35,071 nt of DNA from Lysobacterales bacterium (GTDB lineage Bacteria > Pseudomonadota > Gammaproteobacteria > Xanthomonadales > Marinicellaceae): positions 1-35,071 of the forward strand of contig JALSLV010000107.1 of the NCBI GenBank assembly GCA_026988115.1. Direction: 5' to 3'. Below, in pieces: positions 1-35,071 of the stretch (positions within the stretch are counted from its first letter, which is position 1; every line of letters starts with the position of its first letter). A model generated the notes under the pieces. That model had not been told where the DNA came from. It did not search any database and saw only the letters and a program-made list of their open reading frames with translations. The position numbers and the translations under genes are program-made.

Positions 1-2
1 TT

Positions 3-65
3 AGTGATAATGGCTTGCCATTGTTCTTTGCTGCGTCTGATCATTTGGTTATTCCTGATTTATAA
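3..65 (+). CDS. possible 3' end of a gene cut by the window edge
   Basis: An open frame enters from the left edge and stops at TAA (63-65), giving about 20 residues ending LVIPDL. Its composition looks protein-like and less AT-rich than the DNA to its right. The piece is too short to assign to a family. It could equally be a chance open frame. Confidence 0.3.
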   Translation, partial: SDNGLPLFFAASDHLVIPDL

Positions 66-121
66 ATGCAGAAGTATGAACCAGATTGAGATTTAATTAT
101 AGGGGGTGGTTTGGTTGACGC

Positions 122-223
122 TTACGAATAAAATGTTAAAACAAGGATAAATACAAGTATACTCCATATTATACCTAAAAATTTTAAAAACTGACCAAGT
201 TTATTACCGTTACTGTTTTTCAT
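122..223 (-). CDS. 33-aa single-span membrane ORF downstream of the STAND gene
   Basis: A short frame starts at ATG (221-223) and ends at TAA. A purine-rich GAGAG stretch lies about 9 nt before the start and could serve as ribosome binding site. The product has a polar, Lys/Asn-rich start of about 12 residues. A continuous hydrophobic segment follows (about residues 16-31, FLGIIWSILVFILVLTF), then a Tyr-Ser end. This predicts one transmembrane helix with the charged end in the cytoplasm. It lies 115 bp after the stop of the large STAND-like gene on the same strand, so the two could share a transcript. I recognise no family. Small hydrophobic peptides near defence genes can be toxins or effectors, but nothing here shows that. 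It may also be a chance ORF in AT-rich DNA. Confidence 0.45.
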   Translation of the reverse strand: MKNSNGNKLGQFLKFLGIIWSILVFILVLTFYS

Positions 224-338
224 TGCTATCTCTCAACTATTAGTGATACTTCAATAGTGAAAGTTAGTTAGGTATTCTCTCAGTTTACTAACCATTAAAT
301 TTGACTTATTCTTATTAATTAACAATTAGGACACTTTT

Positions 339-3300
339 TCATAAGAAATAATCTTCAGGTTTCTCTTGACCAAATAATTTTTTTTCTCTTTGTGTAGTTA
401 GTTTTTTAATTCTATTCTTATAGGCATCTAGTAAATTTGGCCAATATTCACTCATAAATTTTGTTTGAGGTATAAATTTTATTTTCCAAACCTCAAAACG
501 TGCATCAACAACTTTTAAGAATAAAACAGAGAATTTCCAAAACTCTGCTTTGGTTTGAGCTCTATCCATTTTCTTATACCAATGTTCAGCCCACTGATTA
601 CGTTCATAAGCAAAAATTGCAGCTTTTGTTGCATTGCCAATTAATCCTTTGGCATTATTGAATTTAGTTATAATTTTTGTAGAAAGAGATGAATCAACTC
701 CAAGACCGCATACAGTTATAGCTCTTGCAATATTTATAGGTTTATTAGAACAAATGAGCTTATTAACAAAGCCCTCTATAAGTTTATTTTTTTCATGAAT
801 ATTGGCTGTTAATATCTCAATAAATAATTCTTGGTCATTTGTAATTAAAGATAAGTAATTCATTCTAAATTTATTTAATTTATCATTATCATTGCTGTTC
901 CATATTGACCATGAGCTTTGAGGTATTTTTGCAATGCCAAAAATTTGGGTAATAGTAGAACTTCCTAATGCAAGATGTTTAAAGAGTCGGACAGATTGAT
1001 TAATTTCTTTTTTTGATAAACATTCAGCAATACAAAATCCAATATTTCTAATATGGTGTAAATGATTTGGTTCTTTATTTAGAATTGAATTGACCCAACT
1101 TCTAACTAAATCAGGTGCATTGTCAATACAAATATTAATTGTCTTTCTATCTAAACTATCTAATACTAAATATGATTCATTATTTGATAACCCCTCTAAG
1201 TAGTTGTTAAATTTATTCCAACTAAAATTTATTTTATCTTGATTTTCTTTTTGACCTAGCATTTCAAGTGATGTCTTACTATCTAAAGCCTTACCAACCT
1301 CTAGTAACGGAGGTCTATTTTGAGACATATCGTTGTCGATTTCATTTAACTGATATAGCTTATTATTTGAAATCAACTTATTAATAGTATTACCTATTAG
1401 ACTTGCTAATCTCACCGTTTGATTCTTTGTTAACCTTGATGCTATAAACCCCATACCGTTAAGAGGCAATCTTTTGAAAATTTTATTAACTGAAATATAA
1501 CCGTATTTCTCGGCTAATATAAGAATTCTTGAACCAAAATATATTTCTCTACTATCATTTCTTGGGTCTAACCTATTTGCATTCCAGTTATTTTCCACAA
1601 CAACTTTTATAATATTTTTAAACATTAAAGGGTATTTACTTGCTAGATTCATCACTTCTCTAGTGATTGATTTATTTTTGTGATAAATTAGTTTCTCAAT
1701 AATTAATTTGGTCTTTTCAGTAATTTCAGTATTGGAATATCGAGCAAACATCAGTAAGGTAATGATTTTATTTTCAATTTGAACATTTACAACATTTTGA
1801 AATGATCTTTCTAATATATTTTTATTGGCAACTTTATAAAGATTAAACTGACTCAGTAATGGTCCACCACTGCCTTGAGTGTCTAAAGAAATTAAGAATT
1901 CAAGTTGTTTTGTGCCATTCAAATTTGGAAGTATTAATTTTATAAGATACTGTAAACTAGCTTGTTCCTCATTTGTATTTTCATCTTGTAGATTTAATTC
2001 TTTAGAAAGCATTTGTGCTTTCTCTATTAGTTTTTTGTTCAAATCATCAAGGATTAATGAATTACATTGCTGAAGATGATGACATAAGCTATATAAATTT
2101 CTGCCCTGTAAATTTAGTAAGTTTTTAAAAATCACTCGATATTTTTTTATTGCTAGTTTAGGTTTAAATCTAGCCATTGCAGCATTTACATCTCTAAAAT
2201 ATCGATCTTCGCTTGAGATATTGAATGACTGGAATAGTGTTTTATTAAGTAAGTTATTATATTTCTCAATTGTTGGTTTCAAATTATTAGGTTGTATTGA
2301 GTTTGGTTCACAAGGATCGCTATCACAATACTTTTCTTTTAAACTAAATCCTTTAAAATCTTTCCTATCTTTAGTTAATTCTTTAGTAATTTTATGAGCA
2401 TATAATGAATCTTTCTCAGTAGCCAACGCCCATAAAATAGAAGCTAGCGCCCATTTCCCCGAGCTTGATGTAGATGTTTCATTAAGAAATGAAGTTACAT
2501 CTAAAAACTTTGACCTTGTTTCTTTCCAATCACAGTTATTGAATTGAATCAAATGTTTAAATTCATCATCTATTGAAAACATGATAGGATTAATAGATTG
2601 ACCAAACTTCCATGCCACAAGGTATTCAACATGTGCTGTTAACGGCATTCCTGACAATAACTGAAATGAATTTCTTACTAACTTAGTTGTATCTAATTTG
2701 TCATTTTGCTGCATGAATTTATTTTTAAAGTTTGACTCAAATTCTGACATTGAGTTGATTTTATTTTCAAGTTTCTGCTTTTCAGTTTCCCTTATTTTTC
2801 CAATATCTTTTTTACTTTTATTCTGGCTCATAGTCCTAGCCATTCGCATACTTGGTTTTAATGAATAATAACTCAACCAGTTATTTATCTCTTTCTTCAT
2901 TATTTTCCAACAACTATTATCTTTTCTAACATCACATAAGGCTGAAACTAGTAAATTGCTATTTCGATAATATAAATCTGAAATAGAAATTTTAAAAAGC
3001 ACATCCATTAATAATTTGGTTCTATTTCTTGTTATAGAAACAAAAACTTCATACATGTTTTCTTTTAGGTTTTGAATCTTTAATAAAAACTCATGAATTA
3101 ATTCGATTGTAATTGCATTAGGAGTATTATCATCAATACTTGATATTTCTATTGCTGCTATTACGACATCAGCTGCAATGTCTAAAGAAGAAATCGGTTC
3201 AATAATCGCTGTTAAAGAATTAGATATATCAAGATTGTTCCGAATTGATTCTTTCATGTTTGAAATTATCAACAGAGCTAATGCCAATATTAATCCATCG

Positions 3301-5012
3301 TCTTTTAACCTATAGCGAGTTATATCATCTGGTAAAAACTCTATATACCTTCCTTCTAAAATATTAGTTAAACTTTTAGTCAAAGGGTTGTCATCTTTTG
3401 ACAAAGTATTAAAACTTAAATCTGCTTTGTCATTTGTCTTTTTGCGATTGATAATACCTTTTGCAACTTCTGATAAGTGAAATTTTAATTCATCTGCCGT
3501 ATTAATTTGAGAATGTCTTATTAGATGTGCTAATAAATGCTCAAATAATAAACGAGATGGACTCATGTCATTAAGACTTTGGATTTTTTGGTTGGAAAAC
3601 AAATCAAGTGCTATAGCTAACAGTCGCGGGTTTCTTAAGGCATTGATTACCTTTTGATTTAGTTTATCAATCTTGATATGTTTAGTTTCAAGAATTTCTT
3701 CTAATTCAGGTATTGTCCACTCTGGGACAATGATTTCACTTTTTTTTAATTTTCGATTTTTTGGTAAAATATTAGTTTCAAAAAATTCTTTTCGGCAAGA
3801 TATTGCTAAAATTCCATTAATTTTAGATAAAAATCTATTGATAACTTCAATCCAAATTACCCATTGATGATTTGGGTATTCATTTAATCCGTCAATATAT
3901 ACTATTATATTTGGCACTGTATTATTAGAATTATCCAATTTATTTTTGTTCTTCCAATTATTTAAAACGTTATCCCATCTTTTTTCTTTGAATTCTGAAT
4001 CCTCATCCATGGTTTGTTTAATCAATTGTCGAACAATCAATTTTTTTACATTTTTGCTGTTATTAAAATCTGAAAAATTATTTGCTGAAAACATCAATAG
4101 CAGAGTGCTTTCGCTATTAAATTTAATCCAGCTATTAACAAATAACCATGATTTACCAGAGCCTTCATTTCCTAATATTGTAATGATGTCATTAACAATT
4201 TCCTTTTTATCATCATCTATCTTTTCAGCTAATGGTTTAGTTAAGTCATTACAAATACTAAATCCTTTTATCAGTGAATCCATAAGGGTTAAACGCATTA
4301 AATTATTGGATTGTTTAACAGCAAGGTTTTGTCCGAACTCCAATCTTGATTCAGACTCATTTGATACAACAGAATTTAACCATTCTTTATTCTTGTCATA
4401 AGCTAAAGGCAAGCCAAGAGTTGGTTCATTTAATAAGCTTAGAATTTTTTCTTTTTCTGAAAGATACTGTTTGTCACTTTCTATCTTTTGTAATGCAGTC
4501 TCGACTTTTTTAAAGTCGATACTCTCATCCTGTGTATTTGATTTAAAAAAATTTAAAACCACTGTTCTTGACATAGCACATAAAGTAGCTAATGGAGGTG
4601 TATTCGTGCTTGATGGCCAATCAAGAATTAAATGATGAATTGAGTTTTTATCACAAACGTTTCTTACTGATTTTTCAAGTTGTTCTTTAATCTCAGTTGT
4701 TGCACACAACATCCATAAATTTGGTGGTATTCCAGATTCAACTATATCAAAAACTTTGTTTTTAATATCATTAGGACGAATTCTGCCAGTATAAAGCTTG
4801 CCTTCAAATGTAAGGTGAATACTATTATCATAAGAAGCACCATCAATTCCATGTTGTGAACCAGAGCCGGCTAATCTAAATATCTTTCCAGTTAAATCAT
4901 TTAAACATTTTGCTAATAATCCTTCAAAACCATTGCTTCCAGTCGGTTTTAAAGAAGTGATAGCGTTTTTTAGAATTTTTAAATAGTCATTTTGAGATAG
5001 CTTTACACTCAT
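339..5012 (-). CDS. Avs-like STAND NTPase with N-terminal PD-(D/E)xK-type nuclease domain
   Basis: This 1557-aa protein has the plan of an antiviral STAND (Avs) sensor. Residues 1-150 carry nuclease-like motifs: E30, then QHGIDG with D57, then E70-G-K72, matching the acidic and ExK positions of Mrr/Cap4-type PD-(D/E)xK enzymes. A P-loop GNEGSGKS is at 281-288. Walker B IIVYIDGLNE is at 369-378, with the D-G-x-N-E form common in STAND/NACHT ATPases, and CRKEFF is at 406-411. LRNPRLLAIALDLF near 459-472 resembles the following NACHT helical region. About 1,000 residues of mostly helical sequence follow, where Avs proteins sense phage proteins. In that family, ligand binding drives oligomerisation and activates the N-terminal nuclease. 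The start has a nearby AGAGAT stretch, with TTGCTC/TCATAT-like promoter boxes further upstream. Codon use is much more AT-rich than in the core genes, suggesting transfer. Domain calls come from motifs; the Avs subtype is unresolved. Confidence 0.72.
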   Translation of the reverse strand: MSVKLSQNDYLKILKNAITSLKPTGSNGFEGLLAKCLNDLTGKIFRLAGSGSQHGIDGASYDNSIHLTFEGKLYTGRIRPNDIKNKVFDIVESGIPPNLWMLCATTEIKEQLEKSVRNVCDKNSIHHLILDWPSSTNTPPLATLCAMSRTVVLNFFKSNTQDESIDFKKVETALQKIESDKQYLSEKEKILSLLNEPTLGLPLAYDKNKEWLNSVVSNESESRLEFGQNLAVKQSNNLMRLTLMDSLIKGFSICNDLTKPLAEKIDDDKKEIVNDIITILGNEGSGKSWLFVNSWIKFNSESTLLLMFSANNFSDFNNSKNVKKLIVRQLIKQTMDEDSEFKEKRWDNVLNNWKNKNKLDNSNNTVPNIIVYIDGLNEYPNHQWVIWIEVINRFLSKINGILAISCRKEFFETNILPKNRKLKKSEIIVPEWTIPELEEILETKHIKIDKLNQKVINALRNPRLLAIALDLFSNQKIQSLNDMSPSRLLFEHLLAHLIRHSQINTADELKFHLSEVAKGIINRKKTNDKADLSFNTLSKDDNPLTKSLTNILEGRYIEFLPDDITRYRLKDDGLILALALLIISNMKESIRNNLDISNSLTAIIEPISSLDIAADVVIAAIEISSIDDNTPNAITIELIHEFLLKIQNLKENMYEVFVSITRNRTKLLMDVLFKISISDLYYRNSNLLVSALCDVRKDNSCWKIMKKEINNWLSYYSLKPSMRMARTMSQNKSKKDIGKIRETEKQKLENKINSMSEFESNFKNKFMQQNDKLDTTKLVRNSFQLLSGMPLTAHVEYLVAWKFGQSINPIMFSIDDEFKHLIQFNNCDWKETRSKFLDVTSFLNETSTSSSGKWALASILWALATEKDSLYAHKITKELTKDRKDFKGFSLKEKYCDSDPCEPNSIQPNNLKPTIEKYNNLLNKTLFQSFNISSEDRYFRDVNAAMARFKPKLAIKKYRVIFKNLLNLQGRNLYSLCHHLQQCNSLILDDLNKKLIEKAQMLSKELNLQDENTNEEQASLQYLIKLILPNLNGTKQLEFLISLDTQGSGGPLLSQFNLYKVANKNILERSFQNVVNVQIENKIITLLMFARYSNTEITEKTKLIIEKLIYHKNKSITREVMNLASKYPLMFKNIIKVVVENNWNANRLDPRNDSREIYFGSRILILAEKYGYISVNKIFKRLPLNGMGFIASRLTKNQTVRLASLIGNTINKLISNNKLYQLNEIDNDMSQNRPPLLEVGKALDSKTSLEMLGQKENQDKINFSWNKFNNYLEGLSNNESYLVLDSLDRKTINICIDNAPDLVRSWVNSILNKEPNHLHHIRNIGFCIAECLSKKEINQSVRLFKHLALGSSTITQIFGIAKIPQSSWSIWNSNDNDKLNKFRMNYLSLITNDQELFIEILTANIHEKNKLIEGFVNKLICSNKPINIARAITVCGLGVDSSLSTKIITKFNNAKGLIGNATKAAIFAYERNQWAEHWYKKMDRAQTKAEFWKFSVLFLKVVDARFEVWKIKFIPQTKFMSEYWPNLLDAYKNRIKKLTTQREKKLFGQEKPEDYFL

Positions 5013-5298
5013 ATTTTTATCTCTATATGATATGAATTTATTTGTTGAGCAATTAGAAAATTCAGAATAGTATTTTTATCTAAACTTCTAGTGAGGTAGC
5101 TTTTAAGAACAACTTTTTGAAATAATGGCATTTTAGCGAGTTTTGAGTTTGATGTTTAGCTTATCATTGTTGTGATGAATTTAAAATAGTTTCTTGAGTT
5201 TGTTTGTTCAGTAGGTTTAGTCATTTATTTGTCTCAGTCTTTTTGAATGTAAATTTGACTATAGTATTAGAAATAAATGTTTATAAAATTTTATAAGG
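5013..5298. other. gene-free AT-rich leader of the STAND gene, with a perfect palindrome
   Basis: I see no coding frame here. It probably holds the promoter of the minus-strand STAND gene: TTGCTC (complement of 5047-5052) and a TCATAT-like box (complement of 5025-5030) are spaced 16 bp apart, which is only a weak match. At 5281-5296 lies the perfect 16-bp palindrome TTATAAAATTTTATAA, right at the change from AT-rich DNA to the hairpin repeat next to ssrA. Confidence 0.4.
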
Positions 5299-5426
5299 CG
5301 GCGGGATTATAAAATCACATCCTTGTGATTTTACCCTTCGGGCTGCCTGCGGCATTCAAAAGTGCTATCCCTGCACTTTTAGTCGAACGTCACTTCGTGA
5401 AGTTCTCATCCGCCATCTCCACCAAT
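5299..5426 (-). repeat. hairpin-rich repeat ending in an inverted copy of the ssrA 3' end
   Basis: The segment has short inverted ends (GGCGGGAT at 5299-5307; ATCCGCC inside the right end). It contains two perfect 8-bp hairpins: arms 5311-5318/5325-5332 and 5358-5365/5373-5380. On the minus strand their loops read AAGGAT and AGGGATA. A small 4-bp hairpin is at 5390-5400. The last 17 bases (5410-5426) are a perfect inverted copy of the ssrA 3' end (5459-5475). With one gap and two substitutions the match reaches into the T-arm (from 5402). It may be a mobile or attachment-site-derived repeat, or a structured RNA on the ssrA strand. Confidence 0.6.
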
Positions 5427-5456
5427 AAAAAAGGCCGTTCATATGAACGGCCTTCT
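5425..5456 (-). terminator. rho-independent terminator of ssrA
   Basis: The 24-bp palindrome AAGGCCGTTC-ATAT-GAACGGCCTT (5431-5454) is followed on the minus strand by a run of T. It lies 6 bp after the CCA end of ssrA and has the form expected of an intrinsic terminator. Confidence 0.85.
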
Positions 5457-5460
5457 GTAT

Positions 5461-5810
5461 TGGTGGAGATGGCGGGATTCGAACCCGCGTCCGCCAGCCC
5501 TCTATTTGAGGATCTACATGCTTAGCTTTGTCATTTAATCTCGCGCTACTGGCTCCGACAATCAGGATCCAGTTTTGCCAGTTTAGATAAGTTTAACTTC
5601 AAATCGTCCAAACACCGACCGAAGCGATCTTACTAAGTGACCCTTATCCTAATACCGTAAGCTGAGTTAGGTAAGGGCTAGCTTAAGCAGCTAGAGCGTA
5701 GTTATCGTCGTTTGCAACTATAACATTTGAAACATTTTTAACGAGGATAGTTTCTTCCTCGGCATGCACCTACAAACTTCGCGACCCACGTCGAAACCAA
5801 TGACATCCCC
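5461..5810 (-). ncRNA. ssrA: transfer-messenger RNA (tmRNA)
   Basis: tmRNA rescues stalled ribosomes with SmpB and tags the unfinished protein for proteolysis. The 5' end (from 5810) reads GGGGATGTCATTGGTTTCGA. The 3' end closes the tRNA-like domain with a T-arm containing GGTTCGAAT and an encoded CCA (5461-5463). The 5' and 3' ends pair as the acceptor stem, so this is the one-piece form of about 350 nt. The tag frame (5715 down to 5683) has resume codon GCA and reads ANDDNYALAA then TAA. With the Ala carried by tmRNA this gives AANDDNYALAA, differing from the E. coli tag only by Asp for Glu. A strong terminator follows directly. The gene marks the border of the AT-rich left region, and ssrA is a well-known integration site, but no integrase is visible here. 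Confidence 0.96.
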
Positions 5811-5919
5811 GTTGTGTGGTAGCACAAACAGAACCCTAATTACATAAGACTGTCTGCGTTTGTAAATTACTAAATATCGCTATTTAGCAAAGAATTGGAC
5901 ATTTTATAGGGGCTTTGGT

Positions 5920-7194
5920 TCATTTATCAAGTTCTTTTGTTCGTTTGGTGTAGATGGTGTAATAAATACTAATGGCAAACATGACGATGACGAATGGAAT
6001 TGCTGATATTATGATGCCATTCCATCCGTAATTATACAACACCCAGCCTGCCATTAGTGAGGATGCGCCTTGAAAGGTGAAGACGCTGAAATCATTGATG
6101 GCTTGTACTTTGTGCTTTTCTTGTGGGTGATAACTCAAATGCAATAATGAAGTGCCTGAGAAGAATAAAAAATTCCATGCAATGCCTAACATTATCAACG
6201 CCCACCAATAATGCAGCACGCTGTGTCCTTGGGTTGCGATAACCAACACCACAGCGAATAGACTTGAACCAATAAACAAGAGGTTTTTGATGCCGATTTT
6301 GTTGCTTAACCAGGTGGTAATCAGCGAGGGCAAGAACATCGCGGCGATATGTGATTGGATGACCCATTTGGTGGCTGATAAACTGTGGTGATGGACTTGA
6401 TGCATACTTAATGGAGTTGATGTCATAATATAGCTCATTAATCCATAGCTTAATGCTGCTGCAACAACTGAAATGATGAAAATGGGTTGTTTAATAATTT
6501 GTATCAATGCTCTAGAACTGTGTTCAATGACTGTATCTTCTATTGTTGTATTTTTAAATTTCAGCATTATCAACATGGAAATAACAGACATGAGGCTAAT
6601 GCCAATAAATGCGGCAGAAAATCCGATTGAGTCGGCAAAAATAGTTTGACCAAACATGGCGATTTCAGGACCAATCATAGCTGAAAAAATTCCTGCAAAC
6701 ATGAGCACTGACAAAGCTTTATTGATGTCTTTTTCAGCAGCGACTGACTCTATCGCAGCAAAACGAAGTTGTTGAGTAAAAGCCGTGCACATTCCAATTA
6801 AAAAGGCTGCAATGCAAAAAAGCACAAAGGATTGTTTAAGTATGGCTATTGCTGCAATTACAGATCCGAAAAATGCATTGGTAAAACCAAGAATTGAGGC
6901 TAGTCTTCTACCGAGTTTTTTTGCTAACATGGCAGCTGGAATTGTTGCACTTGCTGTTCCTGCCACCATTAGTCCAAGCGGTAAGGTAGCAAGTGATGCA
7001 TCTGTGGACATTTTGCTGGAAACGATTGAACCGATAAACACCATGATTGGTGCCGAAATGGAAACCAATGGACCTGCGAGAAACAGTACGGTGATATTGG
7101 TTGGCAGTTTTAAATATTTTTGAATAAATAAAGCAACAGTTAACCAAGCTAAAATAATTAGGAATAATGGTGTGACTGTTATTATTGTTGTCAT
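5920..7194 (-). CDS. MFS transporter, 12-helix type
   Basis: This 424-aa protein is a chain of hydrophobic segments fitting 12 helices, with a charged cytoplasmic loop in the middle (about residues 212-232), as in the major facilitator superfamily. The A-like motif between helices 2 and 3 reads AKKLGRRLAS. In the second half, MHQVHHHSLSATKWVIQ and MFLPSLITTWLSNKIG resemble MFS subgroups that include riboflavin and sugar exporters. The substrate cannot be read from the sequence. The start lies only 13 nt after the 3' end of tRNA-Arg on the same strand, and no Shine-Dalgarno sequence is visible in that gap. It is therefore likely transcribed by read-through from the tRNA and may be translated with a very short leader. 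A later start is possible but would remove part of helix 1. Confidence 0.85.
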   Translation of the reverse strand: MTTIITVTPLFLIILAWLTVALFIQKYLKLPTNITVLFLAGPLVSISAPIMVFIGSIVSSKMSTDASLATLPLGLMVAGTASATIPAAMLAKKLGRRLASILGFTNAFFGSVIAAIAILKQSFVLFCIAAFLIGMCTAFTQQLRFAAIESVAAEKDINKALSVLMFAGIFSAMIGPEIAMFGQTIFADSIGFSAAFIGISLMSVISMLIMLKFKNTTIEDTVIEHSSRALIQIIKQPIFIISVVAAALSYGLMSYIMTSTPLSMHQVHHHSLSATKWVIQSHIAAMFLPSLITTWLSNKIGIKNLLFIGSSLFAVVLVIATQGHSVLHYWWALIMLGIAWNFLFFSGTSLLHLSYHPQEKHKVQAINDFSVFTFQGASSLMAGWVLYNYGWNGIIISAIPFVIVMFAISIYYTIYTKRTKELDK

Positions 7195-7207
7195 AAATTT
7201 GATTAAA

Positions 7208-7284
7208 TGGCGCGCTCGAAGGGAATCGAACCCCTGACCTACCGCTTAGGAGGCGGTCGCTCTATCCTACTGAGCTACGAGCGC
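7208..7284 (-). tRNA. tRNA-Arg, anticodon CCU
   Basis: The complement folds into a full cloverleaf. It has a 7-bp acceptor stem GCGCTCG/CGAGCGC, a D-arm with AGCTCAGTAGGATAGAGC, and an anticodon stem ACCGC/GCGGT around loop CTCCTAA. The T-arm has loop TTCGATT, and CCA is encoded (7208-7210). Anticodon CCT reads the AGG arginine codon. Confidence 0.96.
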
Positions 7285-7347
7285 ATATGAAAAGAAAAGG
7301 TGATTTTACCGTATGTTATGATGAAGAAGAAGTTTATTTTTAATGAA

Positions 7348-9948
7348 TCAATTCAATTTGGCTATTTCTTTATATTCCATTGGGCGGTGTAAATAATAAC
7401 CTTGAAAAAATTGACACCCTTCATTAATTAAAAATTCATATTGTTCAATTGTCTCTACACCTTCAGCCACCACTTTCATATCGAGTTCATGTGCCATATT
7501 AATTATGGTTTTAACAATGGTCGCACTGTTGTTATCTTTGGGTAGATTTTTTACAAAAGACTGATCTATTTTTATTTTATCAATGGGCAATTTTATTAAA
7601 TAGCTAAAAGAAGAATAACCAGTTCCGAAGTCATCTATTGATATTTTAACTCCCAGCAATTTAAGTTTATTAAATAATGAAATGGATAATGAGATATCTT
7701 CCATTAAGACGGATTCTGTTATTTCAATCTCTATGTGATTAGCAGGGATATTGTATTGGCTAATTAAGTTTTCAATCCTTTTAAGAAAATATTTATTTTT
7801 TATTTGCAAGACTGAGACATTAACCGCAATAAAAAAATCTTTTTTTCCTGCTATAATATTTTCTCTAATTCTTTTACAAGCTTGTTCTAAAACCCAATCG
7901 CCTATTTGTACAATCAACCTAATTTTTTCTGCTACTTCCACAAATTCTCCAGGTCCAATCAAACCTTTAGTTGGATGATTCCAACGAATCAATGCCTCGG
8001 CTCCGACGACTCGTCGAGAATTAGCGGCTAAGATGGGTTGATAATGAACAATAAACTGATTGTTGCTTAGTGCCAGCCTTAACTCTGACTCTAACGAGTG
8101 ATTTTGCTTCACTTTTTTTTCTAAAACTCTATCAAAAAGCTTGAGGTTATTTATTCCTTGATTCTTAGCTTCATTTAAAGCTGTTCCAAGTCGTTGTATT
8201 AGTCTTTCTTCTGTCGCTCCATCCCTTGGGTATAAAACTATGCCAACACATGCGGTTATTTCAAACAGCATTTCCTCCACTCTAAGAGGCTTGGAAATCA
8301 TCGCTTGTACTAATTCGGTAAATTGCACTGCCAACACTTCTGCGACAACTGCCTCCTTGTGCAATTCTGGCAAGTCTATAATAAATTCATCACCTCCTAA
8401 ATGAGCTAATGTTTTATAGTCCCGTAATTTCTTATTAAATCTTTTAACAAGTGCTTTTATTAAAACATCACCAATACGGTACCCATGCAATCCGTTTATA
8501 TTTTTAAATTCGTCTAAATCGATAAACAATAAGGCTCCGGTTTTTCCATGTTGGGCAAATTGATGGATTGACTGTTCTAATTTGATTTTGAAAAGAGCTT
8601 TGTTCGGCAAACCACTGACTTGATTATAATGAGCAAGGTTAATAATTTTTTTCTCATACTGTTTAATTTCAGAAATATCCACTGCAACAATAACATGGGA
8701 TTTAAGTCTTTTCTTCATGCCAGTAAAGGGCATTTTTGATAATAACAGTGTGTATTGATTGTCTCTAAAGTCTGTTGTCGTAATTTCGTTTAGTTCATTT
8801 GCATCAAAAGATTGGCTTAAGTGATTGTCATTTAAAAAATGCCTGCTGTTAAACTGGTGTTTTTTATAGTTTTCAATACTGCAGCGCTCTATTTCGTCTT
8901 GAGTCATACCAAAATACTCACTGGCTTTTTTGTTGGCTAATAGAATATTACCCTTTTCATCAGCAACATAAATGATATGAGGAACCAAATTAATAATTTG
9001 ACTAAACTGTTCGTTTCTTACAGAAATTTCTTTTGCTCTGCGCGCCACTTGTCGTTTAAAAACCAACGCGGCTATAAATGTCAATAAAGAGAGTAATGCT
9101 AAACCAATGACAATATACCAGATGTTTTTAGATTGATTGATTTCGTATTTTGGCTTGAGCCACTTTGATTGGGCTTGGTAATAAAATGAGTTTTTATCTT
9201 TTTTCCATTGACTGATGTGGTTATCAAACACATTTAAAAAAGTGCTATCTGCTCCTTTAGGGATGGCAACAAACCCTTTGGTTGCATTAAACACAATAGA
9301 ACTCGCTATAACAGCCAGTTTATTGGAGTACCAAACACCCGTTAAATTATTTGATGCCACTGCATCGACTTGACCTTCTACAAGCAGATTAAAACCAGTT
9401 TCATAATTTCTAACCTCCACATCAATACAATTGATGTCAAACTTTTGGCAACGTTCCATCAAGCGTTTGCCATTAACCCCACCTTTCAAAATTGCAATTT
9501 TTTTATTATTGAGGTCTAAAAAGCCTTCAATCGGTGAATCAATAGGTAAAAACACCTGTGACCAACCGACAAAGAGGTTATTTTTAGAATACTGCATAAA
9601 CTGTGTTCGTTCTTTTGTAAAGGCAACCGAAGTAATGGCATCAAGTTCATTTTTTTTTAATTTTTCTACAATACTATGCCAACTATTCATTTGCCACTTA
9701 ACTTCAAAACCTTCTATTTTGGCAATTCGTTCTATAATATCAATAACATAACCTTGGTAATGTCCATCTTTATTAGCAAAAGACAGAGGAGGATTATTGA
9801 ATATTCCGATAGTGACCTGTGTGAGAGGGGCTTGAGTAGTGAGTTGCTTTGCCTGAGAATAAGAGTTATTAACGAAAATTAAACTGCAAATAAGGAGTGT
9901 AAAATATTTGCTAAAACTGAGAAAATCAAATGCCATTACTCGTTTCAT
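7348..9948 (-). CDS. membrane GGDEF-EAL protein with periplasmic SBP_bac_3 sensor and PAS domain
   Basis: This is a c-di-GMP signalling protein of 866 aa. After a signal or anchor segment, about residues 40-270 form a family-3 solute-binding domain (IGIFNNPPLSFANKDGHYQGYVIDII), so it likely senses an amino-acid-like ligand in the periplasm. A transmembrane helix (IVIGLALLSLLTFIAALVF), a PAS domain, GGDEF and EAL follow. The EAL domain keeps all expected residues: EALIRW, NVS, EITES, DDFGTGYSS, KID and AEGVE, so phosphodiesterase activity is expected. The GGDEF domain keeps GGDEF itself. However, the usual K-x-IND-x-x-GH stretch reads NINGLHGY, and the RxxD inhibitory site has Lys for Asp, so cyclase activity is doubtful. 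I chose ATG at 9948 over an upstream GTG (9960) because GGGAG sits 6 nt before it. An inserted 159-bp element lies 42 bp upstream. Confidence 0.9.
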   Translation of the reverse strand: MKRVMAFDFLSFSKYFTLLICSLIFVNNSYSQAKQLTTQAPLTQVTIGIFNNPPLSFANKDGHYQGYVIDIIERIAKIEGFEVKWQMNSWHSIVEKLKKNELDAITSVAFTKERTQFMQYSKNNLFVGWSQVFLPIDSPIEGFLDLNNKKIAILKGGVNGKRLMERCQKFDINCIDVEVRNYETGFNLLVEGQVDAVASNNLTGVWYSNKLAVIASSIVFNATKGFVAIPKGADSTFLNVFDNHISQWKKDKNSFYYQAQSKWLKPKYEINQSKNIWYIVIGLALLSLLTFIAALVFKRQVARRAKEISVRNEQFSQIINLVPHIIYVADEKGNILLANKKASEYFGMTQDEIERCSIENYKKHQFNSRHFLNDNHLSQSFDANELNEITTTDFRDNQYTLLLSKMPFTGMKKRLKSHVIVAVDISEIKQYEKKIINLAHYNQVSGLPNKALFKIKLEQSIHQFAQHGKTGALLFIDLDEFKNINGLHGYRIGDVLIKALVKRFNKKLRDYKTLAHLGGDEFIIDLPELHKEAVVAEVLAVQFTELVQAMISKPLRVEEMLFEITACVGIVLYPRDGATEERLIQRLGTALNEAKNQGINNLKLFDRVLEKKVKQNHSLESELRLALSNNQFIVHYQPILAANSRRVVGAEALIRWNHPTKGLIGPGEFVEVAEKIRLIVQIGDWVLEQACKRIRENIIAGKKDFFIAVNVSVLQIKNKYFLKRIENLISQYNIPANHIEIEITESVLMEDISLSISLFNKLKLLGVKISIDDFGTGYSSFSYLIKLPIDKIKIDQSFVKNLPKDNNSATIVKTIINMAHELDMKVVAEGVETIEQYEFLINEGCQFFQGYYLHRPMEYKEIAKLN

Positions 9949-9990
9949 TCTGACTCCCACAAAACATCATTCATGTATTTTTTATTTACA

Positions 9991-10149
9991 GAGACCTTTG
10001 CATAACTCGTGGCACGTGTTAAAAAGTTGCAAAAAACACCACTCTGCGTTAAAAAATTCGCAAATAGAGGGCTATTTGACTCATTTTTTGCCTTGATTGG
10101 AGCTTTTTTCATTCTTTTTTCCATCATCCCAGAGTTATGCAAAGGTCTC
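9991..10149. mobile_element. 159-bp MITE with 18-bp terminal inverted repeats
   Basis: The ends GAGACCTTTGCATAACTC (9991-10008) and its exact complement (10132-10149) are perfect 18-bp inverted repeats. The element is flanked by TTACA on both sides (9986-9990 and 10150-10154), a 5-bp target duplication. It has no transposase. The interior is AT-rich and probably derives from the two ends of a full-length insertion sequence. The terminal sequence recalls IS termini beginning GAGACCTTTGCA, but I cannot name the family with certainty. It sits just upstream of the GGDEF/EAL gene and may affect its promoter. Confidence 0.88.
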
Positions 10150-10257
10150 TTACATCAATTTGTTTTTGAGTTTTTTTCAGATTGTGGTGTTGCATGATTT
10201 CCTTAATGCTTTGTGATTAGCCTATTATAATACCATTTATAAGTGAATCTAGGTTTT

Positions 10258-10629
10258 TTATTGACTTATTTTCATTCCCACAAAAAAAGCCAAAAAACAG
10301 AAAATAAATGTTGAAAATAAATAAATAAAACCTTTTACATATTCACCATAAGTCAGCATTAGCACTGTTTCCATTGAAAAAGTTGACCACGTTGTTAAGG
10401 CACCTAAAAAACCCATCATAATAAATAAACGCAAGGAATCTGAGGCTTGCAACTTATCTAATAAATACACATAAGCAACTCCCATCAAAAAACAACCAAT
10501 CACATTGACAATTAAAGTTGCCCATGGAAGTGGTGTTCCAAATAAGTGAGTAAAGAGCTTTGCATTCAAATAACGCAACATCGCCCCCAATGCGCCACCT
10601 GCGCCAACAACTAATAGATGTTTAAACAT
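10258..10629 (-). CDS. crcB: fluoride channel FluC/CrcB
   Basis: CrcB/Fluc exports fluoride as an inner-membrane dimer. The product is 123 aa with four hydrophobic helices. Family signatures are clear: GAGGALGAMLRYL near the start, TLIVNVIGCFLMG with the pore Asn in helix 2, and GFLGALTTWSTFSMETV in helix 3 with the Phe and central cation-site region. I use ATG at 10629 because AGGA lies about 9 nt upstream and the protein then has the usual family length. An earlier in-frame ATG (10665) would add 12 atypical residues. It overlaps the end of rarA by 8 bp, so the two are probably translationally coupled. I see no fluoride riboswitch, consistent with expression inside the ftsK-lolA-rarA transcript. 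Confidence 0.93.
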   Translation of the reverse strand: MFKHLLVVGAGGALGAMLRYLNAKLFTHLFGTPLPWATLIVNVIGCFLMGVAYVYLLDKLQASDSLRLFIMMGFLGALTTWSTFSMETVLMLTYGEYVKGFIYLFSTFIFCFLAFFVGMKISQ

Positions 10630-11872
10630 TTCGTTTTTTCCTAATGGTATCAAGTTTCTTAGCAATTTTTATTTCTAAACCAGACTGCTTGGGTTGATAA
10701 TAAACTTTTTCACCCATTTCACTGGGAAAACCCTTTTGTGAATAAGCAATCGAATCACTGTTATCGTGATCGTATTGGTAGCCTTTATTATAACCGATTT
10801 CTTTCATTAATTGAGTGGGGGCATTACGCAAATGCATGGGAACACCTAAAGACCCTCGATTTTTTGCGTCTTCTCGTGCTTGGTTATGGGCAACATAGAC
10901 CGCATTACTTTTAGGGCAACTGGCTAGATAAGTGGCGGCTTGTGCTAAGGCTAAATCGCCTTCTGGAGAACCCAGTCGACGCCAAGTCTCCCACGCATCC
11001 AAACACAAACTCAGAGCTCGCGGGTCTGCATTACCGACCTCTTCACTCGCCATGCGTAGTAATCTTCTAGCAATATATTGTGCATCACAACCCGCATCCA
11101 ACATTCGGTTCATCCAGTACAATGCTGCATCTGGATTGGATGAGCGCACACACTTATGTAAAGCAGATATTTGTTCGTAAAACACATCGCCTTTGTTGTC
11201 AAAACGACGGGCCTGACCTGAGATAATTAAAGCCACTTCTTCGTCTTTAACCACACCATCAACTGAATAGTCTGATAGAATTTCGAGTAATGTCAATAAA
11301 CGCCTAGCATCACCATCAGCCGATTGAATTAATTGATGTTGTTGAATGTCCGACAACTTTAACTGCGTTTGCTCAACGCCTTTTTCTAGCAAGATTAACA
11401 AATCATCTGCTTGAATGCTCTTCAAAATATAGACGCGTGATCGCGACAATAAGGCGTTATTTAAAGCAAAAGAAGGGTTTTCGGTTGTTGCTCCAATTAA
11501 GGTAATCAATCCATTTTCCATGTGAGGCAAAAAAGCATCTTGTTGGGATTTATTAAAACGGTGTATTTCATCCACAAACAAAACCGTTGCCAGACCCATA
11601 GTGCGATTTTCTTCGGCTTGTTTTATGGCTTTTCGAATATCCGATACACCAGAAAGAATGGCTGAGAGGTTGATTTGTTGGGCATTGGTTTGTTCGCATA
11701 AGATACGAGCCAACGTGGTTTTTCCTGTTCCCGGCGGCCCCCATAAAATCATGGAATGCAGGTGATTGTTTTCAATAATTTTAGCAAAAGGGCGGTTGCT
11801 GGCGGTTAAGTGTTGCTGCCCAACCACATCGGCAAGAAATTTAGGTCGAAGCTTATCTGCCAATGGTTGCAT
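10622..11872 (-). CDS. rarA: replication-associated recombination protein A, AAA+ ATPase
   Basis: RarA (MgsA) is a clamp-loader-like AAA+ ATPase that acts at stalled replication forks. At 416 aa it is slightly shorter than E. coli RarA. RPKFLADVVGQQHL near the N-terminus is a family signature. Walker A GPPGTGKT is at 45-52, Walker B VLFVDEIHRF ends with D101-E102, and sensor-type GATTENPSF follows. The C-terminal half has MLDAGCDAQYIARRLLRMASEEVGNADP and YKYPH-region relatives (NKGYQYDHD) typical of the tetramerisation domain. The start lies 5 bp after the lolA stop, and the end overlaps crcB, so it sits inside an operon. This gene order (ftsK, lolA, rarA) is common in gammaproteobacteria. 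Confidence 0.95.
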   Translation of the reverse strand: MQPLADKLRPKFLADVVGQQHLTASNRPFAKIIENNHLHSMILWGPPGTGKTTLARILCEQTNAQQINLSAILSGVSDIRKAIKQAEENRTMGLATVLFVDEIHRFNKSQQDAFLPHMENGLITLIGATTENPSFALNNALLSRSRVYILKSIQADDLLILLEKGVEQTQLKLSDIQQHQLIQSADGDARRLLTLLEILSDYSVDGVVKDEEVALIISGQARRFDNKGDVFYEQISALHKCVRSSNPDAALYWMNRMLDAGCDAQYIARRLLRMASEEVGNADPRALSLCLDAWETWRRLGSPEGDLALAQAATYLASCPKSNAVYVAHNQAREDAKNRGSLGVPMHLRNAPTQLMKEIGYNKGYQYDHDNSDSIAYSQKGFPSEMGEKVYYQPKQSGLEIKIAKKLDTIRKKRNV

Positions 11873-11877
11873 TAATT

Positions 11878-12534
11878 TTAAAACTCACCAACATCTATGC
11901 CATCTCTTAAAACCTCAACTCCTTTTGGCACCTTGAAACTAAAGAAGTCTTTATTCAATTCTGGGTTTCTTTTAACATTTAAAAATTCAAAAATCACGAC
12001 ATTATCCAGTTGATTTTGCAGTTTTAAACTCACTAAATTATTGTTATCAATGCCTAACCAAACGACTTTAATGTCTTCATTGGGTTTTTTTGGTAACATT
12101 TGAATCCATTGAATAGAACTCGAATCACCCTGCGCTTTTTGGATTAAACTAACGCTGTAATGTTTTTGCGTTTTTTCTTTATTGAGCAAAACATAGATTG
12201 GGTTTTGTTTGCTTTTTTGTTGTTTGATAGTCACTTGTTCTAAGTCTTCGTCGTAGACCCAGACTTGCTTTCCATCAGCTATGATTAATTGAGGAATGGG
12301 TTTTTGGTATTCCCACTTAAATTGGTTGGGAGCATTAAGCCAAACCTTGCCAGTAGAGTCTTCTGATTTTACGCCGTTGGCATCTGTTTCATACTGCACA
12401 AAATCAGCAGCTAATGAGCTTAAATCTTTGCGAACTTTATCCAATATTTGTTCAGCTGCATTTGTTTTTTCAGCAGCCATTAAAAACAGTGGCGTAAATA
12501 GGAGTGCCAAAACTAATGTTATTTTAATCTTCAT
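11878..12534 (-). CDS. lolA: outer-membrane lipoprotein carrier protein LolA
   Basis: LolA takes lipoproteins released by LolCDE and carries them across the periplasm to LolB. The 218-aa product begins with a clear signal peptide (MKIKITLVLALLFTPLFLMA, cleaved near AEK). It then shows family motifs: GKVWLNAPNQFKWEYQKP, QLIIADGKQVWVYDEDLEQVT and the C-terminal FSFKVPKGVEVL. A good ribosome site GAGG lies 6 nt before the ATG. It is the second gene of the ftsK-lolA-rarA-crcB series. Unusually, the spacer to ftsK holds a 229-bp inserted element, so lolA may depend on read-through of it or on a promoter within or after it. Confidence 0.95.
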   Translation of the reverse strand: MKIKITLVLALLFTPLFLMAAEKTNAAEQILDKVRKDLSSLAADFVQYETDANGVKSEDSTGKVWLNAPNQFKWEYQKPIPQLIIADGKQVWVYDEDLEQVTIKQQKSKQNPIYVLLNKEKTQKHYSVSLIQKAQGDSSSIQWIQMLPKKPNEDIKVVWLGIDNNNLVSLKLQNQLDNVVIFEFLNVKRNPELNKDFFSFKVPKGVEVLRDGIDVGEF

Positions 12535-12593
12535 AATTAACCTCGTTAAATTTTTGTCATTCTACCGCATGCTTTCTGAATAGAAACTAAATA

Positions 12594-12822
12594 GTGCCTG
12601 ACCAAGAAAGAAGTAATCTACTGCGGAAAAGCTGGATTTGACCAAAATATCCCATTATTCTCGTCAAATAGCGAGCTATTCTCCTCAAATAATAAAATAT
12701 TTTGCTTCAAACAAGACTTTTACGCGTATCGTCCTGATACTTGCCCACATCCATGTGGGTTGACATGAAAATCCTTTCCTGAAGGATTTTTCCTCGCTAC
12801 GATTCCTTTCTCGGTCAGGCAC
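12594..12822 (-). mobile_element. 229-bp non-autonomous element between ftsK and lolA, with a hairpin array
   Basis: The inverted ends GTGCCTGACCAAGAAAG (12594-12610) and CTTTCTCGGTCAGGCAC (12806-12822) match at 16 of 17 positions. TAAATA flanks both sides (12588-12593 and 12823-12828), a 6-bp target duplication. There is no coding frame. Inside are four inverted repeats: arms 12667-12672/12675-12680, 12726-12730/12736-12740, 12744-12750/12753-12759 and 12768-12776/12782-12790. On the minus strand the last three have GGA in the loop or at the centre. The first base of the element supplies the final G of the ftsK TAG stop. Confidence 0.87.
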
Positions 12823-15119
12823 TAAATATCATCATCCATTGAAACAGGTGCTGGTGCGAGCACTTCGCGTGCTCCGTTATGTGCTGGTGCACTAACAACG
12901 CCATTTTCTTCTAATTGTTCCACTATCGTTGCCGCACGATTATACCCCACACGCAATCGTCTTTGCACATAGGAAATAGAAGCTTTACGGGATTCAGTCA
13001 CAACAAAAACCGCTTTATCATAAAGTTCATCAACATCACTAGCAGGAGCTTGTGGTATTCCTGTGGCACTGAGTTCTTGTCCATCGTCGGTTAATTGCAC
13101 CTCGTCTAAAATACCTTCCTTATACTCAGCTTCATAGTGAGTGGTCAAGTAATTGACTATTCCATGAACTTCATGATCATCAACAAAAGCCCCATGAATG
13201 CGTTCTGGAATCGCCTTACCTGGTGGCAAATACAACATATCCCCATGCCCAAGTAATTGTTCAGCTCCACCCTGATCAAGAATAGTCCGCGAATCAATCT
13301 TGGATGAAACTTGAAAGGCAATTCGGGTTGGAATATTGGCTTTAATCAATCCCGTGATAACATCAACTGAAGGTCGTTGGGTTGCTAAAATTAAATGCAC
13401 TCCAGCTGCACGTGCCTTTTGCGCTAAACGTGCAATAAGTTCTTCAACTTTTTTGCCCACTATCATCATCATGTCAGCAAATTCATCAATGATAATGACA
13501 ATATAAGGCATGGTTTCAAGTTCAGGTGGTTTTTGACCAGGAATCAATGCATCTGGCTTAAATAAAGGATCAGCCAATGGCTCTCCAGCAGCTCTAGCTT
13601 TTTTCACCGCTTTGTTAAAGCCAGCAAGGTTTCTAACACCCACTGCAGCCATGAGTTTATAGCGACGCTCCATTTCTGCCACACACCAACGCAAGGCATT
13701 GGATGCCTCTTTCATGTCTGTGACCACAGGGGCTAACAAATGTGGAATACCTTCATAAACCGAAAGCTCCAACATCTTGGGGTCAACCATTATCATCTTA
13801 ACTTCATCAGGCGTAGCTTTATACAACAAACTCACTATCATGGCATTAACAGCCACCGACTTACCCGAGCCTGTAGTTCCTGCGACCAATACATGAGGCA
13901 TTTTTGCAACATCTACCACAACGGGTTTTCCTGATATGCCTTTGCCCAACCCTAGGGTTAGGGGGGATTTAGATTTATCAAATTCAACTGAACGCAATAT
14001 CTCACTCAAATAGACAATTTCGCGGTTGGTGTTTGGAATTTCAACTCCAATAAAGGGTTTGCCAGGTATGACATCCACAATGCGCACACTAATGACTGAT
14101 AAACCTCGAGCCAAATCCTTGGCAAGGTTAACAATTTGACTCACCTTAACTCCAGCAGCTGGTTCGAGTTCAAAACGCGTTACCACAGGTCCTGGCAATA
14201 CACCAACGACTTTGACTTTAACGCGAAAATCAGCCAGTTTCAACTCAACTTGTCTGGATAAAACCTCCAATTCGTCTTCAGAATAACCCACAATTTGGGC
14301 TTTGGGATCATCAAGCAAGGTTAGTGGAGGAAATTTGGATGCAGGAAGGGTGTCAAATAATTGACCTTGACGTTCTTTTGAGGCTCTTGGTGATTCTGGC
14401 ACTTCTGGTTCAAAGGCTGGCTCAATAATAATTGGCTCTCTGTTTTGTTGCACCACCGCATCGATTTGACGCACTTCTTGGCGTTCTTGTTTGGCTTGTT
14501 TACCTGCGCGCCAATCTTTTAAATCTTCATACTTAAGCTGCAACCATTCAATAAAATTAAAGGTCCATTTTCCTACTAAATCGGCAAATTGAATCCAGGA
14601 CATGCCTGTAAACAAAGTAATTCCAGCTAAAAATATCGCACAAAGAATAAGTGTTGCGCCTATTTTTCCCAAGCTAGAAAATAAGACACTTCCCACAATT
14701 TCACCGATGATTCCTCCACCTGTAAAAAGTGCTCCATGGGTATTGACATACATATAAGCTAAGGCACAACCTGACAATAAAGTGGATAGAAAACCACCGG
14801 CTTTTATGCCAGTATCTAACCAGCTAACCTCTTCATAATCGTGATTTTTATAGATTCTCCACCCAACAAACACCAAACCAATAGGCACAAGATAAGACAA
14901 ATAACCCGCAATATTGAGCAAAACATCCGCCAACACAGCTCCACTTGAGCCACCCCAATTTTGAGTTGAAGTGGCATTGCTTGCAGAAAAAGGCCCAGAG
15001 TCACTGGCATCATAACTTAACAAAGATAACAGCACATAAGCAGCAATAGGAATGATAAGAAAAAATAAACTTTCCCTCACTCGATTTCGGACATGTCCTG
15101 ATACTTTGTTTTTCTTCAT
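12822..15119 (-). CDS. ftsK: DNA translocase FtsK
   Basis: FtsK is a septum-anchored hexameric DNA pump that clears and aligns chromosome ends at division and activates XerCD at dif. The 765-aa protein has about four N-terminal membrane helices (residues 14-175). A short, charged linker of roughly 60 residues follows, much shorter than in E. coli. The motor domain has Walker A GTTGSGKS and Walker [14 protein letters not shown], plus the [19 protein letters not shown] segment. The C-terminal winged-helix gamma domain (about 690-755, [17 protein letters not shown]) reads KOPS sites. It starts 8 bp after the ald stop. The end is MDDDI-stop, where the TAG takes its last base from the inserted element. 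No clear Shine-Dalgarno lies before the ATG. Confidence 0.96.
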
Positions 15120-15127
15120 GGGTTGGA

Positions 15128-16183
15128 TTATAGCAGAGCTGGGTGAATAATTTTCCCTGCATCCACATTTATTCCTTTTTGCAAGGAATCAACTTCTCTC
15201 CAACCCGCGCGTGCTAAGCGTTGCACATAGGGCAATATTGCTGCTGAAATTGCTTGAGTAGAAGTACGTGGTACAGAACCTGGCATATTGGTCACACTAA
15301 AATGGGTCACGCCATGTTTAACAAAAGTTGGATTTTCCCATGTTGTTGGTCTGGTTGTTGCAACACAACCGCCTTGATCAACCGAAATATCAGCAATCAC
15401 AGAACCTTCTTGCATGCCTTTAACCATCTCTTCGGTAATCACATGCGGTGCTTTTGCACCCGTCACTAATACTGCACCTATAACTAAATCAGCATCTGAA
15501 ACTTCTTTGGCAACCGATTCTTCATAAGGGTAAAGTGCCGTCACATTGGCTCCAAGTGCCATCATTTGTGCTAAACGGTCTTGGCGTTTATCAAACACCA
15601 CTACATTGGCTCCCCCTTTAGCGGCCAATGCGGCAGAGTTTCCACCCGCTGCCCCTGCTCCAAGAACAACAACCTTACCACGTTCTGTTGAAGGCAAGCC
15701 TCCAAGCAAAACACCTTTACCACCTGATGGTTGATGCAATAAATGCGTACCAACTTGAGTGGCAATCATGCCAGCGATAATACTCATAGGAGCAAGTAAA
15801 GGCAAAGAACCATCGGCTTCTTCAACCGTTTCAAAAGCCACGCCTGTTAAACCAATATCGAGTAATTCTTGCGTTAATTGCGGTTCGGCAGCCAAATGCA
15901 AATAACAAAACAACAAATGATCCTTACGTAAATGAGATAAATCTCCCGCAATCGGCTCTTTAACTTTTACAATCATTTCACCTTTGGCATAAAGGTCAGC
16001 CGCATCATTTGCAATAGTCACACCAACACGGGTGTAATCTTCATCACTAAAACCACTTTTAATGCCGGCATTAGTTTCAATAAAAACCTCATGCCCTGCT
16101 TTGACTAAATCGGCAGCAGCCGCTGGCACCAAGGCAACACGGCCTTCTAATACTTTTGTTTCTTTAGGTATGCCTATTCGCAT
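15128..16183 (-). CDS. ald: alanine dehydrogenase
   Basis: Ald catalyses NAD-dependent oxidative deamination of L-alanine to pyruvate and ammonia, and the reverse. The sequence begins [10 protein letters not shown] and keeps the pyruvate-binding and catalytic residues at family positions: R15, K75 (in KVKEP), H96 (in YLHLAAE) and the Asp of DISVDQGG. The Rossmann segment is [14 protein letters not shown], followed by FDKRQDR for NAD. At 351 aa it is about 20 residues shorter than usual. The C-terminus stops at [14 protein letters not shown] rather than continuing into the last helix. AGGGG lies about 10 nt before the ATG. A TAAAAT box about 35 nt further upstream suggests its own promoter. 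ftsK follows after 8 bp, an unusual pairing that may make ald the first gene of the ftsK transcript. Confidence 0.94.
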
Positions 16184-16312
16184 TTTATTTGTCCCCTAAT
16201 AGTTAGTTAAATTTTTCAGTCGGTTATTTTATCCGATAATAGTAAAAATAATACAGAATTACCTGATAATTTAAGATTTTAGGTTGATATTAGCCCTGCT
16301 AGATAATATCCA

Positions 16313-16340
16313 CAAAAAAACCTGCATTAGCAGGTTTTCT
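16313..16340 (-). terminator. intrinsic terminator after the secreted-protein gene
   Basis: A 7-bp stem AACCTGC/GCAGGTT (16319-16325 and 16330-16336) with a 4-nt loop is followed on the minus strand by seven T. It lies about 35 bp after the stop of the gene at 16373 and separates it from ald. Confidence 0.85.
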
Positions 16341-16372
16341 TGTGAAATGAAAAACGCATCTCAAATGCAAGT

Positions 16373-17686
16373 TTAACCCCCATCATCGGGTATGGTGCCA
16401 TCATCAATTAGCTGCTGCTTAATGCGATAAGTCCCAGCCTCTGGACTCTCGCCATTATTAGGGTGATACAAATAACCTTTGCCCCCTGTTTTGATTTTAA
16501 ACATCTTCATGGTGCTCCTGTGGACGTTTCGTGGCGACCAGTTCGCCATGCTTGTTTCGCTGTATGTCCTATAAATATCCCTACACCCTATAAGCCCAGC
16601 ATCCGGGTGTGTGCAATCAGGAATTGAGGGATAAAAATCAATGCTATCAGCATCCGGGTTAACATCGGCACGAAACTTTGTCTCAATACCAGAATTAGGC
16701 CTTAAAAGCTCAGGGCCCTTATCGCCTGCCACCGTATACAAACTTACCGTATTTAATAACGGGTCATGCACCAAAACTATCCAATCTTTATTTGAGAATC
16801 CACCAAAACTAATATACGGAGCATAAGGCGTTTCTTGTAAAACATTAGGCAAACTAAAATAGTCAGTAAACCTTAAAGATGCTTTAAGTGTTGAAATATA
16901 ATAAACATAATATTCTTGATGGCCAATAAAAGCCCGAAGGTTTTCTTGGTCACTGACATCAAGGCGCTCAAAGCCTGTTTTTACATTATAATCCGAATCA
17001 TGAGCTACATAACCATTACCACCTGGCCCATAGCCATAAGTCCTAGCCGAAGAGGTTATCAACCAATAAGCATCCATTAACCAATCCATCGAGGGGTTAA
17101 ATAAATCATCGTGCAACGCAAGGCGTTGGGTGTAATGGGTTATTCCCCCTTGTGGTGTTATCTCAAGACGTGAGGGTGTTCGCCACACAAGATGCAATGG
17201 GGTAATCATGCTGGTGTGATTTTGTTTTTTAACCGCAGAGCCCAAAGCGGTTCCCCCTGTTTTGCTGTGGCAATCCACGTCCATTTCAACCAAGACTTGA
17301 GGGTCTGTGGATCCCCAAGGAATATTTGAAAAAACCTCGGCATCGCGCCATTGGTTGGGGTCAACTTGCGGGTCAAAGGGCGATGATACCGCACACCAAA
17401 AAGGCTCGTTGTTATCATCGTAAAAAAACGCGGTCATAAATAAGAAATAACCGCCAGCAACCCCAGGGCGTGATTGCACCTCAACGGTAACACCCCATCC
17501 CGGGTCATCAGGATCCCAATAATTGCCATTAGCTGGCAAATCATGCTCAATGGTTCCCGGGGTGATTGCAGGAAAAGAGGCATCAAGATCAATTCCTGCC
17601 TGTTCTTCTTGCCCATAGGCAATAAAACTCACGCAAAGCAATAAAAGGATAAATTTGGTTTTTCTAACTGAAATAAAGTGGTACAT
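16373..17686 (-). CDS. secreted protein of unknown function with a W-x-P-G-x-G-type domain
   Basis: The product is about 437 aa when started at ATG 17686. That choice gives a clean signal peptide (KTKFILLLLCVSFIAYG, cut before QEEQ). An upstream in-frame start at 17794 would add 36 hydrophobic residues and run into a repeat. After the signal, NYWDPDDPGWGVTVEVQ resembles the W-x-P-x-x-G-x-G segment of a secreted domain found repeatedly in gammaproteobacteria. It is followed by FLFMTAFFYDDNNEPFWCAV, fitting the usual 'activity of product and price' style of alternating strands. The remainder is rich in Tyr, Trp, Gly and Pro, with six mature Cys that could pair in the periplasm or outside. Residues near the end (TGGKGYLYHPNNGESPE) look like another beta segment. 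I recognise no catalytic motif. It stands alone, with a terminator after it and palindromic repeats before it. Confidence 0.75.
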   Translation of the reverse strand: MYHFISVRKTKFILLLLCVSFIAYGQEEQAGIDLDASFPAITPGTIEHDLPANGNYWDPDDPGWGVTVEVQSRPGVAGGYFLFMTAFFYDDNNEPFWCAVSSPFDPQVDPNQWRDAEVFSNIPWGSTDPQVLVEMDVDCHSKTGGTALGSAVKKQNHTSMITPLHLVWRTPSRLEITPQGGITHYTQRLALHDDLFNPSMDWLMDAYWLITSSARTYGYGPGGNGYVAHDSDYNVKTGFERLDVSDQENLRAFIGHQEYYVYYISTLKASLRFTDYFSLPNVLQETPYAPYISFGGFSNKDWIVLVHDPLLNTVSLYTVAGDKGPELLRPNSGIETKFRADVNPDADSIDFYPSIPDCTHPDAGLIGCRDIYRTYSETSMANWSPRNVHRSTMKMFKIKTGGKGYLYHPNNGESPEAGTYRIKQQLIDDGTIPDDGG

Positions 17687-17777
17687 GAACAGATTTCCGT
17701 AAAAAATAACAACAATTATAAATACAAACGAGCTTTTGGTCAAATCAAAGGCAAATATACAACACTCTAATGGATTG

Positions 17778-17795
17778 AGTGGGATAAATCCCACT
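17778..17795. repeat. palindrome AGTGGGATAAATCCCACT, copy 1
   Basis: An 18-bp near-perfect palindrome, identical to 17851-17868. It belongs to the same palindrome set as 17820-17835 and 18141-18154. Confidence 0.8.
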
Positions 17796-17813
17796 TACCA
17801 GTTTGGCTTTGTT

Positions 17814-17880
17814 TGGATCGTTGGCTTTAGCCGACGCTTTGTTGGGTTTGAGTGGGATAAATCCCACTGACCGAATAAAC
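17814..17880. repeat. two-palindrome module, copy A
   Basis: This module holds GTTGGCTTTAGCCGAC (17820-17835), then GTTGGGTTTG, then AGTGGGATAAATCCCACT (17851-17868) and CTGACCGAATAAA. A diverged second copy is at 18201-18276. Confidence 0.8.
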
Positions 17881-17940
17881 ATACACCACTTTAGCTACTA
17901 CACATTATTACTTATTATGCAAATGCATTAAAAACAACGG

Positions 17941-17980
17941 TGTCATTCCGGCCGAGCCTAAGCGAGAGCAGGAATCCAGT
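17941..17980. repeat. CATTCC...GGAATCC inverted repeat
   Basis: A REP-like sequence begins GTCATTCCGGCCGAGCCTAA and ends GCAGGAATCCAG. Its outer arms ATTCC/GGAAT pair. The inner GAGCCTAAGCGA also occurs in the repeats at 33231 and 33499, hinting at related families. A shorter relative lies at 24304. Confidence 0.6.
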
Positions 17981-18140
17981 GGTTTGATGAATAAAAAAAT
18001 ACTACAACAACACAAGCGGAAAATACATTAATGCTTATGCAATCAGTAAAGTAAGCAGAATAAGCTTACGTAGTTCACTAATAAGTCTGTTTGTTTGTGT
18101 TGAATAGTTTAGGATACATTGGATTGTCGGTTTTAAAAGA

Positions 18141-18154
18141 CGGACTAAAGTCCG
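18141..18154. repeat. palindrome CGGACTAAAGTCCG
   Basis: A palindrome with 6-bp arms around AA, built on the same pattern as the palindromes at 17778, 17820 and 17851 but with different arm sequence. Confidence 0.7.
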
Positions 18155-18200
18155 AACCCCATTTATCTATAATTGATACAATTGGAGAATTTGATTTAAT

Positions 18201-18276
18201 TGGATCGTTGGCTTTAGCCGACGCTTTTTGTCTTTGTTGGGTTTGCGTGGGAGAAATCCAACTGACCAAATAAAAA
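18201..18276. repeat. two-palindrome module, copy B (diverged)
   Basis: The first 27 bases match copy A at 17814 exactly. An extra stretch TTTGTC follows, then GTTGGGTTTG again. The second palindrome is decayed (CGTGGGAGAAATCCAACT) and ends CTGACCAAATAAA. Confidence 0.75.
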
Positions 18277-18434
18277 ATTATATTGATAATTAAATTAGCA
18301 CTTATATAATTAATAATGTATTGATAGTTATATTGTTTTTGTAATAATTGATAATTTTTTTATGAGTTGGGAGAGGTGACTTTGGGTTTGCGTTTGAAGC
18401 AAAATATTTCATTATTAAACATGCCGGTTAAGTA

Positions 18435-18459
18435 ATAATGCTTTAAAACTGAGCATTAC
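18435..18459 (-). terminator. possible weak terminator after gltD
   Basis: AATGCT/AGCATT arms (18437-18442 and 18452-18457) lie about 18 bp after the gltD stop. The stem is short and the following T-run on the minus strand is poor, so function is uncertain. Confidence 0.3.
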
Positions 18460-18475
18460 CATTACCTGTTTAAAA

Positions 18476-19855
18476 TTAATCATCCACCAAACCCAAATCT
18501 GCCAATATTTGTTTGGCTGCATCACGCCCTTGAGCGATGGCGGTGACGACTAAATCGGCACCGCTGACCATATCTCCGCCTGCGTAGATTTTTTTGTTAG
18601 TGGTTTGTAGGGTTTGGGTGGTTTGAATCAAACCGTTGTCGGAGGTTTTGATGTTGGCATCATCCAACCAATTAGCAGGATTAGCACGAAAACCGAAGGC
18701 TAAGATAACATTATCAGTGGTGAGAAACACCGTTTTATCTTTGTGTTTCAACTCATCAAAATCAGTGCGTTCAAAGGCAACTCCATCGGGGGTAATCTCG
18801 GTAGGTTGCAGGTTAAAAATGAATTGTACACCTTCTTCTTTGGCATTTTGCACTTCGGTTTTTGAACCAGGCATAGCTGCTTCATCTTTGCGATAAACGC
18901 ATTTAACAGAGTTAGCTTGTTGACGAACAGCTGAACGCACACAATCCATGGCAGTATCTCCACCACCAAGTACAATCACGTCTTTGCCTTTTAAATCGGT
19001 GTAGTTTTTGTCCATTTGATAGGATTGTTGTTGGTTGATGTTGCCGATTAAATAGTCCAATGATTGAATAACATGGGGCAAATTTTTACCTCTTATACCA
19101 CCATTAACAGGCTTGTAAGTTCCCATGCCTAGAAACAACGAATCATAGTCATTTTCCAATTGTTCAATGCTGATGTCCTTGCCAATTTCGGTGTTGAGTT
19201 TAAATTTGACCCCAATATCTTGTAGAAATTCACGACGCTTTATCAGAATAGTTTTTTCCAGTTTAAAACCTGGGATGCCAAAGGTCAGTAATCCACCAAT
19301 TTCGGGATATTTATCATAAACCACCACGTTCACACCATTACGGGTTAGTAATTCAGCACAACCAAGTCCAGCAGGCCCTGCGCCAATGACAGCAACGGTT
19401 TTATTCAATGATTTCACAGCCGATAAATCGGGTCGCCAATTGTTGGCAATGGCTTGGTCGGCTATATTTTTCTCTATCGCGCCGATGGTCACTGCACCCA
19501 AGCCTGTATTAAGGGTACAGGCTTGCTCACATAACCTATCTTGTGGGCAAACGCGACCACAGATTTCGGGTAATGGGTTGGTGGCGTGCATTAAGCTGGC
19601 AGCTTGTTCAAACTGTCCGTGAGTGACCATATCCAACCAATTGGGAATAAAATTATGCAATGGGCATTTCCACTCACAATAAGGGTTGCCACAATCCAAA
19701 CACCTGTCGGCTTGTTTTATTAGATTCTCTTCATCACTCTTAAAATAGATTTCGTTAAAATCACCACTGCGTGCATCAGCTTGGCGTTTGTTGGCAAGAT
19801 TGCGTTGGTTTTCCAGAAAACTTAAGGTGCTGCCAATTTTGAATGATTCACTCAC
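18476..19855 (-). CDS. gltD: glutamate synthase small subunit (NADPH)
   Basis: GltD feeds electrons from NADPH through FAD and Fe-S clusters to GltB for glutamate formation from 2-oxoglutarate and glutamine. The 459-aa sequence has the N-terminal cluster ligands CLDCGNPYCEWKC and CGRVCPQDRLCEQAC. The FAD-binding segment is AVIGAGPAGLGCAE and the NADPH segment is VLGGGDTAMDCVRSA. The end AGGDMVSGADLVVTAIAQGR is also typical. It begins with GTG at 19855, overlapping the gltB stop by 4 bp (GTGA). A very strong ribosome site AAGGAGGT lies 6 nt upstream, inside gltB, so the subunits are coupled. Length and motifs agree with the family throughout. Confidence 0.97.
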   Translation of the reverse strand: MSESFKIGSTLSFLENQRNLANKRQADARSGDFNEIYFKSDEENLIKQADRCLDCGNPYCEWKCPLHNFIPNWLDMVTHGQFEQAASLMHATNPLPEICGRVCPQDRLCEQACTLNTGLGAVTIGAIEKNIADQAIANNWRPDLSAVKSLNKTVAVIGAGPAGLGCAELLTRNGVNVVVYDKYPEIGGLLTFGIPGFKLEKTILIKRREFLQDIGVKFKLNTEIGKDISIEQLENDYDSLFLGMGTYKPVNGGIRGKNLPHVIQSLDYLIGNINQQQSYQMDKNYTDLKGKDVIVLGGGDTAMDCVRSAVRQQANSVKCVYRKDEAAMPGSKTEVQNAKEEGVQFIFNLQPTEITPDGVAFERTDFDELKHKDKTVFLTTDNVILAFGFRANPANWLDDANIKTSDNGLIQTTQTLQTTNKKIYAGGDMVSGADLVVTAIAQGRDAAKQILADLGLVDD

Positions 19856-22800
19856 GATAGACCTCCTTGCTGCAGTTTTATAGGTTTGGCAATATGAAGT
19901 GTTGTTGTTTGTTTGGGTCGAACCACTTTAAAGGCATCTAGATAACTGTCCCAATTGCGCATCAATTTAGCTGCCCAACGACTGCCTGTTTTGTCGATGT
20001 GTTGTTGAATGAGATTTTTCAGTTCCACTTGGCAAGATTCACATTGTTCATCGGTAATTGAGAGTATTTCGATAGTATCAAGATTGGCTTGTGATTCGAG
20101 CGTATCAAAATCATCAAAGACAAACACTTGCCCACCCGTCATACCTGCGCCAAAGTTTTCGCCAACAGGGCCCAAAATAACGACAATTCCTCCAGTCATG
20201 TATTCACAACCGTGATCGCCAACCCCCTCAATCACAGCTATGGCACCAGAATTTCTTACCGCAAAGCGTTCACCTGCTTGCCCAGCTGCAAAAAGTACGC
20301 CACCGCTGGCACCGTATAAACAGGTGTTGCCTATGATTGCGGATCGACTGGGAACGTAGGCTATGTTTTTAGGTGGAAAAATAGCAATGCTGCCACCACT
20401 CATGCCTTTGCCGACGTAATCATTGGCATCACCCTGTAAGTTGAGTTCTATACCTTGGTGATTCCATACACCGAAACTTTGTCCAGCAATGCCTTTGAAT
20501 TTTAAATTGACTTGATGCCCTTTTTTACCGTATTTTGTGGCAACAAAACCCGACAATTTTGCGCCAACTGAACGGTCATAATTATTAATCCGATAAACGT
20601 CTTGTTGCTTGTTTTGCTTAAAATCACTCAGTATTTGCTGATTCAACGCGCCCTTATCAAATGAATCATTTGCCACGCCCATATAATGCGCCGCACCTGT
20701 TTTTGGGCGTTTTGCTGCATTGAGAATAGCAGATAAATCAAGATTGGCTTGCTTACTGGTTTCTCCTTGGATTAATTCCAATAAATCAGTTCTGCCAATA
20801 AGTTTGTCTAAACTCTCAACACCGAGCTTCATCAGCCACTGGCGGGTTTCATCGGCAACAAACTCAAAATAACGAATCACTTTTTCGGGCAATCCAGTAA
20901 AATACTTATCACGCAGGGTTTTGTTTTGCGTGGCAATGCCTGTTGCGCAATTATTTAAATGACAAATGCGTAAATATTTACAACCCAAAGCGACCATTGG
21001 TCCTGTACCAAAGCCAAAGCTATCGGCTCCTAAAATTGTGCCCTTTATGACATCTAAGCCTGTTTTAAAGCCGCCATCAACTTGTAAGCAAATTTTATCA
21101 CGAAGGTTGTTCTCGATTAAAGCTTGGTGTGTTTCTGCCAAACCCAACTCCCATGGATTGCCTGCGTATTTAACCGAGGTTAATGGGCTGGCACCTGTGC
21201 CACCATCGTGACCTGCGATGGTTATCATATCGGCATAAGCTTTGGCAACACCAGCAGCAATGGTTCCTACGCCAGGACCTGAGACCAGTTTGACCGAGAT
21301 TAAGGCTTTGGGATTGACTTGTTTGAGGTCAAAAATCAATTGCGACAAATCTTCAATCGAATAAATATCATGGTGTGGAGGTGGTGAAATTAAGGTGGTT
21401 CCGGGTATAGCATTACGCAGTTTGGCAATCTCTACCGTCACTTTTTTTCCTGGCAATTGCCCGCCTTCACCTGGTTTTGCCCCTTGAGCCACTTTTATTT
21501 GTATCACTTCGGCATTGGATAAATAATGCGCATTAACACCAAATCGTCCCGATGCCACCTGTTTTATCTTGGAGTTTTTATTAGTCCCAAAACGTTTTGA
21601 ATCTTCACCACCCTCGCCTGAATTCGAACGACCGCCGATGGTGTTCATGGCAATGGCTAACGATTCATGCGCCTCTGGACTCAAAGCACCAACACTCATG
21701 GCCGCCGAATCAAAACGTTTCATGATTTCAGTTGTGCATACAACCTCTTCTTGTGCTAATGGCTTATCCGCAAGTATGAGTTGCATCATATCACGCAATG
21801 TCGCAATGGGGCGGTTATTGACAGCACGGGCAAATTTATCGTAATCATCCTGCTTTCCTGTATTAACCGCTTGTTGCAATAAAGTTACCACATCAGGGTT
21901 ATAACAATGAAATTCACCACCGTGGATATACTTTAATTGCCCACTGCGTTGCATATTGATTTGTGCTTTCCATGCACGGTTATTGACCCGAATAGAATCG
22001 GCGTGTAAATCCTTAAAAGTGGCTCCACCAATGCGTGATGGTAAACCAGCAAAACACAAATCCATCACCTCTTGGCTTAATCCAATGATTTCAAACAATC
22101 GCGCACTGCGGTAACTAGAAACCGTTGATATACCCATCTTGGAAGTGATTTTCAACAAACCCTTTTTGATGCTGGCAAAATAGTTTTCCCGTGCATCCAT
22201 CAAACCATTTTGCAAGCGATTTTGCACATGCAATTGATTGATGATTTGCATGGCAAGATAGGGATAAACAGCGGTTGCACCCAGAGCAATTAACATAGCA
22301 AAATGGTGTGGGTCGCGCGCGGTGGCTGTTTCGACAATGATATTGACATCGAGGCGTAAACCCTCTTCAATCATGCGAGAATTTATCGCTCCAACGGCTA
22401 ATGCGGCATGAATTGGTACCGTAGTTTCATCAATATCCCTATCGGATAACTGCAAGATTACACAACCATTTTTGACTAACTTTACCGCCTCATCGCATAA
22501 ATTAACAATCGCGGATTGTAAGTCTTGGTAAATTGGATAATTTAATGACAGCAACTCAAGTTTGTAATAACGTTGATCGAGTGCCTTAATTTGGGTCAGC
22601 TTGGCAAAATTAATAATAGGTTTTGAGATAATGGCACGATATGCCATGCCATTGGTTTCTTGAAAGAGATTATGTTCACGCCCAAAACAAGTCTCCAAGG
22701 ACATCACCGATTTTTCTCGCAAGGAGTCAATTGGTGGATTGGTCACTTGGGCAAATTGTTGACGGAAATAGTCAAACAAGTTACGACTCTTATGTGATAA

Positions 22801-24285
22801 CACGGCTATCGGCGTATCATCGCCCATCGAACTGGTCGCCTCAGCGGCATTGTCAGCCATCACACGCAAGACATTTTGTTGTTCTTCAATGCTGCAATTA
22901 AACAACTTTTGATAAATACCAATGCGTTTGATGTCATCATTGATGTGTTTTTGTGCGCCTTCGCGTTCTAATTTGCGGTTGGAACGCAATCTTATGGTGT
23001 TTTCACGCAACCATTCACGGTAAGGGTGGCGATTTTTCAAACTGTCATCAATCTTGTTGCTGCGCCATATTTGACCTGTTTGAATATCGGCTGCCAACAT
23101 TTCACCTGGTCCAACACGGTCTTTTTCGACCACGTCTTCCTCCTTATAATCCCATACACCGACCTCGGATGCCACCGTCAAAATACCGTCTTTGGTAATA
23201 ACATAACGCGCTGGGCGTAGACCATTTCTATCCAAAGTGCAGGCAATTTTTTCGCCGTTGGTCATAACAATGCCAGCCGGACCATCCCATGCTTCCATGT
23301 GCATAGAGTTGTATTCGTAAAAAGCGCGCAAATCGGCATCCATATTTTTGCGTTTCTTCCAAGCAGGTGGAATCAGTAAGCGTAAGGCGCGAAATATATC
23401 CATGCCACCGACCAACAAAACTTCCAACATATTATCCAAAGAAGATGAATCCGAACCCGTTTGATTAACCAAATGGCTTAATGTGGGTAAATCGGCTATT
23501 AATGGTGTTAATAATTTTTTGCGGCGCGCTTTTGCCCAAGTTCGATTGGCACTTATGGTGTTGATTTCGCCATTATGTGCCAGTAAACGAAACGGCTGTG
23601 CGTATTTCCACAAGGGTGCGGTATTGGTGGAAAATCGTTGGTGAAATAAACAAATCGCCGAACGCATATTGGCATCGGCTAAATCAGGATAAAACACATT
23701 TAAAAATTTCGGTAACACCAGACCTTTATAAACAATCAGTTTATTGGACAAAGACGCCACGTAATACTCTTCATCATCAATCAAATCAGCTGCTCGTCTG
23801 CGCGCCATAAACAAACGCCGCTCAAAATCATCCTTGCTCCAACCAACGGGTGCTTGCACAAAGATTTGTTGTAGTTGTGGTAATGAGTTGGCGGCTGTTG
23901 TGCCAAGCGTTGTTGTGTCAACAGGTACATCACGCCAACCGATGACATTCAGCGTTTCTTGTTTGATTTCTCTTTCAAGCAGGTTTCGAGCATGCTGTGC
24001 TTTGTCTTTATTTTGAGAAAGAAAAATCTGACCAACTGCCAATAAAGCATCTGGATTTCCACCCAAGGACTGTGCAATGGGTTGGAAAAACGAATCGGAT
24101 AATTGAATAGTGATGCCACAACCATCTCCTGTCTTGCCATCAGCATCCACCGCACCCCGATGGGTCATGCGTGTTAGTGCGCTGATTGCCGTTGAGATAA
24201 GGTTTTGCGATTGCACACCTTTAAGCTGGGCAATCAAACCAAATCCGCAACTGTCTTTGCCTTGGGAATGGTGGTATAAACTCAT
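19852..24285 (-). CDS. gltB: glutamate synthase large subunit
   Basis: GltB releases ammonia from glutamine in its N-terminal amidotransferase domain and channels it to the FMN synthase site. The nucleophile is the Cys of KDSCGFGLIA, at residue 13 with the start used here, exposed after removal of a short propeptide. The central domain, the FMN synthase domain (GGRSNSGEGGEDSKRFG, GHDGGTGASPLTS), the 3Fe-4S ligands CKYLRICHLNNC and the C-terminal beta-helix (GGVLFAAGQAGERFAVRNSG, GMTGGQVFVFD) are all present. I prefer ATG at 24285 because AGGA lies 7 nt upstream. The alternative ATG at 24309 has no proper spacing and lies inside a palindromic repeat. The product is then 1477 aa, normal for the family. 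gltD follows with a 4-bp overlap. Confidence 0.96.
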   Translation of the reverse strand: MSLYHHSQGKDSCGFGLIAQLKGVQSQNLISTAISALTRMTHRGAVDADGKTGDGCGITIQLSDSFFQPIAQSLGGNPDALLAVGQIFLSQNKDKAQHARNLLEREIKQETLNVIGWRDVPVDTTTLGTTAANSLPQLQQIFVQAPVGWSKDDFERRLFMARRRAADLIDDEEYYVASLSNKLIVYKGLVLPKFLNVFYPDLADANMRSAICLFHQRFSTNTAPLWKYAQPFRLLAHNGEINTISANRTWAKARRKKLLTPLIADLPTLSHLVNQTGSDSSSLDNMLEVLLVGGMDIFRALRLLIPPAWKKRKNMDADLRAFYEYNSMHMEAWDGPAGIVMTNGEKIACTLDRNGLRPARYVITKDGILTVASEVGVWDYKEEDVVEKDRVGPGEMLAADIQTGQIWRSNKIDDSLKNRHPYREWLRENTIRLRSNRKLEREGAQKHINDDIKRIGIYQKLFNCSIEEQQNVLRVMADNAAEATSSMGDDTPIAVLSHKSRNLFDYFRQQFAQVTNPPIDSLREKSVMSLETCFGREHNLFQETNGMAYRAIISKPIINFAKLTQIKALDQRYYKLELLSLNYPIYQDLQSAIVNLCDEAVKLVKNGCVILQLSDRDIDETTVPIHAALAVGAINSRMIEEGLRLDVNIIVETATARDPHHFAMLIALGATAVYPYLAMQIINQLHVQNRLQNGLMDARENYFASIKKGLLKITSKMGISTVSSYRSARLFEIIGLSQEVMDLCFAGLPSRIGGATFKDLHADSIRVNNRAWKAQINMQRSGQLKYIHGGEFHCYNPDVVTLLQQAVNTGKQDDYDKFARAVNNRPIATLRDMMQLILADKPLAQEEVVCTTEIMKRFDSAAMSVGALSPEAHESLAIAMNTIGGRSNSGEGGEDSKRFGTNKNSKIKQVASGRFGVNAHYLSNAEVIQIKVAQGAKPGEGGQLPGKKVTVEIAKLRNAIPGTTLISPPPHHDIYSIEDLSQLIFDLKQVNPKALISVKLVSGPGVGTIAAGVAKAYADMITIAGHDGGTGASPLTSVKYAGNPWELGLAETHQALIENNLRDKICLQVDGGFKTGLDVIKGTILGADSFGFGTGPMVALGCKYLRICHLNNCATGIATQNKTLRDKYFTGLPEKVIRYFEFVADETRQWLMKLGVESLDKLIGRTDLLELIQGETSKQANLDLSAILNAAKRPKTGAAHYMGVANDSFDKGALNQQILSDFKQNKQQDVYRINNYDRSVGAKLSGFVATKYGKKGHQVNLKFKGIAGQSFGVWNHQGIELNLQGDANDYVGKGMSGGSIAIFPPKNIAYVPSRSAIIGNTCLYGASGGVLFAAGQAGERFAVRNSGAIAVIEGVGDHGCEYMTGGIVVILGPVGENFGAGMTGGQVFVFDDFDTLESQANLDTIEILSITDEQCESCQVELKNLIQQHIDKTGSRWAAKLMRNWDSYLDAFKVVRPKQTTTLHIAKPIKLQQGGLS

Positions 24286-24301
24286 GTTCTGTCCTATTAA
24301 C

Positions 24302-24328
24302 TTCGTCATTCCTGCAAAGGCAGAAATC
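24302..24328. repeat. short palindromic repeat in the gltB leader
   Basis: TTCGTCATTCCTGC, a 4-nt loop and GCAGAAATC form an imperfect hairpin with one mismatch. It resembles the repeat at 17941 and common CATTCCTGC...GCAGGAATC elements of gammaproteobacteria. It covers the upstream alternative gltB start. Confidence 0.55.
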
Positions 24329-24516
24329 TTATCAACGAAATACTCTTATGGACAACCTATACTAACAGAGTTTGGCAAATAGTAAAATTTATAGTTTTTA
24401 TGAACTGTATCAGTTTTATTGATGATTAATATTATAAACCTTTGTTAGAAAGCTATGATTGAGTGAAAAATTATCTTCTATTTGCTAAAATGCACCGCTA
24501 AATTTAGAAAACGCTT

Positions 24517-25263
24517 ATGAAAAATAATCCAGACTTATCTGTTGTTGTGCCTGTTTATAATGAACGGGATAATATTATTCCCCTTATTGATGAAATTGTT
24601 GCGGCATTAGAAGGCTTCGTCACTTACGAAATTATCTACGTTAACGATGGTTCTAGCGATGACACACTTGAAGTGTTACTAGAAAAGCAAAAAACCACCG
24701 CCACACTTCGTGTATTCAAACACGCTCAAAGTTGCGGTCAGTCTTATGCGGTTCGCACAGGCGTGAAAAATGCCAAATCCCCGTGGATTGCAACTCTTGA
24801 TGGCGATGGGCAAAACGTGCCTGCCGATATTCCAAATCTTTACAAAAAAGCCATGGATGCCAAGCCTGAAGATAAGGTATGGCTGATTGCAGGTTGGCGA
24901 AAAAAACGCAACGACTCGTGGTTAAAACTCAAGTCTTCAAAATACGCCAACGCTATTCGTTCATGGATGTTAAAAGACAAAACACCCGATACGGGTTGCG
25001 GTTTAAAGGTTTTTCGTCGTGATATTTTTGTCGATTTGCCTTCATTCAACCACATGCACCGTTATTTGCCCGCTTTGTACCAACGTGCAGGTGGCAAAGT
25101 AGAAAATGTTGAAGTTTCGCACCGTGCACGCGAAATGGGCGTGAGCAAATACGGGTTTTGGAACCGTGCATTGGTTGGCATTTCTGATTTGTTTGGTGTC
25201 TCTTGGTTGATTCGCCGTGGTAAACGACCAGAAATTTCTGAATACACAAACGATGAGCAATAG
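24517..25263 (+). CDS. family 2 glycosyltransferase, polyprenyl-phosphate type
   Basis: This 248-aa GT-A fold enzyme resembles dolichyl/undecaprenyl-phosphate sugar synthases, which load a sugar from a nucleotide donor onto a lipid carrier at the cytoplasmic face. Motifs are VVVPVYNERDNI at the start, YVNDGSSDDT, the metal-binding DGDGQNVPADI, and DTGCGLKVFRRDIF, diagnostic of the DPM1/GtrB-like group. It lacks the two C-terminal membrane helices seen in GtrB or ArnC, so it is a soluble or peripheral form. The next gene starts inside its last codons (11-bp overlap), and a PMT-type transferase closes the cluster. That suggests carrier-linked sugar made here is used by the membrane enzymes downstream. 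The sugar is unknown. Confidence 0.9.
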   Translation: MKNNPDLSVVVPVYNERDNIIPLIDEIVAALEGFVTYEIIYVNDGSSDDTLEVLLEKQKTTATLRVFKHAQSCGQSYAVRTGVKNAKSPWIATLDGDGQNVPADIPNLYKKAMDAKPEDKVWLIAGWRKKRNDSWLKLKSSKYANAIRSWMLKDKTPDTGCGLKVFRRDIFVDLPSFNHMHRYLPALYQRAGGKVENVEVSHRAREMGVSKYGFWNRALVGISDLFGVSWLIRRGKRPEISEYTNDEQ

Positions 25264-25882
25264 TATTTGGCTGGTCATTGGCTTTATAGGTCAAGCCCTT
25301 TTTACCGGGCGATTTATCGTGCAATGGCTGGCATCTGAAAAACAGAGAAAAAGCGTCATTCCACGTGCTTTTTGGTATTTTTCAATCGCAGGCAGTTTAA
25401 CTTTATTGTCTTATGCTTTGTACCGACGCGACCCTATTTTTGTTATGGGGCAAACATTCGGCGTGGTGATTTATTTGCGTAACTTGTATTTTATTAACCC
25501 CAAAATAGTCAAACCTTTAATCACGGGCATTGTTATTTTCTTTACCACTTTGATTTCTTATTTGTTTTCCATTGGTTTTGTAACTCCCGAACACATCAAA
25601 GAACTTCGCAGCAACAATACTGCCACGGACACCTTTTGGCAAATCATTGGCTTTATCGGACAAATCATGTTTTCCATGCGTTTTATCCTGCAATGGATGG
25701 AATCTGAAAAGCAAAAAAAATCGGTCATGCCCGTATCTTTTTGGTATTTTTCCATGTTTGGTAGTTTAATTTTATTGTCCTACGCCATCTACCAAAAAGA
25801 CCCTGTTTTTATCTTAGGTCAAAGTTTCGGTATGATAGTTTATCTAAGAAATTTGTATTTTATTTTTAAGGACAGAAAATAA
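25253..25882 (+). CDS. membrane protein with two LAB_N domains
   Basis: The 209-aa product contains two copies of the LAB_N domain (named for the N-terminus of some lipid-A-disaccharide synthases). The repeat FIGQALFTGRFIVQWLASEK near residue 12 recurs as FIGQIMFSMRFILQWMESEK near 135. SVIPRAFWYFSIAGSLTLLSYALY likewise recurs as SVMPVSFWYFSMFGSLILLSYAIY. Each copy has about three helices, with a further helix between copies. I chose ATG at 25253, within the end of the glycosyltransferase, over 25217, because the LAB_N copy begins right after it. In such clusters LAB_N proteins accompany a GT2 and a PMT transferase. A carrier-lipid transport or binding role is plausible but unproven. Confidence 0.85.
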   Translation: MSNSIWLVIGFIGQALFTGRFIVQWLASEKQRKSVIPRAFWYFSIAGSLTLLSYALYRRDPIFVMGQTFGVVIYLRNLYFINPKIVKPLITGIVIFFTTLISYLFSIGFVTPEHIKELRSNNTATDTFWQIIGFIGQIMFSMRFILQWMESEKQKKSVMPVSFWYFSMFGSLILLSYAIYQKDPVFILGQSFGMIVYLRNLYFIFKDRK

Positions 25883-25971
25883 TGATAGAGCAGACCAAGG
25901 CAGAGGTGCAGCGAAAACCTTTAATACTTCAGGGCATCTGTTATACTTATTTTTTAACGACTAAAATCTAA
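25882..25971 (+). CDS. 29-aa ORF, possible gene remnant at an insertion junction
   Basis: ATG at 25882 overlaps the TAA of the LAB_N gene (TAATG), an arrangement typical of coupled genes. The frame encodes 29 residues starting MIEQTKAEVQR and ends just before rhuM. I see no known domain. It may be the surviving start of an original third gene cut by arrival of rhuM, or a chance frame. Confidence 0.3.
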   Translation: MIEQTKAEVQRKPLILQGICYTYFLTTKI

Positions 25972-25978
25972 ATGACCA

Positions 25979-26965
25979 ATGGATAATTCAAAACTAGACA
26001 AAGGGGAGATTCTTATTTATCAGTCTTCGCAAGGAGATATTAAACTTGATGTTTCTATTCAAGATGAAACCGTTTGGTTGACACAAAAGCAAATGGCTCA
26101 ATTATTTGGCAAAGCCAAATCAACTATTAATGAACATATAAAGAATATTTTTAAAGAAGGCGAACTCCAAGAAAACTTAGTCTTACAGAAATTCGGAAAT
26201 TCCGAATTTCAGCACAAAGTACCGAATTACTACAATCTTGACGTAATCATTTCAGTTGGCTACCGTGTCAAATCCAAACAAGGCACTCAGTTTAGGATTT
26301 GGGCAACGCAAAGGTTAAAAGAACATATAATCAAAGGATTTACTCTAAATGATGATAGGTTTAAATCTGGTCAATCCATGAATTTCTTTGATGAATTACA
26401 AGATAGAATCCGAGAAATTCGCTTATCTGAGAAGTTCTTTTATCAAAAAATTAAAGACATTTACACCACCAGCATTGATTATGATCCTCAAAATCCCAAA
26501 ACTATTGAATTTTTTAAGATTGTACAAAATAAATTGCTGTGGGCTATTAGCCAACAAACGGCTGCCGAATTGGTTTATCGCCGAGTTGATGCATCTTTAC
26601 CCTTGTTAGGCATGTTATCAAGTGATAAAAAATCTATTAAAAAAGTCGATGTCAGTATTGCAAAAAATTACCTTAATGAAGATGAGATGAAATTGCTCGG
26701 TTTGTTGGTTGAACAATATCTGGCTTTTGCCGAAACCATGGCACAACAACACACACCGATGTACATGAAGGATTGGATAGAACGACTGGATGTTATTTTA
26801 AAACTCAATGGCAGGGAATTATTAACCCATGCGGGGAAAATCAGCCAGCAAATGGCATTGGATAAATCTTCAATAGAATACAAAAAATATATAGGAATTA
26901 AAAAAAACAAACAAATTGAGCAAAGCCTAAAAGAAATAGAAGCAGACATTGGGAAATTAAAATGA
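25979..26965 (+). CDS. rhuM: RhuM family protein
   Basis: The 328-aa protein matches the RhuM family, first named from Salmonella pathogenicity island 3 and common in mobile and defence islands; its biochemical role is not established. Family features are an N-terminal region GEILIYQSSQGDIKLDVSIQ, then a likely winged-helix DNA-binding part (VWLTQKQMAQLFGKAKSTINEHI). NYYNLDVIISVGYRVKS and GTQFRIWATQRLKEHIIKGF follow; these shared segments also occur in related Fic-associated and phage regulators. The second half, with EQYLAFAETMAQQHTPMYM and DVILKLNGRELLTHAGKIS, is the family's C-terminal region. It looks complete. No Shine-Dalgarno is visible before the ATG. Its TGA overlaps the ATG of the next transferase. 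It interrupts an otherwise functional glycosylation cluster, which suggests insertion. Confidence 0.88.
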   Translation: MDNSKLDKGEILIYQSSQGDIKLDVSIQDETVWLTQKQMAQLFGKAKSTINEHIKNIFKEGELQENLVLQKFGNSEFQHKVPNYYNLDVIISVGYRVKSKQGTQFRIWATQRLKEHIIKGFTLNDDRFKSGQSMNFFDELQDRIREIRLSEKFFYQKIKDIYTTSIDYDPQNPKTIEFFKIVQNKLLWAISQQTAAELVYRRVDASLPLLGMLSSDKKSIKKVDVSIAKNYLNEDEMKLLGLLVEQYLAFAETMAQQHTPMYMKDWIERLDVILKLNGRELLTHAGKISQQMALDKSSIEYKKYIGIKKNKQIEQSLKEIEADIGKLK

Positions 26966-28620
26966 GTTCTGTTGATATTAAAAAATACACCTTTTGGCTT
27001 TTCGCCATCACCGCCATTGTTATCCTAGCGGGAATCGGCTTACGCGATCCTTGGCCACCTGATGAACCGCGGTTTGCTTTGATGGCGAAGGAAATGTGGG
27101 AGACGGGGAATTGGTTTTTTCCGCACCGAGGTGGTGAGATTTACCCGGATAAACCGCCGATGGTGATGTGGATGATTTTGTTGTTTTATGGCTTGTTGGG
27201 TAATTTAAAAATTGCCTTCTTGTTGCCTTCGGCCATCTTATCCATGCTAACTATGTGGATGACTGTCGATATTGCCAAGCGATTATACAACCCTAAAATT
27301 GGATTGTATGCAGGATTTTTATTAGCCATTACTTTGCACTTTATTTTGCAAGCCAAAAGTGGACAATTGGATGCTCCGGTGGCTTTTTGGGTGATGCTTG
27401 GGTCTTATGGGCTGTTGCGGCATTTGATACTTGGTCCTGCTTGGCGTTGGTATTGTCTGGCCTTTTTTGCTATGGGCATGGGAATTATTACTAAAGGTGT
27501 GGGGTTTTTGCCTGTGCTGATGTTATTTGGCTTAATCATTGTTTCGCCGAGTTGGGCTGATAAAAACAATAAGCAATTACTCAAGTGGTTTGCAGGACTA
27601 TTCTTTTTACTTTTTGCTGTATCACTGTGGTTAATTCCGATGTTGATTCAAGTAGACAACAATCCAACACCTGATGTTTTGGCTTATCGTGATAATATTT
27701 TACTGAAACAGACAGTTAACCGATATGCCAAGTCTTGGGCGCATCTGCAACCTTTTTATTATTATGTACTTGAGGTAATTCCGTTGTTTTGGTTGCCTTT
27801 GAGTTTGTTTATTCCTTGGTTGATTAAGCCGATAAAACAGGCTTTTAAAGATAAAGACAGACGCATTATTTACCCTTTAACAATGGTGGTCTTTGTGGTT
27901 TTCTTTTTTAGTTTATCTAAAGGCAAGCGTGCTGAATACATGTTACCAATCCTGCCGATGTTTGTATTAATCATTGCACCCTTTTTTGAACAGTTAATAG
28001 CGAATAAAACTATACAGCGAATATCGGTTACATTAGTATTTATATTATCTTTTATGCTTTGTTTAATTGGCTTTTCTGGGGTATTTGGCGTTGAAAAGGT
28101 GACACATTTAACCGCTAAATATCTTGTTAATCCTTGGTATTGGCTGGCATCACTTGGCTTGTTTGGTTTAATTGTTAGTATTGTTTTTAGAAAAAATGCC
28201 TTAAAAATATACACCATTTTTATGCTAGGTATGTGGCTTAGTTATAGTTTATGGGCAATGCCATTGGTTGATAAAGCCATGAGCACTCAGCCGATGATGG
28301 CAGCGATTGCCAAAGTTCTACCACAAGATGCGGAACTTGGTTTGGTTGGTATGCGCGAAAAATTGCTATTGCATACGCATTGGAAAACCACACATTTTGG
28401 TCATCATCTCCCCAAAAAAGAACAACAACAGGCTGCTGTTAATTGGATTCATGAAAAACAAAAGCGTTATTTATTAGTGAATAAAGATTTTGTAAATGCG
28501 TGTTTTAAACCTCAAAACCGCTTAGATTACGATTCATTTCACAAGACTAAATGGCTGCTTTTTTCCAATACTAAGTGCAAGCCCGACAATAAAAAACACA
28601 GTGTTTATTCTAGCCATTGA
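26962..28620 (+). CDS. PMT/ArnT-like membrane glycosyltransferase
   Basis: This 552-aa enzyme has an N-terminal helix, a periplasmic loop with the catalytic acidic motif DPWPPDEPRFALMAKEM (D34-E35), and the YPDKPPMVMW segment typical of GT83/PMT-family proteins such as ArnT. About 11 further hydrophobic helices run to residue 440. A soluble C-terminal part of about 100 residues follows (MREKLLLHTHWKTTHFGHH). Such enzymes take a sugar from an undecaprenyl-phosphate carrier and attach it to lipid A, a glycan or a protein on the outer side of the inner membrane. With the GT2 and LAB_N genes it forms a carrier-lipid glycosylation pathway. It starts at the ATGA overlap with rhuM. The acceptor cannot be named; ArnT itself is longer-motif specific, so I give no symbol. 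Confidence 0.9.
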   Translation: MSSVDIKKYTFWLFAITAIVILAGIGLRDPWPPDEPRFALMAKEMWETGNWFFPHRGGEIYPDKPPMVMWMILLFYGLLGNLKIAFLLPSAILSMLTMWMTVDIAKRLYNPKIGLYAGFLLAITLHFILQAKSGQLDAPVAFWVMLGSYGLLRHLILGPAWRWYCLAFFAMGMGIITKGVGFLPVLMLFGLIIVSPSWADKNNKQLLKWFAGLFFLLFAVSLWLIPMLIQVDNNPTPDVLAYRDNILLKQTVNRYAKSWAHLQPFYYYVLEVIPLFWLPLSLFIPWLIKPIKQAFKDKDRRIIYPLTMVVFVVFFFSLSKGKRAEYMLPILPMFVLIIAPFFEQLIANKTIQRISVTLVFILSFMLCLIGFSGVFGVEKVTHLTAKYLVNPWYWLASLGLFGLIVSIVFRKNALKIYTIFMLGMWLSYSLWAMPLVDKAMSTQPMMAAIAKVLPQDAELGLVGMREKLLLHTHWKTTHFGHHLPKKEQQQAAVNWIHEKQKRYLLVNKDFVNACFKPQNRLDYDSFHKTKWLLFSNTKCKPDNKKHSVYSSH

Positions 28621-28633
28621 GGGTTTTAAAGAA

Positions 28634-28680
28634 AAAAAAGAAAAACGCTAAGCTTGATTGAGAGGTAGCTTAGCGTTATT
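28634..28680. terminator. bidirectional terminator between convergent genes
   Basis: An 11-bp perfect stem AACGCTAAGCT/AGCTTAGCGTT (28644-28654 and 28667-28677) sits between the convergent transferase and DUF4412-like genes. On the minus strand it is followed by a long T-rich run; on the plus strand the T-run is weaker. Confidence 0.85.
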
Positions 28681-28828
28681 GAATTCCATTTGTTTATTCT
28701 AATCCATTAGTATCATTTAATAAAGAACTCTACTTGCCACACACACTTTTGAATTCTTTATGATTCTATTTAAGCATTTTTAAAAAAATACCGTTATAAC
28801 AAATGTTGCAAATGTTTGTACTTTTTGA

Positions 28829-29566
28829 TTAGAAGGGCATTTCTTGGCGTTTATAATCTGAGGGCAGTACAAACAAGGATGACTCTATCGTGTTATGATT
28901 GACTTCACTTAAGGTGCCTTGCTCGCCGGCTTGATTGTAGTTAACAGGAATAAAATCTCCTAATTCTGAAAAATCCATGGATTTATCGGCTCCAAACTGC
29001 TTTGCCATATGAGAAATAACGCCTTGGAAAGACTCAATGACTCTGTATTCATCTTGACTCATGCCAATTTCCGAATATTCTGTTACGCAAAATTCAGATT
29101 TTTTACGTTTCAATTTTTTCTTTACAACTCGGCAATCAAAGCCATTGTATGATTTTGTTTTCCCCGTCAATGAATATTCTGGTTTTGGCATTTCTTTAGA
29201 AATTTGAGATTTAATCATATTGGTCATCATCCCTCGCATCATTTCTCTTTGTTCTGCGGGCATATCTGCCAATTGTTTTTCTAACATTTTATCCATCAAC
29301 GCACCGATATCACTTAATGATGCAATGGCTTCTTTGTCCATGACAAAGTAACTCTTATCTTTAGTATCAACCATGGTAAAAGTTGTTTTTGCTGCATCAT
29401 AAATCATATAAGAACTGTTATCCCCAACCGAAGTGGCACGCATCTTGTTTCCTGCTATCTGCATTTTCATGGCCACATTATCCTTTTTATTGGTAAAGGT
29501 TAAGCTCGTGTCGGCAAGGCTTGCTGTTGCCATAAGTGGCAGTAATATCATTGGTAAAATTTTCAT
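28829..29566 (-). CDS. DUF4412-like periplasmic protein
   Basis: The 245-aa product starts with a signal peptide (MKILPMILLPLMATASLA) and then a beta-rich domain (TSLTFTNKKDNVAMKMQIAGNKMR...). This resembles DUF4412 proteins, whose fold recalls lipoprotein-binding carriers such as LolA/LolB. MIYDAAKTTFTMVDTKDKSYFVMD is characteristic of that group. A Met-rich helical stretch follows (about residues 90-118, with MDKMLEKQLADMPAEQREMM), and two Cys bracket a Lys/Arg-rich segment (DCRVVKKKLKRKKSEFC). No catalytic motif is visible, and the function of the family is unknown. It stands alone, divergent from mrcB across a 91-bp gap that must hold both promoters. Confidence 0.65.
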   Translation of the reverse strand: MKILPMILLPLMATASLADTSLTFTNKKDNVAMKMQIAGNKMRATSVGDNSSYMIYDAAKTTFTMVDTKDKSYFVMDKEAIASLSDIGALMDKMLEKQLADMPAEQREMMRGMMTNMIKSQISKEMPKPEYSLTGKTKSYNGFDCRVVKKKLKRKKSEFCVTEYSEIGMSQDEYRVIESFQGVISHMAKQFGADKSMDFSELGDFIPVNYNQAGEQGTLSEVNHNTIESSLFVLPSDYKRQEMPF

Positions 29567-29657
29567 TATATCTCCTCATAAAATTTAGTATTTTAAGTAT
29601 TTTTTCTGAACATCATGTTAATATTCTTTATTCATTATTGTTAAGTACGTTATTCCA

Positions 29658-31736
29658 TTGAAAAAGGTGTCAAAAAAATCTAAAAAAAAACAATTTAAAC
29701 ACGCTAAAAAGCCCCTTATTCGTCAAATTTTATGGCTCAGTGTTGGTTTTTCTATTGGTTTATTCGTTCCATGGTATCTTTATTTGCAATTTATTGTCAA
29801 CAGCTTGTTTGTTGAGTACAACTGGTCAATCCCTTCGAATATTTATGCCCGCGAGTTAAATCTGTACAATGGAAAAGAAATCAGCTCACAAGCAATTGAC
29901 TATGAGCTTTCGGTATTAGGCTATAAAAAGGGCAGCTCGCTCAACAACATCGGCACTTACTCGAAATTAAATAACGAATACACAATCCACACAAAGGGCT
30001 TTAATTTTTTTGGTGGTCAGGAAAAATCCAAAATTGTTCAGTTTATCCTTGTCAATGGCATAATAAGCCAATCAAATGTTGATCTTATTCGGTTAGAACC
30101 CTTGTTGATTGGGCAAATTTATTCAAAAAACTTTGAAAACCGCCAACCCGTGAAAATCACAGAAATCCCCAATACCATGGTAATGGGGTTACAAGCCGTT
30201 GAAGACAGAAATTTCAATCAGCACTTTGGCATTGATGTAATAGGCATACTAAGGGCTGTTATTAAAAATATTTTTTCTGGCAAAATAGTGCAAGGTGGCA
30301 GCACTATCACTCAACAATTAATTAAAAATAGACTGCATTACAACAATAAAAGCTGGTTAAGAAAAATCAATGAAGCCATCACAGCGATTATGCTTGAAAA
30401 TAAATTTGATAAAGGTGAGATTATTGAAAATTATTTCAATGACATCTATTGGGGACAAAAAGGCTCTACGGCTATTCATGGCATAAAACAGGCCGCTCAT
30501 TATTATTATTCCAAAAAACCATCTCAATTGACCCTATCAGAACAAGCCTTATTGATTGGAATCATTAAAGGGCCATCATGGTATCACCCAATAAAACAAA
30601 GAAAGCGCGCTTTGAAAAGAAGAAATACCGTTCTTAATTCGTGGTATAAAACGTCAATTATTACCAAAGCACAATGGTTGCGAGCAAAAAAAATGGACTT
30701 ATCCATTCGCATAAATTCTGCCTTTGCCGACAGCCAATACCGTGATTTTTTAAGTCTTGTCAAAAAACAACTCTCCGAGTCACTCGATAAAAATATATTA
30801 AACACCCAAGGTTTGCATATATTTACCTCGTTAAACCCCTTCATTCAACAACAACTTTCACGCACGTTGCAAACACAAACGGATAAGCTAGCAAAAAACT
30901 TGCAAGCCGCGGCTATCGTTAGCGATGCCAATACAGGAGAGGTGTTAGCCATCAAAGGCGATAAAAATAAAACCAGTTTATACAACCGAGCTCTGTTGTC
31001 CAAACGCCAAATTGGTTCGTTGATTAAACCCTTTGTTTATTTAGCGGCTCTTGAACAATTGCCTGGTTTTACCTTATCAACATTAATTGCAGATTCACCT
31101 TCCAAAATAAAATTAAAACAGGGCGAATACTGGCAACCTAAAAATTACGATGGTCAATCACTGGGGCAAATTCCTGCACAATTGGCACTCATCAAATCAC
31201 GTAACCAAGCCACCGTTAATTTAGGACTAAAACTGGGCGTTAATAATTTTGTCAGTTACCTGAAAAAACTCGGATTAAATATTATCCGCAGCAAACACCC
31301 TTCTATTTTTCTTGGAGCAACTGAACTGACTCCTTATGAAGTTACCAATTTATATTTACTGTTAGCATCAAAAAACACCAGCAATCAATTAATCTCAATA
31401 AGACAAGTGGTCGATAAAGACAACAAGCTTATTCGTCAAAACAAGCATTTAAATAACAGGCATATTGAACCATTTGCACTGGAACAAATTCGCACGGCTT
31501 TACATCAGGTTACTGTTAACGGAACTGCTGCTAAACTAACTTACTCCTATGGTTTTAGTGGTTTATACGGAAAAACCGGCACAACAAACAAAGGTAAAAA
31601 CAGCTGGTTTGTGGGATTTAACCAAGATTATTTGGCTACCTTTTGGGTTGGTAAAGATAACAATAAAGCCACTCATTTAACGGGCAGTTCTGGAGCTTTA
31701 GTTTTGTGGGCAAATTGGTTTAATGCAATAAATTAG
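29658..31736 (+). CDS. mrcB: penicillin-binding protein 1B, bifunctional glycosyltransferase/transpeptidase
   Basis: PBP1B polymerises lipid II into glycan strands and cross-links them. A Lys-rich cytoplasmic tail (residues 1-25) precedes one helix (about 26-50). A UB2H-like domain comes next, with VPWYLYLQFIV leading to NIYARELNLYNG. The GT51 domain has EDRNFNQHFGIDV with the catalytic Glu, GGSTITQQLIKN and NDIYWGQKGS. The transpeptidase has SxxK in GSLIKPF, SxN in KSRNQ and KTG in YGKTGTTNK. All catalytic motifs are intact. At 692 aa it is shorter than E. coli PBP1B (844), mainly in the tail and C-terminus. The first in-frame start is TTG at 29658; a GTG nine bases later is the other option. 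No ATG or good ribosome site is available, so translation may be weak. Confidence 0.93.
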   Translation: MKKVSKKSKKKQFKHAKKPLIRQILWLSVGFSIGLFVPWYLYLQFIVNSLFVEYNWSIPSNIYARELNLYNGKEISSQAIDYELSVLGYKKGSSLNNIGTYSKLNNEYTIHTKGFNFFGGQEKSKIVQFILVNGIISQSNVDLIRLEPLLIGQIYSKNFENRQPVKITEIPNTMVMGLQAVEDRNFNQHFGIDVIGILRAVIKNIFSGKIVQGGSTITQQLIKNRLHYNNKSWLRKINEAITAIMLENKFDKGEIIENYFNDIYWGQKGSTAIHGIKQAAHYYYSKKPSQLTLSEQALLIGIIKGPSWYHPIKQRKRALKRRNTVLNSWYKTSIITKAQWLRAKKMDLSIRINSAFADSQYRDFLSLVKKQLSESLDKNILNTQGLHIFTSLNPFIQQQLSRTLQTQTDKLAKNLQAAAIVSDANTGEVLAIKGDKNKTSLYNRALLSKRQIGSLIKPFVYLAALEQLPGFTLSTLIADSPSKIKLKQGEYWQPKNYDGQSLGQIPAQLALIKSRNQATVNLGLKLGVNNFVSYLKKLGLNIIRSKHPSIFLGATELTPYEVTNLYLLLASKNTSNQLISIRQVVDKDNKLIRQNKHLNNRHIEPFALEQIRTALHQVTVNGTAAKLTYSYGFSGLYGKTGTTNKGKNSWFVGFNQDYLATFWVGKDNNKATHLTGSSGALVLWANWFNAIN

Positions 31737-31758
31737 AGACCGTTTAAATAACATTACC

Positions 31759-33078
31759 TTATGCAGTATGCCACTTGTTTATTACCAATGATTCAATAAT
31801 TTTTTCACCTCGATGACCATAAATCGGATTATTTTCTAATGCCAATTCATCGGCTAATTTGATTGCCACATCTGCAGGAGGTGTATCGGTGACTTTGGAT
31901 TGATTAAGTACATGCAATGCTGTTTGAAAAACTGAATATTCGTAATTTTGGTCTAAATGACGGTAAAAATAAGGATCATCATCAATATAACCGGATTGTT
32001 CATCCGCACAATTTACAATACCCATGCGATTAACCAAAAAATCAGGAACATAAGTGATGCCTCTATCTGCTAGCATTTGACCGTGAATTGTTGAATCTTT
32101 AAGTTGGTTATTTGATGCACCACAAATGATTTTGGCTTTGATTTGAGGAATCGTCTCATCATTTAAAATCGCACCCGTTGCACACGGGGCAAGAATATCG
32201 CATTCTTCAAACAGTATTGAATTATCTTTGATGTCAACAAGGCGAGCATCTAGATTTTTATCAGTGTATTTGGCTTTTACCTCATCAATTAAACCTTGGT
32301 TAATATCCACCGCAATGATTTTAGCTACCTTGCGTTCAAATAGATAACCCATCATTGGCTCTGCCACATGACCCATGCCTTGTACGGCAACAGTTTTACC
32401 TTCTAATGTGCCTAAGTCTAAAAACTTCAATGCCGCTTCCATGCCATGCACCACACCCAAGGCTGTGGCTGATGAAGGATTACCACTGCCACCAACCGAT
32501 GCTGGAATACAGGTAGTAAAACGAGTTTGAGAAAACACATTTGCCATGTCTTCTTCACAGGTACCAACATCTTCGGCAGTAATATAACAGCCTTTAATCG
32601 ATGTAATAAAACGCCCATAATCTTTGTATAATTCTTCGCGTATTTTTAAATCGCTTTTATCATTTTTAGGGTTGTGAATCATGATGCCTTTACCACCGCC
32701 CCACCAGAGGTTAGCCAATGCATTTTTGCGTGTCATGCCTTTGGATAAACGCATACCATCACGCAAAAAATCTTCCATGCTAGCATAATGCCAGTATCTC
32801 AATCCCCCCGAGGCTTGTCCACGATTGGTTTTGTGGATAAATGCACCAAACAGCACACCGTATTTTTCACTGACCTGAAACAACATGCCTTCGTGTTGTG
32901 CAAAATCACGTTTATCGGCATTAATAAAATCAGCCACTGATTGTAATTTTTCATCTGAAACAATGACTTTGTTGGTATTTTTATCAAAAACCAAAGAAAA
33001 TCGTTTGATGTTATTTTGTTGTAAAAATGCGATAAATTCTTGCGGGTTTTGTGAAACCAAAGAAGTTTGACTTGTCAT
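31759..33078 (-). CDS. Glu/Leu/Phe/Val dehydrogenase, leucine-dehydrogenase-like
   Basis: This enzyme performs NAD-dependent reversible deamination of an aliphatic amino acid, most likely leucine or valine. The catalytic segment has GGLRYW at 91-96, GMTRKNA with the catalytic Lys at 118, GGGKGI at 127-132 and TAEDVGT with Asp170. The GGGK plus TAEDVGT pair is typical of leucine/valine rather than glutamate dehydrogenases. The Rossmann motif reads VAVQGMGHVAEPMM, with an acidic residue (AVDINQ) that favours NAD. At 439 aa it is longer than the usual 350-370 aa, with an extended N-terminus of about 35 residues and a long C-terminal tail. It converges with mrcB, only 22 bp apart. Two copies of a promoter-bearing repeat lie upstream. 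GGGGA precedes the ATG by about 7 nt. Confidence 0.88.
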   Translation of the reverse strand: MTSQTSLVSQNPQEFIAFLQQNNIKRFSLVFDKNTNKVIVSDEKLQSVADFINADKRDFAQHEGMLFQVSEKYGVLFGAFIHKTNRGQASGGLRYWHYASMEDFLRDGMRLSKGMTRKNALANLWWGGGKGIMIHNPKNDKSDLKIREELYKDYGRFITSIKGCYITAEDVGTCEEDMANVFSQTRFTTCIPASVGGSGNPSSATALGVVHGMEAALKFLDLGTLEGKTVAVQGMGHVAEPMMGYLFERKVAKIIAVDINQGLIDEVKAKYTDKNLDARLVDIKDNSILFEECDILAPCATGAILNDETIPQIKAKIICGASNNQLKDSTIHGQMLADRGITYVPDFLVNRMGIVNCADEQSGYIDDDPYFYRHLDQNYEYSVFQTALHVLNQSKVTDTPPADVAIKLADELALENNPIYGHRGEKIIESLVINKWHTA

Positions 33079-33118
33079 TAGATTGTCCCCAAATTGACGA
33101 GATTATTTTGATGGGTGC

Positions 33119-33146
33119 ATTATAATATCTTGTGGATTATAAGCAA
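33119..33146 (-). promoter_or_regulatory. sigma70-type promoter P1 of the dehydrogenase gene
   Basis: On the minus strand, TTGCTT (complement of 33141-33146) and a perfect TATAAT (complement of 33119-33124) are 16 bp apart. The expected start of transcription gives a leader of about 35 nt. The boxes lie at the left edge of the duplicated unit. Confidence 0.7.
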
Positions 33147-33336
33147 TTTAATTGAATCAATTCATCTAAATAAGACTCCATCAGGCAATCGCGAATAAAC
33201 AGTTTTACGAACAAACCCACCGTCATTGCGAGGAGCCTAAGCGACGCGGCAATCTCCTCAAGTTTAAGTCATTTTCAAAAAATACGACAGCATGATGAGA
33301 TTGCCACGTCGTTCCTCCTCGCAATGACGTGGTTCT
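33120..33336. repeat. 217-bp direct repeat, copy 1
   Basis: It is nearly identical to 33388-33604 (offset 268 bp), with only a few differences. Inside is a long imperfect hairpin: CGTCATTGCGAGGA (33221) and GGCAATCTC against GAGATTGCC (33296) and TCCTCGCAATGACG (to 33329). This is a form of the CATTGCGAGGAGC...GCAATC palindrome widespread in proteobacteria. Confidence 0.9.
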
Positions 33337-33386
33337 TTTTTTTCTTTCTGGAAAGTTTCTTAAGGTCATACTTATGGCTTAAAAAC

Positions 33387-33414
33387 CTTATAATATTTTG
33401 TGGATTTTAAGCAA
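33387..33414 (-). promoter_or_regulatory. duplicated promoter P2
   Basis: The second copy of the unit carries TTGCTT (complement of 33409-33414), a 16-bp spacer and TATAAG (complement of 33387-33392). The last -10 base is changed because the duplication boundary cuts there. It could add a weaker upstream start, but its transcript would have to pass the copy 1 hairpin. Confidence 0.45.
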
Positions 33415-33604
33415 TTTAATTGAATCAATTCATCTAAATAAGACTCCGTCAGGCAATCGCGAAAAAACAGTTTTACGAACAAACCCATCGTCATTGCGAG
33501 GAGCCTAAGCGACGCGGCAATCTCCTCAAGTTTATGTCATTTTCAAAAAATACGTCGGCATGATGAGATTGCCACGTCGTTCCTCCTCGCAATGACGTGG
33601 TTCT
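33388..33604. repeat. 217-bp direct repeat, copy 2
   Basis: This is the second copy of the unit at 33120, with the same internal hairpin (arms at about 33489-33524 and 33564-33597). It ends 13 bp before the stop of the DUF4395 gene, where the hairpin could act as its terminator. A unique 51-bp spacer (33337-33387) separates the copies. Confidence 0.9.
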
Positions 33605-33617
33605 GTATTTCATCAAC

Positions 33618-34247
33618 TTAATCGACAAGTATAAAGTTCGTCTCTTGGGAATATTTGGTGTTTTCCAACACAAAATAAGTGGCAACAAACAAAACCAAAA
33701 CTACGCTCATAATAACCACTCTTTTTAGACCGAATTTTTCCTTTTTAGTTGTATCGCAAATGCCCCCAGGGCATTTATTTAGTTTCATATTCAGGCGTTG
33801 ATATAGTAGGCAACCCAAACATATGCCAAAAGCCGATTCAAGAAACATCAAAACCAAACAAACAATGCAAATATAAAACCGCGCCCATGAAACCAAATCA
33901 AATACAATGTAGTAGGTCATGACAACACCGAGCAACATGCCCAAAATCCACGCAAATTGTTTGGGTTTTGCTTCAACCCAGTCTGGCTCTTGATTGGAAA
34001 CAATCAAACCACCCAATGACATGTATGGTGCGTATTTTGGATTAAAAACAGTGCGGATAAAAAATTCAAAGATAAAAGTAATGGAAAACAGTTCTGCCCA
34101 TAATAAAGTCCGAAAAATATAAACTGAAAACAAGCTCAATAAACCCAGTAAAAACATAATGCCCGCACTGGCACGCGCTTCGCGCTCATTAATGACTTTG
34201 AAATCGTACTCGGGTATTGTTTCACCAAAATTAAATAAAACACTCAC
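33618..34247 (-). CDS. DUF4395 integral membrane protein
   Basis: The 209-aa protein starts with GTG directly after the stop of the metal-domain gene (TAAGTG). It has five or six hydrophobic helices. The DUF4395 signature is visible: INEREARASAGIMFLLG near the N-terminus, then PKYAPYMSLGGLIV, then PDWVEAKPKQFAWILGMLLG. Toward the end two cysteine pairs appear, CLGC in a helix and CPGGIC in the loop after it, which could bind metal or take part in thiol exchange. The family has no settled function and often occurs next to thioredoxin, rhodanese or metal-handling genes. The partner here is a heavy-metal-associated lipoprotein, which supports a metal or thiol role in the envelope. Gene order and zero spacing imply coupled translation. 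Confidence 0.82.
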   Translation of the reverse strand: MSVLFNFGETIPEYDFKVINEREARASAGIMFLLGLLSLFSVYIFRTLLWAELFSITFIFEFFIRTVFNPKYAPYMSLGGLIVSNQEPDWVEAKPKQFAWILGMLLGVVMTYYIVFDLVSWARFYICIVCLVLMFLESAFGICLGCLLYQRLNMKLNKCPGGICDTTKKEKFGLKRVVIMSVVLVLFVATYFVLENTKYSQETNFILVD

Positions 34248-34586
34248 TTATTGACTCCCATCATCAATCAAATCCAGTGGAATATACCCCGCTTTTTTAA
34301 TGGTTTTTATAATTTGCGTCAAGTTGGTTTTGGTTTTATCGTATTGCACCACTACTTGTTTATCATCTGATGATGCTTTGACAGACACCACACCTAAAAT
34401 TTCTGAAACATTTTTCTCCAATGTAATTTCACAACCCATACAGGTCATGCCATCCACGCCAAGCACTTGCTTTATCACATTAGACTTTTTGATAACCACT
34501 TTTTCGCTTTCTTGTTGCGGTGAACACGAGATTGTTGCTAATAAAACAATTATAATAAGTACATAATGATAAATAATTTTTTGCAT
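34248..34586 (-). CDS. heavy-metal-associated (HMA) domain lipoprotein, MerP/CopZ-like
   Basis: The 112-aa product has an N-terminal hydrophobic segment ending LLATISCSP, a probable lipoprotein signal with Cys21 as the acylated residue, though Thr-Ile-Ser is not an ideal lipobox. A short linker leads to an HMA domain (about residues 39-108) with the metal-binding loop GMTCMGCE and the ferredoxin-like beta-alpha-beta pattern through KKAGYIPLDLID. Such domains bind soft metal ions such as Cu(I), Zn(II) or Hg(II) with the two Cys of CxxC. Here the domain would be tethered in the periplasm. It is the first gene of a two-gene unit with the DUF4395 protein. No MerR/CueR-type regulator or transport ATPase is within the window. 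Confidence 0.85.
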   Translation of the reverse strand: MQKIIYHYVLIIIVLLATISCSPQQESEKVVIKKSNVIKQVLGVDGMTCMGCEITLEKNVSEILGVVSVKASSDDKQVVVQYDKTKTNLTQIIKTIKKAGYIPLDLIDDGSQ

Positions 34587-34607
34587 AAAAAGCTTCTCTT
34601 TTCGATT

Positions 34608-34627
34608 AAGTCTTCTAGTAAAGACTT
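34608..34627. repeat. short inverted repeat before the HMA gene
   Basis: AAGTCTT-CTAGTA-AAGACTT is a perfect 7-bp inverted repeat 22 bp upstream of the HMA gene start. It could be an operator for that gene or lie near the end of the neighbouring insertion sequence. Confidence 0.35.
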
Positions 34628-34640
34628 GTAAGTTTTATAA

Positions 34641-35071
34641 AGGTTCAAATTAAGCCCAAGATTTTCTTTATTTAATTTCTTAATAATTTTTTGCCATTTC
34701 AGACTTGAAAAAATGGACAAGAGGTATTAATTATTCACATAATTCCACGCAAGAATTCAAAGCCAATCTGCTCTTGCTGTGGAAAAAGAAATACGATTTA
34801 CGATCACCAAAGTCAACGAGACTTTGAATTCGTGCCACTTTGGGGCTTCAAAGTCTTTTTACGTTACAAATTAAGGCGTGTTAATTGCACAACTTGTGGT
34901 GTAAAAATTGAACAAATCCCATGGGCAACATCTAAAAATACTTTAACCAACACCTACGCACAATTTTTAGCACATTGGGCAAAGAAACTTTCGTGGTTAG
35001 AAGTTGCTCGTTCGTTTAAAACATCGTGGTATCATGTTTTTCAGGGAGTAAAACAGGTTGTAGAATATGGA
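34641..35071 (+). pseudogene. ISL3-family transposase, 5' part, apparently frameshifted and cut by the window edge
   Basis: From 34709 to the window end one frame is open and encodes an ISL3-type N-terminus. It has a zinc-finger pair (CSCCGKR and CTTCGVK), DFEFVPLWGFKVFLRYKLRRVN, then IPWATSKNTLT and WAKKLSWLEVARSF, leading toward the DDE domain beyond the window. This frame has no ATG, GTG or TTG upstream before a TGA at 34706. The neighbouring frame from 34641 (ending CHFRLEK) joins it in meaning at a run of six A (34707-34712) if a -1 shift occurs, but it too lacks a clear start codon. The 5' end is therefore damaged, or read by frameshifting, or affected by a sequencing error. The family call is firm; the intactness is not. 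Confidence 0.75.

Follow-up and report, generated by a model that had tools for sequence, protein, structure and literature searches.

At one end of the window, by which we mean the whole 35,071-nucleotide stretch analysed and the entire contig C107 of a 121-contig, 3.5-Mb genome, lies a large gene (339–5012, minus strand) that is real, intact and probably acquired, and that belongs to an Avs-like family missed by the models we searched. Its product joins a predicted nuclease, a STAND NTPase and a helical solenoid in one chain, and we consider it likely that the protein is a single-gene Avs-like (prokaryotic NLR) anti-phage receptor.

Gene and domain architecture

The open reading frame starts with an ATG at 5012, encodes 1557 amino acids and ends with a stop codon at 339–341; just 338 bp separate it from the contig end, and sequence farther out lies beyond view. 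A sequence-only reading of this DNA had proposed such a protein at this position, with AT-rich coding. The frame is indeed present, on the minus strand, which that reading had left unstated, and the GC content over positions 1–4500 (28.3–28.5%) is below that of the rest of the window (33.1–44.1% in 1500-bp steps from 6001 to 34500).

The N-terminal portion of the protein, about residues 1–160 (4533–5012, minus strand), is a PD-(D/E)xK-type nuclease domain by the order of elements in its structure model, its invariant motifs and its alignment to the N-terminus of Avs2. It is followed by a STAND/NACHT NTPase domain at about residues 241–480 (3573–4292, minus strand), assigned from NACHT matches in relatives, an Avs2 profile and the fold. 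The motifs named in the sequence-only reading all lie at the residues it gave: E30 (codon 4923–4925), D57 (codon 4842–4844) and E70-x-K72 (4797–4805) in the nuclease, Walker A GNEGSGKS at residues 281–288 (4149–4172) and Walker B IIVYIDGLNE at residues 369–378 (3879–3908), all on the minus strand. In an alignment of 28 sequences, whose members other than the window protein are 17–32% identical to it, these motifs proved invariant at the nuclease columns F29, E30, Q53, D57, E70, K72 and Y74, the Walker A columns G281, E283, G284, G286 and K287 and the Walker B columns D374, G375 and N377, as did the pair P462-R463 (28/28 in each case). Such invariance indicates that the nuclease and Walker motifs are under selection and did not arise by chance. 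The alignment was made without a relative with a broken frame (L031), one with a split frame (L037) and one from the same contig as another member (P0003, with L036); P0007 in it begins one codon ahead of its start codon and P0005 may overrun at the C-terminus, with the invariant columns lying inside both. By mean pairwise identity per column the nuclease was the most conserved region (0.39), followed by the STAND domain with the helical region after it (0.32–0.34), the C-terminal cap (0.33), the solenoid (0.275) and the linker (0.23, the lowest).

A Pfam scan of the protein gave zero models above cut-off, with NACHT at E 0.063 (13.5 bits, below the 26.7 cut-off), and no nuclease family model in Pfam, PADLOC or NCBIfam scored for it. 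NACHT was matched by 6 of 9 family members at E<=1, the best at 1.8e-6. Taken with the invariant Walker motifs, the fold and the Avs2 STAND profile described below, these matches place the centre of the protein in the STAND/NACHT superfamily, and the N-terminus is a predicted PD-(D/E)xK nuclease by its invariant motif, the element order of its model and the alignment to the Avs2 nuclease region.

AlphaFold2 models, built with 21 sequences, covered residues 1–740 (mean pLDDT 80.8) and 560–1557 (mean pLDDT 86.1). The first shows the element order of a PD-(D/E)xK core (H7-19, H29-41, E45-47, E67-74, H80-92, E99-104, H110-122, E126-130) and then a P-loop NTPase, so both the nuclease-like N-terminus and the STAND/NACHT centre expected from the sequence-only reading appear in it. 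Residues 52–61, the loop that carries D57, have a pLDDT below 50, and the nuclease fold is thus a modelled assignment resting on motifs and topology. The second model is nearly all helical. After the NTPase comes a mostly helical region at about residues 481–640 (3093–3572, minus strand; approximate boundaries from model secondary structure), followed by a helical solenoid, the proposed sensor, at about residues 641–1400 (813–3092, minus strand) and by a conserved C-terminal cap at about residues 1401–1557 (342–812, minus strand), in which W1478, D1503 and R1505 are invariant; in the model the solenoid extends over roughly 900 residues. The sensor assignment is suggested by the model, by Foldseek matches to HEAT-type solenoids and by conservation, which is lower there than in the nuclease, the STAND domain and the cap. 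Weak matches to arginine-dihydrolase-like proteins at about residues 1470–1550 (NCBIfam E 2.5e-4, PDB 0.17) were considered and rejected, as the score of 20.4 bits falls far short of the 450-bit cut-off and the model shows mainly helices in this stretch.

Relationship to Avs and other STAND proteins

Restriction-endonuclease-fold nucleases, NACHT-type STAND NTPases and HEAT repeats have long been reported as components of conflict systems in prokaryotes (PMC7159879). When the model of residues 1–740 was compared with the PDB using Foldseek, the top two matches were Avs4 bound to a phage portal (PDB 8dgf; E 4.1e-8 and 7.7e-8), with alignments covering 728 and 697 columns and chains of 1534 and 1541 residues, compared with 1557 here. 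Avs4 itself is described as having an N-terminal nuclease (PMC12931631). Next in order were NLRC4 and then many AAA+ ATPases, 147 matches reaching E<=0.001, and general AAA+ ATPases such as NSF and ORC also matched at E <1e-4. The TM-score to Avs4 was 0.34 by query and 0.19 by target, values low enough that the kinship should be read as one of parts and their order and not of one rigid shape. In the C-terminal half, HEAT-type solenoids (karyopherins, CAND1, SF3B1) were matched with TM-scores of about 0.2, and Avs4 and the other Avs folds were absent from the best 50 of 908 matches (E<=10).

In a single-target search, the family was compared with a profile of three Avs2-type proteins that come from two genomes; one of the three passes the 1000-bit cut-off of the NCBIfam Avs2 model, and the others score 536–540 bits. 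The two profiles aligned co-linearly from the nuclease through the STAND domain (query columns 17–451; 417 columns, Prob 93.0, E 3.5e-7), with both Walker motifs and the FE...GxD...(E/Q)xK layout of the nuclease shared. The STAND part alone aligned over 187 columns (Prob 95.9, E 6.4e-9) and the nuclease part alone reached E 0.022 with Prob 2.2; a reversed-sequence control gave E 0.54. Avs2 differs in its sensor, for which the search found no match in residues 641–1557 (best E 0.48). A PDB profile search with alignment A1 gave weak matches only (best E 0.022).

Defence-gene models did not recognize the window protein: PADLOC returned 0 families at E<=1, and NCBIfam returned no Avs model up to E 10 and no meaningful model of any kind. 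The NCBIfam Avs2, Avs4 and Avs5 models had no match in the genome either, with few candidates scored per genome. Both libraries presumably include Avs1 and Avs3 models as well. Judged by the PADLOC and NCBIfam models, then, the whole protein would fall outside Avs1–5. Among nine family members, PADLOC matched six families, each in one member, the best being Aga_REase-TIR-PNTD1-PNTD2 (E 6.3e-4) and one being Avs2 (E 0.029). A search of mainly the open literature found no description of the nuclease-STAND-solenoid family, although one may exist elsewhere.

Other characterized systems resemble the protein in plan. According to one report, bNACHT25 and bNACHT32 (clade 6) have PD-(D/E)XK DNase effectors joined to NACHT domains and act by DNA degradation, a likeness we draw by description; they differ in having an NCH1 C-terminus in place of the giant solenoid seen here, and bNACHT25 also in its sensing, its activation running through the host chaperone DnaJ (PMC12169576). 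Avs5 is described as sharing the tripartite effector-STAND-repeat plan but carrying a Sir2 effector and not a nuclease (PMC12931631), and, as noted, its model had no match here.

To summarize, the Avs-like plan proposed in the sequence-only reading is borne out by the fold, with Avs4 at ranks 1 and 2, and by the 417-column Avs2 match, and its remark that the C-terminal half lacks a known Avs signature agrees with each of the searches above. Its kinship with Avs lies in the effector-NTPase half; the protein looks like an Avs and probably works like one.

Distribution, acquisition and genomic setting

Single-sequence scans of the sets genome_contigs and viral_contigs yielded no relatives, and with alignment A2 as the query 21 loci were found in genome_contigs and one in viral_contigs. 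Of the 21 loci that have a long open frame, 19 gave a single tblastn piece reaching residue 1551 or beyond. By tblastn, 14 plasmid records matched, five with a coverage of 80% or more of the length, and 50,697 phage records gave no match. Record titles and taxonomy lines place hosts in the Alpha-, Beta- and Gammaproteobacteria, the Desulfobacteraceae, a Bacteroidales MAG and the Nitrospirota (Candidatus Manganitrophus). Full-length relatives have hosts in four phyla by record title, the Bacteroidales case being one 5.5-kb MAG contig that is possibly mis-binned. Within the class, 4 of 274 genomes matched at E<=0.001, the source genome included, and one of the others did so over just 83 residues. 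The family was absent from all 10 other genomes of the genus and all 22 other genomes of the family that were searched. A FastTree phylogeny of 28 sequences gave the window protein a long branch and grouped it, at a local support of 0.999, with three Sphingomonadales relatives. These data show that the nuclease-STAND-solenoid family is mobile and patchy. For the window gene, which the sequence-only reading had suspected to be acquired, the absence from those 32 genomes, the AT-rich coding and the Sphingomonadales grouping all speak for that suspicion, and horizontal acquisition would be the simplest reading of the patchy presence and the tree.

The gene lies on the 3' side of ssrA (tmRNA; 5461–5810, minus strand) and is read in the same direction. 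We examined the ssrA region of ten relatives and found an integrase on the 3' side of ssrA in four of them: a tyrosine integrase with an arm-binding domain at most 0.2 kb away in L094, L097 and L098, and a tyrosine integrase about 0.6 kb away in L089. The four were chosen by eye and confirmed with Pfam, the ORFs of the other six relatives being unscanned; the contigs of two (L092, L093) stop less than 0.4 kb from ssrA, and in the congener G279 (L090) about 0.8 kb lies between ssrA and the start of the next ORF with 80 or more amino acids, which resembles a thioredoxin reductase. These integrases mark ssrA as an integration site used in the host's family, and it is a candidate for that role here. 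In the source genome, the 23-mer at the 3' end of ssrA has a single copy, with up to 3 mismatches allowed and no duplicate, and of nine integrase matches none lies on the contig of the STAND gene. The border position that had been taken as a sign of acquisition is real; as far as the contig reaches, neither an integrase nor a second end of ssrA turned up there. A 66-bp near-perfect palindrome (5410–5475) consists of the ssrA terminator and the 3' end of ssrA copied in inverted orientation. A similar inverted match occurs in the congener L089 as well (3188–3251). Elsewhere in the window, an ORF at 25979–26965 (plus strand), which we take to resemble RhuM-type proteins, lies in an AT-richer stretch (33.9% GC over 25501–27000).

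Between ssrA and the STAND gene we found the remains of another gene. A 40-codon leader ORF (5009–5131, minus strand) ends in a TGA that overlaps the STAND start codon (ATGA), and it is headed by a 104-bp remnant (5092–5195, minus strand) of a type IIG-like restriction-methyltransferase gene, of which just the leader and about 13 codons are recognizable in the window. The remnant is 79% identical (E 4.9e-18) to G000:C76:10422–10525, a region holding the start of a 100-amino-acid fragment that represents a second broken copy of the gene (G000:C76:10162–10525), and its positions 5092–5168 match the start region of a long ORF in G279 (L125; 79 columns, 76%, E 9e-9). Over its first 49 residues the C76 fragment shares 78% identity with that long ORF, which is a long open copy of the gene (L125:1492–3150) and carries an IELKS stretch near its N-terminus and a DPACGSGAFL motif, marks that we take to be those of a type IIG restriction-methyltransferase. 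The STAND gene seems to have co-opted the expression start of the restriction gene and may be expressed from the leader remnant. Promoter-like sites in the leader region were no more frequent than expected by chance (3 found, 2.1 expected).

We also assessed the neighbourhoods of the relatives, using ORFs defined by a longest-ORF rule and not by a gene finder. No recurrent partner gene emerged among 187 neighbour ORFs, the largest cross-locus cluster comprising three ORFs from two loci, which fits a gene that works alone. Some relatives lie beside defence genes: one (L009) adjoins a XamI restriction-modification pair, together with a helicase/SAVED pair that BLAST relates to Hachiman genes found at another locus, one (L011) has HamA beside it, and one (L012) RloB and an AAA ATPase. 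In a strict test, we took the nearest ORF of 200–1500 amino acids at 18 of 22 loci, excluding a near-duplicate of L017 (L020), a second instance of the L009 element (L031), a locus with no such ORF (L023) and one with a broken frame (L037). At 4 of 18 loci this ORF had a near-full-length PADLOC match, namely to a CBASS phospholipase effector, a type III methyltransferase, Mokosh MkoA or SoFic, compared with 0 of 18 control genes. Counting any PADLOC match at E<=1e-5, the numbers were 4 of 18 and 3 of 18, the control matches being a helicase, whose E values go as low as 1e-19, and two of lesser strength. In a wider scan at E<=1e-10, the PADLOC families numbered 87 among 133 neighbour ORFs (of 136, three over 1500 amino acids being dropped) and 36 among 133 control ORFs (of 137, four dropped); these are counts of families and not of genes, and single proteins such as MTase, MkoA and JetB yield many. 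The controls were arbitrary stretches, mostly the start of contig 1, from genomes of the same class whose hosts were unmatched to those of the neighbours, and two control genomes (three stretches) hold a family member elsewhere. The defence neighbourhood of family members is therefore suggestive: the sequence-only reading had looked to defence islands for homologs, and the near-full-length matches give this modest support, tempered by the weaker matches among the controls. Separately, at one locus (L022:1–3603) a second large STAND-type protein lies directly upstream of the family member (nSTAND3 E 7.6e-6, its 26.1 bits lying just under the cut-off of 27.2; no PADLOC match at E<=1e-5).

Proposed function and its alternatives

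As described in one study, the nucleases of Avs1–4 cut phage and host genomes on recognizing terminase, portal or the phage protein Ksap1 (PMC12931631). By analogy, the window protein would idle in an inactive, nucleotide-bound state until the solenoid and the C-terminal cap engage a phage cue, most probably one of the conserved phage proteins; the STAND domain would then oligomerize with ATP and bring the nuclease domains together, and the paired nucleases would cut phage and host DNA, so that the infected cell dies and the infection is aborted. The sensor showed no relation to that of Avs2 and was not placed with those of other Avs proteins, and the trigger may well therefore be another phage protein, or a known one recognized by another of its faces. 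A further step, to which we give somewhat less than even weight, is that the family constitutes a separate, hitherto unnamed Avs type, spread horizontally across several bacterial phyla, whose HEAT-like solenoid and cap recognize a phage component not sensed by Avs1–5.

The same nuclease-STAND output could instead serve a guard-type receptor, whose solenoid monitors a host process disturbed by infection, much as bNACHT25 does via DnaJ. This is unlikely in our estimation: bNACHT25 and bNACHT32 do share the nuclease-NACHT plan, and a spread over several phyla would be in keeping with a trigger that is independent of any single phage group, but their described NCH1 domains are unlike the giant solenoid (PMC12169576), and a host-specific guard would be expected to travel poorly between phyla. 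Less probable still is a role mainly against plasmids or rival mobile elements, or in type IV-like restriction of modified DNA, to which the 14 plasmid records, the absence from phage records and a weak Mrr_cat match in one of nine members (E 0.18) might point; the long solenoid and the STAND core speak rather for a switch triggered by a protein, as do the Avs4 and NLRC4 fold matches. STAND proteins are also described as including bacterial transcription regulators such as MalT (PMC10427625), and the N-terminal nuclease-like fold might then have another role, but we hold such a non-defence regulator to be very improbable given the full nuclease signature in 28 of 28 sequences, the patchy horizontal spread and the defence genes among some neighbours.

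For the anti-phage receptor that we favour, the class of mechanism is an ordinary one for Avs/NLR proteins, and it is the sensor and its trigger that are of interest. For bacterial NLR-like nucleases few triggers from phages have been identified, and a separate, widely spread nuclease-STAND family with a large sensor of its own offers a direct route to a possibly new one. That the family was missed by the defence-gene models searched suggests, moreover, that this class is larger than catalogues relying on such models indicate.
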